Shown here one piece after another: positions 1 to 64,000 of a stretch of DNA of 64,000 bases. The stretch's first letter is position 1, and each line of letters begins with the position of its first letter. The translations under genes were made by a program, and so were the position numbers. This stretch comes from Candidatus Rokuibacteriota bacterium. Its GTDB lineage: Bacteria; Methylomirabilota; Methylomirabilia; Rokubacteriales; CSP1-6. The DNA is taken from the NCBI GenBank assembly GCA_003221695.1, contig QHSX01000059.1, forward strand, positions 1 to 64,000, read 5' to 3'. A model generated the notes under the pieces. The model was not told the DNA's origin and did no database searches. It saw only the letters and a program-made list of their open reading frames with translations.

Positions 1-268
1 CGCCGCGCGCTTCGCCGCCAAGGAGGCCGGGCTCAAGGCGCTCGGCACGGGACTCCGGCTCGGCATGAGCTGGCGCGAGCTGGAGGTGCGGCGCGAGCGT
101 GGCGGGCCGCCGACCCTCGTGCTCTCCGGGCGCTCGCGCGAGCTCGGGCTCGCCCGGGGCGGGAGCCGGATGCTGCTGGCGCTCAGTCACGAAGGAGAGT
201 ACGCGCTCGCCCAGGCGATGCTCGTAGGCGATGATTCGACGAACGACGTGGCCCGCACGACTTCTTAG
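1..268 (+). CDS. acpS: Holo-[acyl-carrier-protein] synthase, C-terminal part (5' end outside window)
   Basis: Transfers 4'-phosphopantetheine from CoA to acyl carrier protein in the cytoplasm. Frame 2 is open from the window edge and gives about 88 residues. It begins inside the AcpS motif RFAAKEAGLKALG, which holds the Mg-binding and catalytic region, and continues with the typical SWRELEV strand and the LALSHEGEYALAQAML strand near the C-terminus. The 5' half is missing only because the window starts here. Its last 38 bases overlap the following lipoprotein gene, and nnr and tsaE come next, a common bacterial order (acpS-nnr-tsaE). Family identity is seen directly in the motifs. Confidence 0.9.
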   Translation, partial: AARFAAKEAGLKALGTGLRLGMSWRELEVRRERGGPPTLVLSGRSRELGLARGGSRMLLALSHEGEYALAQAMLVGDDSTNDVARTTS

Positions 269-1004
269 CGTGGCGACGGGACCGCTCATCCTCGCAGGCT
301 GCGCCACCCGGACGGTGGTCTTCGACATGGAACCCGGGCAGGGCGCGATCAGCGGGACGCCCGGTCGCAGTGGGCTGGTGGTCGCGGCGCCGCACGGCAC
401 CGCGGACGTGCGCACCGCCGACATCGCCGCCGACCTCGGTCGCCGCACGGGCTTCGGCGTCGTGATCGCCACCGGCTTCGCAATCGAGCCCGACACGCGT
501 GAGGGCCCGGGCCGGCGCTATCAGGTCAACCGCCCGACGGAGGGCGCCCCCGGCCGGTCGCCGTCGGAGGAGGTCCCCACCGACTGCGCCCGCGAGGTCT
601 ACGAGGCGTACGAGGCGCGCGTCCGCGAGGTCGCGCGCGGGCCGCTCCGGCTCCTCGCCGAGATCCACGGCAACAACCACGGGGACTCCGCCGGCCGAAT
701 CGAGATCGCGACCGTCGGCGTCGACCGCGAGCTGGCCTTCCGGCTCCGCGCTCTGCTCGAGTTGATTCGCGACGCGCATCTGCAAGGTCTGGCGGAGGCG
801 CCGCGGCTCGACGTGCTCATCGAGCCCGCCGACACGCTCCGCTACACCGCCTCGGGCGCCAAGCGCTGCGGTCTCTTGAAGTCGGTGGAGCGCGCGCTGC
901 ACATCGAGCTGCCGAAGGCTGCCCGTGCGGAATGGCGCGAGGTCTACACGGCGATCCTCGCCGACTTCCTCGTCCAGGCCGCCGCCTACGATCCGGGACG
1001 GTAG
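231..1004 (+). CDS. Putative lipoprotein, possibly N-formylglutamate-amidohydrolase-like
   Basis: 257 residues. The N-terminus has basic residues, a short hydrophobic stretch and a lipobox LAGC around residue 23, so it should be lipid-anchored outside the cytoplasmic membrane. The body contains PHGTADVRTADIA, a YQVNRPTEG stretch and LLAEIHGNNHGDSAG. The His-Gly and Asn-Arg elements recall the N-formylglutamate amidohydrolase/peptidase fold, but I cannot assign a substrate. It overlaps the 3' end of acpS by 38 bases in another frame and ends 5 bases before nnr, so it is probably co-transcribed with both. It interrupts an otherwise standard housekeeping order. A hypothetical lipoprotein is the safe call. 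Confidence 0.75.
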   Translation: MIRRTTWPARLLSVATGPLILAGCATRTVVFDMEPGQGAISGTPGRSGLVVAAPHGTADVRTADIAADLGRRTGFGVVIATGFAIEPDTREGPGRRYQVNRPTEGAPGRSPSEEVPTDCAREVYEAYEARVREVARGPLRLLAEIHGNNHGDSAGRIEIATVGVDRELAFRLRALLELIRDAHLQGLAEAPRLDVLIEPADTLRYTASGAKRCGLLKSVERALHIELPKAARAEWREVYTAILADFLVQAAAYDPGR

Positions 1005-1009
1005 CCGCC

Positions 1010-2572
1010 GTGCACGGAGTGTTCACGGCGGAGGAGATGCGGCGCCTCGACCGCCGCGCGATCACGGAGCTCGGCATTCCCGGTGCGACCCTCATGGAGA
1101 ACGCCGGCCGCGGCGCCGCCGCGCGGATCGAGGCGCTGCTCCGCGGGCTCAAGGCGCCACCGCGCGGGGCGCGCGTGGCCGTCGTCTGCGGCAAGGGCGG
1201 CAACGGCGGCGACGGCTTCGTCGTGGCGCGCTGGCTCAAGCGATCGGGCGTGCGGCCCGACGTCCTGCTCGCGTTCCCCGAGGGCGAGATCGGCGGCGAC
1301 GCGGGCGGTAAGCTCAAGGCGCTGAAGCGGAGCGGCGTGCGGGCGTGGCTCGTGGGCGACGCGCGCGCCGCGGCGGAGACCCTGGCGCGTGCGCACGTGA
1401 TCGTGGACGCGCTCCTCGGCACGGGCTCACGGGGAGCGCCCGACGGGCGCGTCGCGCGCCTGATCGAGCTGATGAACGCGAGCGGCCGCCCGGTCGTCGC
1501 GCTCGACATCCCCTCGGGAATCTCACCGGACGGTGACGCGCCGGCGGGGCCCGCCGTCCGCGCGACGCTCACGCTGACGTTCGCCGGCTTCAAGCGCGGC
1601 CTCGTCTCCGGGCCCGGCGCCGCGCTGGCCGGTCGCGTCGAGGTCGTGCCCATCGGGATTCCTGCCGGCGAGGTCCTGCGCGGTCTGACGACGTTCGTCC
1701 TCGAGGCGGTGGACGTCGCGCCCCACTTCCCGCGGCGGCCCCGCGACGCCCACAAGGGCACCTACGGCCATCTGCTCGTCGTCGCCGGCTCGCTCGGCAA
1801 GACCGGCGCCGCGGCGCTCGCCGCCGCCGCCGCGCTGCGGAGCGGCGTCGGGCTCGTCACCGTGGCCACGCCGGCGAGCCAGCAGCCCGTCGTCGCGAGC
1901 CTCGTGCGGGAGGCGATGACCGAGCCTCTGCCCGAGACCGCCGCGCGCACGCTCGCGCTGAAGTCGCGTGAGGTCGTCGCGGAGCTGGCGGCCCAGCGCG
2001 ACGCCGTCGCGCTCGGGCCCGGGCTCGGGCTCGACGACGAGACGCGCGCGGTGGCGCGCGCGCTGGTCCAGGAGACCGCGAAGCCCATGGCGGTCGACGC
2101 CGACGCCCTGAGCGCGCTCGCCGGCCACCCGGAGGTGCTCCGCGCGGCGCCGGCGGCCCGTACGCTCACACCCCATCCGGGCGAGATGGCCCGCTTGCTG
2201 GGCGCCTCCGTGCCGGAGGTCCAGCGCGACCGGATCGCGACGGTCCGGGACTTCGCCGCCCGCCACGGCGCGCACGTCGTCCTCAAGGGCGCCTGGAGCG
2301 TGATCGGCGATCCCGAGGGTCGGGTCTTCGTGAACCCGACCGGGAATCCCGGCATGGCGTCGGGCGGGACCGGGGACGTCCTCACCGGACTCCTCGGCGC
2401 CTTGCTCGCTCGCGGGATGGCCCCGGGCGTGGCGCTCCAGGCGGCCGTCTACCTGCACGGGCTCGCGGGCGACATCGCCGCCGAACGGGTCGGCGAAGAA
2501 TCGCTGATCGCCGGCGACGTGATCGCGGCGCTCCCCGACGCGTTCAAGGCGCTCGGTGACGGTCACGACTGA
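1010..2572 (+). CDS. nnr: Bifunctional NAD(P)H-hydrate epimerase / ADP-dependent NAD(P)H-hydrate dehydratase
   Basis: Repairs damaged hydrated NAD(P)H: the N-terminal YjeF domain epimerises it and the C-terminal kinase-fold domain dehydrates it using ADP. The 520-residue product has both domains. The epimerase (about 1-215) carries TLMENAGRG and the nucleotide loop GKGGNGGDGF. The dehydratase (about 220-520) carries TPHPGEMARLLG and GGTGDVLTGLLGALLARG. I chose GTG at 1010 because it gives the family-like start MHGVFTAEEMRRLD directly after the lipoprotein stop; an in-frame ATG at 1037 is the alternative. The 3' end overlaps tsaE by 17 bases. Length and domains are standard for the fused form. 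Confidence 0.93.
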   Translation: MHGVFTAEEMRRLDRRAITELGIPGATLMENAGRGAAARIEALLRGLKAPPRGARVAVVCGKGGNGGDGFVVARWLKRSGVRPDVLLAFPEGEIGGDAGGKLKALKRSGVRAWLVGDARAAAETLARAHVIVDALLGTGSRGAPDGRVARLIELMNASGRPVVALDIPSGISPDGDAPAGPAVRATLTLTFAGFKRGLVSGPGAALAGRVEVVPIGIPAGEVLRGLTTFVLEAVDVAPHFPRRPRDAHKGTYGHLLVVAGSLGKTGAAALAAAAALRSGVGLVTVATPASQQPVVASLVREAMTEPLPETAARTLALKSREVVAELAAQRDAVALGPGLGLDDETRAVARALVQETAKPMAVDADALSALAGHPEVLRAAPAARTLTPHPGEMARLLGASVPEVQRDRIATVRDFAARHGAHVVLKGAWSVIGDPEGRVFVNPTGNPGMASGGTGDVLTGLLGALLARGMAPGVALQAAVYLHGLAGDIAAERVGEESLIAGDVIAALPDAFKALGDGHD

Positions 2573-2993
2573 GCTCTACACCTCGAGCCCCGAGGAGACC
2601 GAGGCCGCGGGCGAGCGGCTGGCGGCGATGCTCCGGCCCGGCGACGTTGTCGCCCTGGTCGGCGAGCTTGGCGCGGGGAAGACCTGCTTCATCCAGGGGC
2701 TCGTGCGTGGTCTCGGCGCCACGACGCGCGCGACGAGCCCGACCTTCGTCCTGATCAACCAGTACCGGGGCCGCCTGCCCATCTACCACGTGGACGCCTA
2801 CCGCACCCAGAGCCTCGCCGAGCTGATGGACCTCGGGATCCCGGAGCTCCTGCAGGGCGACGGCGTGACGGTCGTCGAGTGGGCGGACAAGCTCCTGCCC
2901 CTCTTGCCAGCCGGGACGCTCGAGGTCAGGATCGCCGGCGTCGGCGACGAGCCGCGGACGATCACGATCGGCCGGCTCGACCGCGAGCGGTGA
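2556..2993 (+). CDS. tsaE: tRNA threonylcarbamoyladenosine biosynthesis ATPase TsaE
   Basis: A cytoplasmic ATPase that works with TsaB and TsaD to make the t6A37 modification of ANN-decoding tRNAs. The 145-residue product has the Walker A motif GELGAGKT at residues 36-43, then SPTFVLINQY and the conserved HVDAYR, and VEWADKL near residue 110, all typical of the family. It starts with GTG inside the end of nnr, which implies translational coupling. No tsaB or tsaD lies in the window. Confidence 0.94.
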   Translation: MTVTTELYTSSPEETEAAGERLAAMLRPGDVVALVGELGAGKTCFIQGLVRGLGATTRATSPTFVLINQYRGRLPIYHVDAYRTQSLAELMDLGIPELLQGDGVTVVEWADKLLPLLPAGTLEVRIAGVGDEPRTITIGRLDRER

Positions 2994-3008
2994 GCCGGCG
3001 CGCATCGG

Positions 3009-3335
3009 TCACGACTTGCGAGCCTTCAACCGTCCGACCATCGCGCTCTCCAGATTGCTTCGGCAGTGCGGGCAGACGACGGCGTCCGCCTTGACGTCCT
3101 CGGCGCAATAGGGACACGCCGCGAGCTCGTCGACGTCGCCACCGCGCGGGGGTATCGCGGCCAGCGCGAGCAGGGTGATCACGGGAGTGACGAGCAGCGA
3201 GAGGAGCGCCCACCCCGGGCCGCTCCGCCGCTTCGCTCGGGCGACGTAGGGCACGATCCCGACGGACGCGATCGCGTACGCGATCGCCACGGCGCCGACG
3301 AGGAGGAGCAGGGGGTCCTCGGTCACGGCCGTCAT
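3009..3335 (-). CDS. Small membrane protein with C-terminal zinc ribbon
   Basis: 108 residues with two hydrophobic segments (about 8-30 and 41-61), followed by a rubredoxin-like knuckle pair CPYCAEDV...CPHC at about residues 74-91 that should bind one zinc. No signal peptide is seen beyond the first membrane segment. Its ATG lies one base after the stop of the upstream permease gene (TAGTATG), so the two are translationally coupled. Function is unknown; small TM-plus-zinc-ribbon proteins are common and poorly characterised. It converges on tsaE, with 15 bases between the stops. Confidence 0.7.
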   Translation of the reverse strand: MTAVTEDPLLLLVGAVAIAYAIASVGIVPYVARAKRRSGPGWALLSLLVTPVITLLALAAIPPRGGDVDELAACPYCAEDVKADAVVCPHCRSNLESAMVGRLKARKS

Positions 3336-3336
3336 A

Positions 3337-4575
3337 CTACACGGGGAGGAACGCGAGCAGGAGCCAGCCGAGGAGCAGCGTGACGAGGGTGAGCGGGACG
3401 CCCACCTTCGAGTACTCGACGAAGCCGATCTCGACCCGCGCCGCCCGGGCGGTCTCGACGACGATGAGGTTGGCGACAGACCCGAGGATCGTCAGGTTGC
3501 CGGCGAGCGTCGAGGCCATGGCGAGGACGAGCCAACCGCGCCGCGGCTCGGCGAAGGAGGCGACGAGCGGCTTCACGAGGAGGACCGCGGGGACGTTCGA
3601 GACGAGGTTCGAGAGTACCGCGGCGACGGCGGTGAGCGCCGCCGGGCGATCGAGGTTCGCCGCCGCCGCCCAGTGCAGGAAGAGGTCCATGGCCCCCGAG
3701 CGCTCGAGCCCCGCGGTGATGACGAACAGGCCCGCGAAGAGGACGAGCAGCGCCCAGTTGACCTCGCGATAGACCTTGTCCGGCTTCACGCGCCGCGTGA
3801 GGAGCGTACACCCGGCGCCGGCGATCGCGACGATCGCGATCGGCACGCCGGCGAGGAACGCGACCAGCATCACCGCGATCGCGACGACCGTCTTCAGCAT
3901 GAGCGGGTAGTGGACCGCCAGCCGCGTGTCCGGCACGATCGCGAGCGGTGCCTGCGGGAGCTGGCGGCGGTACACGACCCAGACGACGAGGAAGACGCAC
4001 CCGAGCCCGAGCACGGCCACCGGCGCCTCGCGCGCGAGGAAGCGTCGGTAGCTGACCTCGGAGAAGCTGCCGACGAGCATGTTCTGCGGGTTCCCGGTGA
4101 GCGTCGCGACGCTCCCGACGTTGGCCGCCGTCGCGAGCGCCAGGAGGTACGGCACGGGGGGAAGCTCGAGCTGCCGAGTCACCTCGAGCACGACCGGCGC
4201 CAGGACGAGGCAGACGACGTCGTTCACGAAGAACGCGGAGAGAACGCCCGCGGTGACGACGGCGGCCGCGAGGAGACCGAGCGGCGTCCGGGCCCGCCGG
4301 AGCGCCCACATCATCACGAGGCGGAAGAACCCGGAGAGGCGCAGGTAGGCGGTGACGATCATCATCCCGAACAGGAGGACCAGCGTCGGCGCGTCCACGG
4401 CGGCCACCGCGTCCGGCCAGGGGAGCGCGCCCGAGACCACCATCGCGGCGGCGCCGATGATCGCGATGCCGGTGCGGTCGACGCGGAAGGGGGGAACGCG
4501 GCCGAGCCCGAGCCCGACGTACGAGGCGACGAAGGCGGCGACGGCGATCGCGCTACTCCACTCGCTGCCGGCCAT
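3337..4575 (-). CDS. ArsB/NhaD/CitT-type (ion transporter superfamily) anion permease
   Basis: 412 residues, almost all membrane segments (about 10-12). Characteristic features are FFVNDVVCLVLAPVVLEV and the related LSNLVSNVPAVLLVKPLV, the two pseudo-symmetric re-entrant hairpins of the IT superfamily (arsenite, citrate, dicarboxylate and Na+/H+ antiporters), plus TLTGNPQNMLVGSFS and SVANLIVVETAR. I chose ATG 4575 because the preceding frame is not membrane-like. Substrate cannot be told: the ArsB, CitT and SLC13-like branches all share these motifs. It diverges from the condensing-enzyme gene at 4629, with about 50 bases between the starts. Confidence 0.8.
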   Translation of the reverse strand: MAGSEWSSAIAVAAFVASYVGLGLGRVPPFRVDRTGIAIIGAAAMVVSGALPWPDAVAAVDAPTLVLLFGMMIVTAYLRLSGFFRLVMMWALRRARTPLGLLAAAVVTAGVLSAFFVNDVVCLVLAPVVLEVTRQLELPPVPYLLALATAANVGSVATLTGNPQNMLVGSFSEVSYRRFLAREAPVAVLGLGCVFLVVWVVYRRQLPQAPLAIVPDTRLAVHYPLMLKTVVAIAVMLVAFLAGVPIAIVAIAGAGCTLLTRRVKPDKVYREVNWALLVLFAGLFVITAGLERSGAMDLFLHWAAAANLDRPAALTAVAAVLSNLVSNVPAVLLVKPLVASFAEPRRGWLVLAMASTLAGNLTILGSVANLIVVETARAARVEIGFVEYSKVGVPLTLVTLLLGWLLLAFLPV

Positions 4576-4610
4576 CGTCACAGCATACACATGCACGCCT
4601 GGGACACGCC

Positions 4611-4619
4611 TGATAGAAT
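4611..4619 (+). promoter_or_regulatory. Possible extended -10 element (near-leaderless start)
   Basis: TGATAGAAT reads as an extended -10 (TGn plus TAGAAT) ending 9 bases before the ATG at 4629. A transcript initiated from it would be almost leaderless, which fits the absence of a clear Shine-Dalgarno sequence there. No convincing -35 element is seen, so this is a weak prediction. Confidence 0.3.
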
Positions 4620-4628
4620 CGGCGGCGC

Positions 4629-6035
4629 ATGCGCGGCATCGCCGGCTACGGCGTCTACGTCCCCCACTGGCGGCTCGATCGGAAGTCGCTCGCGACCGCG
4701 CTCGGGGCGCCGTCCGGCAGCGGGACGCGGTCGGTCGCGGGCTACGACGAGGACACGACGTCGCTCGGCGTCGAGGCGGCGCGCGCCGCCCTGCGGGCGG
4801 CGCCGCGTCTCGCCCCCGAGATGCTCTACTTCGCCACGGCGCTGCCCGCCTACCTCGACAAGACCAACGCCACGGCGATCCACGCCGCGCTCGACCTCGC
4901 CCCGTCGGCGCCCGCCTTCGACATGGCGGGCGCCGTCCGCTCGGGCGCGGGCGCGCTCCGCGCGGCCCTCGACGCGCGCGGCGTGGCGCTCGCGGTCCTC
5001 GCGGACATCCGGACGGGCCTTCCGGGCGGCGCCGACGAGCGTGACGGCGGCGACGGCGCCGCCGCGTTCCTCTGCGGCGACGATTCCCGCGACTCACCGG
5101 TGCTCGCCGAGCCCGTCGCCTCCGCGTCCGCCACGGCCGAGTTCCTCGAGCGCTGGCGGTTGCCCGGGGAGCCGGCCTCGCGCCAGTGGGAGGAGCGCTT
5201 TGGTGAGCACGTCTACGTCCCGCTCGGCGAGAGCGCCGTCACGGAGGCGCTCAAGCGGGCCGGCGTGACGGCGCCGTCGATCAACCACTGGGTGGTGACG
5301 GGGCCCCACGCGCGCGCCGCCCGGCGGCTCGCCGGCGTCGTCGGCGCCACGAAGGGGACCGTCGTCGACGACCTCGGCGCGGTCATCGGCAACACCGGCA
5401 CGGCGCACGCCGGGCTCTTGCTCGCCCACGTCCTCGCGCGCGCGGCGCCCGAGCAGCTGATCGCGGTGGTCTCGCTCGCCGACGGCTGCGACGTCACCGT
5501 CTGGCGGACCACGGGTGGGCTCGCCGGGCGCGGGTCGTCGGTGGACGCGGCCACGCGGCTCGAGGGGGGCGGCCAGGTGAGCTACGCGAACTTCCTCACC
5601 TGGCGCGGCTTCCTCCGGCGCGAGCCGCCGCGACGGCCCGATCCCCAGCCCCCCGAGGCACCGCCCGCCGCGCGGGCGGAGGCGTGGAAGTTCGCTTTCA
5701 CCGGGAGCCGCTGCCAGGCGTGCGGCGTCCGGCATCTGCCGCCGCAGCGCGTGTGCGTGAAGTGCCACGCCGTGGACCGGATGGCGCCCGAACGGCTCGC
5801 CGACGTCCCGGCGACGATCGCGACGTTCACGGTGGACCGGCTCGCGTACTCGCTCTCGCCACCCGTCGTGGCCGCGGTCATCGACTTCGAGGGCGGCGGC
5901 AGGTTCCAGTGCGAGCTGACCGATGTCGATCCCGGCGCCGTGCGGATCGGCGATCGGGTGGCGATGACGTTCCGGCGGCTCCTCACCGCCGGCTCGGTGC
6001 ACAATTACTTCTGGAAGGCCCGGCCGATCCCTTGA
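4629..6035 (+). CDS. HMG-CoA-synthase-like condensing enzyme fused to DUF35 zinc-ribbon/OB-fold domain
   Basis: 468 residues. Residues 1-340 have the thiolase/HMG-CoA synthase fold (start MRGIAGYGVYVPHWRLDR; GNTGTAHAGLLLAHVL). A proline-rich linker leads to a DUF35 domain: zinc ribbon C362-x2-C365...C376-x2-C379, then an OB-fold to the C-terminus. DUF35 proteins normally pair with thiolases as acyl-CoA-binding channels. The position where HMG-CoA synthases carry the nucleophilic cysteine reads AGAVRSGAG, with Val103 instead of Cys, so classical condensation looks unlikely. The partner thiolase gene at 7427 has the same orientation but is separated from it by the reverse-oriented propeller gene. 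A decarboxylating, acyl-transfer or scaffolding role is inference. Confidence 0.8.
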   Translation: MRGIAGYGVYVPHWRLDRKSLATALGAPSGSGTRSVAGYDEDTTSLGVEAARAALRAAPRLAPEMLYFATALPAYLDKTNATAIHAALDLAPSAPAFDMAGAVRSGAGALRAALDARGVALAVLADIRTGLPGGADERDGGDGAAAFLCGDDSRDSPVLAEPVASASATAEFLERWRLPGEPASRQWEERFGEHVYVPLGESAVTEALKRAGVTAPSINHWVVTGPHARAARRLAGVVGATKGTVVDDLGAVIGNTGTAHAGLLLAHVLARAAPEQLIAVVSLADGCDVTVWRTTGGLAGRGSSVDAATRLEGGGQVSYANFLTWRGFLRREPPRRPDPQPPEAPPAARAEAWKFAFTGSRCQACGVRHLPPQRVCVKCHAVDRMAPERLADVPATIATFTVDRLAYSLSPPVVAAVIDFEGGGRFQCELTDVDPGAVRIGDRVAMTFRRLLTAGSVHNYFWKARPIP

Positions 6036-6041
6036 CCCTCC

Positions 6042-7226
6042 TCAAGGACCCGTGGGGGGGCCCTGGGGCGCCCGGTGCCGCAAGCGGTTGATCAGCACCG
6101 AGACGGAGTTGGAATTGAAATTGGCCACCGCGAGGTCGCTCGCAAGTTTTTTGCCCACCTCGACACTTTGAGGCGCGCCCTGATCGAAATCGCCGACGGC
6201 GACACCGGAAGGACCGGTGCCAACGGCGAAGTTCTGTGCCGCCTGGAACGTTCCGTCGCCATTGCCCAGAAGCATCGAGACGTTGTTGGAGGAAAAGTTG
6301 GCGACGACCAGGTCTGGAACCCTATCGTAGTTGAAGTCGCCGACGGCGACGGCAATGGGACCGATGCCAACGCCGAAGTTTCGTGCCGCCTGGAACGTCG
6401 CGTCGCCGTTGCCCAGGAGCACCGAGACGGTGTTGGAAGAAGAGCTGGTCACCGCGAGGTCGAGCTTGCCATCTCTGTTGAAGTCGTCGACGGCCAAAGC
6501 GTTAGGAAGAGGGGTGCCATCGGCAACGATCAGCGCGGTCCGGAAGGTCCCGTCGCCATTGCCCAGCAGCAACGAGACGTTGTTGTTACCGAAGTTGGCC
6601 ACCGCAAGGTCGGGCACCCCGTCGCCATTGAAATCGCCCACGACGGGGGAGATAGGATTGACGCCACTCGGGAAGGTCCGTGCCGGCTGGAAGGTCCCGT
6701 CGCCGTTGCCCAGAAGCACCGAGACGTCGCCGGAAAACCAGTTGGCCACCGCCAGGTCTGGGATCTTGTCGCCGTTGAAATCGCCCACCACGACGGAGTC
6801 AGGACCGGTGCCCGCAGCGAACGTCAACCCCTTCTGGAAGGTGCCATCGCCGTTTCCCAGCAGCACGGAGACGTTGTTGGAATTGATGTTGGCGACCACC
6901 AGGTCTGTCACCCGATCACCATTGAAGTCGCCCACCTCGACCCACACCGGACTCGTGCTCACAGGGAAGGTGCGTGCCGGCTGGAAGGTCCCGTCGCCGT
7001 TACCCAGCAGCACCGCGACGGTGTCTTCACCCTCGTTGGCCACCGCCAGGTCTTGGACCTTATCGCCATTGAAGTCGCCCAGAGCGACGGAAATCGCACG
7101 ATTGCCGGCTGCAAAGTCTCCCGGGGCGAACGAGACCGTCTGGGCCGGCGCAGGGGTGGGAAACATCGACGCGAACGCGAACCCCGTCGCGACGAGCAGG
7201 CAGAACCTGACAGAGGTTCCTGGCAT
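6042..7226 (-). CDS. Secreted FG-GAP/VCBS-repeat seven-bladed beta-propeller protein
   Basis: 394 residues. A signal peptide (about 1-29, ending PTPAPAQ) is followed by seven near-identical units of about 49 residues. Each carries the calcium-binding pattern DFNGDxxxDLAVAN followed by VSVLLGNGDGTFQ; the seventh has an insertion between the DF and DLAVAN elements. Seven units make a closed propeller of the integrin-alpha type. It is exported, probably a surface or extracellular binding protein; the ligand is unknown. A good Shine-Dalgarno (GGAGG) precedes ATG 7226. Its opposite orientation between the DUF35 fusion and the thiolase suggests later insertion. The DNA repeats of this stretch come from the protein repeat. 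Confidence 0.88.
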   Translation of the reverse strand: MPGTSVRFCLLVATGFAFASMFPTPAPAQTVSFAPGDFAAGNRAISVALGDFNGDKVQDLAVANEGEDTVAVLLGNGDGTFQPARTFPVSTSPVWVEVGDFNGDRVTDLVVANINSNNVSVLLGNGDGTFQKGLTFAAGTGPDSVVVGDFNGDKIPDLAVANWFSGDVSVLLGNGDGTFQPARTFPSGVNPISPVVGDFNGDGVPDLAVANFGNNNVSLLLGNGDGTFRTALIVADGTPLPNALAVDDFNRDGKLDLAVTSSSSNTVSVLLGNGDATFQAARNFGVGIGPIAVAVGDFNYDRVPDLVVANFSSNNVSMLLGNGDGTFQAAQNFAVGTGPSGVAVGDFDQGAPQSVEVGKKLASDLAVANFNSNSVSVLINRLRHRAPQGPPTGP

Positions 7227-7247
7227 GGCGTGTCCTCCTCGGTTTAG

Positions 7248-7347
7248 GGGCGTCTTGGTTCAGTGGCGTCCTCGTTCATGGTAGCTCTCACGTCAATAGG
7301 AGATTTCGCCTACGCCAGAAGGGCGATTTCGCTTACACCGAAGGCGA
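7248..7347. repeat. Two sets of short imperfect tandem repeats in the promoter region
   Basis: Between the propeller gene and the thiolase gene, GGGCGTCTTGGTTCA (7248-7262) is followed directly by a near copy, GTGGCGTCCTCGTTCA (7263-7278). A 23-base unit beginning GATTTCGCCTACGCC (7302-7324) is followed by an imperfect copy beginning GATTTCGCTTACACC (7325-7347). They lie in the roughly 200-base gap serving two divergent starts. Replication slippage or repeated operator sites are both possible. Confidence 0.5.
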
Positions 7348-7426
7348 GGACGGGCCGCCCGAAGCCGTCAGCCCGCGCCTATGCGATACTTCACGACCAG
7401 GAGTCCGATAGACAGGGAGGCCGCGT

Positions 7427-8626
7427 ATGGCGAGCAACGGAATCCGGGACCGCGTGGCGATCGTCGGCATGGGGTGCACACCCTTCGGTGAGCACTGGGA
7501 CAAGGGCGTCAGCGACCTGCTCGTCGACGCGTCGAAGGAGGCGCTCGGCTCGGCGGGAATCGAGCTCGCCCACGTGGACGCCTTCTGGGTCGGCACGCTC
7601 TACTCGGGCCAGTCGGGCCTCACGCTCTCCCGTCCGCTCAAGATCGACTACAAGCCGGTGAGCCGGCTCGAGAACTACTGCGCGACGGGCTCCGAGGCGT
7701 TCAGGAACGCCTGCTACGCCGTCGCCGCGGGCGCCTACGATGTCGCGATGGCGATCGGTGTCGAGAAGCTGAAGGACTCGGGCTTCTCGGGCCTCCCCGG
7801 CAGCGGCTCCGTCGGCGACGGCACGCGGGCGCCGCTCACGGCGCCCGCCACGTTCAGCCTGTTGGCGCCCGCCTACGGGAAGAAGTACGGCGTCGACGAC
7901 GCGACGCTGAAAGAGGCCATGACGCGGATCGCCTGGAAGAACCACAAGAACGGCGCGCTGAACCCGCGGGCGCAGTTCCGGAAGGAAGTGCCAAAGGAGA
8001 CGATCGCCTGCTCGCCGCTCGTCGCCGGCCCCCTCGGGATCTTCGACTGCTCGGGCGTGTCGGACGGCTCGGCCGCGGCGATCATCGTCCGCGCGGAGGA
8101 GGCCCGTCGGTACACCGACAAGCCCCTCTACGTGAAGGCGCTCTCGTTCGTCGCGGGCCCCGCCGCGGGGCCGATGGACCCCGACTACGACTACACGACG
8201 TTCCCGGAGGTCGTCGCCTCGGCGGTGGACGCCTACGCCCAGGCGGGGGTGAAGGACCCGCGCGCCGCGCTCGCGATGGCGGAGGTCCACGACTGCTTCA
8301 CGCCGACCGAGCTCGTCCTGATGGAGGACCTCGGCTTCGCGGCGCGCGGCACCGCGTGGAAGGAGGTGCTCGCCGGCACCTTCGACCTCGACGGCGACCT
8401 CGCCGTGAACCCGGACGGCGGGCTGAAATCGTTCGGCCACCCGATCGGCGCCTCCGGGCTCCGGATGCTCTTCGAGGCGTGGCTCCAGCTCCGCGGCGAG
8501 GCGGGGAAGCGTCAGATCGCCTCCGTGGCGCGCGGGCGCACGCTCGCCCTCACCCATAACCTCGGCGGCGCGCCGGGCGAGTGCGTGTCGTTCGTCGGCA
8601 TCGTGGGCTCGGAGCCGAGCGCGTAG
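7427..8626 (+). CDS. Thiolase family protein (SCP-x/acetyl-CoA acetyltransferase-like)
   Basis: 399 residues with the full thiolase signature: nucleophilic Cys85 in NYCATGSEAFRNA, the HDCFTPTEL element around residues 286-294 (a loop typical of the SCP-x-like branch that works with DUF35 proteins) and GHPIGASG near residue 345. It cleaves or forms beta-ketoacyl-CoA in the cytoplasm. A Shine-Dalgarno GGGAGG precedes the ATG. It is the first gene of a plus-strand operon and is followed after 10 bases by a UbiD gene. The natural partner is the DUF35 domain of the 4629-6035 product. Confidence 0.9.
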   Translation: MASNGIRDRVAIVGMGCTPFGEHWDKGVSDLLVDASKEALGSAGIELAHVDAFWVGTLYSGQSGLTLSRPLKIDYKPVSRLENYCATGSEAFRNACYAVAAGAYDVAMAIGVEKLKDSGFSGLPGSGSVGDGTRAPLTAPATFSLLAPAYGKKYGVDDATLKEAMTRIAWKNHKNGALNPRAQFRKEVPKETIACSPLVAGPLGIFDCSGVSDGSAAAIIVRAEEARRYTDKPLYVKALSFVAGPAAGPMDPDYDYTTFPEVVASAVDAYAQAGVKDPRAALAMAEVHDCFTPTELVLMEDLGFAARGTAWKEVLAGTFDLDGDLAVNPDGGLKSFGHPIGASGLRMLFEAWLQLRGEAGKRQIASVARGRTLALTHNLGGAPGECVSFVGIVGSEPSA

Positions 8627-8636
8627 GCGCAGCCGA

Positions 8637-10067
8637 ATGTCTTATAGCGATCTCCGGGAGTGGCTGGCGAGGGTCGAGGAGCTGGGTGAGCTCCGGAAGA
8701 TCGACGGGGCCCACTGGCGGCTCGAGATGGGCGCGGTCACCGAGCTCCTCTATCGGCGTGGGCCCCAGCCCCCTCCCGCGATCCTCTTCGACAGAGTGCC
8801 CGGCTACCCGCCGGGGTACCGGACGCTCTTCGGGATGACGTGCTCGGTGAAGCGGATGGCCCTCACACTCGGGCTTCCGATGGTCGAGGGCGGTCTCGAG
8901 CTGGTACAGAGCTACCGGCGCAAGATCCTCGACTTTCACCCGATCCCGCCGAAGGTCGTGAGGGGCGGGCCGGCGTGGGAGCACGTGGACGAGGGCGACC
9001 GGATCGACCTCCTCAAGTTCCCCGTGCCCCTGCACCACGAGAAGGACGGAGGGCGGTACATCGGCACCGGCTGCCTGGTCGTGACGCGCGATCCAGACGA
9101 GGGTTGGATCAACCTCGGGACGTACCGGGGAATGGTTCACGACAAGACGACCGTGGGGCTCTACATCTCGCCCGGCAAGCACGGGCGGATCCATCGACAG
9201 AAGTATTTCGAGCGCGGCAAGCCGTGTCCGGTCGTGGTCTCGGTCGGCCAGGACCCGGCGCTTTTCCTGGCGTCCGGCAACGAGGTGCCCTACGGTCTCT
9301 CGGAGCTGGACTACGCGGGAGGGTTCAAGGGATCGCCGATCGAGGTCACCGAGGGGCGCCACACGGGTCTTCCGATCCCCGCCACTGCCGAGATCGCGTA
9401 TGAGGGAGAGATGCTTCCGGGCGAGGGAAAGGACGAGGGCCCCTTCGGAGAGTGGACCGGATACTACGCCAGCGGCGAGCGCGCCGAGCCGTTCGTGCGT
9501 GTCCGGGCCGTCTACCACCGGGACGACCCCATCCTCACCTGCGCCCGACCTAGCCGGCCACCCTCGGACTACTCCTTCAGCAAGGGGATCGTGAAGTCGG
9601 CGCTCATCTGGGACCAGGTCGAGAAGATGGGCATCCCGAACGTGAAGGGTGTCTGGTGTCACGAAGCCGGCGGCGGCCGGCTCTTCAACATCATCTCGAT
9701 CAAGCAGGCCTACCCGGGCCACGCCCGCCAGGCGGCGCTGGCGGCCGCCCAGTGCGCGGCCGGCGCCTATCTCGGCCGCTATGTCATCGTGGTGGACGAC
9801 GACATCGATCCCACCAGCACCTTCGACGTCATCTGGGCGATAGCGACGCGCTCGGACCCCGAGCGCTCGATCGACATCATCCGGCGGGCGTGGAGCGGCC
9901 CGCTCGATCCCGCGATTCGGCCGGGCCAGAAGGGCTTGAACTCCCGGGCCATCATCGACGCCTGCCGCCCCTGGGAGTGGCGCGACGAATTTCCCCCGGT
10001 GGCTGAGGCAAGCCCCCAGTTGCTCGAGGAGACGTTGCGGAAATGGCAGGGCATTCTCGGTCTGTAG
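8637..10067 (+). CDS. UbiD family (prenylated-FMN dependent) decarboxylase
   Basis: 476 residues. UbiD enzymes reversibly decarboxylate unsaturated or aromatic acids using prenyl-FMN made by UbiX. Visible family signatures are GTYRG with Arg164, the SPGKHGRI loop (179-185) and DEGPFGEWTGYY (266-277) with Glu267 and Glu272 of the catalytic Arg-Glu-Glu network, then the metal/phosphate-binding region near residue 380. The length is usual. No ubiX is in the window, so the cofactor must come from elsewhere. It follows the thiolase by 10 bases and precedes a ThDP enzyme by 13. A paralogue of similar length ends operon D (33016-34449). Substrate is unknown. Confidence 0.92.
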   Translation: MSYSDLREWLARVEELGELRKIDGAHWRLEMGAVTELLYRRGPQPPPAILFDRVPGYPPGYRTLFGMTCSVKRMALTLGLPMVEGGLELVQSYRRKILDFHPIPPKVVRGGPAWEHVDEGDRIDLLKFPVPLHHEKDGGRYIGTGCLVVTRDPDEGWINLGTYRGMVHDKTTVGLYISPGKHGRIHRQKYFERGKPCPVVVSVGQDPALFLASGNEVPYGLSELDYAGGFKGSPIEVTEGRHTGLPIPATAEIAYEGEMLPGEGKDEGPFGEWTGYYASGERAEPFVRVRAVYHRDDPILTCARPSRPPSDYSFSKGIVKSALIWDQVEKMGIPNVKGVWCHEAGGGRLFNIISIKQAYPGHARQAALAAAQCAAGAYLGRYVIVVDDDIDPTSTFDVIWAIATRSDPERSIDIIRRAWSGPLDPAIRPGQKGLNSRAIIDACRPWEWRDEFPPVAEASPQLLEETLRKWQGILGL

Positions 10068-10080
10068 GAGGCCTTCGGGC

Positions 10081-11766
10081 GTGCAGGTGAGCGGTGCCGA
10101 CGTCGTCGTCGAGTGTCTGAAAGCCGAGGATGTGACCCACGTCTTCGGCGTGGTTGGAAGCTCGATCCTCGACCTGATGGATTCCCTGGCGCGCTCGCCC
10201 CAGATCCGCTACGTGCAGACCCAGCACGAGCAGGCCGCCGCCTACATGGCCGACGGCTACGCCCGGGTCACTGGCCGCCCGGGCGTGTGCGTCGCCACCG
10301 TCGGGCCCGGCGCGACGAACCTCATCGGCGGGGTGGCGCAGGCCTTCCTCGAGTCGTCCCCCGTGCTCGCCTTGTGCGGCGAGGTTCACACGCTCCACTA
10401 CGGCAAGGGGGCGTCGAACTTCCACGAGATCGAGCAGTCGCTGGTCTACAAGCCGGTGACCAAACTCGCGGTTCGGATCGAGCGTCCCGACCGGATCGTC
10501 GAGATCCTCGGGAAGGCGTTCCGGGTCGCGACCAGCGGGCGAAAGGGGCCGGTCTATCTGGGCCTTCCGCGCGACGTCCAGAAGGCCAGGATCGCCCCGC
10601 CCGAGATCCCGTCGCCGCGCCGCCTCAAGGCACAGGGTGCCGTGCGGGGCGACGCCGCCCAGGTCCGGGCCGCGGTGGAACTGCTTCTGTCGGCCTCGCG
10701 CCCGGTGCTCCTCGCGGGCGGGGGGCTCCGGTGGGCGCGGGGCCGGGACGCGATGATCGCGCTCGCCGAGTACCTCGGCATCCCCATCGCCCTCACCCAC
10801 AAGGGACTCGTCCCGGAGGACCACCCGCTCTGTGTCGGCGTCATCGGCACGACGGCGAGCCCGGTCGCCGCCGAGACCGTCCAGGGATCGGACCTCATCG
10901 TGGCCTTCGGGTGCACGTTCAGCCAGGTCGCGACCGGCAGCTACGGCAACAAGTTCATCCCCGAGAAGGCGCGCATCGTTCACGTGGACATCGATCCCAC
11001 CGAGATCGGCAAGAGCTATCCCGTCGAGCTGGGGATCGCCGGCGACGCTCGCGAGGTCCTGGAGGAAATGGTCGCGCTCTGCAGGGACCGGGGCCAAGGC
11101 CCGCGGTCCAACCCGGAGCGCCGGGCGGAGCTCGCGGCGCTGCGGGCCGAGTGGGAGCGTTCGCTTCAGGCGGAGCGAACGTCCGATCGCGTTCCGATCA
11201 CCCGCCTGCGGATGCTCCACGACCTGCGCGCGGTGCTCGATCGGCACGCCATCGTGGCCGCCGAGTCCGGGGCCACCCACGGCTGGTTCGTGTACGGGTT
11301 CCCCTGCTACGAGCCGATCCTGGAGCCGGGCGATTACAGCATTATGGGTAGCGCGGTCTGCATGGCGATGGCCGCCAAGATCGCGCATCCCGACCGGCCG
11401 GTGGTCTCCGTCACGGGTGACGGCGCGATGATGATGGTGCTGGGCGAGATCGCCACCGCCGTCGCCAACAACATCCCGATCGTGATCGTGGTCCCTCACA
11501 ACTCCGTCTATGGCAACATGCTGCGCAAGCAGCACGAGCACTTCGAGGACCGGTTCATCGGGACCAGGCTCTACGTCCCGGACCTCGCCGAGGTCGCCCG
11601 GGGCCTGGGCGCGCATGGCGAACGCGTGGAGCGGCCCGCGGATCTGATCCCGGCCTACCGTCGTGCCCTGGCCAGCCGGAAGCCGGCCCTGGTGGATGTG
11701 GTCATCGGAAACGACTGGGACGAACTGGAGGCGCCGACCAAGCTGCGGGTCGCCGACCGCTACTGA
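10081..11766 (+). CDS. Thiamine-diphosphate-dependent enzyme, acetolactate-synthase-like
   Basis: 561 residues with the three domains of the pyruvate oxidase/acetohydroxyacid synthase family. The N-terminal PYR domain has the activating Glu50 in QTQHEQAAAYMADGYAR and GPGATNLIGGVAQ. A central domain follows, then a C-terminal PP domain with the ThDP/Mg motif GDGAMMMVLGEIATAVANN. It starts with GTG 13 bases after the UbiD gene. No ilvN regulatory subunit is nearby, and the operon (UbiD, bicupin, ABC uptake) argues against branched-chain amino acid synthesis. A 2-oxoacid or oxalyl-CoA-like decarboxylase, or a sulfoacetaldehyde-acetyltransferase-like lyase, are alternatives. Substrate unassigned. 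Confidence 0.88.
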   Translation: MQVSGADVVVECLKAEDVTHVFGVVGSSILDLMDSLARSPQIRYVQTQHEQAAAYMADGYARVTGRPGVCVATVGPGATNLIGGVAQAFLESSPVLALCGEVHTLHYGKGASNFHEIEQSLVYKPVTKLAVRIERPDRIVEILGKAFRVATSGRKGPVYLGLPRDVQKARIAPPEIPSPRRLKAQGAVRGDAAQVRAAVELLLSASRPVLLAGGGLRWARGRDAMIALAEYLGIPIALTHKGLVPEDHPLCVGVIGTTASPVAAETVQGSDLIVAFGCTFSQVATGSYGNKFIPEKARIVHVDIDPTEIGKSYPVELGIAGDAREVLEEMVALCRDRGQGPRSNPERRAELAALRAEWERSLQAERTSDRVPITRLRMLHDLRAVLDRHAIVAAESGATHGWFVYGFPCYEPILEPGDYSIMGSAVCMAMAAKIAHPDRPVVSVTGDGAMMMVLGEIATAVANNIPIVIVVPHNSVYGNMLRKQHEHFEDRFIGTRLYVPDLAEVARGLGAHGERVERPADLIPAYRRALASRKPALVDVVIGNDWDELEAPTKLRVADRY

Positions 11767-11786
11767 CGAGGAGTAGGGAGGAGCCG

Positions 11787-12824
11787 ATGGGCGAAGACGG
11801 ACGGGTGTTCTTGAAGGGGATCGCGTCGGAGGTCTACGGGCTCGGGGAGTACTTGCGGCGCCAGCGGACGGCTCCCCGGGTCCGCAAGGCCGGGAGCGTC
11901 GTCGACGATGCGAGCGTCGCCCACTCCGGCGACTCGAGCGAGTCACGCACCTGGTGGATGCTGGGGCCGGGTGACGAGCAGTTCCTGACCCAGACGATCC
12001 AGATCCACTTCGTCGAGCTGTTTCCGGGAGGGTCGAATCACGGCCACGGCCACCAGAACGAGGCGCTCTTCTACATCCTGGAAGGCCGCGGGTACGAGAT
12101 CCACGACGGCAAGCGCTACGACTGGGAGAAGGACGATCTGGTCGTGGTCCACAACGATTCGGTCCACCGGCACTTCAACGCGGACCCCGACCGGCGGGCG
12201 GTGGCCATCGTGATGAAGGCCAAGTCCGCCTGGATGTACCTCGGCCTCTGGCAGCAGGGGCGGAGCGGCCCCGTCAAGAGCGAAGAGCTCTACGGACCGC
12301 GGGAGGAGTGGGCGCGCCTGTGGACCACGGGGGTGGAGCAGCGCAAGAAGGTGCTGAAGCCGGCCGACACGCGCTGGGAGACGACGCGCGACGGGCGAGT
12401 GCGTGTGCTGTCGTCGCCGCAGCGGACGGACTTCCGCGCGTTCAGTATGGACATCTACCAGCAGGAGATCCCGGTGGGGAGCCGGTCGGCGAAGCACTGG
12501 CACATGGCGGACGAAGCGCTGTACGTGATCTCCGGTCGGGGCCATAGCCTGCAGTGGGACGTCGAGGCGGAGATCGCCGACAAGTATTACGCCCACGTGA
12601 AGAAGGATCCGGTCCGGTGCGAGTTCGCCACGGGCGACGTCGTCTATGTTCCGCAGAACACGATCCACCAGCACTTCAACGCGGGGAACGAACCGCTCAC
12701 ACTGCTGTCGGCCCAGAACCGGCTCTTCAAGCTGCTCGGGTACGATTCCGTGGTGTACCTGGAGGACGCTCCGGAGCACGGCGGAGAGCGACGAGCCGCT
12801 GGCGCCGTGGGGAGAAGTCGGTAA
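11787..12824 (+). CDS. Bicupin protein (gentisate-dioxygenase-like architecture)
   Basis: 345 residues with two cupin domains. The first has the metal-ligand pattern HGHGHQNEALFYILEG followed by a His-x-His pair near residue 131. The second has KHWHMADEALYVISG and then NTIHQHFN. Each keeps the His-x-His/Glu/His set, so both could bind a metal. The gentisate or salicylate ring-cleaving dioxygenases share this layout, but overall similarity cannot be judged here; an isomerase or binding role is possible. It sits 20 bases after the ThDP gene, with a Shine-Dalgarno GGAGGAG, in an operon with aromatic-type UbiD chemistry. Confidence 0.75.
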   Translation: MGEDGRVFLKGIASEVYGLGEYLRRQRTAPRVRKAGSVVDDASVAHSGDSSESRTWWMLGPGDEQFLTQTIQIHFVELFPGGSNHGHGHQNEALFYILEGRGYEIHDGKRYDWEKDDLVVVHNDSVHRHFNADPDRRAVAIVMKAKSAWMYLGLWQQGRSGPVKSEELYGPREEWARLWTTGVEQRKKVLKPADTRWETTRDGRVRVLSSPQRTDFRAFSMDIYQQEIPVGSRSAKHWHMADEALYVISGRGHSLQWDVEAEIADKYYAHVKKDPVRCEFATGDVVYVPQNTIHQHFNAGNEPLTLLSAQNRLFKLLGYDSVVYLEDAPEHGGERRAAGAVGRSR

Positions 12825-12842
12825 CCGACGCTCGTCATCGAG

Positions 12843-13832
12843 ATGCGGGGGATCGGATGGCTCGCGGGTGCCTCGCTCGCGCTCGCGGCCGGGACGATGG
12901 AGGCGGGCCCGGCCGAACGCCTGCGCGCCTCCTACGGCTCGATCAGCGGGTCCACCGTCCCGATCTGGATCACGAAGGACGCCGGCCTCTTCGAAAAGCA
13001 CGGCCTCGACGTCGAGCTTCCCTTCATCGAGGGCGGGGCCAAGGCGATGGCGGCCCTGGTCGCCGGTGATGTCCCCATCGCCCAGCTCGGTGGCTCGCAC
13101 GTCGTCTCCAGTCATGTCGCGGGCTCGGGCGTGGTCATCCTCGCCGGCGTCGTCAACCGCCTCGAGTACAAGGTCGTCGTCGCCAAACACATCACCCGAC
13201 CCGAACAGCTCCGGGGGAAGAGGGCGGCGGTCGCCACGCTCGGAGGCTCCGGCTACCTCGCCATGCAATACGCGCTGGGAAAGTGGGGGATGGCTCCGGA
13301 CAAAGACATGGCGCTGCTGCAGATCGGCAGTCAGCCGGCTCGACTTCAGGCGCTCGTGGCGGGCGCGGTGGACGCGGCCGTCCTGTCCTTGCCCGCCACG
13401 ACCCGGGCCCAGAAAGCCGGGTTCACGTCCCTCATGGACCTGAGCGCAGAGGCGATCGAGTACCAGCAGCTCACCCTCGCGACGACGAGCGCCTTCATCC
13501 GGTCACACCCGGAGACCGTGCGGAGGTTCCTCCGCGCCTACCTGGAGGGCATCGCGTTCCTCAAGACCCGGAAGGCGGAGAGTCTCCGCATCATCGCGAA
13601 ATACTTCCGGTCGGGCGACCGGGACGAGCTCGAAGCGGTCTACGGCGAGTACGCGCTGAACCTCATCCAGAGGAAACCGTATCCGACGCTCCGGGGGCTC
13701 CAGCTCGTGATGGACGAGCTGGCGCCGAAGAATCCTAATATCAGGGGCGTCAAACCCGAGCAGTTCGTCGACCTGCGGTTCCTCAAGGAGCTGGACGAGT
13801 CCGGGTTCATCGACCGGCTCTACCCTCGATGA
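12843..13832 (+). CDS. NMT1/SsuA/TauA-type ABC transporter substrate-binding protein
   Basis: 329 residues. An exported periplasmic binding protein with a signal-like N-terminus (GWLAGASLALAAGTMEA). Family features include the start of the mature domain around SYGSISGSTVPIWITKDAGLF, KHGLDVELPFIEGG, and the C-terminal EQFVDLRFLKELDESGFIDRLY. Members bind sulfonates, thiamine precursors, nitrate and aromatic acids. It overlaps the next binding-protein gene by four bases (ATGA). The permease and ATPase that follow belong to the Fbp/Pot class, not the SsuBC class, so its transport partner is uncertain. Confidence 0.85.
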   Translation: MRGIGWLAGASLALAAGTMEAGPAERLRASYGSISGSTVPIWITKDAGLFEKHGLDVELPFIEGGAKAMAALVAGDVPIAQLGGSHVVSSHVAGSGVVILAGVVNRLEYKVVVAKHITRPEQLRGKRAAVATLGGSGYLAMQYALGKWGMAPDKDMALLQIGSQPARLQALVAGAVDAAVLSLPATTRAQKAGFTSLMDLSAEAIEYQQLTLATTSAFIRSHPETVRRFLRAYLEGIAFLKTRKAESLRIIAKYFRSGDRDELEAVYGEYALNLIQRKPYPTLRGLQLVMDELAPKNPNIRGVKPEQFVDLRFLKELDESGFIDRLYPR

Positions 13833-14833
13833 GGCTGTTCTCCGTCCTGCTCGGGCTCGCGGTGGTGGTGGTAAGCCTTCCCGCCAGCGCACAGGACCCC
13901 CTCGTGGAGTCTGCGCGCAAGGAAGGCCGGTTCATGTGGTACACGTCGATGAACATTCCCGACTCTCAGCCCCTGCTCGACGCGTTCACGAAGAAGTATC
14001 CCTTCATCAAGGCGCAGGTATGGCGGGGGTCCTCCGAGAAGGTCCTCAACAAGATCCAGACGGAGACCCGGGCGGGAAAGTTCCTCTTCGACGTGGTGGC
14101 CGTGAACGCGTTCGAAGCCGGCTTCATCAAGGCCAATCATCTGGCCCAGCGCTACACCCCACCCTCGGCGAAGGAGTATCTGAAAGGATTCGTGGACCCG
14201 GACGCATACTGGGTGGACATCTACGACAACTACTACGTCCTCGGCTATAACACCAAGCTCGTCAGGAAGGCCGAGGCTCCGCAGAGCTGGGAGGATCTCC
14301 TGGACGCGAAGTGGAAAGGAAAGTTTGCCATGGACCCGGAAGACCACGCCTGGTACCTGGCACTGCAGGAGGCGTGGGGGAAGGACAAGGCGGAGCGGTA
14401 CGGCCGGGCGCTGGCGGGCCAGGGGATCCAGTGGCGCAAGGGACACACCTTGATTGCGCAGCTGCTGACCGCGGGGGAATTTCCCCTGGGGCTCGTCTAT
14501 GCCCACCGCATGGAGGAGCTGAAACAGAAGGGCGCGCCGGTGGACTGGGTCACCACCACGGATCCAATCCCGGTCGAGGTCCATCCGATCCTGATCGCGG
14601 CCAAGGCCGAGAACGTCAACACGGCCAAGCTCTTCGTGGAATTCATCACGTCCAGGGAGGGCCAGGCCCTCATCAAGGAGTTCGGGCGGATCCCGGCGCA
14701 TCCCGAGCTCCCGCTGGGGTGGAGCGTCAACCCCAAGCAGTTGAAGCTCCATGGCGTGGGCGTGATCAGTCCGGAGCGCGCCTCCCAGGTGATCAGGGAC
14801 TGGCGTCACGTCTTCAGCCCGATGGGGTTCTAG
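13829..14833 (+). CDS. FbpA/AfuA-type ABC transporter substrate-binding protein
   Basis: 334 residues with a Sec signal peptide (about 1-22, ending PASAQ). The mature part starts DPLVESARKEGRFMWYTS, typical of extracellular binding proteins for iron(III), thiamine, polyamines or phosphonates. It continues with FDVVAVNAFEAGF and YNTKLV, and ends with AKLFVEFITSREGQALIKEFG and the IPAHPE element. It is translationally coupled to the preceding NMT1-type gene and lies 9 bases before the two-domain permease, its likely partner. No obvious tyrosine pair typical of iron-chelating FbpA could be confirmed, so the ligand may be an organic acid. Confidence 0.85.
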   Translation: MRLFSVLLGLAVVVVSLPASAQDPLVESARKEGRFMWYTSMNIPDSQPLLDAFTKKYPFIKAQVWRGSSEKVLNKIQTETRAGKFLFDVVAVNAFEAGFIKANHLAQRYTPPSAKEYLKGFVDPDAYWVDIYDNYYVLGYNTKLVRKAEAPQSWEDLLDAKWKGKFAMDPEDHAWYLALQEAWGKDKAERYGRALAGQGIQWRKGHTLIAQLLTAGEFPLGLVYAHRMEELKQKGAPVDWVTTTDPIPVEVHPILIAAKAENVNTAKLFVEFITSREGQALIKEFGRIPAHPELPLGWSVNPKQLKLHGVGVISPERASQVIRDWRHVFSPMGF

Positions 14834-14842
14834 TCTGACAAG

Positions 14843-16537
14843 GTGAATCGCCACCTGGACGCCCGCGTCCTGATCCTGCCCGGCGCGGTGCTGTTGGTCG
14901 CGTACCTGACCATCGTGCCCCTGGGCATGCTGGTCTACGGCAGCCTCCGGAGCGGCGCCGTCGGCGACCCCGGGGCGACGTATACCCTGGCGAACTACGC
15001 CCGGGCCTACCTCGACCCGACACTCTATCGCCTCTTTCTGAATTCGATCGTGTACGCGGCCGGCACCTGTCTCCTGGCGTTTGTGATCGGCGCCTACCTC
15101 GCGTGGGTGACGGAGCGAACCAACACTCCGCTCCGGGGCCTCATCGCGGTGATCGCGCTCGTCCCGTTCATCGTCCCCGGGATCCTGAACACGATCTCCT
15201 GGCTGCTCTTGCTCTCGCCCCGCATCGGCTTGATCAACCTGGTCGTGAAGAACGCCTTAGGCGTGACGGCGGGACCCTTCGATGTATACACGCTCGCGGG
15301 CATGATCTGGGTGGAGGCCACGCACCTCTACCCGCTGGTCTTTCTCCTGATGTCGGCGGCCTTCCGCTCCATGGACATGTCGCTGGAGGAGGCGTCGATC
15401 ATGGCGGGGTCCCGAACCTTCACCACCCTTCGCCGGGTGACCCTCCCGCTGATGCGGCCGGCCATCATCAGCACGATGCTCATCATGTTCGTCCGGGCCA
15501 TCGAGGCCTTCGAGGTTCCCGCCCTCATCGGGATTCCGGCCGGCATCCCCGTCTTCACCTCCAGGATCTTCCTGGCCATTCACCAGTTTCCCTCCGACTT
15601 CGGCCTGGCGGGCTCCTACGCGATCACCTTGCTCCTGCTCAGCACGGTCGGCGTGCTGATCTATCACCGGCTGACCGGGCACGCGAAGCGGTTCGCCACC
15701 ATCACCGGCAAGGGCTATCGCCCTCGCCTCGTCGACCTCGGACGGTGGCGGTATGCGACGTGCGGGGGCGCGCTCCTCATCTTCGCCGTCACCGTGGCCC
15801 TGCCGGTCCTCGTCCTCTGCTGGGTGTCGGTCACCCCGTATTACGGCGTCCCCTCGTGGGAGCTCCTCCAGCGAGCGACGCTCGAGGCCTATCGCTACGT
15901 GCTGAACTATCCCACGGCGCTCGTGGCCTTCAAGAACAGCCTCTATCTGGCGGCCGGCTCGGCGACCGCGGTCATGCTCCTCACGTCGGTGGTGGCCTGG
16001 ATCACCGTGAAGTCGAAGTTCCCCGGCCGGGCGCTCCTGGATAACCTCGCCTTCATCCCCATCGCCTTTCCCGGCATCGTGCTCGGGGTCAGTCTAATCT
16101 GGGTGTCGCTCACGCTGGTGCCCGTGATCTACGGCACCTTTTGGCTCCTCTTGATCGCGTACATCACGCGGTTCATGCCGTACGGGATCCGGGCGGCCTC
16201 GGCCTCCATGGTCCAGATCCACGATGACTTGGAGGAAGCCGCGCTGGCGTGCGGAAGCTCGTGGCGGCAGGCCTTCCAGCGAATCATCCTGCCGCTCCTC
16301 ATGCCCGGGTTCGTCGCGGGATGGATCTACGTCAGCACCGTGTCGCTGCGGGAGCTGTCGACGTCCATTCTGCTCTACTCTCCCGACAGCATCGTGCTGG
16401 CCATCCTCGCGTTTGACATGTGGGAGGGTGGGCAGTACAACTACGTCGCGGCGCTGGGCGTGATCATGGTCTCGGTGCTGGTTCTCATGGCGACGGTGGC
16501 CCGCCGACTGGGAGCCCGGATCGGCCTCGCGCAGTGA
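14843..16537 (+). CDS. FbpB-type ABC transporter permease with two fused membrane domains
   Basis: 564 residues. Two homologous halves each have about six membrane segments and a cytoplasmic EAA loop: EEASIMAGSRTFTTLRRV in the first half and EEAALACGSSWRQAFQRI in the second. This double arrangement is standard for FbpB/ThiP/PotBC-like importers, where one chain forms the whole channel. It starts with GTG 9 bases after the FbpA-type binding protein gene; the ATPase follows at 16581. Confidence 0.92.
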   Translation: MNRHLDARVLILPGAVLLVAYLTIVPLGMLVYGSLRSGAVGDPGATYTLANYARAYLDPTLYRLFLNSIVYAAGTCLLAFVIGAYLAWVTERTNTPLRGLIAVIALVPFIVPGILNTISWLLLLSPRIGLINLVVKNALGVTAGPFDVYTLAGMIWVEATHLYPLVFLLMSAAFRSMDMSLEEASIMAGSRTFTTLRRVTLPLMRPAIISTMLIMFVRAIEAFEVPALIGIPAGIPVFTSRIFLAIHQFPSDFGLAGSYAITLLLLSTVGVLIYHRLTGHAKRFATITGKGYRPRLVDLGRWRYATCGGALLIFAVTVALPVLVLCWVSVTPYYGVPSWELLQRATLEAYRYVLNYPTALVAFKNSLYLAAGSATAVMLLTSVVAWITVKSKFPGRALLDNLAFIPIAFPGIVLGVSLIWVSLTLVPVIYGTFWLLLIAYITRFMPYGIRAASASMVQIHDDLEEAALACGSSWRQAFQRIILPLLMPGFVAGWIYVSTVSLRELSTSILLYSPDSIVLAILAFDMWEGGQYNYVAALGVIMVSVLVLMATVARRLGARIGLAQ

Positions 16538-16580
16538 GCGAGCGTCGTCACCGGCCGGACAGCTCCAGCGCACACCAGCG

Positions 16581-17687
16581 ATGATCAGAGTCGAGGGGCT
16601 CAGAAAAGCGTTCGAGACGGAAAAGAGCCGGCTCGCGGCGGTGGACGGCGTGAGCTTCGAGATTCCCGACGGCCGGATCTTCACGCTACTGGGGCCGAGC
16701 GGGTGCGGAAAGACCACCACGATGCGCTGCATCGCGGGACTGGAGAAACCCGAGGCCGGCGAGATCGTCATCGGGGACCAGGCCGTGTTCTCCTCGACCC
16801 GGCGCGTGTTCGTTCCCCCCAACAAGCGCGCGATCGGGATGGTCTTTCAGAGCTACGCCATCTGGCCGCACATGACCGTCTTCGACAACGTGGCGTTCCC
16901 GCTCGTCGTGGAGAAGCGGCCCCGAGCGGAGATCCGGGAGCGTGTGGCCGACGTTCTGAAGATCGTGGGGCTCTCGGGGCTCGAGGAGCGCTCCGCCCCA
17001 CGCCTGTCCGGTGGCCAGCAGCAGCGCGTCGCGCTGGCGCGCGCCCTGGTCAAGCGGCCGCGGGTCCTGCTGCTGGACGAGCCGCTCAGCAACCTGGATG
17101 CGAAGCTACGCGAGGAGATGCGGTTCGAGATTCGCCAGCTCCAGCGACAGCTGCGCATCACCACGCTCTACGTGACGCACGATCAGGGCGAAGCGCTGGC
17201 CCTCTCGGACCTGATCGCCGTGATGCGCGCCGGAACGATCCTCGCGGTGGGCAAGCCCCAGGAGATCTACAACCGGCCGACGAACCGCTTCGTGGCGGAG
17301 TTCGTCGGGCTCGCGAACTTCCTGGACGGCCGGGTCGTCGAGCCCGGCGGCGGGGTCCTCGGCGTGGTGGAGACGGTGGGCCACGGACCGATCCGGTGCA
17401 CGATCCCCGCGACGCTTCCGGCGGGGGCGACCGTCACCGTCTCGGTGCGACCCGAACACATCCGTCTGTTTCGGGAGGCTCCGCCTCCCGAGGCGAAGGA
17501 CAACATCCTGGTGGGCTCCGTGAAGGTCGTCTCGTTCATGGGCGAGTTCAACGACTGTCAGCTCACGGTGGGGGAAACGACCTTCCGCGTCCGCACCGAT
17601 CCCTTCCTTCGCCCGCGCCGCGGCGAGCAGGTGTACCTGCACCTCGACGCCGAGAGCTGCGTGGCGCTCCCGCGGGAGGATCGCTGA
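16581..17687 (+). CDS. ABC transporter ATP-binding protein (FbpC/PotA class)
   Basis: 368 residues. The nucleotide-binding domain has Walker A GPSGCGKT (38-45), signature LSGGQQQR, Walker B VLLLDEPLSNLD and the switch histidine in YVTHDQGEA. A C-terminal TOBE domain (about 270-368, with SVRPEHIRL) marks the MalK/FbpC/PotA class. It energises the permease at 14843 and is the last gene of the plus-strand operon starting at 7427. The strand switches right after it. Confidence 0.94.
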   Translation: MIRVEGLRKAFETEKSRLAAVDGVSFEIPDGRIFTLLGPSGCGKTTTMRCIAGLEKPEAGEIVIGDQAVFSSTRRVFVPPNKRAIGMVFQSYAIWPHMTVFDNVAFPLVVEKRPRAEIRERVADVLKIVGLSGLEERSAPRLSGGQQQRVALARALVKRPRVLLLDEPLSNLDAKLREEMRFEIRQLQRQLRITTLYVTHDQGEALALSDLIAVMRAGTILAVGKPQEIYNRPTNRFVAEFVGLANFLDGRVVEPGGGVLGVVETVGHGPIRCTIPATLPAGATVTVSVRPEHIRLFREAPPPEAKDNILVGSVKVVSFMGEFNDCQLTVGETTFRVRTDPFLRPRRGEQVYLHLDAESCVALPREDR

Positions 17688-17706
17688 GCCCGGGGCGTCG
17701 GCGGTG

Positions 17707-18162
17707 TCAGGCGCCGCCGTAGAGGCGGTCCGGCCTGAACCTCCGGGCATCGGGATTCTTCGTGGCGATGTCGTCCAGATAGGGCACCTTCGGAAACACG
17801 GTCGCGTAGTCCTTGTAGTACGCCTCCAGCAGCTGGGCATCGTTGGTCTTCGCGTATTTCGCCAGGACGCCGAGGGCGCCGTCCCGCGGTCAGAGGCGCC
17901 GCCTGGATGACCCCGGCCTGCAGCCCGCTCACGATCCCACGGTTGTCACCGAGCTGGCCGTCGTCCCGCTGATGAAGACGAGCTCGGGCTCGAGACCGTG
18001 GGCCTGGAAGCGTCCCTTTTCGTGCGCCAGCCAGAGGGGGCCGCCCGACGTGGCCGAGGCGTAGACGACCTTGAATCGCCGAAGCTCTTGGGCGAGGACG
18101 ACGTCGGCGAGCCCGCCCGCCGCGAGCATCGTTCCGAGGAGCTGTCGTCGCGTGAGCGGGTT
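17707..18162 (-). pseudogene. Decayed NMT1-type substrate-binding protein
   Basis: The minus strand encodes a Tat-like leader (LTRRQLLGTMLAAGG) and a good binding-protein start (RRFKVVYASATSGGPLWLAHEKG...HGLEPELVFISGTTASSV), which stops at 17929. A different frame continues with GIVSGLQAGVIQAAPL. A third piece (17880 to 17707) reads LAKYAKTNDAQLLEAYYKDY...FPKVPYLDDIATKNPDAR and ends at a stop, as expected for the C-terminus. About two thirds of the normal 320 residues are missing and at least one frameshift is present. In frame the first ATG is at 18129, and no usual start lies upstream. It is downstream of, and probably once co-transcribed with, the VOC gene. Confidence 0.8.
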
Positions 18163-18164
18163 GT

Positions 18165-18623
18165 CTAGTCGGGGAACTCGCGCCGCTGCCACTGCGCTTT
18201 GGGCCGGCTCTTGCCGTCCCATCCGATCTGGTCCATGTCGCAAAAGAGCTGGATCGTGTTCCCGTCGGGATCCAGGAAGTCGAGGGTTTTGTCGGACCCC
18301 GGGCCTCGCTGCCGGATGGGTCCCAAGACCTTGACCCCCTTGTCCTCCAGGAACCGCTTCATCTTGCGAAGATCGTCGAGGCTGCCGACTTCCAGCGCGA
18401 AGTGGTTGAGGGGGCTCGAGCCGCCGCCGGCCCCGCGCTCGGCCTGGACGAGATTCATCGTGTGATGATCCCCGTGAGCGGGCAGGCGCAGGAAGACGAT
18501 GCCCCGCTCGTTCACGTCCGAGACCTGAAAGCCGAGACACTCCGTGTAGAACTTCACCGAGGCGTCGATGTCCCGCACGTTCAGTGCCACGTGCCCGAGC
18601 CTGCTAATCTTGACCGGGACCAT
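18165..18623 (-). CDS. VOC superfamily (glyoxalase/bleomycin resistance/extradiol dioxygenase) protein
   Basis: 152 residues. One full VOC module pair: LGHVALNVRDIDASVKFYTE at the N-terminus, DHHTMNLVQAE in the middle, LNHFALEVGSLDDLRKMKR, and the closing LDFLDPDGNTIQLFCDM. His in GHVALNV, His in NHFALEV and Glu/Gln near the ends of each half are the usual metal ligand positions. It is a cytoplasmic metalloenzyme of unassigned substrate. ATG 18623 was chosen because family similarity begins there; a longer frame upstream looks non-coding. The decayed binding-protein gene follows directly. Confidence 0.85.
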   Translation of the reverse strand: MVPVKISRLGHVALNVRDIDASVKFYTECLGFQVSDVNERGIVFLRLPAHGDHHTMNLVQAERGAGGGSSPLNHFALEVGSLDDLRKMKRFLEDKGVKVLGPIRQRGPGSDKTLDFLDPDGNTIQLFCDMDQIGWDGKSRPKAQWQRREFPD

Positions 18624-18669
18624 GACAGTTCTTCCTCTTACCATATCCGACGGCCCAAAGGAGGAGACG

Positions 18670-19923
18670 ATGAAAGCGACCTCGGTCCTCGTCGTATCGT
18701 GTGCTCTTGTCCTCGGCTCGGGGCTGTCACCGGCGAGCCCGGGTGAGTCGCCGTTCCCGCGGCATCCGACCTTCACGACGCAGGCGCTCACCCCGTTGGC
18801 CATCGAAGGGCTGACCGGCGACGCCAGCGGGAACCTGTACACCACCGGGCGCGCAGCCCCGCCCGCCCTCTGCCCCGTCTGGAAGATATCCGGCCCGACC
18901 TTGGCCGTCGTCGGATTCCTTCCCAATCCTGCCGCCTCTCCCTGCAATCCGTCGGGGATCACGTTCGACCGGGCCGGGAATCTGTACGTCGCCGACGCGG
19001 GGTCGGGCGGCGTCATTTGGACGCTGCCTCCCGACGAACGCACCCCTCCCACCGCCACGGGGTTCGCCACGGGGGTGCCCGGGACGAACGGTCTCGCCTT
19101 CGACCGCCACGGCCACCTCTGGACCGGCGATGGAACGACGGGGCAGGGACGAGTCTGGAAGGTCGGTCCTCTCGGAGGCGTGTGTGAGTCCACCTCTGGG
19201 CCAAGCTTCGTCGGCTGTGAGGAAGCCTTCCGCGTCCAGCCGATGGCCAACGAAGCGAACCTGGTTCTCGCAGTCGGCGGCGTCGGCCGCGACGTCCGCA
19301 CCCTCCCCCCGGGAGCGATCACGGTCACCGCGACGACTCGAAACGCGCAGAACACGGCTGGCTCTCAGCCGTTGGTGGCCAACGGTGTCGCCTTCAACCG
19401 GGAGGGGGATCTGTACATCGCCGACACCGCGCGCGGCGCGATCTGGAAGGCCGAGCTCGACCGTCATGGGAATCTGACGAGCCCGACGGGCTGCGACACC
19501 ACGTTCACGCCGAATACGCTTTGCCTCGACAACGTCTTCGTTGCGCACCCGTATCTCGAGGGGGCCGATGGCATCGCCCTGGACGCGGCGGGCAACATCT
19601 GGGTCGATGCGAACGAGCGGAACGCCGTCGTCGTGGTCACGAAGGATGGACGCGTCGCGGAGGTCTTTCGCAATCCGGTCAGTTCGATGGGGCTCAGAAA
19701 CGCCGCCGACACGCCGGAAGGGGACACGCGCATTCTGGAGTTTCCAACCAGCCCGTTCCTCCTCGGCACGAAATTCTGCACCGCCAATTCCGACGGCGAT
19801 CGGCGCGACAACTCACCTCGGGCCGCCGGCGAGATCAACGGAGGAGCGGGGAACGCGCGGGGGAAAGTCTCGTGCATGGACCAGGACCTGACGGTCCCCA
19901 GCCTGCGGTTGCCGGTTCATTGA
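18670..19923 (+). CDS. Secreted SMP-30/NHL-like beta-propeller protein
   Basis: 417 residues with a signal peptide (about 1-25) and a strong Shine-Dalgarno (AAAGGAGGAG) before ATG 18670. At least five propeller-type repeats are visible, such as ITFDRAGNLYVADAGSG, LAFDRHGHLWTGDG, VAFNREGDLYIADTARG and IALDAAGNIWVDANERN. This resembles gluconolactonase/SMP-30 or NHL proteins. Paired cysteines (for example CPVW, CNPSG, CESTS, CEEA) suggest disulfides and extracytoplasmic location. Enzyme activity cannot be decided. It stands alone between minus-strand genes and diverges from the VOC gene. Confidence 0.75.
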   Translation: MKATSVLVVSCALVLGSGLSPASPGESPFPRHPTFTTQALTPLAIEGLTGDASGNLYTTGRAAPPALCPVWKISGPTLAVVGFLPNPAASPCNPSGITFDRAGNLYVADAGSGGVIWTLPPDERTPPTATGFATGVPGTNGLAFDRHGHLWTGDGTTGQGRVWKVGPLGGVCESTSGPSFVGCEEAFRVQPMANEANLVLAVGGVGRDVRTLPPGAITVTATTRNAQNTAGSQPLVANGVAFNREGDLYIADTARGAIWKAELDRHGNLTSPTGCDTTFTPNTLCLDNVFVAHPYLEGADGIALDAAGNIWVDANERNAVVVVTKDGRVAEVFRNPVSSMGLRNAADTPEGDTRILEFPTSPFLLGTKFCTANSDGDRRDNSPRAAGEINGGAGNARGKVSCMDQDLTVPSLRLPVH

Positions 19924-19941
19924 CCTCCGGCCGCCGAGCTT

Positions 19942-20850
19942 CTACCGCGCCGTCGAGAGCTCCCGATGGAGCTGCTCGGCGGTGGACGGAATGGCGCGTT
20001 CGCGGGGCCACCGCGCGAACTCCCCCAGCTCCGCCCGGATGTCCCGTTTGATCTCGTCCAGCGATTTCCCCGCCTCCTTCATGGCCCGGATCTTGATGCG
20101 CATCGTCTCGAAGTAACGGTCCATTTCCAGGAGCGCCTTCGTGCCGTTTCCCGCGGCGAAGGCGCCATGACCCGGAAGGACGGTCTCCACCGGCCAGGTG
20201 GCGAGCTGTCGCAGGATGCGCTGCCAGTTCACCACGTCGGAGCGGTCGTCGGCCGTGGGGTGAAGCTCGACGAAGAGGAGGTCGTTGACGAAGAGGATCC
20301 GCTCCTTGCGGAGGTAGGCGATCGTGTTGTCCGGCGTATGCGCCCTTCCCACGAAGATCAGCTCGACCGTGTGACTCCCGAGCTCGAGCGTGATCCGGTC
20401 GTCGAAGGTCAGGACGGGTAGGGCCGTGTCGAGGCTTTTCCCCTCGACGTATTCCCTCTTGACCCGACCCCGCTTGCGTTCCTCCTCCATCCGCTTGGGC
20501 CAGTAGGGCAGGAGCTGGCGGCGCAGCTCGGCCGACCCCACCACGAACGCCCCCTGCTCGGCCAAGAGGTGATTGCAGCCCGAATCGTCCCCGGCGTGGT
20601 GGCCGTTGGTGACGAAACGGATCGGCTTTCCCCCGGCGACGCTCCGGATGGCCTGCAGGCGGCGGTCGTAGTCCTCGAGGGAGCAACTATAGACGAACAC
20701 CCCACGGTCGCCCACCACGAACCCCGTGTTGATCGCCTCGCCCGGGCCCTTGATCGCGAAGACGCCCTCTGCCAGCTTGATCGCGCCGTCCTGGGCCCAA
20801 GCCAGGGAGGCAGCGAGCTGCAGGAACGCAAGAAGGAGCAGCGGCCTCAC
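19942..20850 (-). CDS. Exported metallo-beta-lactamase-fold hydrolase with altered metal site
   Basis: 302 residues with a signal peptide (MRPLLLLAFLQLAASLAWAQ). The MBL fold is clear: TGFVVGDRGVFVYSCS, a region equivalent to the zinc motif, FVGRAHTPDNTIAYL with a metal histidine, ILFVNDLLFVE and the late LPGHGAFA histidine. The normal HxHxDH motif reads NGHHAGDDSGCN at residues 82-93; aligned on H-x-H-x-D-H, the second and last histidines become Ala and Asp. Zinc binding should differ from typical relatives. GTG 20850 overlaps the aldolase stop (GTGA), so the two genes are translationally coupled. Confidence 0.8.
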   Translation of the reverse strand: MRPLLLLAFLQLAASLAWAQDGAIKLAEGVFAIKGPGEAINTGFVVGDRGVFVYSCSLEDYDRRLQAIRSVAGGKPIRFVTNGHHAGDDSGCNHLLAEQGAFVVGSAELRRQLLPYWPKRMEEERKRGRVKREYVEGKSLDTALPVLTFDDRITLELGSHTVELIFVGRAHTPDNTIAYLRKERILFVNDLLFVELHPTADDRSDVVNWQRILRQLATWPVETVLPGHGAFAAGNGTKALLEMDRYFETMRIKIRAMKEAGKSLDEIKRDIRAELGEFARWPRERAIPSTAEQLHRELSTAR

Positions 20851-21557
20851 GGTCGTCGCGCCTCCAGCCCCCACTTGGCCAGGTGGTACGCCCAGACCTT
20901 CCGGGAGAGCCGGGTGCCGTCGTCGCCCCACGTCGCCTTCCGAACCCGGCGTGTCTCATCGGCGGTATAGGGCCTCGGCTTTCCGAGGAGCGAGGCGAAG
21001 AGCTGGTGGCGGGCGTTCTCCTCGAGATAGAGGGAGGCGAGGAAGACGGCCTCCACGCTTTCGCCCACCGTCACGGCCCCGTGCCCGCGCATGAGGACCG
21101 CGCGATGTGCGCCGAGGGCTCGCGCCAACCGCTCGCCCTGGCCGTCGGTCTTGATGAGGTCCGGATCGTCCAGAAGGGGGATCGGCGCGCCGAAGACCGC
21201 CCCGCTCACGTGGACGGGGACGATCGGCGTGTCGGCGATTCCGAAGAAGGTCGAGAGCGGCGGGTGGATGTGCGCGATGGCCATGACATCCTCCCGGAAC
21301 CGGTAGATCGCCGTGTGGATCGGCGACTCCGACGGCGGGGCGAGTTTGGCTGGCCCCAGGGCCAGCACCCGACCACTCATTTCCAGCGTCACCATGTCCT
21401 CGGGCGTGACCCTCAAGCCGCCGCCGTAGGGGCTGATGAGGATCCGGTCGCTCCCTGGGACCCGCGCGCTGACGTGGCCGTTGTACGTGATGAACCCTTC
21501 CTTCGAGTGCAGTTCGAGCGACAGGGCCAGCCTGTCCCTCAGCTCGGCTTCGGTCAT
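20847..21557 (-). CDS. Class II aldolase/adducin family protein
   Basis: 236 residues. Related to fuculose-phosphate aldolase, ribulose-phosphate 4-epimerase and hydroxy-aromatic decarboxylases. The zinc ligands are visible as His96 and His98 (AHIHPPLSTFFG) and His159 (MRGHGAVTVG); the acid/base Glu77 lies in PPSESPIHTAIY. The N-terminal GHVSARVPG matches the substrate-binding loop. ATG 21557 was chosen because the upstream frame is the decayed LUD gene. It lies directly after that remnant and is coupled to the metallo-hydrolase gene by a four-base overlap. Substrate unassigned. Confidence 0.88.
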   Translation of the reverse strand: MTEAELRDRLALSLELHSKEGFITYNGHVSARVPGSDRILISPYGGGLRVTPEDMVTLEMSGRVLALGPAKLAPPSESPIHTAIYRFREDVMAIAHIHPPLSTFFGIADTPIVPVHVSGAVFGAPIPLLDDPDLIKTDGQGERLARALGAHRAVLMRGHGAVTVGESVEAVFLASLYLEENARHQLFASLLGKPRPYTADETRRVRKATWGDDGTRLSRKVWAYHLAKWGLEARRP

Positions 21558-21929
21558 GGCCGTCTCCACCTCCGTCCTCGCGCCCGGGTCAGTAGGTGAC
21601 AGACACCGTCGTGGGTGCACGGCGGCGTGCGTCCGACGCGGCGCGCTTCCTGAACCGCGGCGACCGTGCGCGCCCGGTCGAGCGCGTCGGCGAGCGTCGG
21701 GACGACCTTGGCGGAGATAGCGGTACTCGCCACCCTTCAAGCCGTCGGTCAAGCCGATCGCGTCCAGCGTGAGCGAGCTGCCGGCCATGATCGTCGCGCC
21801 ACGGGGGATGAGGCCGAGGACGGCGTCGCGCGCCTCGTCTTTCGTCTCCACGAGCAGCATGTCGATGGATCGCCGCTGGAGCTCGGCGTGGAGCCGCGTC
21901 AGGAGGGCCGGATCCACATGAAGCCGCAT
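21554..21929 (-). pseudogene. Truncated, frameshifted LUD-domain (LutC/DUF162-like) gene
   Basis: From ATG 21929 about 70 codons read as a typical LUD N-terminus (SIDMLLVETKDEARDAV, LIPRGATIMAGSSLTLDAIG). After about 21725 the matching sequence continues in another frame: KVVPTLADALDRARTVAAVQ and then GRTPPCTHDGVCH, equivalent to the C-terminal part where LUD proteins carry a TPCxxTGxC motif. About 90-100 residues of the middle are gone. The second frame ends in a stop overlapping the aldolase ATG. LUD proteins take part in lactate and other organic acid oxidation. It was probably the first gene of the aldolase operon. Confidence 0.75.
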
Positions 21930-22001
21930 CGTCGGAATCGGCGCCTACTATGGTGGGCCGTCGCAGGACTGTCAAGGCGAGCGTGGGTCGCGAAGGTGAG
22001 C

Positions 22002-22007
22002 TATCAT
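22002..22007 (+). promoter_or_regulatory. Possible -10 element close to the ThDP gene start
   Basis: TATCAT lies 7 bases before ATG 22015, where no Shine-Dalgarno sequence is visible. A transcript starting here would be leaderless. No good -35 element was found, so the prediction is weak. Confidence 0.25.
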
Positions 22008-22014
22008 CCGTGAA

Positions 22015-23775
22015 ATGCCGACCCGACCCGAGTTCGGTTCCGACCTGGTCGTCGACCTCCTGCGTGCCGCTCAGATCGAGTACGTCGCCTTCAATCCGGG
22101 GGCAACGTTTCGCGGCGTCCATGACTCGCTCGTCAACTACGGGGGAAACAGTCGCCCCGAGATCATTCTGTGCTGCCACGAGGAGATCGCGGTCAGCCTC
22201 GCCCATGGCTACGCGAAGGCCAAGGGCAAACTGATGGCGGCGATCACCCACAACGTGGTCGGGCTGCAGCACGCCAGCATGGCCATCTTCAACGCCTTCT
22301 GCGATCGGGCGCCGATCCTCGTTCTGGGCGGCACCGGGCCCATGGACACCACGAAGCGACGGCCCTGGATCGACTGGATCCACACCGCGCTCGTTCAGGG
22401 CAGTCTCGTCCGTGATTACGTGAAGTGGGATGACCAGCCCGCGAGCGTCGCCGCCATCCCCGAAGCCTTCGTGCGCGCCTGGCGAATCGCGCTGACCGAG
22501 CCCCAGGGCCCGGTCTACCTCTGCCTGGACGCGGCCCTGCAGGAGGAGGGGTTGGAGCGGGCGATTCCGTTGCCCGACCTGACGCGGTTTGCCCCCCCGA
22601 CATCGCCGCAGGGAGATCCGCGCGCCCTCGAAGACGCGGCGCGGCGGGCGTGCGAGGCGGAGTCGCCCCTGATCCTGGCCGAGAGCCTGGGGCGGAGACC
22701 CGGAACCGGTGCGGCGCTCCAGCGCCTGGCCGACCTCCTGGTCGCCCCCGTCGTCGACCTGGGCGACGGTCATCGGGGCCGGGCGAGCTTTCCTAACCGC
22801 CATCTCCTCGACCTGAGCGGCGCGAAGCAGGAGCTGGTTCAGGAAGCCGACTTGATCCTCGCTCTCGACGTCCAGGACCTGTTGGGCGCGCTCGGCGAGG
22901 TGGACCGCTCGACGCGCGAGGTGCGCCGCCTCGGCGATCGGGCCCAACTCGTCACGATTTCCCTCAACGACTATGCCCACCGGAGCTGGGCTCACACCGC
23001 GCTCTCGCTCGTCCCCGTCGATCTCGCCATCGCGGCGGACGCGACGCTGGCCCTGCCGGCGCTGGTCGAGCTGGTGGAAGACCGCCTGAAGAAGGACCCG
23101 CGAGCGGCGGCCCGCCGGGCGCGCGCCGAGCGCCTCGCCGCCCGGCACCGGGCGCTCGCCGCAGAATGGGCCGCGACCGCCGCGCGCCAGCGTGCCGAGC
23201 GCCCGATCGCGCAGTCGGCCCTGGCGGCCCAGGTGTGGGAAGCGATCAAGACGGAAGACTGGATCCTCACGAACGGGACCGCCAACGGCTGGGTCCGGAA
23301 GCTGTGGGACTGGGTGCCGGAGCGCACCCTGGGCGGCAGCGGGGGCGCCGGCCTCGGATACGGCCTCGGGGCTTCCCTCGGTGTGGCCCTCGCCCATCGC
23401 GGATCGGGCAAGCTCTGCGTGGATCTCCAGTCCGACGGCGATCTCCTCTACGTCACGAGCGGCCTCTTCACGGCGGCCCACCACCGCCTGCCTCTCCTCA
23501 TCGTCACGTGCAACAACCGCTCCTATTACAACGACGAGGAGCACCAGGAGCGGATGGCCATCCGTCGTGGACGAGCGGTGGAGAACAAGGGGATCGGGAT
23601 CCGGATCGAGGATCCGGCGCCGGACTTCGCCACGATCGCGCGCGGCTTCGGCGTCCACGCCGAGGGCCCGATCGACGACCCCGCGGCGCTCCAGCCGGCC
23701 CTCAAGCGCGCTCTCCGTGTCGTCAAGGAGGACGGCCTCCCGGCGCTGCTGGACGTGGTGATCCAGGCGCGCTGA
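22015..23775 (+). CDS. Thiamine-diphosphate-dependent enzyme (acetolactate-synthase-like, divergent)
   Basis: 586 residues. The PYR domain has VAFNPGATFRGVHD and a catalytic Glu in CCHEEIAVSLAHGYAKAKG (Glu56). The central domain is reduced and divergent. The PP domain has SDGDLLYVTSGLFTAAHHR followed by LLIVTCNNRSYYNDEEH, the ThDP/Mg site. It is not a close match to IlvB. It is followed by an enoyl-CoA hydratase and an NMT1-type ABC importer, which suggests action on an imported organic acid or its CoA ester, as in oxalyl-CoA-decarboxylase-like or benzoylformate-decarboxylase-like enzymes. First gene of operon B, divergent from the LUD remnant. Confidence 0.85.
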   Translation: MPTRPEFGSDLVVDLLRAAQIEYVAFNPGATFRGVHDSLVNYGGNSRPEIILCCHEEIAVSLAHGYAKAKGKLMAAITHNVVGLQHASMAIFNAFCDRAPILVLGGTGPMDTTKRRPWIDWIHTALVQGSLVRDYVKWDDQPASVAAIPEAFVRAWRIALTEPQGPVYLCLDAALQEEGLERAIPLPDLTRFAPPTSPQGDPRALEDAARRACEAESPLILAESLGRRPGTGAALQRLADLLVAPVVDLGDGHRGRASFPNRHLLDLSGAKQELVQEADLILALDVQDLLGALGEVDRSTREVRRLGDRAQLVTISLNDYAHRSWAHTALSLVPVDLAIAADATLALPALVELVEDRLKKDPRAAARRARAERLAARHRALAAEWAATAARQRAERPIAQSALAAQVWEAIKTEDWILTNGTANGWVRKLWDWVPERTLGGSGGAGLGYGLGASLGVALAHRGSGKLCVDLQSDGDLLYVTSGLFTAAHHRLPLLIVTCNNRSYYNDEEHQERMAIRRGRAVENKGIGIRIEDPAPDFATIARGFGVHAEGPIDDPAALQPALKRALRVVKEDGLPALLDVVIQAR

Positions 23776-23806
23776 GGCTCACTGGCCAGCCCAAAGGACG
23801 GCGCGT

Positions 23807-24589
23807 ATGACCTTCAAGACTCTCCGCTACGAGGTGGCCGATGGCATCGCCACCGTCACCATCGACCGTGCCGAGAAGAACAACGCGATCTCGGCGGAGA
23901 TGCGGGCCGACTTCAGGGCCCTCGCCGATGAGGTGTACGGCGACGATGGTGTGCGGGTGGTGATCTTCACCGGCGTCGGCAAGACGTTCTGCGTGGGCGC
24001 CGACGTCTCCACGTTCGAGACCGACTGGAACACGCCGGCCTTCCGCGCCAACACCCGCCTTCTCACCAACTTCTTCAACGATCTGGAGGCGCTGGAGAAG
24101 CCCGTGATCGCGGCGATCAACGGGACGTGCGTGGGGGGCGGGCTCGAGCTGGCGCTCGCGTGCGACCTCCGGCTCGCTGCCCGTTCGGCGCGCTTCGGCC
24201 TGCCCGAGAACAACCTCGGGCTCATCCCCGGGATCGGCGGGTGCTCGCGACTGGTCAAGCTGGTGGGCTTCGGGCGCGCGAAGGAGCTCGTGCTGACGGG
24301 CGAGATCATCTCGGCCGAGGAGGCGTACCGCTCCGGCCTCGTGAGCCGCGTGGTGGAGGACGACGCCCTGACGGCGGAGGCGCGCGGTCTTGCGGAGCGG
24401 CTACGGGCGAAGGCGCCCCAGGCCCTCGGCATCGCCAAGCGCGTCCTCCAGAACTCGGTGAGCGCCGACCTCCAGACCGCCCGCACCCTCGAGAGTTTTG
24501 GCCAGTCCATTCTCATCAAGACTGCCGATCATCGCGAAGGGGTGAACGCGTTCCGGGCGAAGCGGCGCCCGAGATTCGAGGGACGCTGA
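23807..24589 (+). CDS. Enoyl-CoA hydratase/isomerase (crotonase) family protein
   Basis: 260 residues. Oxyanion-hole elements are FCVGADVS (Ala65) and NGTCVGGGLELALACD (Gly110). Both acid/base glutamates typical of true hydratases are present at Glu114 and Glu134 (GLPENNLGLIPGIGG). It acts on acyl-CoA in the cytoplasm. It lies between a ThDP enzyme and an ABC importer in one operon, one base before the binding-protein gene. Hydratase, isomerase or ring hydrolase activity cannot be told apart by sequence alone. Confidence 0.92.
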   Translation: MTFKTLRYEVADGIATVTIDRAEKNNAISAEMRADFRALADEVYGDDGVRVVIFTGVGKTFCVGADVSTFETDWNTPAFRANTRLLTNFFNDLEALEKPVIAAINGTCVGGGLELALACDLRLAARSARFGLPENNLGLIPGIGGCSRLVKLVGFGRAKELVLTGEIISAEEAYRSGLVSRVVEDDALTAEARGLAERLRAKAPQALGIAKRVLQNSVSADLQTARTLESFGQSILIKTADHREGVNAFRAKRRPRFEGR

Positions 24590-24590
24590 G

Positions 24591-25562
24591 GTGCGCCGCT
24601 GGCTCGGGCTGGCCCTGGTCCTCCTGCTCGCCACGCCGGCGGGGGCCCAGGAGAGACACCCGAAGATTCGGGCGGCCTACAGCGCGATCAGCGGCGCGAT
24701 GCTCCCTGCGTGGGTCGCCAAGGAAAAGGCGCTCTTCGCGAAGCACGGCCTGGACGTCGAGCTCTCGTACATCGCCGCCGGACCGAAGCTCCTTGGAGCG
24801 CTTCTCTCGGGAGAGCTCCAGTTCGGCGTCCTCGGGCATCAGGGGGTGGATGCGGCCGCCGCCGGCGCCGAGATCGTCTACGTGGCGTCAGGATTGGACC
24901 ACCTGGTCTTCTACCTCTTCGCCAATCCCGTCATTCAGCGCGTCGAAGACCTCAGGGGCAAGCGTGTGGGGGCGACGCGCCCCAACGCCGTGAGCGACGT
25001 CGCCGCACGCACCGCGCTCAGGATGCACGGGCTCGAGCCCATGCGGGACGCGACGATCCTGTACGTGGGCGGCATTCCCGAGGTCCTCGCGGCGATCCTT
25101 GCCGGCGGCGTGGATGCGGGCACCATCAGTCCCCCGATCTCGGTGAAGGCGCGCAAGGCGGGGCTCCGGCAGATCGCCGACGTCTCGGGGACGCCGTCCA
25201 TCCAGTCCGCCGTCGTCACGACCAAGGCCTTCGCCGCGCGCGACCCCGTGGCCACGGCGAGCTTCGTCAGGGCCTGGACGGAAGCCATTGCGGTGATCCA
25301 CCGGGACAAGCCGTTCACGCTGAAGGTGATCGAGCGCTACACGCGCTCCGACGACCCGGAGACCGTTGAAGAGACGTACCGCACCATGGCGCCACACTTC
25401 AAAAGGACGCCGCTTCCCCCGGTCGAGGTGATCCAGACGTATCTCCGGGAACTCGGCCAGCAGGGCGAGCGGGCGAAGGGTCTGCGGGTCGACGATCTGG
25501 TGGACGCGCGATTCGTGCGACAGCTCGAGCAGAGCGGCTTCATCGCCGAGCTCTACCGATGA
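24591..25562 (+). CDS. NMT1/SsuA/TauA-type ABC transporter substrate-binding protein
   Basis: 323 residues with a signal peptide (about 1-20, ending AGAQ). The mature part begins KIRAAYSAISGAMLPAWVAK and continues KHGLDVELSYIAAG, with the C-terminal VDARFVRQLEQSGFIAELYR typical of this family. It starts with GTG one base after the hydratase stop and overlaps the permease gene by four bases (ATGA). Unlike the homologues at 12843 and 41016, it has a complete matching transporter directly downstream. Ligand unknown; sulfonate- or aromatic-acid-type uptake is likely from the family. Confidence 0.9.
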   Translation: MRRWLGLALVLLLATPAGAQERHPKIRAAYSAISGAMLPAWVAKEKALFAKHGLDVELSYIAAGPKLLGALLSGELQFGVLGHQGVDAAAAGAEIVYVASGLDHLVFYLFANPVIQRVEDLRGKRVGATRPNAVSDVAARTALRMHGLEPMRDATILYVGGIPEVLAAILAGGVDAGTISPPISVKARKAGLRQIADVSGTPSIQSAVVTTKAFAARDPVATASFVRAWTEAIAVIHRDKPFTLKVIERYTRSDDPETVEETYRTMAPHFKRTPLPPVEVIQTYLRELGQQGERAKGLRVDDLVDARFVRQLEQSGFIAELYR

Positions 25563-26329
25563 CGGAGCACGAGCGGGCCTTCATCGGAACTGGCAGTGTG
25601 CTGGTGTTCCTTCTGGTCTGGGAGGCGGTGACGCTGAGTCGCCTCGTCGATCCGCTCTTCCTGTCCTCCCCCACGTTGATCGCACGCGCCGGGTACGAGC
25701 TCTTCGCCGAGGGGACGATCTGGAAGGATCTCAGGGTGAGCGGGACCGAGTTCGTCATCGGCTATCTGCTCGCGGCCGGCGTGGCCATTCCCCTGGGGCT
25801 GGCCGTTGGGTGGTACCGGCGTCTCTATTTTTGCCTCAGCCCCTTCATCGACGTCCTGAACGCGGTTCCTCGCGTGGCGCTCCTGCCGATCATCATCATC
25901 TGGTTCGGGATCGGCGTCTGGTCGAAGGTCGTCGTGGTCTTCCTCGGAGCCGTGATCCCGATGCTCCTCAACACGCTTTCCGGGGTCAAGACCACCGAGG
26001 AGCGCTTTCTCAAGGTGGCCCGGAGCTTCGGGGCCTCGGAGCTCAAGATCTTCTGGAGCATCGTCGTCCCCGGCACCGTCCCCTTCATCTTCACGGGGCT
26101 CAAGTATGCGACGGGTCGGGCCCTGCTCGGGGTCGTGGTAGGTGAGTTGTACGCCGCCACCGCCGGGATCGGCTACCTCATCGCCGTGGCCGGAGCCACC
26201 TTCCAGACCGACAAGGTGTTCGTCGGCATCCTGATCATCACGACGACCGGAATCCTGGTGGTGGAGTTGCTGAACCGTCTCGAGCGCCGCTTCGAGGAAT
26301 GGCGCCCGAAGGTCGGCTCGGCCACGTGA
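25559..26329 (+). CDS. ABC transporter permease (SsuC/TauC class)
   Basis: 256 residues with about six membrane segments and the EAA-type loop ERFLKVARSFGASELKIFWS before IVVPGTVPFIFTGLKYATGR, characteristic of SsuC/TauC permeases. It overlaps the binding-protein gene and is followed 7 bases later by a second permease of the same class. The pair may form a heterodimeric channel instead of the usual homodimer. Confidence 0.92.
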   Translation: MTEHERAFIGTGSVLVFLLVWEAVTLSRLVDPLFLSSPTLIARAGYELFAEGTIWKDLRVSGTEFVIGYLLAAGVAIPLGLAVGWYRRLYFCLSPFIDVLNAVPRVALLPIIIIWFGIGVWSKVVVVFLGAVIPMLLNTLSGVKTTEERFLKVARSFGASELKIFWSIVVPGTVPFIFTGLKYATGRALLGVVVGELYAATAGIGYLIAVAGATFQTDKVFVGILIITTTGILVVELLNRLERRFEEWRPKVGSAT

Positions 26330-26336
26330 GCCGCGC

Positions 26337-27176
26337 ATGACGCGGATCCGCGGTTTCTACCTCGCCGGGGAGCGGGCGATCCTCGGCGCGATCACGGTGG
26401 GCTTCGTCCTGTGCTTCTGGGAGGGCCTGACGCGAGGGTGGTGGGCTCGACTGCTGGAACCCGCCCTCGGGAGCGGGGCGGCCGCGTGGCGCATCAGCCC
26501 GATCTTCCTCTCCTCGCCGACGGCCGTCGCGCTGACCGCGATCCGAGTCTTCGCCACGGGGGACATCTGGAGCGATCTGGGGGTCAGCGGCCTCGAGTTC
26601 CTCCTGGGATTCGTCCTCGCCATTGCCGTCGGGATTCCGTTGGGGCTCGCGGCGGGGTGGTACCGGAGGTTTTGCTTCGCCATAGAGCCGTTCCTGTCGG
26701 CGCTGAATGCCACGCCTCGGGTGGCGCTCCTCCCGCTCATCATCATCTGGGTCGGCATCGGGATCTGGTCCAAGGTGCTGGTCGTCTTTCTCGGAGCGGT
26801 CATCCCGATCTGCATCAACTCGCTGGCTGGAGTGCGGACGACCGACGCCAAGCTGCTCCGGGTGGCGCGGAGCTTCAAGGCCGCGGAGGGGCGTCTGTTT
26901 CGGACCATCATCCTGCCGAGCGCGGTGCCGTTCATTCTCACCGGGCTCCGCCTGGGCGTGGGACGGGCCATGGTGGGCGTCGTGGTGGGCGAGCTGTACG
27001 CCGCGACGGCGGGCGTCGGATTCATGATCACGGTGGCCGGCGCCTCGTTCCAAACGGACAAGGTCTTCGTGGGGGTCGCGATCATCGCCCTCGCCGGGGT
27101 CTTGATGATCGAGGCGCTGTCCCGTCTCGAGCGCCGATTCGAGACGTGGCGGCCCAAGGTTGGAGCGGCGACGTAG
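26337..27176 (+). CDS. ABC transporter permease (SsuC/TauC class), second subunit
   Basis: 279 residues. Strongly similar in layout to the preceding permease (RRFCFAIEPFLSALNATPRV compared with the equivalent stretch there), with the cytoplasmic loop KLLRVARSFKAAEGRLFRT. It has an extra N-terminal segment of about 20 residues. Tandem permeases in one SsuABC-type operon imply duplication and heterodimer formation (inference). The ATPase gene follows 8 bases later. Confidence 0.92.
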   Translation: MTRIRGFYLAGERAILGAITVGFVLCFWEGLTRGWWARLLEPALGSGAAAWRISPIFLSSPTAVALTAIRVFATGDIWSDLGVSGLEFLLGFVLAIAVGIPLGLAAGWYRRFCFAIEPFLSALNATPRVALLPLIIIWVGIGIWSKVLVVFLGAVIPICINSLAGVRTTDAKLLRVARSFKAAEGRLFRTIILPSAVPFILTGLRLGVGRAMVGVVVGELYAATAGVGFMITVAGASFQTDKVFVGVAIIALAGVLMIEALSRLERRFETWRPKVGAAT

Positions 27177-27184
27177 GCCCGACG

Positions 27185-28021
27185 ATGCCGGTGAAGCTCG
27201 AAGCTCAACGCATCCGCCTCGAGTACCACCAGCCTCGGACGGGCGCACGGTTCCTGGCCCTCGATGGCGTCGACCTCGCGATCATGGACGGGGAGTTCGT
27301 CTCGATCGTCGGTCCGTCGGGGTGCGGCAAGACGACCTTCCTCAACGTGGTGGATGGCCTGTTGCCGGCCAGCAGCGGGCGGATCCTTCTCGACGGCAAG
27401 GTCGTCACCGAGCCCGGTCGGGACCGCGCCATGGTCTTTCAGGACGCGTCATTGCTCCCCTGGCGGACCGTCCTCGGAAACGTCCTCTACGGCCTGGAGT
27501 GCCAGAGGACCCGCGCCCACTCTGCCCGGGAGCGGGCCCAGTACTTCATCGAGATGGTGGGGCTACGGGGATTCGAACACCATTATCCCCACGAGCTGTC
27601 GGGTGGGATGCAGCAGCGGGTCAACCTCGCCCGGGCCCTGGTCATGGACCCCCAGATCCTTCTCATGGACGAGCCCTTCGCCGCCCTGGACGCGCAGACT
27701 CGCGAGGTCATGCAGGAAGAGCTGCTCGAGATCTGGCGCGCGGCGAAGAAGACCGTGCTCTTCATCACCCATCAGATCAACGAGGCCATCTATCTTTCCG
27801 ACCGCGTCATCGTCTTCACGGCGCGGCCGGGCCGGGTCAAGCAGAGCGTCGCGATCGACATCGAGCGCCCACGGAAGCTCGCCCTCAAGCGCGACCCGCG
27901 CTTCCTCCAGATCGAGGACTTCGTCTGGAATCTGATCGAGGACGAGGTCAAAAAGACGATGCTCGCTGACCGGACCAGCCGCGGGAGCGCGGCGGCTGGC
28001 CCGGCCGATTCGGGGGTCTAG
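27185..28021 (+). CDS. ABC transporter ATP-binding protein (SsuB/TauB class)
   Basis: 278 residues. Walker A GPSGCGKT (43-50), Q-loop [15 protein letters not shown], signature [15 protein letters not shown], Walker [13 protein letters not shown], and the switch histidine in FITHQINEA, all typical of SsuB/TauB. ATG 27185 was chosen because the upstream frame runs inside the permease gene. It completes operon B (ThDP enzyme, hydratase, binding protein, two permeases, ATPase). It converges on the small secreted protein gene, with 13 bases between stops. Confidence 0.94.
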
Positions 28022-28034
28022 CGAGCTCGGTCCG

Positions 28035-28316
28035 TTACTCGCCTCGATACTGCTTTCTCTGGAAGATTTTTCGCAGCGTCTGGTCGTCGACTGCTGGCGC
28101 CCCCCTGGGATGCGTCAACGCCTTTTCCTCCTGAGAAGTGATCAACCCCTTCGCCTCCAGCAGATGGGCCAACCGAGCCGGGTCGACCCAGCCTCGCTCT
28201 GCTCGGGCTGTGGCCGCGCCGGGCGATGAGACCGGCGGGTTCGCTTGTTGGGCGCTCACGAGAGCTGGAACTGCAAGCGCCGCCAGCATGGCAACGATCG
28301 TCAGCGGTCGTTTCAT
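28035..28316 (-). CDS. Small secreted protein of unknown function
   Basis: 93 residues with a clear Sec signal peptide (MKRPLTIVAMLAALAVPALVSAQ). The short charged mature part contains LAHLLEAKGLITSQEEKAL, reminiscent of the short helical modules at the ends of many secreted proteins. A Shine-Dalgarno AAAGGAG precedes ATG 28316. It is the last gene of the TetR-headed minus-strand operon. No function is recognised. Confidence 0.65.
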   Translation of the reverse strand: MKRPLTIVAMLAALAVPALVSAQQANPPVSSPGAATARAERGWVDPARLAHLLEAKGLITSQEEKALTHPRGAPAVDDQTLRKIFQRKQYRGE

Positions 28317-28332
28317 GGGCTCTCCTTTCTCT

Positions 28333-29571
28333 TCACCCATTGAGACGACCGTCGCCCGACCGCCGTTTCATGAGAAAGCCCTCATGCAGGGGGAGGATCC
28401 ACAGTGCGGCCGCCGAGTAGGAGGCGGCCATCACGTAGAGCGCGTGGCGGAAGCCGAGGGCATCGACGAGGGCTCCGAGGACGATGGCCCAGAGGGCACC
28501 CGAGCCGAAGCCGATCGTGTGATAGAGGCCGAAAACCACGTCCTGCGAGGAGCCTTCGGTGGCGTCGGCGGTCAGCGACTGGAGCATGGGGCTCTCGGCG
28601 TAGGCCACGCATCCGAGAACGAAGACGACAAGGGGGAGCAACCAAGCTCCGGTTGTGCCCAGGTGGACCAGCAGGGCCATCGTGAGCGTGGAGGTCAGGT
28701 ACGCGCTGAGGAGAACCGGCTTCCGCGCGCCCAGCCGGTCGGACACGAACCCGGCGAGCGTGGGACCGACGACGCTGCCGATCAGCATGAGGGTGTAGAG
28801 CACCCCCATCCTCATCACGCCCAGCCCGAGCTCTTGAGAGAGGTAGAGCGGCACGAAGGTGATGACGACACCGAGTCCCCGCCCGCCCGCTGCGGTGGCC
28901 TGGGCCCCGACGATGTATCGAAGATTTCGGTTCCGGAGAATCTCCAGGGTCTCGCGTCCGAGGGAGCGTCGCGCCTCGAGAGCTGCCGTCCCGTCGCGCT
29001 CCTCGCTGATTCCCCAGAGAACGAGGAGCCCGATGACGATCGCCGGCAGGGCGAAGTACGCGAGCGTGGTGCGCCACCCGAAGGCGCCGAGCAGGAGGGC
29101 GCCCACCAGAGGCACCAGGACCGTACCCAGGTTGCCGCCCGCATAGTGCATGGCCAGCGCGCGCCCGCGATGCGTCCGGCCGAAGTAGTCCAGGAGCAGC
29201 GCGTTCCCGTTGGGATGTTGCGGGCTGCCGGCCAGCCGGGTGAGGCTCTGCCAGACCAGCAGATCGAGAAACCCCTGAGAAAATCCCGCCAGGCCGAAGC
29301 AGACACCCTGCGCCACCGTGCCGATCCCGAGCAGGACTTTCCGCTGAACGAAGCGGCCCAGGTACCCGGTCAGCCACTGTAACCCCTGACCAAACGCCTG
29401 GCTCACGCCGACCAGCAGACCGATCTGGCTGTAGCCGAAGCGGAGATCCGCCATCATGGCCGGGTAGAGGATCGGCAGCAGCGCGGTATAGGCGTGGTTC
29501 ACCGCGTGCGCGGCGGCCACGAGCGAGAGGACCCGGTACGCTCCTGGCCTTACGTCAGTGGGCACCGGCAC
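28333..29571 (-). CDS. Major facilitator superfamily transporter
   Basis: 412 residues with about 12 membrane segments. The loop between segments 2 and 3 ([16 protein letters not shown]) and its repeat in the second half ([17 protein letters not shown]) match the MFS signature. It resembles organic-anion or metabolite transporters; direction and substrate cannot be read. It overlaps the etfA stop by 17 bases, so it belongs to the same operon as the electron transfer flavoprotein and the PaaA-like oxygenase. Confidence 0.88.
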
Positions 29572-30532
29572 CTTTGCGCTTCTTCAGTTCTTCGATCAAC
29601 TGCGGCACGACCTTGAACACGTCGCCGACCACGCCCAGGTCGGCCACCTGAAAGATCGGGGCGTCCGGATCGGTGTTGATCGCCACGATGGTCTTCGAAC
29701 CCTTCATGCCGGCCAAGTGCTGGAGCGCTCCGGAGATCCCGCACGCGATATAGAGGTCGGGCTTCACGGTCTTCCCGGTCTGGCCGATCTGGAGCGCGTA
29801 GGGAACCCACGCGGCATCGACCGCCGCCCGCGTCGCCCCGACGGCCCCCCCGAGCAACTCGGCCAGCTCCTGGAGCATCGCGAAGCGCTCCGGCGCCTTG
29901 AGACCGCGCCCGCCCGAGACGATCACCCGCGAATCCTCGAGTTGAGGTCCCTCGCGTTTGACCGTCACGCGCTCCGTCACGCGGATCTTGCGGACCGTTG
30001 GATCGCGCGGGGCCGGGACCTCTTCGACGGTGGCGTGCGTCTCGTTCGGCTTGATCTCGAACGCCTTGGGACGCACCAGGACGAGCTTCGCGCCCGGCCC
30101 GGTGAGCGTGCTCGTGTTCTGATAGCTTCCGCCCAGCGCGGGAATCGTCGCTTCGAGGGAGCCGCTCCGGAGAGCGAGGTCCCCGACGTCGGTGAGCGCT
30201 CCGCAGTCGAGCTTCGCCGAGAGCGCCGCGGCGACGTCGCGCCCGCCATAGCTCGACGCGAAGAGCATGACCGTGGGCTGATGGGACGCGATCAGCGTCG
30301 CGATCGTCTCGACGGCCGGGAGCGTCGGGCAGTCGCGGTAGACCGGGTCCGTGGACCGGTAGACCCGGCTGGCCCCGTGCGCCGACAGAGTCCCGACGGC
30401 ATCGTCCGGAGCGGGTCCGAGGAGGACCGCTTCGGCCCGGCCCAGCTCTCTGGCTTTGGACAGCATCTCCAGCGTGGCCCGAGAGATGCGCCCGTCGACC
30501 ACTTCGCCGTAGACCCAGATGAGATCGGCCAT
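29555..30532 (-). CDS. etfA: Electron transfer flavoprotein alpha subunit
   Basis: 325 residues. Binds FAD and shuttles electrons from acyl-CoA dehydrogenases or related flavoproteins to the quinone pool. The C-terminal FAD domain is clear: [34 protein letters not shown], and [21 protein letters not shown]. It is preceded by etfB. In this operon it probably serves the PaaA-like oxygenase or a dehydrogenase encoded elsewhere; no acyl-CoA dehydrogenase is in the window. Confidence 0.94.
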
Positions 30533-30546
30533 GTCTCGAGGAACGC

Positions 30547-31326
30547 TCAGATCAGTTTCAAGTCGGCGAGAAAGGCGGCGATCTTCTTCCCGCCTTCGCC
30601 GTCGTCCTGGATGATCGTTCCGGCCGGCCGGGCGGGAGGCCTGCCGACGGTGAGGACCTTCTCGCGCGCGCCACTCTCGCCGACCTCGGCGGGACCGAGC
30701 CCGAGTTCGGCGGCCGTGTATCGCTTGATCTCCTTCTTCTTGGCTCCCATGATTCCCTTCAGCGTGGGATAACGTGGCTCATTGATGCCGGTGGTCACGG
30801 TCACCAGGAGAGGAAGCTCGGCGGAGACCACATCGTAGCCGCCTTCGCTCTGACGCTTGATCGTCACCGTTCTGCCCTCCACGGTGACGGACGTCGCGAA
30901 GGTCAGGGGGGGAACTCCCAGCAGCTGGGCGAGTTGCCCGGGGACGAGGCCGGTATAGCTGTCACTCGACTCGGTCGCGCACATCACGAGATCGAACGGC
31001 GCTTTCCGGATCGCCGCGGCCAGCGCCTTCGCGGTGCCGAGCGCGTCTGACCCCGCCAGCGCCGGATCCGAGAGGTGAATCGCGGCCGTTGCCCCCATGG
31101 CCAGGGCGCCCCTGATCCCGATCGTCGCGTCCTCTCCGCCCATGACGACGACCGTCACGCTTCCGCCGTGCTTTTCCGTCAGGCGCAGCGCTTCCTCGAC
31201 GGCCTTGGCCGCCTGCGGGTCCAGCTCCTGGCTGACGTCCTTCCTGACCATCCGCCTCGTGGCCGGGTCGATGCGAATCGTGACCGAGCTCAACGGGACG
31301 ACCTTGGCGCAGACGACGATGTTCAC
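30547..31326 (-). CDS. etfB: Electron transfer flavoprotein beta subunit
   Basis: 259 residues. Start [20 protein letters not shown], core [27 protein letters not shown] and the ETF-beta signature segment around [35 protein letters not shown] 31326 was chosen to give the family's usual start. It pairs with EtfA, 14 bases downstream. The gene for a 64-residue protein is immediately upstream. Confidence 0.94.
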
Positions 31327-31347
31327 GCCGGGCTCGTCAGTCGCCGA

Positions 31348-31542
31348 CTATCTGGCGAGCCACTCCGAGACGTTGCCTTCCAGCACGACGTCCAGGATCT
31401 CCTCGCAGTCGCGGAGCGCTTGGTCCACGAGCTTCGGGTCGTCCTTGAGGTGCGGCATCGCCCGGTTGACGGCCGCGTGGAGGGCCAGCACCATCTCCTT
31501 CATGTGCTCGTCGAGGGCCTGGGTGTTCGGCGCTTGGGTCAT
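31348..31542 (-). CDS. Small hypothetical protein in the PaaA-like/ETF operon
   Basis: 64 residues, predicted all-helical and acidic (DEHMKEMVLALHAAVNRAMP; LVDQALRDCEEILDVVL). No known motif. It lies 15 bases after the PaaA-like gene and 21 bases before etfB on the same strand, so it is probably translated with them. By position it could be an accessory or assembly subunit of the di-iron protein, but that is only inference. Confidence 0.6.
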   Translation of the reverse strand: MTQAPNTQALDEHMKEMVLALHAAVNRAMPHLKDDPKLVDQALRDCEEILDVVLEGNVSEWLAR

Positions 31543-31557
31543 GGTCTCGCCCCCCGG

Positions 31558-32283
31558 TCACACGAACTCGCGGCCGACGTTCGGATCCGGCACGCTCAGC
31601 CCCATCGCCTCGATGAGGGGGTTGACCTCCCGGATGTACTCCTGCCTCGCCTGCGTGTTGGTCCGGCGTTTGAGTCCCCAGTGGCGGTAGCGCTCGGAGC
31701 GACGGGAATTGCTGTTGCCGAACATGTCGAGGGCCTTCGCGTACCAGGCGTTGACGACCCGCTGGATCTTCTCTTTCGACGCTCCGCCCCTGGCCGCGAA
31801 CTCCGCGGTCTTGTTCTGACCGTACTCGATGTGGGCCCGCTCTTCGACGATGACGTCGGGCAGGATCCGGTCCAACGGCGCGAAGCTGCACCCGATGAAC
31901 TCCTCGAGCTGGTACCGTCCCACCCGGTCGATCAAAAAGCCGAAGACGGCGAACTCCTCCCAGCTCGTGATCGTCCCCCGAAAGGCGTTCACGTACCGCT
32001 CCTGGTTGGGGCGGCTCAGGATGTGGGAGAGATCCAGCCCCACCTCGCCGGCGAGGCGGGCGACCTTGCGGTAGTGGTCGGCTTCCTCGGCGGCCGTTCG
32101 GGCCACGATGAGCTGGTCGACCTTGCTGGGCGCCGTCGGCAGGATCGTCCGCACGTAGAGATGCGGCCCGCCGATCTCGCAATCGGCCTGAATGGCCAGG
32201 ACGCGCTTGAGCAGGTCCTGGTACTCGGCCTCCATCTTCGGCACGTCCGACGCCTCGAGCTTGTCCGTGAACGGCTTGTCCAT
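31558..32283 (-). CDS. PaaA/BoxB-like di-iron (ferritin-fold) oxygenase component
   Basis: 241 residues. A four-helix ferritin-like protein related to the catalytic PaaA subunit of phenylacetyl-CoA 1,2-epoxidase. The carboxylate/histidine di-iron set is visible: Glu36 (QADCEIGGPHLYV), Glu67-x-x-His70 (AEEADHYRKVARL), a glutamate pair at 127-128 (QLEEFIGCS), and Glu148-x-x-His151 (VEERAHIEYG). PaaB, PaaC, PaaD and PaaE genes are absent, so it either acts alone like BoxB-type enzymes or uses the downstream ETF as reductant. ATG 32283 follows the TetR gene by 11 bases. Substrate is probably an aromatic CoA ester, by inference. Confidence 0.78.
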   Translation of the reverse strand: MDKPFTDKLEASDVPKMEAEYQDLLKRVLAIQADCEIGGPHLYVRTILPTAPSKVDQLIVARTAAEEADHYRKVARLAGEVGLDLSHILSRPNQERYVNAFRGTITSWEEFAVFGFLIDRVGRYQLEEFIGCSFAPLDRILPDVIVEERAHIEYGQNKTAEFAARGGASKEKIQRVVNAWYAKALDMFGNSNSRRSERYRHWGLKRRTNTQARQEYIREVNPLIEAMGLSVPDPNVGREFV

Positions 32284-32294
32284 GGCGCTCTCCT

Positions 32295-32930
32295 TCAGGA
32301 CCTCGGTCCCTTCCCGCGCCGATCGACGCTGCGCGCGTCGAGGCTCTTTGAGATCACCTCGACGTAGCGGCCGGCGATGGCCTCGGGAGCGAGCCGCCCG
32401 CCCTCCGAGAACCAGGTGGCCACCCCCGTGCACATGCTGAGGATCGCCGCCGCCGTCAGCTTCACGTCCGGCACCTGGAAGACGCCGCCGCGGATGCCCG
32501 CCGTGAGCAGGCCGCGGAACACGTCCTCGTACTGGTCGCGCTTGGCGATGACGCGGCGGAGGTTGGCCGGCGTCAGCGAGCGCAGCTCGCTGTGGCTCAC
32601 GAACGCCTCCTGTCGGCGGCGCGCGTGGAAGACGACGTGGAAGCGCACGGCCGCCCGCAGCTGGCTCTCGGCGCCGTCGGCCGCCGCCACCGCGCGCCGC
32701 AAGCCGTCGAGCAGGTCGTCGAGCGTGCGGTCGAGAATGGCGAAGAGGATCTCCTGCTTGGAGTGGAAGTGGTAGTACAGGCTCGCCGTCTCCAGGCGGA
32801 GCTCGCGCGCCAGCGTGCGCACCGAGGTGCCGTGATAGCCGCGCTCACAGAAGAGGGCCGTCGCCGCGCGGAGGATCCGATCGGAGGCGACGGCGTCGCC
32901 CTTCGGGGTGACGGGGGCGAGGGTAGCCAT
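32295..32930 (-). CDS. TetR family transcriptional regulator (PaaR/FadR-like)
   Basis: 211 residues. The N-terminal helix-turn-helix lies at about 18-62 (ILRAATALFCERGYHGTSVR; LARELRLETASLYYHFHSKQ), followed by a ligand-binding helical domain. It heads the minus-strand operon that encodes the PaaA-like enzyme and ETF. The ATG is only 6 bases from a palindromic site (32937-32950), so autorepression and control of the whole operon are likely. The probable effector is an acyl- or aryl-CoA, inferred from the neighbours. Confidence 0.9.
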   Translation of the reverse strand: MATLAPVTPKGDAVASDRILRAATALFCERGYHGTSVRTLARELRLETASLYYHFHSKQEILFAILDRTLDDLLDGLRRAVAAADGAESQLRAAVRFHVVFHARRRQEAFVSHSELRSLTPANLRRVIAKRDQYEDVFRGLLTAGIRGGVFQVPDVKLTAAAILSMCTGVATWFSEGGRLAPEAIAGRYVEVISKSLDARSVDRRGKGPRS

Positions 32931-32936
32931 ACCTAT

Positions 32937-32950
32937 TGAACGACCGTTAG
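32937..32950. promoter_or_regulatory. Palindromic TetR-type operator resembling a PaaR box
   Basis: TGAACGACCGTTAG contains the perfect inverted repeat AACG-n2-CGTT. From memory, the Thermus PaaR box is CnAACGnnCGTTnG; this site differs from it only in the first base. It sits directly upstream of the TetR ATG, where a bound repressor would block initiation. Role inferred from symmetry, position and gene context. Confidence 0.6.
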
Positions 32951-33015
32951 GCTACCGGCGGCGGGCGCCCGTGTCAAGGACGCGCTGCCGACTGGCGCTC
33001 ACTCAGATCAGAACG

Positions 33016-34449
33016 TTACGATTCCCCGAACAGGATGGCGCCCCACTTCTTCCGGGCGGCCTCGATCACCGCCGTGCTCGAGATGGCGACCGGCGGGAAC
33101 TTGTCCCGCCATTCGAAGGGCCGCGTCGCGTCGATCAGCGCGCGCGAGTTCAGACCCTTCGCTCCGGGCGGGATGATGGGGTCGAGCGGCCCTGACCACA
33201 TGCGCCGGATGATGTCGATGTCCTTCTCCGGGTCCGAGCGCGTGCACAGAGCCCAGATCACGTCGTACGTGTTGGTCGGGTCGATGTCCTCGTCCACGAC
33301 CACGACGTAGCGGCCGAGGTAGGACCCGGCCCGGCAGGCCATCGCGGCGAGCCCCGCCTGGCGGGCGTGTCCGCCATAGCGCTGCTTGATGGAGACGATC
33401 ACCAGGAGCCGCGTGCCGCCCGCGGGGTGGCACCAGACGCCCTGGACGTCGGGGACTCCGGCCTTCTCCATCTCGTCCCAGATCAGCGCGGAGCGCATCA
33501 CGGCCCGGTAGGCCGTCAGCTCGGACGGCGGCTTGCCGGGAGGGCTGCCGAGCATGATGGGATTCGCGCGATGAAGCACGCGCTCGACCGTGATCGTCGG
33601 TTCGGGGCGCACGTCGCTCGCGTAGTAGCCGGTCCACTCGCCGAAGGGACCCTCGTCGAGCTTCCGATCCGGGTACGCGGTCCCCTCGATGATGATCTCG
33701 GCGTTGGCGGGCAGGGGGAGGCCCGTGACGGGGCTCTGAAGGACCTCGAAGGGCTCGCCCACGACCCCGCCGACCCAATCGTACTCGGAGACGCCGTAGG
33801 GCACCTCGATGCTCCCCGCCAGAAAGACGAGCGGGTCGTGCCCGAGGGAGACGGCCACCTTCATGGGCTTGCCCGCGGCGAACCACTTCTCCCGCTGGAT
33901 CCGACCGTGCTTGCCGGGCGAGATGTAGAACCCGACGGTCTTCTCGTCATGGATCATCACCCGATAGCAGCCGAGGTTCACCCACCCTTCCTCGGGATCC
34001 CGCGTGATGTCCACGCTGCCCGTCCCGATGTAGCGGCCGCCGTCGTGCTCGTGCCACTTCGGGGTGGGGAACTTGAGCACGTTGACCGCCGCGCCGGCAT
34101 CGACGTGCTCCATGACCGGCCCCGACTCGACGGTCTTGGCCGGGATCGGCATGATCTTCTTCGAGCGTGCGCGCCAGGTCTTCACGAGCTCCATGGGGGA
34201 GGTGACGTTCGTATCGAGCCCCAGGGTGAGCGCCGTCCGGCGGAGCGAGCCCAGGGAATTGACGACGATCCGGTACCCCTTCGGGTAGCCCTTGACCTCG
34301 TCGAACAGCACCGCCGGGCCGTTTTCGCGGTGCTGCGCGAGCTCGGTGATGGCGCCGATCTCGACGTTCCAGTCCGCGCCCGTGACCGTCCTGACTTCGC
34401 CGAGGCCCTCCGCCCCACGCAGCCACTGCCGCAGATCGCGCATGCTCAT
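33016..34449 (-). CDS. UbiD family (prenylated-FMN dependent) decarboxylase
   Basis: 477 residues, similar throughout to the UbiD at 8637. Family signatures are CYRVM with Arg163, SPGKHGRIQRE and DEGPFGEWTGYY with Glu266 and Glu271. ATG 34449 gives the same start as the paralogue (MSMRDLRQWL compared with MSYSDLREWL); a GTG at 34461 overlapping the CoxG stop (GTGA) is the alternative. It is the last gene of operon D, behind a molybdenum hydroxylase with an FMN-kinase-like domain. Aromatic or heteroaromatic acid (de)carboxylation is likely; the substrate is not known. Confidence 0.92.
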   Translation of the reverse strand: MSMRDLRQWLRGAEGLGEVRTVTGADWNVEIGAITELAQHRENGPAVLFDEVKGYPKGYRIVVNSLGSLRRTALTLGLDTNVTSPMELVKTWRARSKKIMPIPAKTVESGPVMEHVDAGAAVNVLKFPTPKWHEHDGGRYIGTGSVDITRDPEEGWVNLGCYRVMIHDEKTVGFYISPGKHGRIQREKWFAAGKPMKVAVSLGHDPLVFLAGSIEVPYGVSEYDWVGGVVGEPFEVLQSPVTGLPLPANAEIIIEGTAYPDRKLDEGPFGEWTGYYASDVRPEPTITVERVLHRANPIMLGSPPGKPPSELTAYRAVMRSALIWDEMEKAGVPDVQGVWCHPAGGTRLLVIVSIKQRYGGHARQAGLAAMACRAGSYLGRYVVVVDEDIDPTNTYDVIWALCTRSDPEKDIDIIRRMWSGPLDPIIPPGAKGLNSRALIDATRPFEWRDKFPPVAISSTAVIEAARKKWGAILFGES

Positions 34450-34457
34450 CGCCCACC

Positions 34458-34922
34458 TCACTCGCGACTGGATGGTGCTCTGCCGAGCGCCGCTCGAACG
34501 TTGACCGCGAACGCCTGCATCAGGCCATCGGCCTTCTTCTTGATCAGTGGTTGGCCGAACTCGCCGATCTTCCCGAGGACCGCGAGATCGGTCTCCACGA
34601 CGAGCTCGATGCCCGTCGGCGCGGGCGCCAGGCGCGCGGTCATCCGGGCCCGGATCCCGCCGCCGGCGCCCCGGTCGTCGGCCTCCGCCCTCAGGGCGGC
34701 CTGCCAGCCGTTCCGGTCCTGTTCCTCCAGGGTCACGGTGCCCCCGAGAGCGAGACGCACCGGACCAATCTGCACGTTGAGGACCCCACGATACCTGTTC
34801 TCACCGGCGGGTTCAATTGCCTCCACGCCGGGAATGCACCGGGCGACGCGCGGGACATCCATGAGAAAGTCCCAGAGCCGCTCACGCTCCACGGCGAGGA
34901 TAGAGCGCTGGACGAGCTTCAC
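34458..34922 (-). CDS. CoxG-like SRPBCC protein (carbon monoxide dehydrogenase subunit G family)
   Basis: 154 residues. The SRPBCC fold start (RSILAVERERLWDFLMDVPRV) is followed by ARCIPGVEAIEP and the C-terminal LGKIGEFGQPLIKKKADGL helix, typical of CoxG. In the CO dehydrogenase system CoxG helps recruit the enzyme to the membrane and links it to the respiratory chain; here it should do the same for the adjacent hydroxylase. GTG 34922 overlaps the stop of the FAD-subunit gene (GTGA). Confidence 0.88.
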   Translation of the reverse strand: MKLVQRSILAVERERLWDFLMDVPRVARCIPGVEAIEPAGENRYRGVLNVQIGPVRLALGGTVTLEEQDRNGWQAALRAEADDRGAGGGIRARMTARLAPAPTGIELVVETDLAVLGKIGEFGQPLIKKKADGLMQAFAVNVRAALGRAPSSRE

Positions 34923-35794
34923 GCCGCCTCTCTGGAGGCGCGGTCCCAGGCGCCACGAAGGGCCCGCCGCACGAAGACCCCTGCCATCTGCCGCTTGTAC
35001 TCCGCCGAGCCGCGCGGGTCGGCGATCGGGTCCACGACGCGGATGGCCGCCTCCGACGCGGCCGCGAGCAGCCGGTCGCTCAGCCGCTCGCCGATGACGA
35101 TCGCCTCTGCGTCGCGCGCGCGGAGCGGTGTCGGCCCGAGCGCGCCGAGCCCGATGCGCGCCTCGCGGCAGACGCCTTCCGGCGTCAGCGTGACCGTGGC
35201 GGCGACGGCCACGGTGGCGTAGTCGTCCGCCGTCCTGGGTAGAAACTTGTGGAAGGCCGAGGCGTTCCCAGGCGCAGGGAAGGCGACGTCGACGGCGACC
35301 ACGACCTCGCCGGGCCGGAGCGCGGTCTGGTAGTAGTCGACGAAGAATTCGTCCAGCGCCACCTGACGCTCCCCCTGGCGCCCCGCGATCCGGACCCGTG
35401 CGTCCAGCGCCAGGAGAGTCACCGGCGGGTCCTGGTTGGGATCGGCATGGGCCAGGCATCCGCCGATGGTCGCGACGTTGCGGATCCGTAACGTCGCCAC
35501 GCGGCTGAGCGTCTCGGCGAGCACGGGAATGCGCGACCGGATCAGCGGCGAGGTCTCCACGTCGCGGTGAGTCGCCAGCGCCCCGATCCTGACCCCGCCG
35601 TCAACGACCTCGATGCGGCCGAGACCGGGCAGGCGACGGAGACTGATGAGGCGGGTGGGGCGCACCAGACGCTGCATCATCAAGATCATCAGCGCCGTTC
35701 CGCCGGCAATCACCTTTCCCTCGTCGCCGGCCTCCTCCAGCTCGGCCAGGGCGGACGCCAGGCTCTCGGGGGCCGTGTAGTCAAAGGCGTGCAT
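34919..35794 (-). CDS. Molybdenum hydroxylase FAD-binding (medium, CoxM-like) subunit
   Basis: 291 residues. FAD-binding motifs are KVIAGGTALMILMMQ (about 28-42) and the second loop RNVATIGGCLAHADPNQD (about 108-125), both standard for the CoxM/XdhB family. It passes electrons from the iron-sulfur subunit to an acceptor. ATG 35794 was chosen as the family start (MHAFDYTAPES). It overlaps the small-subunit gene by 14 bases and the CoxG gene by four. Confidence 0.92.
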   Translation of the reverse strand: MHAFDYTAPESLASALAELEEAGDEGKVIAGGTALMILMMQRLVRPTRLISLRRLPGLGRIEVVDGGVRIGALATHRDVETSPLIRSRIPVLAETLSRVATLRIRNVATIGGCLAHADPNQDPPVTLLALDARVRIAGRQGERQVALDEFFVDYYQTALRPGEVVVAVDVAFPAPGNASAFHKFLPRTADDYATVAVAATVTLTPEGVCREARIGLGALGPTPLRARDAEAIVIGERLSDRLLAAASEAAIRVVDPIADPRGSAEYKRQMAGVFVRRALRGAWDRASREAA

Positions 35795-36251
35795 GACCCG
35801 CGGCCTTTTGAATGGACTCGATGATCTTGTAGTAACCGGTGCAGCGGCAAAGATTCCCGAGCATCCACTCCCGGATCTCGCCCTCGGTCGGGTTCGGGAC
35901 CTCGTCGAGCAGGGCCTTGGCCGCGACAACCTGGCCGGGCGTGCAGATTCCGCACTGGGCCCCCCCGTACTCGATGAACGCCTGCTGGACGGGGTGAAGC
36001 CGCTCGTCGTCCGCGAGCCCCTCGACGGTCGTCACTTCCGCGCCGTCGGCGAACGCGGCGAGCGCCAGGCAGGAGCTGATCATCCGGCCGTCCAGGAGGA
36101 CCGTACAGGCGCCGCAGACCCCGACCCCGCACCCCTCTTTGGTCCCGGTGAGGCCCAGGTCGTCACGGAGGAAATCGATGAGACGCCGGGACGACGGGAT
36201 CAGGACCTCCCGGGCCGAACCGTTGACGCTGAGACGGATCCGTAGCGTCAC
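35781..36251 (-). CDS. Molybdenum hydroxylase 2Fe-2S (small, CoxS-like) subunit
   Basis: 156 residues with two iron-sulfur clusters: a plant-ferredoxin-type site KEGCGVGVCGACTVLLDG (about 38-55) with a later Cys (SSC), and the C-terminal helical cluster CGICTPG...CRCTGY. It relays electrons between the molybdenum site and FAD. GTG 36251 overlaps the large-subunit stop (GTGA). The gene order here is large-small-medium-CoxG; in the second set at 49341-55790 it is CoxG-medium-small-large-large. Confidence 0.94.
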   Translation of the reverse strand: MTLRIRLSVNGSAREVLIPSSRRLIDFLRDDLGLTGTKEGCGVGVCGACTVLLDGRMISSCLALAAFADGAEVTTVEGLADDERLHPVQQAFIEYGGAQCGICTPGQVVAAKALLDEVPNPTEGEIREWMLGNLCRCTGYYKIIESIQKAAGHARL

Positions 36252-38821
36252 CGCGTGCCTCCGCGGCTCTGGAGCGCGAAGAACACCTGCTCGGCGGTGA
36301 GGGGGAGGTCTCTCAGCCGGACCCCGCAGGCATCGAAAATGGCGTTCGCGATGGCGGCCGCGACCGGGCTGATACTCATCTCTCCGATGGCCTTGGCTTG
36401 GAAGGGGCCGGGGCCGACGGAGTCCTCGAGGATGACCGTCGTGAGCGGCGGCGCATCCTTGGTCACCGGGAGCTTGTAGTCGCCGAGCGAGAGCGTGCTG
36501 ATGCGGCCGTCCTCGGCGCCCATCGCTTCCATCATGGCGAGCCCGAGCCCTTGCAGGAGTCCCCCCTCGATCTGTCCCTGGTGGCCGATGGGGTTCAGCA
36601 CCCGGCCCGCGTCGTGCGCGGTGACCATCCGGAGAACCTTCACGCAGCCGGTCTCCGGATCCACTTCGACTTCGGCGACCTGAGCGCAGAAGGAGGTCAC
36701 CGTCCCCGTCTCGTTGACGCTGAACCGCGCCTCTGTCTGGAGCGGCAGGGTGCGATCGCCGCGCGCCAGCGCCTCCCGCATCGCCCGCGCCGCCCGGTCG
36801 ACGGCGTGTCCCGCCACTCGGGTCACGCGGCTGCCCCCGACGCCCGCGTCGCTCTCGAAGGCGTCGGTGTCGCCGACCGACACGACCACCCGATCGGGCG
36901 GGACCTCCAGGACCTCGGCGACGATCTGCCGGAAGACGGTGTGGGCGCCCGTGCCGGTGTCTGGAATGGCAGTGATCAGGCGCACCGTCCCGTCCGTCTC
37001 GAGACGGAGCCGAGCGCGGGCGTCGCCGAGCCCGGCGAAGCGGTGCGACATCGCAAGCCCGCGGCCGACGTGGGGTCGCCTGGGCGCTCGCCAGTCCCCC
37101 GCCTCCAGGGCCGCCTCGAGCGTCTCGCGCGCCTTCACGCGCTCGAGGCGGTGCCCGGTCGCGAGCCGCTCACCGTCGCCGACGAGATTGCGGCGGCGGA
37201 AGTCGGCGGGATCGATCCCCAACTCGTGGGCGATCATGTCCGTGTGGGACTCCACGGCGAAGATCATCTGCGGCTCGCCCGGGGACCGCGCGTGACCGCT
37301 CGGGACGCTGTTGGTGTAGACGCAGACGGACTCGGCCTCGAAGTGCGGGATGCGGTAGACGCCCCCGGCCTGGTGGCCGCCGTGGAGGTCCACGTTCGGG
37401 CGAGGCTTGAACGCCGCGTACGCGCCGCCGTCGAAGATGGCGCGGGCGGTACGCGCGACGATGTGACCCTCCGCGTCCACGCCGGTCCTGAGCGTGATGA
37501 TCGAGGGGTGCCGCGGGCAACCGGCCATGAGCTCTTCCGTGTAGCCCATCACCATCTTTACCGGGCGCCCCGTCGCGCGGGCCAGATGGTAGGCGAGCGG
37601 CACATCGGTGGAGAACCCTTTGCCGCCGAAGTCGCCTCCGATCGGCACCGGGTTGATCCTGATCCGCTCAGACGGCAACTCGAGCGCCCGCGCAAGTTGT
37701 TCCTTCAGCCGGAACGGCGTCTTGTTGCAGGTCCAGACCTGGACGCGCCCCGCCTCGTCGATCCTCACCACCGAGGCGCGGGGCTCGAGGTACCCCTGAT
37801 GGGCTCGGGGTGTCCTGAAGGTGTGCTCAAAGACTCGGGCTGCCTGCCGGAGTCCGCGCTCGGGGTCGCCCTCGCGGTGTCGCTGGATGGACTGGACGTT
37901 GGGGTGTGGCCGCTCCTTCGGCGCGCCCTCATACGCGCCGGCGTCTCGGTGGAGAATCGGGGCCTCGGCCGTGAGCGCCTCGAGCGGGTCGAATACCGCC
38001 GGCAGGTCCTCGTACTCGACCTCGATGAGGGCGACCGCCTCCTCGGCCACGTCCGAAGTCTCGGCGGCGACCGCGGCCACCGGCTCCCCGACGAAGCGGA
38101 CGCGATCCCTGGCCAGGAGCGGCATGTCGAGCATTCGCCGCCCGACCAGCACAGGCGGGAGATCGTCGGCGGTGAGGATCGCGCGGACACCTGGCAACGC
38201 CCTGGCCTTTTCGGCGCTGATCCGGAGGATCCGGGCGTGGGGAAGCGGGCTCCTCACGACCTTTCCCCAGAGAAGATCGGGCAGACGCACGTCCGCCGCG
38301 TAGCGTGCCTGCCCCGTCACCTTCTCCGAACCTTCGACACGCGGGATCGGCTTCCCGACGACCACGTGGCGCGTCGCGATCTCGAGCCTGACCCGGTCGC
38401 CATCGCGCAGGCCGAGGACCGTACGGAGGCGGACCGGCGCGACGACCTCCAGCACCTCGTCCTCGTACCGGGTGACCTCCGGGATCACGACCACTGCGGG
38501 GATCCGACCCTCGACGAGCGCGGGCAGAAGCCGGCCGCCACAGGAGTGGGTGTCGGGAGGCGTCAGGGAGAGGCCCGCGTCTCTCCGGAGCTCGCGCCAA
38601 CGCGGGAGGGCGTCACGGTCCACGAGCCGCACGTTCAGGGTGCCGGGGAAAGGATCGAATCCCGCGATGCGCCGGATCGCGTCTCGCACCCAGCCGAGGC
38701 CCAGAAAGTGCGCACCCTCGTTCACTCCGGAGAGGACCGCGCCCTCAAACTGCTCCAGACTCTCTCCTCCCGTCAGACGTTCCGCGTGCGCTCTCGTGCG
38801 ATGCGAATGGCGGGCGTCCAT
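36248..38821 (-). CDS. Molybdenum hydroxylase large subunit with N-terminal archaeal-RibK-like (DUF120) domain
   Basis: About 836-857 residues in one open frame. The N-terminal 130 residues match the CTP-dependent riboflavin kinase/DUF120 fold: LSGVNEGAHF, DPFPGTLNVRL (Thr and Asn of the Mg site), VVVIPEVTRYEDEVLEVVAP and LGLRDGDRV. It then runs without a stop into a standard large subunit, from VVVGKPIPRVEGSEKVTG, with the molybdopterin motif IGGDFGGKG, the loop GHARSPGEPQ and the catalytic Glu in AKAIGEMSISP. It lacks the CO-dehydrogenase motif AYxCSFR, so it is not a CO oxidiser. Start is uncertain: ATG 38821 overlaps the upstream gene by 49 bases; CTG 38758 follows GGGAGGAG; GTG 38725 is internal to the domain. 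An internal GTG at 38365 could yield the large subunit alone. Confidence 0.88.
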   Translation of the reverse strand: MDARHSHRTRAHAERLTGGESLEQFEGAVLSGVNEGAHFLGLGWVRDAIRRIAGFDPFPGTLNVRLVDRDALPRWRELRRDAGLSLTPPDTHSCGGRLLPALVEGRIPAVVVIPEVTRYEDEVLEVVAPVRLRTVLGLRDGDRVRLEIATRHVVVGKPIPRVEGSEKVTGQARYAADVRLPDLLWGKVVRSPLPHARILRISAEKARALPGVRAILTADDLPPVLVGRRMLDMPLLARDRVRFVGEPVAAVAAETSDVAEEAVALIEVEYEDLPAVFDPLEALTAEAPILHRDAGAYEGAPKERPHPNVQSIQRHREGDPERGLRQAARVFEHTFRTPRAHQGYLEPRASVVRIDEAGRVQVWTCNKTPFRLKEQLARALELPSERIRINPVPIGGDFGGKGFSTDVPLAYHLARATGRPVKMVMGYTEELMAGCPRHPSIITLRTGVDAEGHIVARTARAIFDGGAYAAFKPRPNVDLHGGHQAGGVYRIPHFEAESVCVYTNSVPSGHARSPGEPQMIFAVESHTDMIAHELGIDPADFRRRNLVGDGERLATGHRLERVKARETLEAALEAGDWRAPRRPHVGRGLAMSHRFAGLGDARARLRLETDGTVRLITAIPDTGTGAHTVFRQIVAEVLEVPPDRVVVSVGDTDAFESDAGVGGSRVTRVAGHAVDRAARAMREALARGDRTLPLQTEARFSVNETGTVTSFCAQVAEVEVDPETGCVKVLRMVTAHDAGRVLNPIGHQGQIEGGLLQGLGLAMMEAMGAEDGRISTLSLGDYKLPVTKDAPPLTTVILEDSVGPGPFQAKAIGEMSISPVAAAIANAIFDACGVRLRDLPLTAEQVFFALQSRGGTR

Positions 38822-40692
38822 GGCTTCTCCGCCCACGCCACTCCGGTGCGTGCCACCTGCGCGTCGATCAGATAGGGCTTGCCCTCGACGGTGGCCTTTC
38901 GGGCTCTCGCCAGCGCGTCCTTCAGGCCAGCCGGCGAGTCGACCACTTCGCCCTCGACCCCGAACCCTTTGGCGATGGAGGCCATGCTCATGTCGGGGTC
39001 GCCCAGGTAGTCGTGCACGAAGTGGCCGGTCTGGACCATCCGCCCTCCGGGCACGTTCTGAATGACCCGGCTGTGCGGCCCGGCGTACGCGTGGTTGTTG
39101 TAGACGACGACGATCACCGGCAGCTCCAGCCGGGCCATGTTCCACAGCGCGGTCGGTCCGAAGACGAACGAGCCGTCGCCGACCAGACAGATCACCTGCT
39201 GGTTGGGACGGGCCAGCTTGACCCCGGCCGCGGTGCCCACGCCCGAGCCGAGGTGAGCGCCGTAGTAGAAGAAGAGCTCGCGGCCACCGAGCGGATTGAA
39301 GTCGAAGCTGTGGAGCCCGATGGAGCCTCCCTCGTGGACGATGATGGCGTCCTGATCCGCGAACCGGGCGATCTCGTACGTGAGCCGGTCGGCCAGGATC
39401 GGGCTTCGCTCCCAGTCGGGATTCTTCACGACCAGCGCCCGGAGTTTCCTCGCCTGGTCCGTGAATCGCTGGACGTCGAGGGCTCGCTCCCGGGCCTTCG
39501 TCTTGAGGGCGGAGGTCATGAGACTCTCGACCGCGGCGATGAGATCGTCCAGGCCATAGGCCACGTCCGCCACGAGGGGGACGTCGGTTGGCATCACGTT
39601 GCCCATGCTCAAGCTGTCGATCCTCAGGTCGATGAAGGTGGCGTGGCGGGCCACGATCGGCGCCGGGCTGTTGTGCTGGAGCTTGTTCCCGACGTTGATG
39701 ACGACGTCGGGGCTTCTCGGAAACGTCAGCGTCTCGAGTCGGTTCCCCGGCAGCGAGCCGACCCACAGCGGATGGCGTTCGGGGAAGTTGGCAAAGAGCT
39801 GCCGCACCTGGGTCACGGCGATGCCCAAGAGCTCGGCCAGTCTGACCGCTTTGTCCACGGCCTTCGTGTAGTGGAGCTCGTCACCGACGATCATCACCGG
39901 CGTCTTGGCCTCGACGAGGAGCTTCGCTGCGCGCTCGGTTTCTCGAGGGTTGGGGCGCACCCGCATGCGGGGGTCCACTTTTTCGTGGACGATGATCTCG
40001 GCGCGAACCTTCTCGTCGTTGAAATCCGAATGCCAGGAGGCATAGGCCGGGCCGTACGGGGGCGTCCAGGCGACCTTGAAGGCCCGACGGACCGTCTCGG
40101 GAATCATGTCGGCTCGCCGCGCCAGCCAGGAGTACTTGGACAGCGGCGCCACGATCTGCTCCTGGTTGGCGACCTCCTCGAAGCCGTCGCGGCCGGCCCG
40201 GCCCGTTTGCTCGGTGCGGTAGCTGTAGAAGACGATCGGGGTCTGCTCCTTGAAGGCGTTGTACATCTGCCCCATGGCGTTCATGAGACCGACGACGCCG
40301 GCCTGCATCACGAGCGTGGGCTCGCCCGAGGCCTTCACGTAGCCCGCGGCCATGGCCGCGCCCGGCCCTTCATGCGGCGTCAGGATGTACCTGAGCTGGG
40401 GCCGGTCCACCAGCGCCTCGTAGAACTGGGCGTCCTCGCTGGCGGAGTTTCCGAAGACGTACTTGACGCCTGACGCGATCAGCTGCTCGGCAAGCGCCGC
40501 TCCGCCGGTTCCCTGGAAGAGCTTGACTCCTTCGGGCGAGATCCGCTGCGCCTCCTCTGCCCGGGCGAGCGGCGCGAGCGAGCGCAGGATGGATTCGGCC
40601 GCGGCCACCGACACACCGGCGGCGGTGAGGCGCGCCAGGAAGCCGCGTCGGGAGATCGATTGCGACAGATACTGCGCTACGAGGGCTCTCAC
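38773..40692 (-). CDS. Tat-exported thiamine-diphosphate-dependent enzyme
   Basis: 639 residues. A twin-arginine signal (SISRRGFLARLTAAG, Arg15-Arg16, ending near LARAEEA) precedes a complete ThDP enzyme: PYR-domain glutamate in LTPHEGPGAAMAAGYVKASG, central domain, and PP-domain ThDP motif GDGSFVFGPTALWNMARLE followed by VVVYNNHAYAG. A folded, cofactor-loaded ThDP enzyme exported to the periplasm is unusual. GTG 40692 overlaps the cytochrome c stop (GTGA), which suggests the cytochrome may accept its electrons. The upstream binding-protein gene may encode a delivery partner (inference). Substrate unknown; 2-oxoacid oxidation or decarboxylation is the family chemistry. Confidence 0.85.
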   Translation of the reverse strand: MRALVAQYLSQSISRRGFLARLTAAGVSVAAAESILRSLAPLARAEEAQRISPEGVKLFQGTGGAALAEQLIASGVKYVFGNSASEDAQFYEALVDRPQLRYILTPHEGPGAAMAAGYVKASGEPTLVMQAGVVGLMNAMGQMYNAFKEQTPIVFYSYRTEQTGRAGRDGFEEVANQEQIVAPLSKYSWLARRADMIPETVRRAFKVAWTPPYGPAYASWHSDFNDEKVRAEIIVHEKVDPRMRVRPNPRETERAAKLLVEAKTPVMIVGDELHYTKAVDKAVRLAELLGIAVTQVRQLFANFPERHPLWVGSLPGNRLETLTFPRSPDVVINVGNKLQHNSPAPIVARHATFIDLRIDSLSMGNVMPTDVPLVADVAYGLDDLIAAVESLMTSALKTKARERALDVQRFTDQARKLRALVVKNPDWERSPILADRLTYEIARFADQDAIIVHEGGSIGLHSFDFNPLGGRELFFYYGAHLGSGVGTAAGVKLARPNQQVICLVGDGSFVFGPTALWNMARLELPVIVVVYNNHAYAGPHSRVIQNVPGGRMVQTGHFVHDYLGDPDMSMASIAKGFGVEGEVVDSPAGLKDALARARKATVEGKPYLIDAQVARTGVAWAEKPWTPAIRIARERTRNV

Positions 40693-40997
40693 CGTCGGCT
40701 CTCCGGCCCGAAGGCCGTCGCGAGGTATTCGGCCATCCCGCGGATCTCGTCCTCGGTCCACAGGGCGCCGCGCCCGACCATGCGATAGAGCACGCCCTCC
40801 CAGCCCCGCCGGTCGTGTCTCAGATCCGCCCACATCGCCGCGCTGTGACACTGAAAACATTTGCTCGAGAAGATCGTCTGGCCACGAGTGGCGCCGGGTC
40901 CCGGCCCTCGATCGGACTGCGCCCGGCTTCCGGTCGCGAAGGCCCCAAGGCCAGCGGCCAAGAGGAGCCCGGACAGAATGAGAGGCCTGCCGTTCGT
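40689..40997 (-). CDS. Small exported monohaem cytochrome c
   Basis: About 102 residues. A hydrophobic signal stretch (NGRPLILSGLLLAAGLGAF) and one haem motif CFQCH lie near the start of a short mature domain; an axial methionine is probably the one in YRMVGRGALWT. The frame has no ATG or GTG. A Shine-Dalgarno GAGGAGG sits 6 bases before ACG 40997, which would give the full signal peptide; TTG 40961 gives a truncated one. Preceded by a binding-protein gene (18 bases) and overlapping the exported ThDP enzyme gene, it is a likely electron acceptor for that enzyme. Confidence 0.8.
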   Translation of the reverse strand, partial: TNGRPLILSGLLLAAGLGAFATGSRAQSDRGPGPGATRGQTIFSSKCFQCHSAAMWADLRHDRRGWEGVLYRMVGRGALWTEDEIRGMAEYLATAFGPESRR

Positions 40998-41015
40998 ACT
41001 CGACCTCCTCGAGGG

Positions 41016-42020
41016 TTAGTTGTTCCCCCAGAGCTCGGCGATCAGGCCGCTGCCCTTGATCCTGTTGACGAACGCCAGGTCCACGAACTGCTCGGGCCGG
41101 GCCGCCTTGGCTTCAGGGATGTTGGCGGCTGCGACATCAATGTTCTTCTGGATGGCCTCCAGCGAAGGGAACCCGTCTTTCCCCCACTGGTCTTTATAGT
41201 AGGCGTACGTCTCGTCCAGGAGCCTGGGGTCGGACACCCGGGTGTATTTGGCAATCGCCTTCGTCCCGAACGGCTTGTCGGTCTTCAGGCGATGGGCGCC
41301 CTTGATGGCGGCTCTGATGTACCGCTCGACCAGGTCCGGCTGCTCCTTCGCCCACGCGCGCGTGGTCGCGATCGCCGAGGTCTGCACCTTGGTGCCGACC
41401 TTCGTGAGATCCACCAGCTCCCTGAAGCCCAGCTCGCGCGCCCTCAGCGTGTCTGGCGGAGAGAAGACCCCCCCGTGCACCTTGCCGAACCGCATCGCCG
41501 CCAGGGTCTCCGGCGGTCCTCCCGTGGCCAGAAAGCTGACCCGTCCCTCGAGCCCGAGGTATTTCACGCCCTCCTTGCCTGCGACATGGGTAATCGCCCC
41601 GAAGTTCGTCACTCCGATCGCCTTGCCCTTCAACTGCTCCGGTCGCTCGATCGACGGGTGCACAAAGATCGACTGGCCGAGGATCTCGATGAAGCCGGCC
41701 ACGATCACGAAGTCGCCGCCCTTGAGGTTGGCTTCGACGATCTGCTGGGCGCCGAGGAAGGCGAGCGGCACCTCGCGGGAATTGATGGCCGCCATGATCG
41801 GCGCGCCGGCCTGGATCCGCGTGAGGCTGACGTCCAACCCTTCCTCGTCGAAAAAGCCCCCTTCCTTCGCCGCCCAGAGCGGCGCCATCGTGGCGCTCGT
41901 CGTGGTATAGGCCGAGGCGAGCGCCACCTTCTCGACTGGCTTCGGCGCCGGCGTTTGGGCGAGGGCCCACGTGGCAAGCCCGAGCGTGCCCGCCAGCGCG
42001 AGCAGGGGAAGCGATCTCAC
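41016..42020 (-). CDS. NMT1/SsuA/TauA-type substrate-binding protein without a transporter
   Basis: 334 residues with a signal peptide (about 1-21, ending ALAQ). The mature domain begins [20 protein letters not shown] and [17 protein letters not shown], and ends [22 protein letters not shown]. No permease or ATPase is in this operon, so it may use a transporter encoded elsewhere or deliver substrate to the periplasmic ThDP enzyme (inference). GTG 42020 overlaps the amidohydrolase stop (GTGA). Confidence 0.9.
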
Positions 42021-43066
42021 CGTTCGGCTCGCGGGGTGAGCGCGTACATCCGTCGCGCGTTCTCGGACAGGATCCGCTGCCGCGTCTCGCGACTGACGTC
42101 CTCGCGCCCCCTCAGCTCACGCAGGCTCGCGGGGAAATCGTGATCCCAGTGCGGGATGTCGCTGGCGTAGAACAGTGTCGAATCGCCGAGGCGACGCACC
42201 ACCTCTGGCAGGGACTTCTCGCCCGATTCGACGGCGAAGTACAGCCGCCCGCTGCGCAGATACTCACTCGGCTTCCTCCGGCAGAGGGGTGCGTCCACTT
42301 CCCCTCGCTTTTCCCACTCCTCGTCCATGCGGTCCATCCAGAACGGAACCCACGAGCAGCCCGCCTCCATGAACCCGATCCTGAGACGCGGATAGAGTTC
42401 GGGCACCCCCTCGAAGATCACGCCGGTGAGCTGCATCATCTGGGCAAAGGGATGCGACAGGGTGTGCACCTCGATGAACCGGTCGAACCCGTCGGCGCCG
42501 TAGTAGTGTGCGCCCCGTACCGTCGCGTGGCAGGCCACCATGCTCTGAAGCCGCTCGGCTTCCGCATAGACGGGGTGGAACTGCGGATGCCCGAGCGGTA
42601 ACCGTAGCCCGACGGCAGGCGCGAACGCGCCCACCATTCCCAGCTCGGTGACGGCTCGCTGGAGCTCCCGGACCGCTTCCGGGACGTCCTGAAACGGAAT
42701 GAGCGCGACACCTTTCAGGCGTGGGCTGACGGTCAGAAACTCCTGGTACAAGAAGTCGTTGTAGGCGCGGCAGAGTGCCGTGGCAAAGTCGGGCTCGCGC
42801 ACCCACCCGATGCCGAGCCCGGCGGTGGGGTAGAGGACCGCCGTCTCCACTTCTCCCTCGTCCATGAATCGGAGCCATGTCTTGGCGTCGCTCGCCTTGC
42901 TCCCGAGCCGGCCACCGAGGGAGCGGTCCCAGCCGTCCTCGGGGTAGTAGGAGCGACGACCGGCCCAGTGGCCGCGGTCGCCGTAGTTGCCCTCGAAATA
43001 CGGTCGGAGCTGCTCGGTCGACTCGGTGATGTGCCCGTCAGCGTCAACGGCAGCCGCGTCGCTCAT
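42017..43066 (-). CDS. Amidohydrolase family (metal-dependent TIM-barrel) protein
   Basis: 349 residues. The N-terminal DADGHI (Asp8-x-Asp10-x-His12) is the usual first metal motif of the amidohydrolase-2 (ACMSD-like) group. [22 protein letters not shown] and the C-terminal [13 protein letters not shown] carry the remaining His and Asp ligands. The group contains hydrolases and non-oxidative decarboxylases of aromatic acids (for example gamma-resorcylate or amidohydrobenzoate types). It overlaps both neighbouring genes by four bases. Substrate unassigned. Confidence 0.88.
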
Positions 43067-44097
43067 CGCTCTCTCCCGGGGAAGCGCTCCCGCCAGCGCG
43101 GGATCGCGCCGGGGTTCTTGATGTACTGAGGCAAGTCGCCCCGCAGCGCTCGCAGGATATTGTCGACGGCCATCCGAGTGCCGGTCCGCTGGGAGTCGCG
43201 GTTATTGCCGATGCAGTGCGGCGTCAGGATCACGCGATCCGGGTCCAGCCTGCGCAGTGGGCTCTCGAGCGGCAACGGCTCCTCTTCGAACACGTCCAGG
43301 GCGGCGGCCGCGATCCAGTCTTCCTGGATCGCCCGCACCAGCGCCGCCGTGTCGATCACGCCTCCTCGCGAGGTGTTCACGAGGCACGCGGTCGGTTTCA
43401 TCGCGCGCAGGCGCGTTTCGTCGATGAGATGCCTGGTCTCCTGGGTCAACACGACGTGCAGCGTGACCACGTCCGACTCGCGGAGGAGGTCGTCCACGGG
43501 GACCAGCTCCGCACCCACCGCGTGGGCGGCCGCCGGCTCGATGTACGGGTCGGCGGCGAGGAGTCGGACGTCCCAGGCCGTCAGCCGACGGGCCACATTC
43601 GATCCGACGCGTCCGAGGCCGACGATCCCGATCGTCTGCCCCATCAGCATCCTGCCCAGGCTGTCCGGGTGCTTCCACTGCCCCTCTCGAAGGCGGCGCT
43701 GGTTTCCGATCATTCGCTTCGTCAGCGTCAGGATCAGGCCGATGGTGGCCTCGGCGACCCCGAGATAATTTTGCGGGGCGGGACTGTTCACGACGAGGAT
43801 GCCCGAATCCCTTGCGGCGTCGAGGTCGATGCGCTCCACGCCGATCGTGGCTTTGGCGACGATCTTGAGGTGCGGACACGCCTCCAGGACGCGCCGCGTG
43901 ACCTGCTCACGGGTGGACACGAGGACCGCGTCGGCGTCTTTGAAGAGGTCGATCAGCTCGCCTTCGGTGTAGGCCTGACCGGGGAAGCGCTCGAACGACC
44001 GGCCCAGGACGACCTCGCACCCGGCGTCTTCGAGGGCGTGCTGCCATCCCGGGTCATCCCAGGGGCCTGCTGCCACGACCCGCCATTGCCCGCCCAT
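43063..44097 (-). CDS. D-isomer-specific 2-hydroxyacid dehydrogenase family protein
   Basis: 344 residues. Rossmann motif GLGRVG (160-165), catalytic Arg244 (NTSRGGVID), Glu273 (FEEEPLP) and His294 (LTPHCIG) are all in place. It reduces or oxidises 2-oxo/2-hydroxy acids with NAD(P). It is first in the ten-gene minus-strand operon D and overlaps the amidohydrolase gene by four bases (ATGA). A good Shine-Dalgarno (GGAGGA) and the promoter at 44125-44153 lie upstream. Its 2-oxo acid product or substrate could link to the ThDP enzyme downstream. Confidence 0.9.
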   Translation of the reverse strand: MGGQWRVVAAGPWDDPGWQHALEDAGCEVVLGRSFERFPGQAYTEGELIDLFKDADAVLVSTREQVTRRVLEACPHLKIVAKATIGVERIDLDAARDSGILVVNSPAPQNYLGVAEATIGLILTLTKRMIGNQRRLREGQWKHPDSLGRMLMGQTIGIVGLGRVGSNVARRLTAWDVRLLAADPYIEPAAAHAVGAELVPVDDLLRESDVVTLHVVLTQETRHLIDETRLRAMKPTACLVNTSRGGVIDTAALVRAIQEDWIAAAALDVFEEEPLPLESPLRRLDPDRVILTPHCIGNNRDSQRTGTRMAVDNILRALRGDLPQYIKNPGAIPRWRERFPGRER

Positions 44098-44124
44098 CGT
44101 GTCCTCCTCGGAGAGACGAGGCCG

Positions 44125-44153
44125 ATCCTAGGCGCCGCCCGCGCTCGCGTCAA
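44125..44153 (-). promoter_or_regulatory. Predicted sigma-70 promoter of operon D
   Basis: On the minus strand TTGACG (44153-44148), a 17-base spacer and TAGGAT (44130-44125) match the -35 and -10 consensus well at optimal spacing. Transcription would start near 44118, leaving about 20 bases before ATG 44097, with a GGAGGA ribosome-binding site. It would drive the genes from 44097 down to the UbiD gene ending at 33016. Confidence 0.6.
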
Positions 44154-44300
44154 CCGACATAACGTGCTAGAAGAGGGCCCATCTTATGGCCGCGAGGGAG
44201 CCGGATCGCGCCGCGACGGTCGCGTGAGAAGGTGACTCAAGTTGCGCCGAATCGACGGCTGGCGGAAAATCGCCGCTGTGCTGAGTCAGCAGGTCGCGGC

Positions 44301-45284
44301 ATGATGATCGTACGCGCGGCGCTCTCGGCCGCGCTTGCTCTCAGCGTTCTCGTCGCGTCGCTCGCCGCCGAGGCACAGCCACCGGCCAAGGTCTACCGAA
44401 TCTCCCTCTTTCACGTGGGCCTTGACCATGTGCCGCCGTCGCTCGACGGCCTGCGCGATGGGCTCAAGGCGCTCGGCTACGAAGAAGGCAAGAACCTCCG
44501 GCTCGACTTCCGCAACCTGCCCGACGAGGCCGCAGCCCGCGTCACGGCCGCCGAATTCGCGCGGACGCGGCCGGACCTCGTCGTCGCGTTCGAGAACCAG
44601 ACGATCAGGGCCGCCCACGGAACGATCACGGACATCCCCGTGGTCTTCCTTCACGTCTCGGATCCCGTCGCGGCCGGCGTCGTGAAAAGCCTGGCCCATC
44701 CCGGCGGTAACATGACCGGCCTGGTGGCGCTCGGGAACGCGCCGACCAAGGAAGTGCAGCTCTTCAAGGAGATCGTCCCCGGTCTTCATCGAATGCTCGT
44801 CCTCGCCGATCCGGACGATCCGGGCGTCCCGCAGTTCAGGCGTGAAGTGTGGCAGGCCGCCTCCGCGTTGAAGATCACGACCATCGATCGCGACGCGGGA
44901 ACGCAGAAGAACCTGGAGCAGGTCTTCGCGTCGCTATCGCGGAGCAACACGGATGGCGTCTTCATCGCTTCACTGAACCTGCGCGTGAAGTTTCACTCGC
45001 TGATCCTTCGCCTGGCCGCCGCGCGGCAAATTCCGGTCGCCGGGCATCGTAAGGAATGGGTCGAACGCGGTGCGCTCTTTTCCTACGCCGAGAACATCAG
45101 GGAGGTCGGGCGCGTGGCGGCCGGGCGTTACGTGGACAAGATCCTCAAGGGAGCGAAACCTGCCGACCTCCCGATCGAGGCGTACGAGCGCCCGGAGCTG
45201 GTCATCAATCTCAAGGTGGCGAAGGCGCTCGGGTTCACGATTTCCCCGTTCGTGCTGCTGCGCGTGGATCAGGTCATCGAATGA
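44301..45284 (+). CDS. ABC-type substrate-binding protein (ABC_sub_bind/PF04392 family)
   Basis: 327 residues with a signal peptide (about 1-24, ending LAAEAQPP). The mature part YRISLFHVGLDHVPPSLDGLR and GYEEGKNLRLDFRN, the internal VVFLHVSDPVAAGVVKSLAHPGGNMTG, and the ending AYERPELVINLKVAKALG are characteristic of this family of unknown ligand (often linked to tryptophan- or nucleoside-like compounds). No permease or ATPase is adjacent. Start at ATG 44301; the frame is open upstream to 44232. It ends convergently, overlapping the TctA-TctB stop by 11 bases. Confidence 0.88.
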   Translation: MMIVRAALSAALALSVLVASLAAEAQPPAKVYRISLFHVGLDHVPPSLDGLRDGLKALGYEEGKNLRLDFRNLPDEAAARVTAAEFARTRPDLVVAFENQTIRAAHGTITDIPVVFLHVSDPVAAGVVKSLAHPGGNMTGLVALGNAPTKEVQLFKEIVPGLHRMLVLADPDDPGVPQFRREVWQAASALKITTIDRDAGTQKNLEQVFASLSRSNTDGVFIASLNLRVKFHSLILRLAAARQIPVAGHRKEWVERGALFSYAENIREVGRVAAGRYVDKILKGAKPADLPIEAYERPELVINLKVAKALGFTISPFVLLRVDQVIE

Positions 45285-47241
45285 TGCCATAGCCCAGCCA
45301 GACGAAGACCTGGCCGGGAGGGAAGGGGACGCTGAGCGCCGTCTCGAAGATTCCGTAGACGAAAGCGAAACCGAGCACGCTCAGTAGGATACTGATCGGC
45401 CATCGCTCGCGGGCGCCGGCTTTGAGGTAGAGAAACGTCGCGACCAGCGTCGCGATCGAGAAGCCGAGGAGCCAGATCGCCAGCCAGAAGCCGGCGATCC
45501 AGGCGCAGATCTCGACGCTGCGGCGAGTCGCCACGGCGCGCGGCACATCGGCCCCCCCTGCCGCGGTGGTCTCCGGCGCCGGCCGGGACCGATGACCGGT
45601 GAGGTCGCGGGCGAGCTGCACGATCGCCAGCGCGAGCCCGGGGATGCCGACGGCCCAGCAAAAGAGCCCCGCCCGCACCCCGAAGGTCCGGCTCTGCCAG
45701 AGCGCCCACGCGAACAGGGCCACGAGCACGAGGCTCCAGAGGGTCGCCCCGTCGAGCGACGGCCCGCGAAACGCCGTCACCGGGCCCGCCTCGCCCGCTG
45801 CCGCCGTGGCGGCGGGCGATCTCGCGCGCCGCCGGCGCTCGATCAGCATCGGTCCCAGGACTCCCACGACGATGACGGCGAGGAGGAGGAGCACGCCCGG
45901 GCGCACGAGCCAGGCGAGGCCGTAATTGTCGGTGGACAGGAAGAGCTTGTTCTCGGCGAGCGGGCCCAGCACGAGCCCGAGCAGCAACGGCGGGCGCGGC
46001 CAGTCGAGCCGTGTCATCACCCATCCCAGCGCGCCGAACACCAACACGACCAGCACGTCCTCGAAGACATTCTTCTCGGCGAACGCGCCGACGGCGATCA
46101 GCATCAGGATGAACGGGATGAGCAGCGCGCCCCGGATCTGGGTGATCCTGGCGACCTGCCGGAGGAACAGGAAGCAGACTGCAACCGTGATGACGTTGGA
46201 GATCACGATGGTCCACACCATCGCAAACGTCACGGCCAGGTGGCCTTTGGGCGCGGGCGTGAGCATCGCCGGTCCCGGCACCAAGCCCTGGATCAGGAAG
46301 GCGCCCATGAGGATCGCCATGGTGACGCTCGCGGGGACGCCGAAGGCGATGGTGGTGACGAGGCTCCCGCCAAGCGTCGAATTGTTCGCCGCGCCCGGCC
46401 CGAGCACGCCTTCGACCGCCCCTTTGCCGAACCGCTCTCGGTTCGGCGAGCTCTGGACAGCGTGGGCGTAGGCGAGCCACTGGGTGGTGGCAGCTCCCAT
46501 CCCGGGGATGATCGCGATGAAGGTGCCGATGGCGCTGCACCGGAGCACGAGGAGCCAGTGGTGGAACGTATCGCGCACACCCTGCCAGACGCCGCCGAGC
46601 CGGTCCACCTCGACCTTGGCGATGCTCGAACCCTGGACCGCGAGGTCGATGACCTCGGGGATTGCGAAGAAGCCGATCGTCACCGGCACGAGCCCGATCC
46701 CGTCCCAGAGGAAGAGCTGGCCGAAGGTGTAGCGCTGGATCCCCGACACCGGGTCGAGCCCGATCGTCGCGAACCAGAGACCGAGGCAGCCGGCCAGGAG
46801 CCCTTTCAAGAGTGCCTCGCCGCTCAGCGAAGCCACGAAGGTGATGCCGAGGACCGCGAGCATGAAGAACTCGGGGGAGCCAAACGTCAGCACCAGCGGC
46901 CGCACGACCGGGATGGCCAGGGCGAGGGCGAAAGCGCCGAACACCGCGCCGAAGAGCGAGCTCATGATCGCGGCCCCGAGCGCCCGCCCTGCCTCGCCGT
47001 TCTTGGCCATGGGATGGCCGTCGACGATCGTCGAGGCGGTCGTCGGCTCGCCGGGGATCCCGAACAGGATCGAGGTGATGTCGCCGGTCGTGTTGGTGAC
47101 GGCTGCCATCCCGAGGAGGAACGCGAACGCCTCGACCGGCGTCATCTTGAAGACGAAGGGCAGCATGAGCGCGAGCGTCGTGGGCCCGCCGAGGCCAGGG
47201 AGAATGCCGACGGCGAAGCCGATCGCGATGCCGATCAGCAT
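45274..47241 (-). CDS. Fused TctA-TctB tripartite tricarboxylate transporter permease
   Basis: 655 residues. Residues 1-480 are a TctA large permease: GILPGLGGPTTLALMLPF, GIPGEPTTASTIVDGHPMAK, AIIPGMGAATTQWLAYAHA and the GVLGPGAANNS loop. A linker of about 40 residues leads to a four-helix TctB domain (about 500-655). Known systems use TctA, TctB and TctC to import citrate, tartrate or other acids with Na+ or H+. The first in-frame start is ATG 47241, but the frame upstream reads DAFLAGLIQVFTWPAFGL, just like a TctA N-terminus, so the true start may be a non-standard codon near 47300. It follows two TctC genes. Confidence 0.88.
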   Translation of the reverse strand: MLIGIAIGFAVGILPGLGGPTTLALMLPFVFKMTPVEAFAFLLGMAAVTNTTGDITSILFGIPGEPTTASTIVDGHPMAKNGEAGRALGAAIMSSLFGAVFGAFALALAIPVVRPLVLTFGSPEFFMLAVLGITFVASLSGEALLKGLLAGCLGLWFATIGLDPVSGIQRYTFGQLFLWDGIGLVPVTIGFFAIPEVIDLAVQGSSIAKVEVDRLGGVWQGVRDTFHHWLLVLRCSAIGTFIAIIPGMGAATTQWLAYAHAVQSSPNRERFGKGAVEGVLGPGAANNSTLGGSLVTTIAFGVPASVTMAILMGAFLIQGLVPGPAMLTPAPKGHLAVTFAMVWTIVISNVITVAVCFLFLRQVARITQIRGALLIPFILMLIAVGAFAEKNVFEDVLVVLVFGALGWVMTRLDWPRPPLLLGLVLGPLAENKLFLSTDNYGLAWLVRPGVLLLLAVIVVGVLGPMLIERRRRARSPAATAAAGEAGPVTAFRGPSLDGATLWSLVLVALFAWALWQSRTFGVRAGLFCWAVGIPGLALAIVQLARDLTGHRSRPAPETTAAGGADVPRAVATRRSVEICAWIAGFWLAIWLLGFSIATLVATFLYLKAGARERWPISILLSVLGFAFVYGIFETALSVPFPPGQVFVWLGYGIIR

Positions 47242-47306
47242 CAGGCCAAAGGCGGGCCAGGTGAAGACCTGGATCAGCCCGGCCAGGAAGGCGTCGCCGA
47301 ACCCGA

Positions 47307-48332
47307 CTATCGGAGGATTCCCCTGAGCTTCACCGCGAGGGCGGGGTCCAGCGTGAGCAGATCCTGGACAAGGCGGTCGGTCTCTTCGCCGCCGATCGGG
47401 TCGACCTCGAGCTTCGCCCGCGTGGCGTCGGCCGTGAATTCCGGGTCACGCAGCGTCTCGAGGAAGGCGGCGCGGAGCGCCTGCAGGCGGTCGGCCGGCG
47501 TCCCGGGCGGAAGCGCGTAGAGCCGGCTGATCGCCGTCGGCACGATGATCCCGGCATTGATCAGCTGACGCGCCTCCTCGGTCTTTGCCAGGCTCGACGC
47601 GACGGGGACCTGCGGCAGATCGGGGAGCGGCTTCGGCGCGATCTGCAGCACGATCGAGATCTCGCCGCCCTCGAGGGCCCGGCGCCACGTGGCCTTGATC
47701 GACTCCCACTGCCAGCAACCCCCCGCAACCTCGCCCGCCTCGGCCGCGAGCCGGATGTCGGCCGTGCCCTTGTAGCCGCGCACGAGCTGGATCGGGAGAC
47801 CGAGCGTCGCCTGGAGCACGCGCGCGACGTCGTGGGTCGTGTCGCCGGGTCCGATGCCGCCGAGCTTGACCGGCGTCTGGGCGGACCTCCACTGCTCGAG
47901 GCTCGTGACGCCGCTCGCCTTCATCAGGGCGCAGGCGGCACTGTCCCTCATCGGGGCGCCGATGAATAGGAACTTCCGCGCGTCGAACTCGATGCCCTCG
48001 CGCCCGAGGACCTGGCCGACGACCTGGTTGCCGTGGAAGTTGACGATGGTGAGACCGTCGGGCTTGGCCACTTTGTAGACGTGATTCGCGGCGATCAGGC
48101 TCGCCGCCCCCGGCATGTTCTCGACGATGATCGTGGGGTTGCCAGGGAGGTGTCGCCCCATGTGGCGGGCGATCACGCGGGAGTAGGTGTCGTAGCCGCC
48201 GCCGGCGGAGAAGCCGACGATGATCCGGATGGTCTTGCCTTCGAAGAACCGCCCTTCTCCCTGAGCCGGCGCCCCGCCCGCCATCATCGCGAGGAGCGCG
48301 AGCGCGCCGACGGGTCGGAAGCGCTCACTCAA
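47307..48332 (-). CDS. TctC/Bug-type tripartite tricarboxylate transporter binding protein
   Basis: 341 residues. Signal peptide (about 1-24), then the Bug start FFEGKTIRIIVGFSAGGGYD, VARVLQATLGLPIQLVRGYKG and the C-terminal ETDRLVQDLLTLDPALAVKLR. Periplasmic binding protein for organic acids. It starts with TTG 48332, overlapping the upstream paralogue's stop. It lies directly before the TctA-TctB gene, with which it should form one transporter. The adjacent 48325 paralogue could offer a second ligand. Confidence 0.9.
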   Translation of the reverse strand: MSERFRPVGALALLAMMAGGAPAQGEGRFFEGKTIRIIVGFSAGGGYDTYSRVIARHMGRHLPGNPTIIVENMPGAASLIAANHVYKVAKPDGLTIVNFHGNQVVGQVLGREGIEFDARKFLFIGAPMRDSAACALMKASGVTSLEQWRSAQTPVKLGGIGPGDTTHDVARVLQATLGLPIQLVRGYKGTADIRLAAEAGEVAGGCWQWESIKATWRRALEGGEISIVLQIAPKPLPDLPQVPVASSLAKTEEARQLINAGIIVPTAISRLYALPPGTPADRLQALRAAFLETLRDPEFTADATRAKLEVDPIGGEETDRLVQDLLTLDPALAVKLRGILR

Positions 48333-49344
48333 AGAGGAGCGCCCTCAGCTTGGCGATCAGGGCCGGCTCGAGCTTGAAGAGCCGGTCGACCGTCCGTTCG
48401 ATCTCCTCTCCGGTGATCGGGTCGATCTCCAGCTTGGCCTTCTCGGCGTCGGCGAGCAACGCGGGGTCGCGGAGCGTCTCCTGAAACGCCTTCCTCAGTA
48501 TTTGCACCCGGTCCTTCGGCGTCCCCGGCGGCAGCGTGTAGGTGCGGACGAGCAGGCTGTCGTTGTGGATCGCCACCTCGATCAGCCGGCGCGCGTCGTC
48601 GGTCTTGGCGAAGTTGATCGCGAGCGGGACGCTGGGGAGATCGCGATGCGGCTTGGGCGCGGCCTGGAGCACGAGCCCCACCTCGCCGGCGTCGAGCGCC
48701 TTGCGCCAGGTGGCTTGCAAGGAGCCCCAGCCCCAGCACGCGCCAGCGACCTCGCCGCCCTCGGCGGCCAGCCGGATATCGGCCGTGCCCTTGTAGCCGG
48801 TGACGACCTGGATCGGCAGGCCGAGCGCCGCCTTGAGCGTCCTCTCGGCGTTGTCGGGCGTGGACGACCCCGGCGCCACTCCGCCCAGCTTTACCGGCGC
48901 GCCCGCCGCCATCCACTTCTCGACGCTGGTGATCCCGCTCGCCTTGGTCAGCGCGCAGACCGTGTGCTCGGTTGCGGCCGCCCCGACGTATTCGAACTTC
49001 CGCGCGTCGAACTCGATGCCCTTCTGGCCGAGGACCTGACCGAGGAACAGCCCGCCGATGAAGTGGCCGAGGGTGAGGCCGTCGGGCTTGGCGATCTTGT
49101 AGAGATAGTTGGCGGCGATCAGGCTTCCAGCGCCGGGCATGTTCTCGACGATGATCGTCGGGTTGCCCGGAATGTGCCTCGCCATATGCCGGGCGATCGC
49201 GCGCGAGTAGGTGTCGAAGCCTCCTCCTGCCGAGAAGCCCACGACGATGCGGACGGTCTTGCCCTTGTAGAAGGCCTCCTGGGCCCAGGTGGGCGCGGCG
49301 GGCGTCAGGAGAACGAGACCGGCGGTCAGGACCAGCCACGTCAT
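48325..49344 (-). CDS. TctC/Bug-type tripartite tricarboxylate transporter binding protein
   Basis: 339 residues. Signal peptide (about 1-22, ending TWAQ), then AFYKGKTVRIVVGFSAGGGFD, PGNPTIIVENMPGAGSLIAAN and the family C-terminus RTVDRLFKLEPALIAKLRALL. Very similar in layout to the next gene downstream, so the pair comes from a tandem duplication. ATG 49344 overlaps the stop of the molybdenum hydroxylase gene (ATGA), which ties uptake to hydroxylation of the same substrate class (inference). Confidence 0.9.
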   Translation of the reverse strand: MTWLVLTAGLVLLTPAAPTWAQEAFYKGKTVRIVVGFSAGGGFDTYSRAIARHMARHIPGNPTIIVENMPGAGSLIAANYLYKIAKPDGLTLGHFIGGLFLGQVLGQKGIEFDARKFEYVGAAATEHTVCALTKASGITSVEKWMAAGAPVKLGGVAPGSSTPDNAERTLKAALGLPIQVVTGYKGTADIRLAAEGGEVAGACWGWGSLQATWRKALDAGEVGLVLQAAPKPHRDLPSVPLAINFAKTDDARRLIEVAIHNDSLLVRTYTLPPGTPKDRVQILRKAFQETLRDPALLADAEKAKLEIDPITGEEIERTVDRLFKLEPALIAKLRALLFE

Positions 49345-51629
49345 GTCGACGGTCCCTCTGCCGGAGCGGCCCGGCGCCGCGCTCTGTCGCTGGCGCGCCA
49401 CACGCGCTCGGGCGTCATCGGCAGATCGGTGATCCTGACGCCGATCGCCCGGGCGATCGCGTTGGCGACAGCCGGCGCCGTCGGGATGAGTCCGCTCTCG
49501 CCGATCCCCTTGGCTCCGTACGGGCCTGGCCCGTCGCCGTTCTCGACCAGAATGCTCCGGTACTCCTCCGGCAGGTCGCTCATCACCGGCACGCGGTAGT
49601 CGATGAGCGAGGGATTCAGGAGCTGGCCGCCGTCGTAGATCATCTGCTCGAAGAGGGTGTGGCCGATGCCCATCATCGCCGCGCCTTCCTCCTGCGCCTC
49701 GCACTCGCGCGGGTTGATGGCGCGGCCGATGTCGGCGACCGAGACGTAGCGGAGGATCCGCACGCGCCCCGTGTCCCCGTCGACCTCGACCTCGGCCGCC
49801 GCCATTCCGACCTCCCAGAACGGAGCCTCACCGCCGAGCGGAGCGTGGCCGCGCTCGCCGCGATAGGTCCCGCGACCGATCAGCTCGCCACCCGTTCCGA
49901 AGTGGGCGGCCACGGCCTCTCCGTACGTTCGCTCCCCCCGCGGGGAGACGATCCTCTCGTCTCGCAGCGTCAACGCGGGACGCTCGCTCTCGAGCAGCCG
50001 GGCGCCGATGGTGAGGAGCTGGTCGCGCACGTCACGCGCCGCCCTGAGCACGGCGAGCCCCATCAGTGTCGTCGAGCGGCTCGCGCTGGTCGCCTGGTCG
50101 TAGGGGCTCATGCCCACCTCGGACCGCGCCACCCTCACGCGGTCCAGGGGCAACGCCAGCTCCTCCGCCACGATCTGGGAGAGCGCGGTCCGCGCCCCCT
50201 GACCGCATTCGACGGTCCCCGTCAGGAGCGTCGCGCTCCCGTCGGCGTGCATCCGCACCATGGCACTGGACACCGACGGAGCGAGCGGCGCCTTGATGGT
50301 GCAGGCGATGCCCTTGCCGCGCCGGGGCGCCGCCGTCGGCTCGTTCCAGCCGATCTGAGCGGCGGCCTTCCCAAGGCCCTCGGCAAAATCGCAGTCGATG
50401 GGCAGGTCGCCCTCCATGAGGGGCTCCCCACGCTTGAGGACGTTCAGCAGGCGCAGCGCGAGCGGGTCCCATCCGAGCCGCTCGGCGATCACGTCCATCT
50501 GCGACTCGTAGGCCCAGGCGAGCTGGGGGACGCCGTATCCACGGAAGGCCACGCTCACCACGGTGTTGGTGTAGACGCCGTACGCGTTGATCCTGAGGTG
50601 CGGGATCCGATACGGGCCGGCCGCGGTGTACGCGGACTTCTGTACCACACGCGGTCCGACGTCGGCGTAGGCGCCGAGCTGATAATGGATCTCGCAGTCG
50701 CGCGCCACGAGCGTGCCGTCGCGGCGGACGCCGGTCTTGAGACGATAGCGCACCGCGGCGCGTCGGACCGTCTTGAACGCTTCCTCGACGGTGAGCGCCA
50801 GGCGCACGGGCCGCTTCACGCGCAGGGCGAGGGCGATCGTGAGCGGCTCGATCTTGGTGTAGGACTTGTTGCCGTAGGCTCCGCCGAGATACGGCACGAT
50901 CACCTGCACGCGGGCGAGGGGCAGGCCGAAGATCTCGGCCAGCTCCTTCCGAACCGGGAACGGATGCTGCGTCGACGCCCAGACGGTGATCCCGTGACCG
51001 TCCACCCGGGCGATCGCACAGTGGGGCTCGAGCGAGTAGTGGTGAACCATCGGGAAGGTGAAGGTCTGCTCCACCACCAGATCGGCCTCGGCGAAGCCGC
51101 GGTCGACGTCGCCGCGCGCGTAGCTCCAGTGATGGCAGACGTTGGTGGACGGAATCGGCCTGAGGGCCGTGAGGTCTCGGAAGTGAGCGGCGGGCACGAG
51201 CCGCGCGTGGAGGACCGGCGCGCCGGGCGCCAGCGCCGCGTCGAGCGTGGCGACCGTGGGGAGCTCCTCCCACTCGACGGCGACGAGGGCGAGGGCCGCC
51301 TCCGCCTGCGCCGCGGTCTCCGCCACGACGGCGACGACGGGCTCGCCCGCGTAGCGGATCACCCCGTCGGCCAGCATCGGCTGGTCCTTGAACGCCGGAC
51401 CGTAGTAGAGATCCTTGACCGGGAGGTCCGCGGCGGTGAGCACGGCGAGGACGCCCTCGGCCCGCGCCGCGCGCGCGGGATCGACACGGAGGATCCGCGC
51501 GTGTGGAACCGGGCTCCGCCAGAGCTTGGCGTGGACCATCCCGGGCACGACGACATCGCTGATGAAGCGAGCGCGGCCGGTCGCCTTCGCAGGGGTGTCG
51601 ACGCGCGTCGCCGCCCGGCCGACGCTCAC
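49341..51629 (-). CDS. Molybdenum hydroxylase large subunit, variant copy (CoxL-like)
   Basis: 762 residues. Starts ATRVDTPAKATGRARFISDVVVPG and has VECGQGARTALSQIVAE, the loop AFRGYGVPQ, and the catalytic Glu in GAKGIGESG. The molybdopterin motif, normally GGxFGGK, reads LGGAYGNKSY, a departure from its tandem neighbour. GTG 51629 overlaps the preceding large-subunit stop (GTGA). Only one CoxS and one CoxM serve both copies. It lacks the CO-dehydrogenase AYxCSFR motif; aldehyde, nicotinate or aromatic CoA hydroxylation is more likely. Confidence 0.9.
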   Translation of the reverse strand: MSVGRAATRVDTPAKATGRARFISDVVVPGMVHAKLWRSPVPHARILRVDPARAARAEGVLAVLTAADLPVKDLYYGPAFKDQPMLADGVIRYAGEPVVAVVAETAAQAEAALALVAVEWEELPTVATLDAALAPGAPVLHARLVPAAHFRDLTALRPIPSTNVCHHWSYARGDVDRGFAEADLVVEQTFTFPMVHHYSLEPHCAIARVDGHGITVWASTQHPFPVRKELAEIFGLPLARVQVIVPYLGGAYGNKSYTKIEPLTIALALRVKRPVRLALTVEEAFKTVRRAAVRYRLKTGVRRDGTLVARDCEIHYQLGAYADVGPRVVQKSAYTAAGPYRIPHLRINAYGVYTNTVVSVAFRGYGVPQLAWAYESQMDVIAERLGWDPLALRLLNVLKRGEPLMEGDLPIDCDFAEGLGKAAAQIGWNEPTAAPRRGKGIACTIKAPLAPSVSSAMVRMHADGSATLLTGTVECGQGARTALSQIVAEELALPLDRVRVARSEVGMSPYDQATSASRSTTLMGLAVLRAARDVRDQLLTIGARLLESERPALTLRDERIVSPRGERTYGEAVAAHFGTGGELIGRGTYRGERGHAPLGGEAPFWEVGMAAAEVEVDGDTGRVRILRYVSVADIGRAINPRECEAQEEGAAMMGIGHTLFEQMIYDGGQLLNPSLIDYRVPVMSDLPEEYRSILVENGDGPGPYGAKGIGESGLIPTAPAVANAIARAIGVRITDLPMTPERVWRASDRARRRAAPAEGPST

Positions 51630-53911
51630 GGCGAGGCCCCCTTCGACACAAGGGCGTGCCAGACACGCTCGGGCGTCATCGGCAACTCCGTGAGGCGCAC
51701 TCCCACGGCCCGCGCAACTGCGTTGCCGATGGCGGGGGCCGCGCAGAACGTGCCGCTCTCGCCGACGCCTTTCGCTCCGAACGGCCCGGGGCCATCGGCG
51801 TTCTCGATCAGGAGCGAGTCCAGCGCCTCGGGGAGGTCGGCAAACGTCGGCACCCGATAATCGATCAGGCCCGGATTCAGGAGCTGGCCGCGCTCGCCCA
51901 CGCGCGCCTCGAACAGCGCGGGGCCGATTCCCTGCATCGCGGCGCCCTCGTCCTGGGCCGCGCACTCGCGCGGGTTGATCGCCTGACCTACGTCAGCCGC
52001 CGAGACGTATTTCCGCACGTGCACTTCGCCCGTCTCCCGATCGACCTCGACCTCGGCGGCGCCCATTCCGGTCTCCCAGAACACCGTGGCGCCGCCGAGG
52101 CTCCCCGACCACTCCCCGGGAACGAACGTGCCGACCCCGGTCACCTCGCCGCCGACCAGACCGAAGTGTCCGCTGATGACCTCCGCCAGCGTGAGCGTCC
52201 GGTTTCCGTGGGCGATCTTGCCCTCGCGGATCGTGAGCGCCGACGGCGGAGCGTCGAGGAGCTTGGCGGCGAGCGCCAGGAGCTGCTCCCGCGCGTCCTT
52301 CGCTGCCGCCGCGACGGCCAGCCCCATGACCGTCGTCGAGCGGCTCGCGCTCGTCCCGTGGTCGTAGGGCGTGAGCGAGGTGTCGGGGGCCGGGACGACG
52401 ACCGCCTCGAACGGGACACCGAGCGTCTCGGCGGCGATCTGCGCGAGGGCGGTCCGGGCTCCCTGACCGACCTCGACGCTTCCCGATAATAGAATGACGC
52501 TCCCGTCGGCATTGATGTGCACTACCGCGGTCGAGACCGCGTGGGTCCCACCCCCGTCCTTCATCGCGCACGCGAGCCCCCGTCCGCGGTTCCGGGTGAG
52601 CGGGGCGCCCCACCCGATCGCGCGCGCAGCCTGACCCAGGCCGTCGGCCATGTCACCGTCCAGCGGGGTATCGCCGGCGACGTACTCCTCGCCGCGCTTG
52701 AGAAGGTTTCGCTCCCTCAGCGTGAACGGGTCGATCCCGAGCCGCTCGGCGATCACGTCGATCTGCGACTCCGACGCCCAGGTGACTTGCGGAACGCCGT
52801 AGCCGCGGTAGGCGCCGGCGGGAACGTTGTTGGTGTAGACGCATCGCGCGTCGATCCTGAGACAGGGGATACGGTACGGCCCGGGCGCCCGGGACCCCGC
52901 CTTGGTCGCGACACGAGGCCCGATGTCGGCGTACGCGCCCGTGTCGAGGACGACGTCGCACTCGCGTGCGAGGAGCGTCCCGTCGCGTCTGACCGCGGTC
53001 CGAAGGCGCACGACCACCGAGTGGCGCGTGATCGTCCGGGCGCTCTCTTCCAGCGTCAGCGCCAGGCGCACGGGCCGGCGCACCCGGGCCGCGAGGGCCG
53101 CCGCGAGCGGCTCGATCTTGGTGTAGCACTTGCCGCCGAAGGCGCCGCCGATGAGCGGGACGACGACCTGGACGTGGGCGAGGGGGACATCGAAGATCTC
53201 CGCCAGGTCCTTCCGGACCGGAAACGGGTGCTGGGTCCCGCTCCAGACGGTGATCCCGTCGGCGTCGACGCGGGCGACGGCGCAGTGGGGCTCGAGCGCG
53301 TGATGGGAGAGAGCGGGATAGCGGTAGACGTCGTCGACGACGAGATCCGCCTCGGCGACGGCGCGCGCGAGGTCGCCCCGCTCGTATCGATAATGCTGGC
53401 AGACGTTCGTCCCGGCGACGGGCCGGAGGCCATCGAGATCGCGGAAGTGGCCGGCGCGGTCGAGCGTCGTGTGGATCACGGGAGCCCCGGGTGCCTGCGC
53501 CTCCTCCGCGTTCGTCGCCGCCGGCAGCTCCTCGTACCGGACGTCGATGAGCGCGAGCGCCGCGTCCGCCCGGGCGGGGGTGTCGGCGACGACGGCGACG
53601 ACCGGCTCCCCCGCGTAACGCACGACCTCGCGAGCGAGGATCGGCTGGTCCTTGTAGGCAGGGCCGTAGGCCAGGCGCTTCACGGGGAGATCGTCGGCCG
53701 TGCAGACGGCGAGGACTCCCGGCGCGGCGGCGGCGCGGGCTCCATCGACGGCGAGGAGTCGGGCGTGGGGCACGGGGCTCCGCCAGAGCTTCGCGTGCGC
53801 CATCCCCGGCAGGATGAAGTCGCTGACGTAGCGCGCCGCGCCCGTCACCTTGTCGTGCGCGTCGAGGCGCGGAACCGAGCGGCCGACGACGGTGAGGCGA
53901 TCAACCGCCAT
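51626..53911 (-). CDS. Molybdenum hydroxylase large subunit (CoxL-like)
   Basis: 761 residues. Starts VVGRSVPRLDAHDKVTGAARYVSD; molybdopterin motif LIGGAFGGKCY, loop GAYRGYGVPQ, cofactor segment VEVGQGARTALAQIAAE, and catalytic Glu in GAKGVGESGTF. All canonical motifs of the xanthine-dehydrogenase/4-hydroxybenzoyl-CoA-reductase-like family are present, without the CO-dehydrogenase AYxCSFR signature. It overlaps the small-subunit gene by 11 bases. Together with the paralogue it forms a tandem pair of large subunits in one operon. Confidence 0.93.
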   Translation of the reverse strand: MAVDRLTVVGRSVPRLDAHDKVTGAARYVSDFILPGMAHAKLWRSPVPHARLLAVDGARAAAAPGVLAVCTADDLPVKRLAYGPAYKDQPILAREVVRYAGEPVVAVVADTPARADAALALIDVRYEELPAATNAEEAQAPGAPVIHTTLDRAGHFRDLDGLRPVAGTNVCQHYRYERGDLARAVAEADLVVDDVYRYPALSHHALEPHCAVARVDADGITVWSGTQHPFPVRKDLAEIFDVPLAHVQVVVPLIGGAFGGKCYTKIEPLAAALAARVRRPVRLALTLEESARTITRHSVVVRLRTAVRRDGTLLARECDVVLDTGAYADIGPRVATKAGSRAPGPYRIPCLRIDARCVYTNNVPAGAYRGYGVPQVTWASESQIDVIAERLGIDPFTLRERNLLKRGEEYVAGDTPLDGDMADGLGQAARAIGWGAPLTRNRGRGLACAMKDGGGTHAVSTAVVHINADGSVILLSGSVEVGQGARTALAQIAAETLGVPFEAVVVPAPDTSLTPYDHGTSASRSTTVMGLAVAAAAKDAREQLLALAAKLLDAPPSALTIREGKIAHGNRTLTLAEVISGHFGLVGGEVTGVGTFVPGEWSGSLGGATVFWETGMGAAEVEVDRETGEVHVRKYVSAADVGQAINPRECAAQDEGAAMQGIGPALFEARVGERGQLLNPGLIDYRVPTFADLPEALDSLLIENADGPGPFGAKGVGESGTFCAAPAIGNAVARAVGVRLTELPMTPERVWHALVSKGASP

Positions 53912-54398
53912 CGGTCGTCCTTGGGCCCGTGGCGAGGCGCTCGGAGGCGGCGAGGATCGCCTCGACGATCCGCTTGTAGCCCGTGCACCGACAGATGTTG
54001 CCCCGCATGTAGTGCTTCACCTCGTCCGCCGTCGGGCTCGGGTTCTCGGCGAGAAGGGCGACCGTCGCCATGATCATGCCTGGCGTACAGAAGCCGCACT
54101 GGAGCGCGCCGTGCTCGACGAACGCCTCCTGCACCGGATGGAGGTCGTCACCGTGCGCCAGGCCCTCGATCGTGCGAACGTGCTTACCGCGCGCCTCGAA
54201 GGCGAGGACCGTGCAGGCGCTCACGGGCCGGTCGTCGACGAGCACCGTGCAGGCGCCGCACACCTGGACGTCGCACGACTTCTTCACGCCGAGGAGGCCG
54301 AGGCGGTCCCGCAGACACTCGATCAGGGTCTCGTGCGGCGGCACCGTCAGCGCGTGGGCCTCGCCGTTGACGGTGACGCTCATCGGAATCGCGTTCAT
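53901..54398 (-). CDS. Molybdenum hydroxylase 2Fe-2S (small, CoxS-like) subunit
   Basis: 165 residues. First cluster KKSCDVQVCGACTVLVDD with a later Cys (SACTVLAF); second cluster CGFCTPG...CRCTGYKRIVEAIL. Electron relay between the molybdenum site and FAD. Start ATG 54398 (MNAIPMSVTVNGEAH) overlaps the medium-subunit stop (ATGA). It overlaps the 51626 large-subunit gene by 11 bases. Confidence 0.93.
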   Translation of the reverse strand: MNAIPMSVTVNGEAHALTVPPHETLIECLRDRLGLLGVKKSCDVQVCGACTVLVDDRPVSACTVLAFEARGKHVRTIEGLAHGDDLHPVQEAFVEHGALQCGFCTPGMIMATVALLAENPSPTADEVKHYMRGNICRCTGYKRIVEAILAASERLATGPRTTDGG

Positions 54399-55273
54399 CG
54401 GCGCTCGCTCCCGGCGACGGCCGCCAGCGCCGCCTGGAAGGCGCGGCGGAGGAGGACCCCGACGAGGTGCTCTTTGTACTCGGCCGAGCCGTGCAGGTCG
54501 GTGATGGCGTCGGACGCTCGGGCGGCGATCCGTCCCGCCTCGGCGAGCGCCGCCTCGCTGTCGGCGACGGGCCGGTCCTGGAGGCGCGCCTCGGCGTCGC
54601 GCATCCGGCGCGGGACCGGCCCGACCGAGCCCACGGCGATCCGCGCGTCGGCGACATGGCCGTCGGCGAGGGTCACCGCCACGCCGACGCCGACGGAGGG
54701 GCGCTCGAGAAACCCGAACTTGAGGTACACGGCGGCGGACCGCGGGGCCAGCGGCGGCACGACGATCTCGGTCAGCAGCTCGTCGCCTTCCAGGCACGTC
54801 TCGAAGGGCCCGACGAAGAGCCGCTCGAGCGGGATCGTGCGCGCGCCGCCTTTCCGCTCGAGACGGACCGTCGCGTCGAATACCTGAAGCAGCGCTCCGG
54901 GGTCGGCGTGAGGCTCGGCGAAGCAGAGGTTGCCCCCGAGCGTCCCCACCTCGCGCACGCGGACGTTCGCGACGTCCGCTTCCATCCGGGCAATGGCGGG
55001 AAAGCGCTCGCTTACGCTCGGGTCCCGCTCCAGCACGCGGTGCGGTGTGGCCGCGCCGATCCTGAGCGACCCATCGGCGTCGAGGCGGACGCCCGCCAGG
55101 CCCGGGACCGTCTTCACGTTCACGAGATAGTCGTAGTGGATCAGGCCTTCCTTCATCGCGAGGATGAGCTCGGTCCCGCCGGCGTAGATCCGGGCGGCCT
55201 CCCCGTGGCGAAGGAGCAGCTCCGAGGCCTCCGCCACGGAGGCCGGCTCGCAGAGCTCGAACGGCCTCAGCAT
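54395..55273 (-). CDS. Molybdenum hydroxylase FAD-binding (medium, CoxM-like) subunit
   Basis: 292 residues. FAD motifs AARIYAGGTELILAMKEG (about 27-44) and REVGTLGGNLCFAEPHAD (about 105-122), then the C-terminal domain VGVAVTLADGHVADARIAVG. ATG 55273 was chosen as the family start (MLRPFELCEPAS). It precedes the small-subunit gene by overlap. About 60 bases without clear features separate it from the CoxG gene. Confidence 0.92.
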   Translation of the reverse strand: MLRPFELCEPASVAEASELLLRHGEAARIYAGGTELILAMKEGLIHYDYLVNVKTVPGLAGVRLDADGSLRIGAATPHRVLERDPSVSERFPAIARMEADVANVRVREVGTLGGNLCFAEPHADPGALLQVFDATVRLERKGGARTIPLERLFVGPFETCLEGDELLTEIVVPPLAPRSAAVYLKFGFLERPSVGVGVAVTLADGHVADARIAVGSVGPVPRRMRDAEARLQDRPVADSEAALAEAGRIAARASDAITDLHGSAEYKEHLVGVLLRRAFQAALAAVAGSERR

Positions 55274-55334
55274 CGACCGATCTGGGGGGGAGCGAAGCGC
55301 CGCTCCTCCCCCAGGCCCCCCCACCGCCTAGGAT

Positions 55335-55790
55335 TCATGAGCCCTTGGCCTCCAGGTGCGAGCGGACCGCGCCCGCGAAGCGATCGATGATCTCGATCCC
55401 CTTGCGTACGATGACGCTGTGGCCGAGCGTGCCGAGTTTCCCGAGCACCGCGATCTCGGCCAGGATCCTGAGAGCGGTTCCGTCCTCGACGACGGTCAAG
55501 GCCACGTCGAGGTCGACCTTCACGAGCCCGTCGACGCTCCGATCGCGCCCACCGGCGCGGGCGCGAAGCCGCGCGGGTGGCTCGACCTCGAGGACCTCGA
55601 TCTCGAGCGGGAACTCGACCCTGAACGGCCCGACCCGCTCGCCGACGACGGCGGCGTACCGCTTGCCGTCCTCGACCGTCCGGACTTCCTTCGCTCCCGG
55701 GATGCAGGCGGCCAGCCGCGGCACGTCCCAGAGAAAGTCCCACACCGTCTCGCGGGGCGCTCGAATGCCGATCTCACGCTCGACCCTCAC
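55335..55790 (-). CDS. CoxG-like SRPBCC protein
   Basis: 151 residues. The fold start IRAPRETVWDFLWDVPRLAA and CIPGAKEVRTV, and the C-terminal VLGKLGTLGHSVIVRKGIEI match CoxG. It should assist membrane recruitment or maturation of the downstream hydroxylase. It heads operon E. A large inverted repeat lies just upstream (55820-55853). Confidence 0.88.
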   Translation of the reverse strand: MRVEREIGIRAPRETVWDFLWDVPRLAACIPGAKEVRTVEDGKRYAAVVGERVGPFRVEFPLEIEVLEVEPPARLRARAGGRDRSVDGLVKVDLDVALTVVEDGTALRILAEIAVLGKLGTLGHSVIVRKGIEIIDRFAGAVRSHLEAKGS

Positions 55791-55819
55791 CGTGCGCTCC
55801 TCGTGCTTCGATGGCGCCG

Positions 55820-55853
55820 CTCGGGCGCCTCATGGTAGGGTAGGCGCCCCGAG
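55820..55853. promoter_or_regulatory. Large inverted repeat between divergent genes
   Basis: CTCGGGCGCCT (55820-55830) pairs with AGGCGCCCCGAG (55842-55853), differing by one extra C, around an 11-base centre. It lies between the divergent starts at 55790 (-) and 55874 (+), overlapping the likely promoter region. It could be an operator for a dimeric regulator shared by both directions, but no regulator gene is adjacent. Confidence 0.45.
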
Positions 55854-55873
55854 GCGTCAAGGAGAGGGGACCT

Positions 55874-56839
55874 ATGGCCAAGCTCGCGCTCACGTTCGCC
55901 TGCGGCGACTACGACCGGACGCAGGCCCTCAAGAGCGGCCGCGTCCAACCGGAGGGCGTCGAGCTCAACATCCTGACCCTCGGCCCCGAGGAGATCTTCT
56001 ATCGGATGGGGCGGTTCCGCGAGTTCGACGTGTCAGAGTTCTCGCTCTCGACCTACACGATTCGGCGGGGACGGGGCGAGCCGCTCATCGCGATTCCCGT
56101 CTTCCCGTCTCAGATGTTCCGTCACTCGGCGATCTTCGTCGGCGACCGGGCCGGAATCCACGAGCCCAAGGACCTCCGTGGCAAGCGCGTGGGCGTGCCG
56201 AAGTACCACATGACGGCCGCGGTGTGGATCCGCGGGATCCTGGAGGACGAGTACGGCGTCGCCCCGAAGGAGATGCTCTGGTTCGAGGGCGGCGAAGGCG
56301 TGAAGGTGAAGGAAGTCGATGTGACCCTTCCGCCGGAGGTCAGGCTCGAGCAGGTGCCAGGCGACCGGCACCTCGGGGACATGGTCGCCGCGGGCGAGCT
56401 CGACGCCTTCGTCGGCGCCCGCCGGCCCGCCGCGTTCGGGAAGGGCGTCGGTCGCCTCTTCCCGGACTTCCGCCGTGTCGAGCGCGCCTACTACGAAAAG
56501 ACCGGGATCTTCCCGATCATGCACACCGTGGTGCTGAGGGAAGAGCTCGTGAGGCAGCACCCGTGGCTCCCGCGGAGCCTCTACACCGCCTTCGTCGACG
56601 CCAAGGACCACGCGTACCGGCAGCTCCACGACACCGCGGCGCTCCTGACCTCGCTACCGTGGCAGCTCGCCGAGGCCGAGGAGACGCAGGCGCTCATGGG
56701 CAACGACCCGTTCCCCTACGGGATCGCGCGTAACCGCAAGACCGTGGAGACGCTTGCCGACTACACCTTCCGCCAGGGGCTCGCGCCGCGCCGCCTCACC
56801 ATCCAGGAGATGTTCGTCGAGTCGCTGCGTGACACGTAG
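55874..56839 (+). CDS. 4,5-dihydroxyphthalate-decarboxylase-like (SBP-fold) protein
   Basis: 321 residues, without a signal peptide. The binding-protein-fold family containing 4,5-dihydroxyphthalate decarboxylase is recognised by LTFACGDYDRTQALKSG, EEIFYRMGRFREFDVSEFSL, SQMFRHSAIFVGD, KDLRGKRVGVPKYHMTAAVW and YYEKTGIFPIMHTVVLREEL. Cytoplasmic location and conserved context suggest an enzyme and not a transport protein. It faces the molybdenum hydroxylase operon across the inverted repeat. It may decarboxylate an aromatic acid; other members of the family are uncharacterised. Confidence 0.82.
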   Translation: MAKLALTFACGDYDRTQALKSGRVQPEGVELNILTLGPEEIFYRMGRFREFDVSEFSLSTYTIRRGRGEPLIAIPVFPSQMFRHSAIFVGDRAGIHEPKDLRGKRVGVPKYHMTAAVWIRGILEDEYGVAPKEMLWFEGGEGVKVKEVDVTLPPEVRLEQVPGDRHLGDMVAAGELDAFVGARRPAAFGKGVGRLFPDFRRVERAYYEKTGIFPIMHTVVLREELVRQHPWLPRSLYTAFVDAKDHAYRQLHDTAALLTSLPWQLAEAEETQALMGNDPFPYGIARNRKTVETLADYTFRQGLAPRRLTIQEMFVESLRDT

Positions 56840-56856
56840 TAATCGAGCGGTGACCT

Positions 56857-57010
56857 CTAACGCGCCAAGGGGTGCAAGACGTCGATCGCCCAGCCCACGT
56901 CCAGGCGCTCCCCCAGCCACCCCGGCGTGGTGGTCCGCGCGTTCAGGACAACCCCCTCGGCATCGTGCTGTGCTTGGAGGATCTTGACGGGATCGCCGAG
57001 CCCGCTGCCG
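56857..57010 (-). pseudogene. Possible coding remnant (C-terminal tail)
   Basis: The minus strand reads protein-like for about 45 codons to a stop, including EGVVLNARTTTPGWLGERLD and the pattern W-x-G-E-x-x-D-x-x-x-A-x-x-x-L. This tail reminds me of short C-terminal tails on HNH-endonuclease-type proteins, but I cannot confirm that. The codons before it lose coding character and no start is visible. It sits at the edge of the less GC-rich cassette, as expected of insertion debris. Confidence 0.35.
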
Positions 57011-57107
57011 CTCCTCGACGACGGGCCGGGGGACGTCCTTCCCGGCCCGTTTCGCTTTCTCGGCGCCTCGGTGAGGGGGCCGCCTCGTGCCGGACATGGA
57101 CTGACAC

Positions 57108-57142
57108 GGTCCGACATTGGTCCGACACGACCTGCGTCGGAC
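57108..57142. repeat. Direct and inverted repeats upstream of the XRE regulator (possible operator)
   Basis: GGTCCGACA occurs twice (57108-57116 and 57119-57127) at an 11-base period, about one DNA turn. The second copy also forms an inverted repeat with GTCGGAC at 57136-57142 (GTCCGAC...GTCGGAC, 9-base loop). The site lies about 60-90 bases before the XRE ATG and is a plausible autoregulatory operator. Confidence 0.4.
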
Positions 57143-57198
57143 TGATGACGTGGCGCAACGGGTGGACTTCGCCTATCGTCAGGCATGAGGTGGACAAG

Positions 57199-57813
57199 AT
57201 GACGACTTCATACGCCGACCGGATCAAGGAGCTACGCACTAAGCGGGCTTGGTCGCAAGACCACCTTGCCACTATTGCGGGCGTTAACGTAAGGACCGTG
57301 CAACGTGTCGAGGGAGGCGACCCGGCTTCCCAAGATACGCTCAAAGCGCTTGCGAATGCCTTCGACACCGACGTGACCAACCTGGTCCAGCCCAGACTCG
57401 CCGCCCCAACCGCCCCTGAGTCGATCCTACTGATTCGGGTTCGCACAGGTCGTGACCTGTTCAAGATCGCCGGCGGCGCTGAGGGGTTTGGCTTCGACCA
57501 CGGTGAACTGGACGACGAGGCGGTTGAGCTTGTGGCGACATTCCTGCAGGACCTAAAGGACTGGGCCGAGATGTGGAACCACTTAGAGCCCGCGGAGCGA
57601 GTGCGGGTCCCGCATGAGTTCACGTCGCGAATCCAGGAGATCGAGGGTGCGGGCCTCTATGTTTTCGCCATGCGGCACTCGCATCCCTACAAGATCGCGG
57701 GTAGGACTATGCAACTCGACACGGCGACCATCTACGTGGTCAAGAGTACTGACCCCGGAATCGTGAGCTTGGCCGACGAGTCTGCGGCACTGCCTAAGGG
57801 CGCAGGCTCGTGA
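57199..57813 (+). CDS. XRE-family helix-turn-helix regulator with unknown C-terminal domain
   Basis: 204 residues. An N-terminal HTH at about 5-62 (RIKELRTKRAWSQDHLATIA; VQRVEGGDPASQDTLKALA) is followed by a domain of about 140 residues with FLQDLKDWAEMWNHLEPAER and a final beta-rich part, not recognised. Start ATG 57199 follows a GAGGTGG ribosome-binding site. Codon use is visibly less GC-rich than in the flanking metabolic genes. It overlaps the next gene by four bases (GTGA), so the two form a cassette: regulator plus putative nuclease. Confidence 0.82.
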   Translation: MTTSYADRIKELRTKRAWSQDHLATIAGVNVRTVQRVEGGDPASQDTLKALANAFDTDVTNLVQPRLAAPTAPESILLIRVRTGRDLFKIAGGAEGFGFDHGELDDEAVELVATFLQDLKDWAEMWNHLEPAERVRVPHEFTSRIQEIEGAGLYVFAMRHSHPYKIAGRTMQLDTATIYVVKSTDPGIVSLADESAALPKGAGS

Positions 57814-58874
57814 ACGGCATGACAGGCGAGACTGACGACGCCGAGACGGGTGGCTCTTGGCAGGTGTACTTTCTCTCGCTCGTGAATCCGGCCAACCCGG
57901 GCCATGACTTCGAGCGAGTCAAGGTCGGGATCACGAAAAGAGACGTCGCGAGGCGCATCGAGCAGCTCCAGACCGGAAACCCGTTTCAGATTTGCTGCGA
58001 GAGAAGCTTCCGATCGCCGGTCGCGCGGCAGATCGAGCACTGGGTGCACCGTACGTCACAGGTCGAACAGCTTGAGTGGCTGCGACTGGCTCGCTCGGAA
58101 ATCCCCGGTCTCGTGAAGAGGGCGCAGCTGGAAGGCGAGCGACTTGCCCGCATTGAGGAGGCTAGGGCGCGCTGGAGTCGCTCGAAGTCCAACGGGATCG
58201 AGCGGCAGCCCGGCGCTGAGGAGAGACGCCTCCACGAGGCCGCGCGAGGCGTTCTCGCGGAACTGTGGCCGGTCAAGCTTCGACTAGAATGCACGAAGAG
58301 GAGCGTCGCTCTCAAGGCTGGCAAGTTCTTGCGCGTCCCCGGCATTGTCACAATATCGTACCGTCCGTCCGCGGGGCGGTTCAATCCCAAGACGGCCCTC
58401 AAGAAGTTCCACGACCTCGCCGCTCCCTATACGGTCGAGGAGGTCGGCGGCACGTTCCGCTGGCGGGACGTGCCGAACCTTGGCTCACCCGGGTGGGCGC
58501 AACTGCGGGCGGAACTTGAGCGTCTGGAGGCGGAACGACGCGAACTCGACGCCGCGATGCTCAGCAGCGACGATTGGCTTCGAAAGGAGGGTGAGCGAAC
58601 AGACGACCTCGCCTGCCTCCACGACGAGTACCTTTGTCTCATGCGGCAAAAGGCGCGCCTCGAGTTGGACGAGGAGTACATCCAGGCGCAGGCGATTCAG
58701 GCCATAGAAGATTTCGAGGCGATAGCCGGCGTATGTAGCTTCCGCCGGTCTGCTGGACAAGTCCTGAACGACCACAAGTCGTTCTGCGAGGCACATCGAA
58801 ACGAGGCGGCCCAGTGTTTCTCGGAATCCAAGGCGCACATCCGGCGGCGGATCTACGCGAGCCGGTCGTACTGA
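57810..58874 (+). CDS. GIY-YIG/T5orf172 (MUG113)-like domain protein with coiled C-terminal region
   Basis: 354 residues. The N-terminal region (about 16-80) reads VYFLSLVN...RVKVGITKRDVARRIEQL...TGNPFQICCE, the pattern of the T5orf172/MUG113 branch of GIY-YIG-like nucleases. The rest is helical and charged (ERLEAERRELDAAMLSSDDW) with a middle domain around LRVPGIVTISYRPSAGRFNP. Catalytic competence cannot be proved. Such proteins often occur in phage, plasmid or defence settings. It starts with GTG inside the stop of the XRE gene. An inverted repeat follows at 58968. Confidence 0.7.
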   Translation: MNGMTGETDDAETGGSWQVYFLSLVNPANPGHDFERVKVGITKRDVARRIEQLQTGNPFQICCERSFRSPVARQIEHWVHRTSQVEQLEWLRLARSEIPGLVKRAQLEGERLARIEEARARWSRSKSNGIERQPGAEERRLHEAARGVLAELWPVKLRLECTKRSVALKAGKFLRVPGIVTISYRPSAGRFNPKTALKKFHDLAAPYTVEEVGGTFRWRDVPNLGSPGWAQLRAELERLEAERRELDAAMLSSDDWLRKEGERTDDLACLHDEYLCLMRQKARLELDEEYIQAQAIQAIEDFEAIAGVCSFRRSAGQVLNDHKSFCEAHRNEAAQCFSESKAHIRRRIYASRSY

Positions 58875-58967
58875 GCAAGCGGCGAAATTCGTCGCCTTGT
58901 CGCCCGCCAGCACTAACGGGAGCGCGGTAAACGGTGGTGCTGGCACGCTCAGGGGAGCGCGATCCTA

Positions 58968-58995
58968 CGGTCAACCCCGGACCGGGGGTTGACCG
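58968..58995. terminator. Strong inverted repeat, terminator-like hairpin
   Basis: CGGTCAACCCC (58968-58978) pairs with GGGGTTGACCG (58985-58995), an 11-base perfect stem. It lies between the convergent ends of the XRE/nuclease cassette and operon F. No T-run follows on either strand, so it may be a bidirectional, Rho-assisted terminator or an element end; classification is tentative. Confidence 0.4.
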
Positions 58996-59142
58996 AAGGG
59001 GGGGCAAGTCACCTACGGCCAGCTGTTCCGGGGCGTCATCGGCGCACATAGGTCAGGCCCTCTCTCAGGATCCGTTGCGCCGGCGGAGCCGGCGCTCGAA
59101 CTAGGGTTGCTTCGGGGCGCTCGGCGGACGCGCGAGCCCCCC

Positions 59143-60153
59143 TCACGGCGCGATCGCGCCGGCCGGACGCAGGATGTCCTCGGCGATCATCTGGAGATAG
59201 TCGATGCGCGCCTTGGTCTCGCGGGGCAGGCTGTAGATGGTGAAGCCGATCCGGTCCAGGCCCATCGCGCCGGCCCGAGCGACCGTCTCCAGACAGTCGG
59301 CAGGGGAGCCGCAAATCGCCCAGCTCTCGAGCGGGACGTCGAAGCTGAGCTGCAGGTCCATCATGGTCGACTCCTGCATCGCCCACGCCCGGTACATCGC
59401 GAAGGTCTTCTCGAGGTAAGCCCGCGCGGCGGCGGCCGCGGCCTCACGGCTCGAGCCCACGATGAGCGCGCGGGAGGCGCCCACCCCGCCAGGGGTCGCG
59501 TGCCCGGACTCCTGGCGCGCCTCGCGGAACACCTCGGCCAGCTTGGCGATCGCTTCCCAGGCGAGCTGGGGGCCGAAGAAGACGCTGTCAGCGAGGCGCG
59601 CTGCGCGCCGGGTGGCGCCGACGCTCTGGGCGCCGAGCTCGATCGGCGGGTGGGGTCGCTGACAGGGGGTGAAGCCCAGGCGCCCGGCCGTGACCCGCGT
59701 GTAGCGCCCCTCGAGCGTCACCGCCTCGCCGGCCCAGAGTCGCTTCATCAGCGCGAGCGACTCCTCGAGCTTCGGCACGCGGTCCTGGCGGCCGAGCCCC
59801 ACCGTCTCCAGCTCCTGCTCCCGGTAGCCGACGGACACACCCACGTCGAGGCGCCCGTGCGTGATGTGATCGAGGGTGGCGATGTTCTCGGCCGCGTCCA
59901 CCGGACTGACCAGCGGGAGCAGCAGCATCGACGTTTTGAGTCGCATCCGGCCCGTCTCCGGGGCCAGGCGGGCGAGCATCGGCAACGGCTGAGGCCACAC
60001 AGTAGGATGCGACAGGAGATGGTGGCCGATCGAGACCCACGCGTAGCCCATACGGGACGCCGCGCCGACGACCTCGATCGCCTCGTCGATGATCTGTGTC
60101 GGGTGGCGGTCGGTCGGGCTCCAGAACGGCGTCAGGTGAAAGCCGATCCGCAT
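59143..60153 (-). CDS. LLM class flavin-dependent oxidoreductase
   Basis: 336 residues of the luciferase-like TIM-barrel family: GYAWVSIGHHLLSHPTVWPQ, LLLPLVSPVDAAENIATLDH, LDVGVSVGYREQELETVG, and the substrate-loop region LGFTPCQRPHPPIELGAQS. Uses FMN or F420 (cofactor not decidable here). Start ATG 60153 overlaps the TctC gene stop by one base (TGATG). Last gene of operon F, with a second LLM enzyme at 62267. Monooxygenase activity on an imported substrate is likely. Confidence 0.88.
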   Translation of the reverse strand: MRIGFHLTPFWSPTDRHPTQIIDEAIEVVGAASRMGYAWVSIGHHLLSHPTVWPQPLPMLARLAPETGRMRLKTSMLLLPLVSPVDAAENIATLDHITHGRLDVGVSVGYREQELETVGLGRQDRVPKLEESLALMKRLWAGEAVTLEGRYTRVTAGRLGFTPCQRPHPPIELGAQSVGATRRAARLADSVFFGPQLAWEAIAKLAEVFREARQESGHATPGGVGASRALIVGSSREAAAAAARAYLEKTFAMYRAWAMQESTMMDLQLSFDVPLESWAICGSPADCLETVARAGAMGLDRIGFTIYSLPRETKARIDYLQMIAEDILRPAGAIAP

Positions 60154-61175
60154 CAGTTGTAGAGGACGGTCTTCAACTTGGCGAGCAGCGTCGCGTCCAG
60201 CGTGAAGAGCTCGTGGACCATCGTCTCCATCTCGTCGCCGGTGACCGGATCGAGCAAGAGGTTGGCCTTTTCGGCCTCGGCCAGGAACGCCTTGTCCTTC
60301 AGCGTCTCCTGAAACGCCACTCTCAGGGTCCGGACGCGCTCTTTGGAGGTGCCGGGCGGCAGCACGAACGGACGCGCGTAGGCGCTGGCGTGGTGGGCGC
60401 CAACCTCGATCAACCGGCGCGCCTCGTCGGTCTTCGCCAGACTGATCGCCAGCGGAACACCGGCGAGGTCCGGGAATCCCCTTGCGGTGAGCTGCACGAC
60501 CGCGACCACCGTCCCGGCGCTGAGGGCGCTGCGCCACGTCGTTCTCATCGACTCCCAGGACCAGCAGCCCCCGGCCAGCTCTCCGCTGTCTGCGGCCAGA
60601 CGGATGTCCGCGGTCCCCTTGTATCCCGAGACGACCTGGATCGGAAGCCCGAGCGCCGCTTTCAAGATCCGGCCAGCGTTGTCGGGGGTGACGCCGGGGG
60701 CGTTGCCCCCCAGCTTGACCGGCGTCTTGGCGGCCATCCACTGCTCGACGGTCGTGATGCCGCTGGCCTTGGTCAGCGCGCAGACGATGTCTTCCTTGAC
60801 GGCGGCTCCGACGAACTCGAAGCGGCGGGCGTCGAACTCGATCCCCGGCTGGCTCAGGATCTGGCCCAAGAGAAGCCCGCCGGTGAAATGGGCCATGGTG
60901 AGGCCGTCCGGCTTCGCCACGTTGTACAGGTGATTGGCGGCGATGAGGCTGCCGGCCCCGGTCATGTTCTCGACGATGACGGCGGGATGTCCGGGGATGT
61001 GCTTGGCCACGTGCCTGGCGATGATCCGGGCGTACGTGTCGAAGCCGCCCCCCGCGGCAAAACCGACGACGATCCGTACGGTCTTCCCCTCGTAAAACTC
61101 CCTGGCCTGAGGAGCGCTGCCGACCACGGCGAGCACGAGGAGTGTCGCCAGCAGGGCGGAGGGTCCCCGGCCCAT
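60153..61175 (-). CDS. TctC/Bug-type binding protein (orphan)
   Basis: 340 residues with a signal peptide (about 1-24). FYEGKTVRIVVGFAAGGGFD, PGHPAVIVENMTGAGSLIAAN and the C-terminal ELFTLDATLLAKLKTVL mark the family. No TctA or TctB is in this operon; it may use the fused permease at 45274-47241 or one outside the window. It lies 12 bases after the bicupin gene and overlaps the LLM gene. Confidence 0.9.
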   Translation of the reverse strand: MGRGPSALLATLLVLAVVGSAPQAREFYEGKTVRIVVGFAAGGGFDTYARIIARHVAKHIPGHPAVIVENMTGAGSLIAANHLYNVAKPDGLTMAHFTGGLLLGQILSQPGIEFDARRFEFVGAAVKEDIVCALTKASGITTVEQWMAAKTPVKLGGNAPGVTPDNAGRILKAALGLPIQVVSGYKGTADIRLAADSGELAGGCWSWESMRTTWRSALSAGTVVAVVQLTARGFPDLAGVPLAISLAKTDEARRLIEVGAHHASAYARPFVLPPGTSKERVRTLRVAFQETLKDKAFLAEAEKANLLLDPVTGDEMETMVHELFTLDATLLAKLKTVLYN

Positions 61176-61187
61176 CGGGTGCTCCCG

Positions 61188-62258
61188 TTAGCCTTCGAAC
61201 ACGCGCGAGACTGGCTGGTGGCCGTCGTGGTCCGGGTAGGCCTGCTCCCGGAACAGCCCGAGGGCCTGCATGACCGGCGTGTCGTGGACGGAGAACAGAA
61301 TCGCTTCGGCGCCGTCGGCGCTGGCGTGCTCGTGCCAGGCCCAGGTCGGCACGACGAAGAGGTCCCCCCGCTGCCAGTCGAATCGCTGGCCGTCGATCAC
61401 GCTCTGGCCCCGTCCCTCGAAAACCAGATAGACCGCGCTGCCGGTGTGGCGGTGCGCCCTGGTCCGAAGACCGCGACGGATGAGCTGGATCCAGCACGCG
61501 ATCGTTGGCATCAGCGGGCCACCGGTGTGCGGGTTGATGTATTCCATGGCCACGTCGTCGTAGGGACTCGCGCTCCCCGTGGCGAGCCGCCGGAGCGCTT
61601 CCTCGGTGGGTGCCCACTTGTAGTTGAGTAGTGGCGAGAAGGGGCCAACCGACCGCTCCCACGTTGGACGGAGCTGTCCCAACCCGTAGCGGCGCTCCGA
61701 ATCTCCGACCGGACGCTCCACCCGCTGGGCGTCTTTGGGGAACGGCTCGTAGAAGGTCGCCTCCATCTCGGCCACCAGCGGGAGATCGAGGCCGTCGAGC
61801 CAGATCATGGGCTCGTCGCTCTCGTTCCCATGGTCGTGCCACGTCCACGGCGGCGTCAACACCAGGTCGCCGCGGCTCATGACGCACTTGTCCCCGTCCA
61901 CCGTCGTGAAGGCGCCGTCGCCCTGGATGATGAACCGGATCGCGGCCGGCGAATGACGATGGGCCGGGGCGACCTCGCGCGGGAGCAGGTACTGAAAGCC
62001 GGCCCAGAGCGTGTGCGTCGCGCCGTAGCGCGTCGGGAGACCGGGATTGATGAACCCGAGCACCCGCCGTTCGGCGCCGCGACTGAGCGGGGCCAGCTCG
62101 CCGCCGCGCCTGACGAGGGGCAGGAGCGTGTCCCAGCGCCAGAGGTACGGGATCGCGCGGCCCCGCGGCTCCTTCGGCAGGAGGTTGGCGCTGACGTTCC
62201 AGAGCGCCACGAGGTGGTTTCGCTCCAGCTCTTTATAGAATGCCTGCGCGTCGTCCAT
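61188..62258 (-). CDS. Gentisate 1,2-dioxygenase-like bicupin
   Basis: 356 residues, the usual length of gentisate/1-hydroxy-2-naphthoate dioxygenases. The N-terminal cupin has AHRHSPAAIRFIIQG and a later WTWHDHGNE (iron-ligand histidines). The C-terminal cupin has RAHRHTGSAVYLVFEG and WAWHEHAS. Start MDDAQAFYKELERNHLVALW and WRWDTLLPLVRRGG are typical. It cleaves gentisate-type rings in the cytoplasm using Fe(II) and O2. In operon F with LLM flavoenzymes and a molybdenum hydroxylase, an aromatic acid pathway is suggested; the precise substrate is not shown. Confidence 0.88.
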   Translation of the reverse strand: MDDAQAFYKELERNHLVALWNVSANLLPKEPRGRAIPYLWRWDTLLPLVRRGGELAPLSRGAERRVLGFINPGLPTRYGATHTLWAGFQYLLPREVAPAHRHSPAAIRFIIQGDGAFTTVDGDKCVMSRGDLVLTPPWTWHDHGNESDEPMIWLDGLDLPLVAEMEATFYEPFPKDAQRVERPVGDSERRYGLGQLRPTWERSVGPFSPLLNYKWAPTEEALRRLATGSASPYDDVAMEYINPHTGGPLMPTIACWIQLIRRGLRTRAHRHTGSAVYLVFEGRGQSVIDGQRFDWQRGDLFVVPTWAWHEHASADGAEAILFSVHDTPVMQALGLFREQAYPDHDGHQPVSRVFEG

Positions 62259-62266
62259 GGAATGCC

Positions 62267-63328
62267 TCAGCGAAAGTTGGGCATCACGTGCCTGGCGAAG
62301 AGCTCGAGGCTCCGGCGCGCCCGCGGTTTCTCCATCATGCCGAAATTGATCTGGAAGCTCGGATAGACCTCGCCGAACGTGTGACGGACGTAGGCGAGCT
62401 GCGTCGCCACGTCGCCGGGGTCACCGATGATCGCGCGGGTCTCGTCCAGCACCCGCTCATAGGTGATGTCGTTCAGCATCTGCTCGAGGGCCGAGTACGG
62501 CTTGTACTGCCCCGATTGCCGGCCCGTCCACGACTTCGCGGAGGCCCGGAAGTTCCGGAGGTACTGCTCCATGTAGGGGCGGCATTCCTCGCGCGCCTCC
62601 TTCCGCGTCGGGGCGACGTAGAGGTGGAGAACCATCATCACCTCGCCCGGCCCCCGCCTGGCCTCGTGCCCGTGGTCGCGGTACGCCTGGCGGTAGAGCT
62701 GGAGCTTCTCGGCCAGCTCGTGGTGCTCCCCGAGGTACGGCACCACCATCATGTTGTAGCCGCGCTCTCCCGCCCACACGAAGGACTCGGGAGTCACCAC
62801 GGCCGCGATCCAGATGGGCGGGTGGGGCTTCTGGGTCGGCCGCGGGAGCGAGGTTACGTTCTTGAAGCGGTGGAATCTCCCCTCGAACGTGACGTTCTCT
62901 TCCGTCCACAGCCGGAGCAGGGCCTCGATCCCCTCCTCGAACCGTGCCCGGCTCTCTTCCATGGAGACCCCGAAGGCGTCGAACTCGTAGGGCAGGAACG
63001 CGCGTGCGATGCCCGCGTCGAGGCGGCCTCCGCTGATGGCGTCGAGCATCGTGAGCTGACCCGCCAGCTTCAGCGGGTGATTGAAGACCGGGAGGACCGC
63101 CCCCGTGACCATGCGCATGCGCCGCGTGCGCTGGCTGCACGCGGCCAGGAAGAGGCAGGGGTCTGGGCTGTAGCCGCCGTAGGAGGTGAAGTAGTGCTCG
63201 ACGATCTTCACGCTGTCGTAGCCGAGCTCGTCCGCGTGCGCGGCGAGGTCCAGCACATCCTCGAAGTACTGCCGGCCGGACATCCGGTCGGGGTGGGCGT
63301 CGGGAAAGTAGTCGATCCCGAACTTCAT
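62267..63328 (-). CDS. LLM class flavin-dependent oxidoreductase
   Basis: 353 residues. FGIDYFPDAHPDRMSGRQYF, DSVKIVEHYFTSYGGYSPDP, LKLAGQLTMLDAISGGRLDA and the substrate-proximal PTQKPHPPIWIAAVVTPESF are characteristic of the bacterial luciferase-like family. Start ATG 63328. It precedes the bicupin gene by 8 bases and follows the large-subunit gene ending at 63341. Probably an FMNH2-dependent monooxygenase feeding the dioxygenase (inference). Confidence 0.9.
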   Translation of the reverse strand: MKFGIDYFPDAHPDRMSGRQYFEDVLDLAAHADELGYDSVKIVEHYFTSYGGYSPDPCLFLAACSQRTRRMRMVTGAVLPVFNHPLKLAGQLTMLDAISGGRLDAGIARAFLPYEFDAFGVSMEESRARFEEGIEALLRLWTEENVTFEGRFHRFKNVTSLPRPTQKPHPPIWIAAVVTPESFVWAGERGYNMMVVPYLGEHHELAEKLQLYRQAYRDHGHEARRGPGEVMMVLHLYVAPTRKEAREECRPYMEQYLRNFRASAKSWTGRQSGQYKPYSALEQMLNDITYERVLDETRAIIGDPGDVATQLAYVRHTFGEVYPSFQINFGMMEKPRARRSLELFARHVMPNFR

Positions 63329-63340
63329 CGGTGTAAGCTA

Positions 63341-64000
63341 TCACACGCGAGCCAGGGCCGCCCTCACGCGCGCGGGCGTGATCGGCACGCGCCGGATGCG
63401 CACCCCGGTGGCGTCGAAGATCGCGTTGGCGATGGCCGCCGGTACGGTCCGCGTCGCCGGCTCGCCCGCGCCGGTGGCTGCCTTCTCGGGCCGGTTGATG
63501 AGCACGATGTCGATCTGCTCGGGCGCGTCCTGGATTTCGAGGATCGGATAGCTCGTCCAGTCGACGCTCAGCACCTGGTCGTGATCGAACGCCACCTCCT
63601 CGAACAGCGTGCGCGACACCGCCATCACGACGTTGCCCTCGATCGTGAGCTCGAGCCCCTTCGGGTTGATGATCAGCCCGCAGTCGTGGGCCACCGTGAA
63701 TTTCTTCGCCCACACCCGTCCGCTGCGGCGATCGACCTCCACCTCTGCGACCGCAGCGACGATCGTGCCGTTCCGCTCGGTGTAGGAGAAGCCGCGGCCA
63801 ACCATCAGGTTGCCCTGACCGCCCCGCGGATTGGGGGAGGGGCGTGGGCTCCAGCGGGCCCTCTCGGCGGCCGCCTTGATCACGGCGGCGTGACGGGGAT
63901 CCCTCACGTACTTCAGGCGAAAGGCCACCGGATCGGCCCCGGCCGCGTGGGCGACCTCGTCGATGAACGACTCGCTCGCGAAGTGCGTTTCGGGACCCAG
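63341..64000 (-). CDS. Molybdenum hydroxylase large subunit, C-terminal part (5' end outside window)
   Basis: 220 residues visible, open to the window edge. It reads FASESFIDEVAHAAGADPVAF at the edge, then MVGRGFSYTERNGTIVAAVA, KFTVAHDCGLIINPKGLELT and the catalytic-Glu segment ATGAGEPATRTVPAAIANAI, ending RVPITPARVRAAL. The GAGEPA form and the short C-terminal region resemble isoquinoline-1-oxidoreductase-beta-type subunits more than CoxL. The 5' part, and presumably a small subunit, lie beyond 64000. It is first of the visible operon F genes. Confidence 0.88.
   Translation of the reverse strand: MGPETHFASESFIDEVAHAAGADPVAFRLKYVRDPRHAAVIKAAAERARWSPRPSPNPRGGQGNLMVGRGFSYTERNGTIVAAVAEVEVDRRSGRVWAKKFTVAHDCGLIINPKGLELTIEGNVVMAVSRTLFEEVAFDHDQVLSVDWTSYPILEIQDAPEQIDIVLINRPEKAATGAGEPATRTVPAAIANAIFDATGVRIRRVPITPARVRAALARV

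Follow-up and report, generated by a model that had tools for sequence, protein, structure and literature searches.

A Putative Autoregulated XRE–Nuclease Operon in a Rokubacteria-like Genome and the Integron Link of Its Effector Lineage

A two-gene unit in Candidatus Rokuibacteriota contig QHSX01000059.1, encoding an XRE-family regulator and a nuclease-like protein, is best explained, with a probability of roughly 50%, as a horizontally acquired, autoregulated operon with an effector from a lineage that also travels as an integron cassette. The window, the whole 64,000-nucleotide stretch of DNA that was analyzed, comes from a soil bacterium, a Rokubacteria-like MAG with a 4.6-Mb genome. The footing of this reading is the observed gene layout, the conservation of the operator, the foreign distribution of the pair, the cassette status of the effector's homologue, and the purifying selection on the effector. 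The features of the locus are as follows.

56857 to 57001, minus strand: 3′ remnant of a multicopy HNH endonuclease gene, from DNA identity to other copies
57020 to 57052, plus strand: terminator-like hairpin, then TTTCGCTTT, downstream of the decarboxylase-like gene, from repeats and folding
57093 to 57127, minus strand: candidate operator iterons, four TGTCSG-like repeats with a 10–11-bp period, from pattern scan, controls, and homologues
57199 to 57813, plus strand: XRE-family regulator of 204 aa, with HTH_3 at the N terminus and a C-terminal domain of ∼130 aa without a Pfam family
57810 to 58874, plus strand: MUG113/GIY-YIG nuclease-like effector of 354 aa, from its Pfam match and conserved residues, with a GTG start over the XRE stop
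58964 to 58999, no strand: 15-bp hairpin with an 11-bp perfect core (arms 58964–58978 and 58985–58999)
59059 to 59101, no strand: short dispersed repeat with many genus copies, native sequence flanking the cassette on the right

The stop codon of the XRE gene and the GTG start of the nuclease-like gene share four bases, GTGA, and both genes lie where a sequence-only reading of this DNA had placed a coupled pair. That reading set the cassette at 57108–58874; the pair is indeed present, but the XRE gene starts at 57199, and base 57108 falls inside the operator repeats. The lower GC content ascribed to the two genes is also borne out: values of 0.611 (XRE) and 0.632 (nuclease-like) correspond to z-scores of −2.5 and −1.8 relative to the 43 long open reading frames (ORFs) of the window (mean 0.686, standard deviation 0.030). 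A comparison of GC3 is uninformative because the long-ORF set includes shadow frames.

Upstream of the pair, the suspected coding remnant proved to be the end of a multicopy HNH endonuclease gene, comprising the final 47 codons plus the stop (minus strand 57000–56857). It shares 93–96% DNA identity with copies in the genus, including the host genome (G000, G001, and G003), and the homology stops at 57001, the truncation point. Longer copies of the HNH gene carry CRFPGCG..GHHIRHW, and 3′ remnants cut at differing points are scattered through the genus (L003, L004, L030, and window 56857–57001). The hairpin at 57020–57052 has an 88% similar counterpart elsewhere in the host genome (G000:C94:3146–3201). 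Downstream, the 11-base perfect hairpin described earlier is present within longer arms; it sits between the convergent nuclease-like and LLM genes, is not followed by a T-run, and is a possible terminator. The repeat at 59059–59101 is REP-like, and dozens of copies occur in the genus. Native repeats thus flank the cassette on both sides, which argues against a chimeric contig. The left flank is syntenic with a decarboxylase-like cluster in G033 (83% DNA identity), in which homology ends exactly at the stop codon of the decarboxylase-like gene and a different operon follows, making the locus a synteny breakpoint. None of the relatives examined has both window flanks adjacent, and no empty site could be defined. 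The pair is absent from same-genus genomes, in line with the earlier proposal of a foreign, self-contained, XRE-regulated cassette.

In the proposed mechanism, this self-contained operon would have been acquired horizontally as a unit. The XRE protein would bind phased TGTCGG iterons upstream of its own gene and repress the operon. The overlapping second gene would encode a nuclease of the GIY-YIG superfamily (MUG113/T5orf172 type) with a helical, possibly Cys/His zinc-binding, C terminus, and repression would hold its level low. Release could follow from a signal that the XRE protein detects through its undescribed C-terminal domain, or simply from absence of the repressor; the freed nuclease would cut phage, plasmid, or other target DNA in a mobile-DNA conflict. 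Counting against the operon reading, the XRE–nuclease pairing is seen only once, and Candidatus Rokuibacteriota nzgw246 has the nuclease-like gene without an XRE gene. Further points against it are the inverted orientation of the window iterons, the lack of a GIY-YIG gene after any XRE homologue examined, AlphaFold2 models of too low confidence to confirm either fold, the lack of an end-to-end match to a known defense family, and the lack of an attC at the window copy. In a broader and unlikely version, a widespread but so far undescribed mobile XRE family with a phased iteron operator of its own and an unnamed sensor domain would be an exchangeable control module that captures integron effectors, such as a MUG113 nuclease, to form an anti-mobile-DNA unit.

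The regulator is a member of the XRE family, matching HTH_3 above the Pfam cut-off (E = 4e-8). Its full-length relatives (20–33% identity, C-terminal domain included) reside on plasmids and virus-like contigs, and none was found in the other 94 genomes of the phylum searched (95 with the host). On plasmids, the homologue is usually a solitary gene; its neighbors include TrlF, BrxL, AbiE, SIR2, PDDEXK, and DUF2357-methyltransferase genes, and no GIY-YIG gene follows any of the homologues examined. An AlphaFold2 model of the XRE protein (pLDDT 40) is of too low confidence for use.

The candidate operator for the XRE protein is an array of phased TGTCGG repeats ∼71–110 bp upstream of the XRE start, which reads TGTCGGACCAATGTCGGACCGTGTCAGTCCATGTC on the minus strand (57127–57093). 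Its three-repeat score is 17/18, and the 5,564 control stretches, each of 200 bp and taken from the genomes examined, all stay below 16, so the operator-like repeats that the sequence-only reading noticed are real and beyond chance. A gapped-pattern scan finds the array at one place only in the 4.6-Mb host genome, which argues against a wider regulon. Iterons scoring at least 15/18 precede eight of 11 XRE genes, the window's included. Seven of the 10 plasmid relatives score 15–17 (p = 0.003–0.007 against shuffles), with an exact 11-bp spacing and a position 76–91 bp upstream of the start. The remaining plasmid relatives show two clear repeats (L033; 13/18, p = 0.06), a partial array (L132; 13/18, p = 0.12), and no iterons by the three-repeat score test (L128). 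For relatives on viral contigs, the scores are 16–17 (L138, L141, and the twins L139 and L140) and 12 (L142, possibly through an annotated start too far upstream); all full-length viral-contig homologues except one show iterons. The window array is inverted with respect to those of its homologues. A literature search found no papers on the iteron operator sequence, and its conservation is a new and solid part of this result.

The product of the second gene matches the Pfam MUG113 profile at 27.2 bits (curated cut-off 22.3, E = 5.9e-6), and its homologue in nzgw246 (G023) does so at 41.4 bits in a genome scan. Of the T5orf172/MUG113-type N terminus predicted earlier, the MUG113 assignment therefore stands, but the T5orf172 profile is unmatched by the window protein. 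MUG113 is highly related to T5orf172, itself a GIY-YIG subfamily (PMC10448857), and in one case, Gp88 of phage ICP1, the nuclease activity of a T5orf172 protein is reported to depend on a conserved glutamate (PMC8263062, PMC10448857). From this domain match, the product is predicted to be a nuclease. No family in NCBIfam, PHROGs, or PADLOC covers the protein, its C-terminal 250 residues match neither a family nor a RepA-like or CapR/DUF723-type domain, a sequence search of the PDB gave no match, and its AlphaFold2 model (pLDDT 37) is unusable. The only full-length homologue retains Y20, K38, G40, R49, E76, and H80 (n = 2 sequences), and a C309/C326/H329/C336 pattern is invariant in both copies (n = 2). 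Y20, R48/R49, and E76 are invariant in the two homologues, their assignment to catalytic positions being by alignment only, and the Arg and Glu positions also align with G043 and viral sequences. This conservation hints weakly at catalytic and zinc-binding roles. Measured over the window and nzgw246 lineages together, dN/dS between the two nuclease-like genes is 0.39 overall (0.28 for the N-terminal MUG113 region and 0.30 for the C-terminal one), and the protein is thus under purifying selection. The host genome encodes a second MUG113 protein (L133; G000:C100:96399–96605) that differs in architecture and lacks an XRE partner.

The nuclease-like gene occurs in two of 99 relatives, the window's own genome and nzgw246, which holds the only full-length homologue (JAHFDN010000021.1; 69% identity over 349 residues). 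DNA similarity between the two copies is confined to the ORF (window 57828–58880). The plasmid and phage records searched gave no match, and one viral contig matched over the GIY-YIG segment only. A possible parallel insertion in G043, where a MUG113 protein neighbors an HNH gene, was discounted because the two layouts are unlike and HNH genes are multicopy.

Integrons collect accessory and anti-phage genes. The nzgw246 homologue lies between attC sites with RYYYAAC and GTTRRRY boxes and has no XRE gene beside it. A covariance model was trained on 15 attC-like sites that neighbor integron integrases in this lineage, nzgw246 excluded; 14 of its 24 pairs change on both sides. It recovers all four nzgw246 sites at 35.8–56 bits, which identifies this homologue as a cassette. 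In nzgw246 at least, the effector lineage thus takes the form of an integron cassette, and this link is likewise new and solid. Of 60 genomes, 16 have integron integrases above the cut-off. The host is among them and nzgw246 is not, which makes the array of the latter consistent with the CALIN type, a term used as in PMC12444791. The model places ∼33 sites in the host genome, all on other contigs, and no attC at the window copy, near which the best scores are 15 bits (the operator repeats) and 11 bits (the downstream hairpin); the window copy itself was accordingly rejected as an integron cassette.

Several further observations concern these arrays. Those of the host lie at L120 (G000:C21:56000–72000), L060, L061, and on contigs C32, C34, C46, and C53, with integron integrase genes or fragments on contigs C11 and C28. 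The nzgw246 cassette array (L011:12915–16002) contains further uncharacterized genes for proteins of 150, 160, and 193 aa that have no Pfam or PADLOC match; HEPN- and PIN-like labels given to neighboring cassettes by eye were unsupported by either resource and were dropped. In a second nzgw246 array (L127:4310–7296; G023:C57:64309–67295), a three-site attC block is apparently duplicated at an equal spacing of ∼1,872 bp.

The differing distribution of the two genes raises the question of whether they belong together. It is unlikely, on balance, that a solitary XRE gene of plasmid type was acquired separately from a cassette gene of integron type and that the two were joined at a breakpoint without any functional link. 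Such an origin would fit the synteny breakpoint after the decarboxylase-like gene and the DNA homology to the nzgw246 gene, which begins 18 bases into the ORF in the manner of a recombination joint, but the exact 4-base stop–start overlap, the unit's own operator, and the flanking hairpins suggest coupled expression. Purifying selection on the nuclease also speaks against it, with the caveat that the estimate pools both lineages. A tighter bond, in which the second gene encodes a toxin against host DNA and the XRE protein serves as its antitoxin, is quite unlikely. The regulator–effector order with overlap is what such a pair would show, and the HTH weakly resembles HipB/Y4mF antitoxins, but these matches span the HTH only and are far below family cut-offs. 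XRE homologues are mostly solitary, and nzgw246 has the nuclease without XRE; each partner occurs alone elsewhere, and therefore neither needs the other, whereas the partners of a type II toxin–antitoxin system are kept together.

It is similarly improbable that the nuclease-like gene is a free-standing T5orf172 homing endonuclease that cuts cassette-free DNA, with the XRE gene as a passenger. Among phage homing endonucleases, T5orf172/MUG113 proteins that bind DNA through zinc-finger parts are common (PMC10448857), and the C..C..H..C pattern is conserved at the C terminus of the window protein. Yet the phage and plasmid records searched lack a match, a CapR/DUF723-type domain is not detected, no homing site is seen at the locus, and the homologue resides in an integron cassette array rather than within a conserved target gene. 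For the favored reading, an acquired and autoregulated operon, a role in defense is plausible from the company that both partners keep, since the XRE family adjoins defense genes and the effector's kin lies in an integron; integron cassettes are described as stores of anti-phage genes (PMC12444791).

If correct, this reading would connect three subjects that are normally treated separately: integron cassettes acting as reservoirs of accessory and defense genes in uncultured Rokubacteria, stand-alone MUG113 GIY-YIG nucleases, and a mobile XRE family whose iteron operator is conserved and which is found beside plasmid defense genes. The operator offers a directly testable prediction on regulation, and the unnamed C-terminal domain of the XRE protein is a sensor candidate.

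Comparison with known systems places the unit near several of them. No known anti-phage family in PADLOC matches end to end, and the earlier judgment that this is not a named defense system holds. The candidate system PDC-S57 shares the GIY-YIG-like region with a partial, weak match (E = 3e-5; 3e-7 for the nzgw246 homologue) that extends over 56 of the model's 212 positions, with no relationship in the remainder. With the T5orf172/MUG113 branch of GIY-YIG proteins (ICP1 Gp88/Odn and the ICP1 homing endonucleases), the window protein shares the domain match, by alignment the Tyr, K-x-G, Arg, and Glu positions, and a separate DNA-binding-like region, possibly zinc-binding. It differs in its unassigned C-terminal 250 residues and in the setting of its lineage, an XRE operon and a bacterial integron array rather than phages. 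As in integron gene cassettes, including the anti-phage cassettes of sedentary chromosomal integrons, the effector's closest homologue stands in an attC array, and the host genome has both integrase genes and attC sites; the window copy, in contrast, is a two-gene unit with an operator of its own and lacks an attC. Finally, the solitary plasmid XRE regulators with TGTCG iterons, such as those on the Polaromonas JS666 and Pseudomonas BYT-1 plasmids, share full-length homology (20–33% identity) and phased upstream repeats with the window regulator, which differs from them in the opposite orientation of its repeats and in the nuclease-like gene coupled to it downstream.
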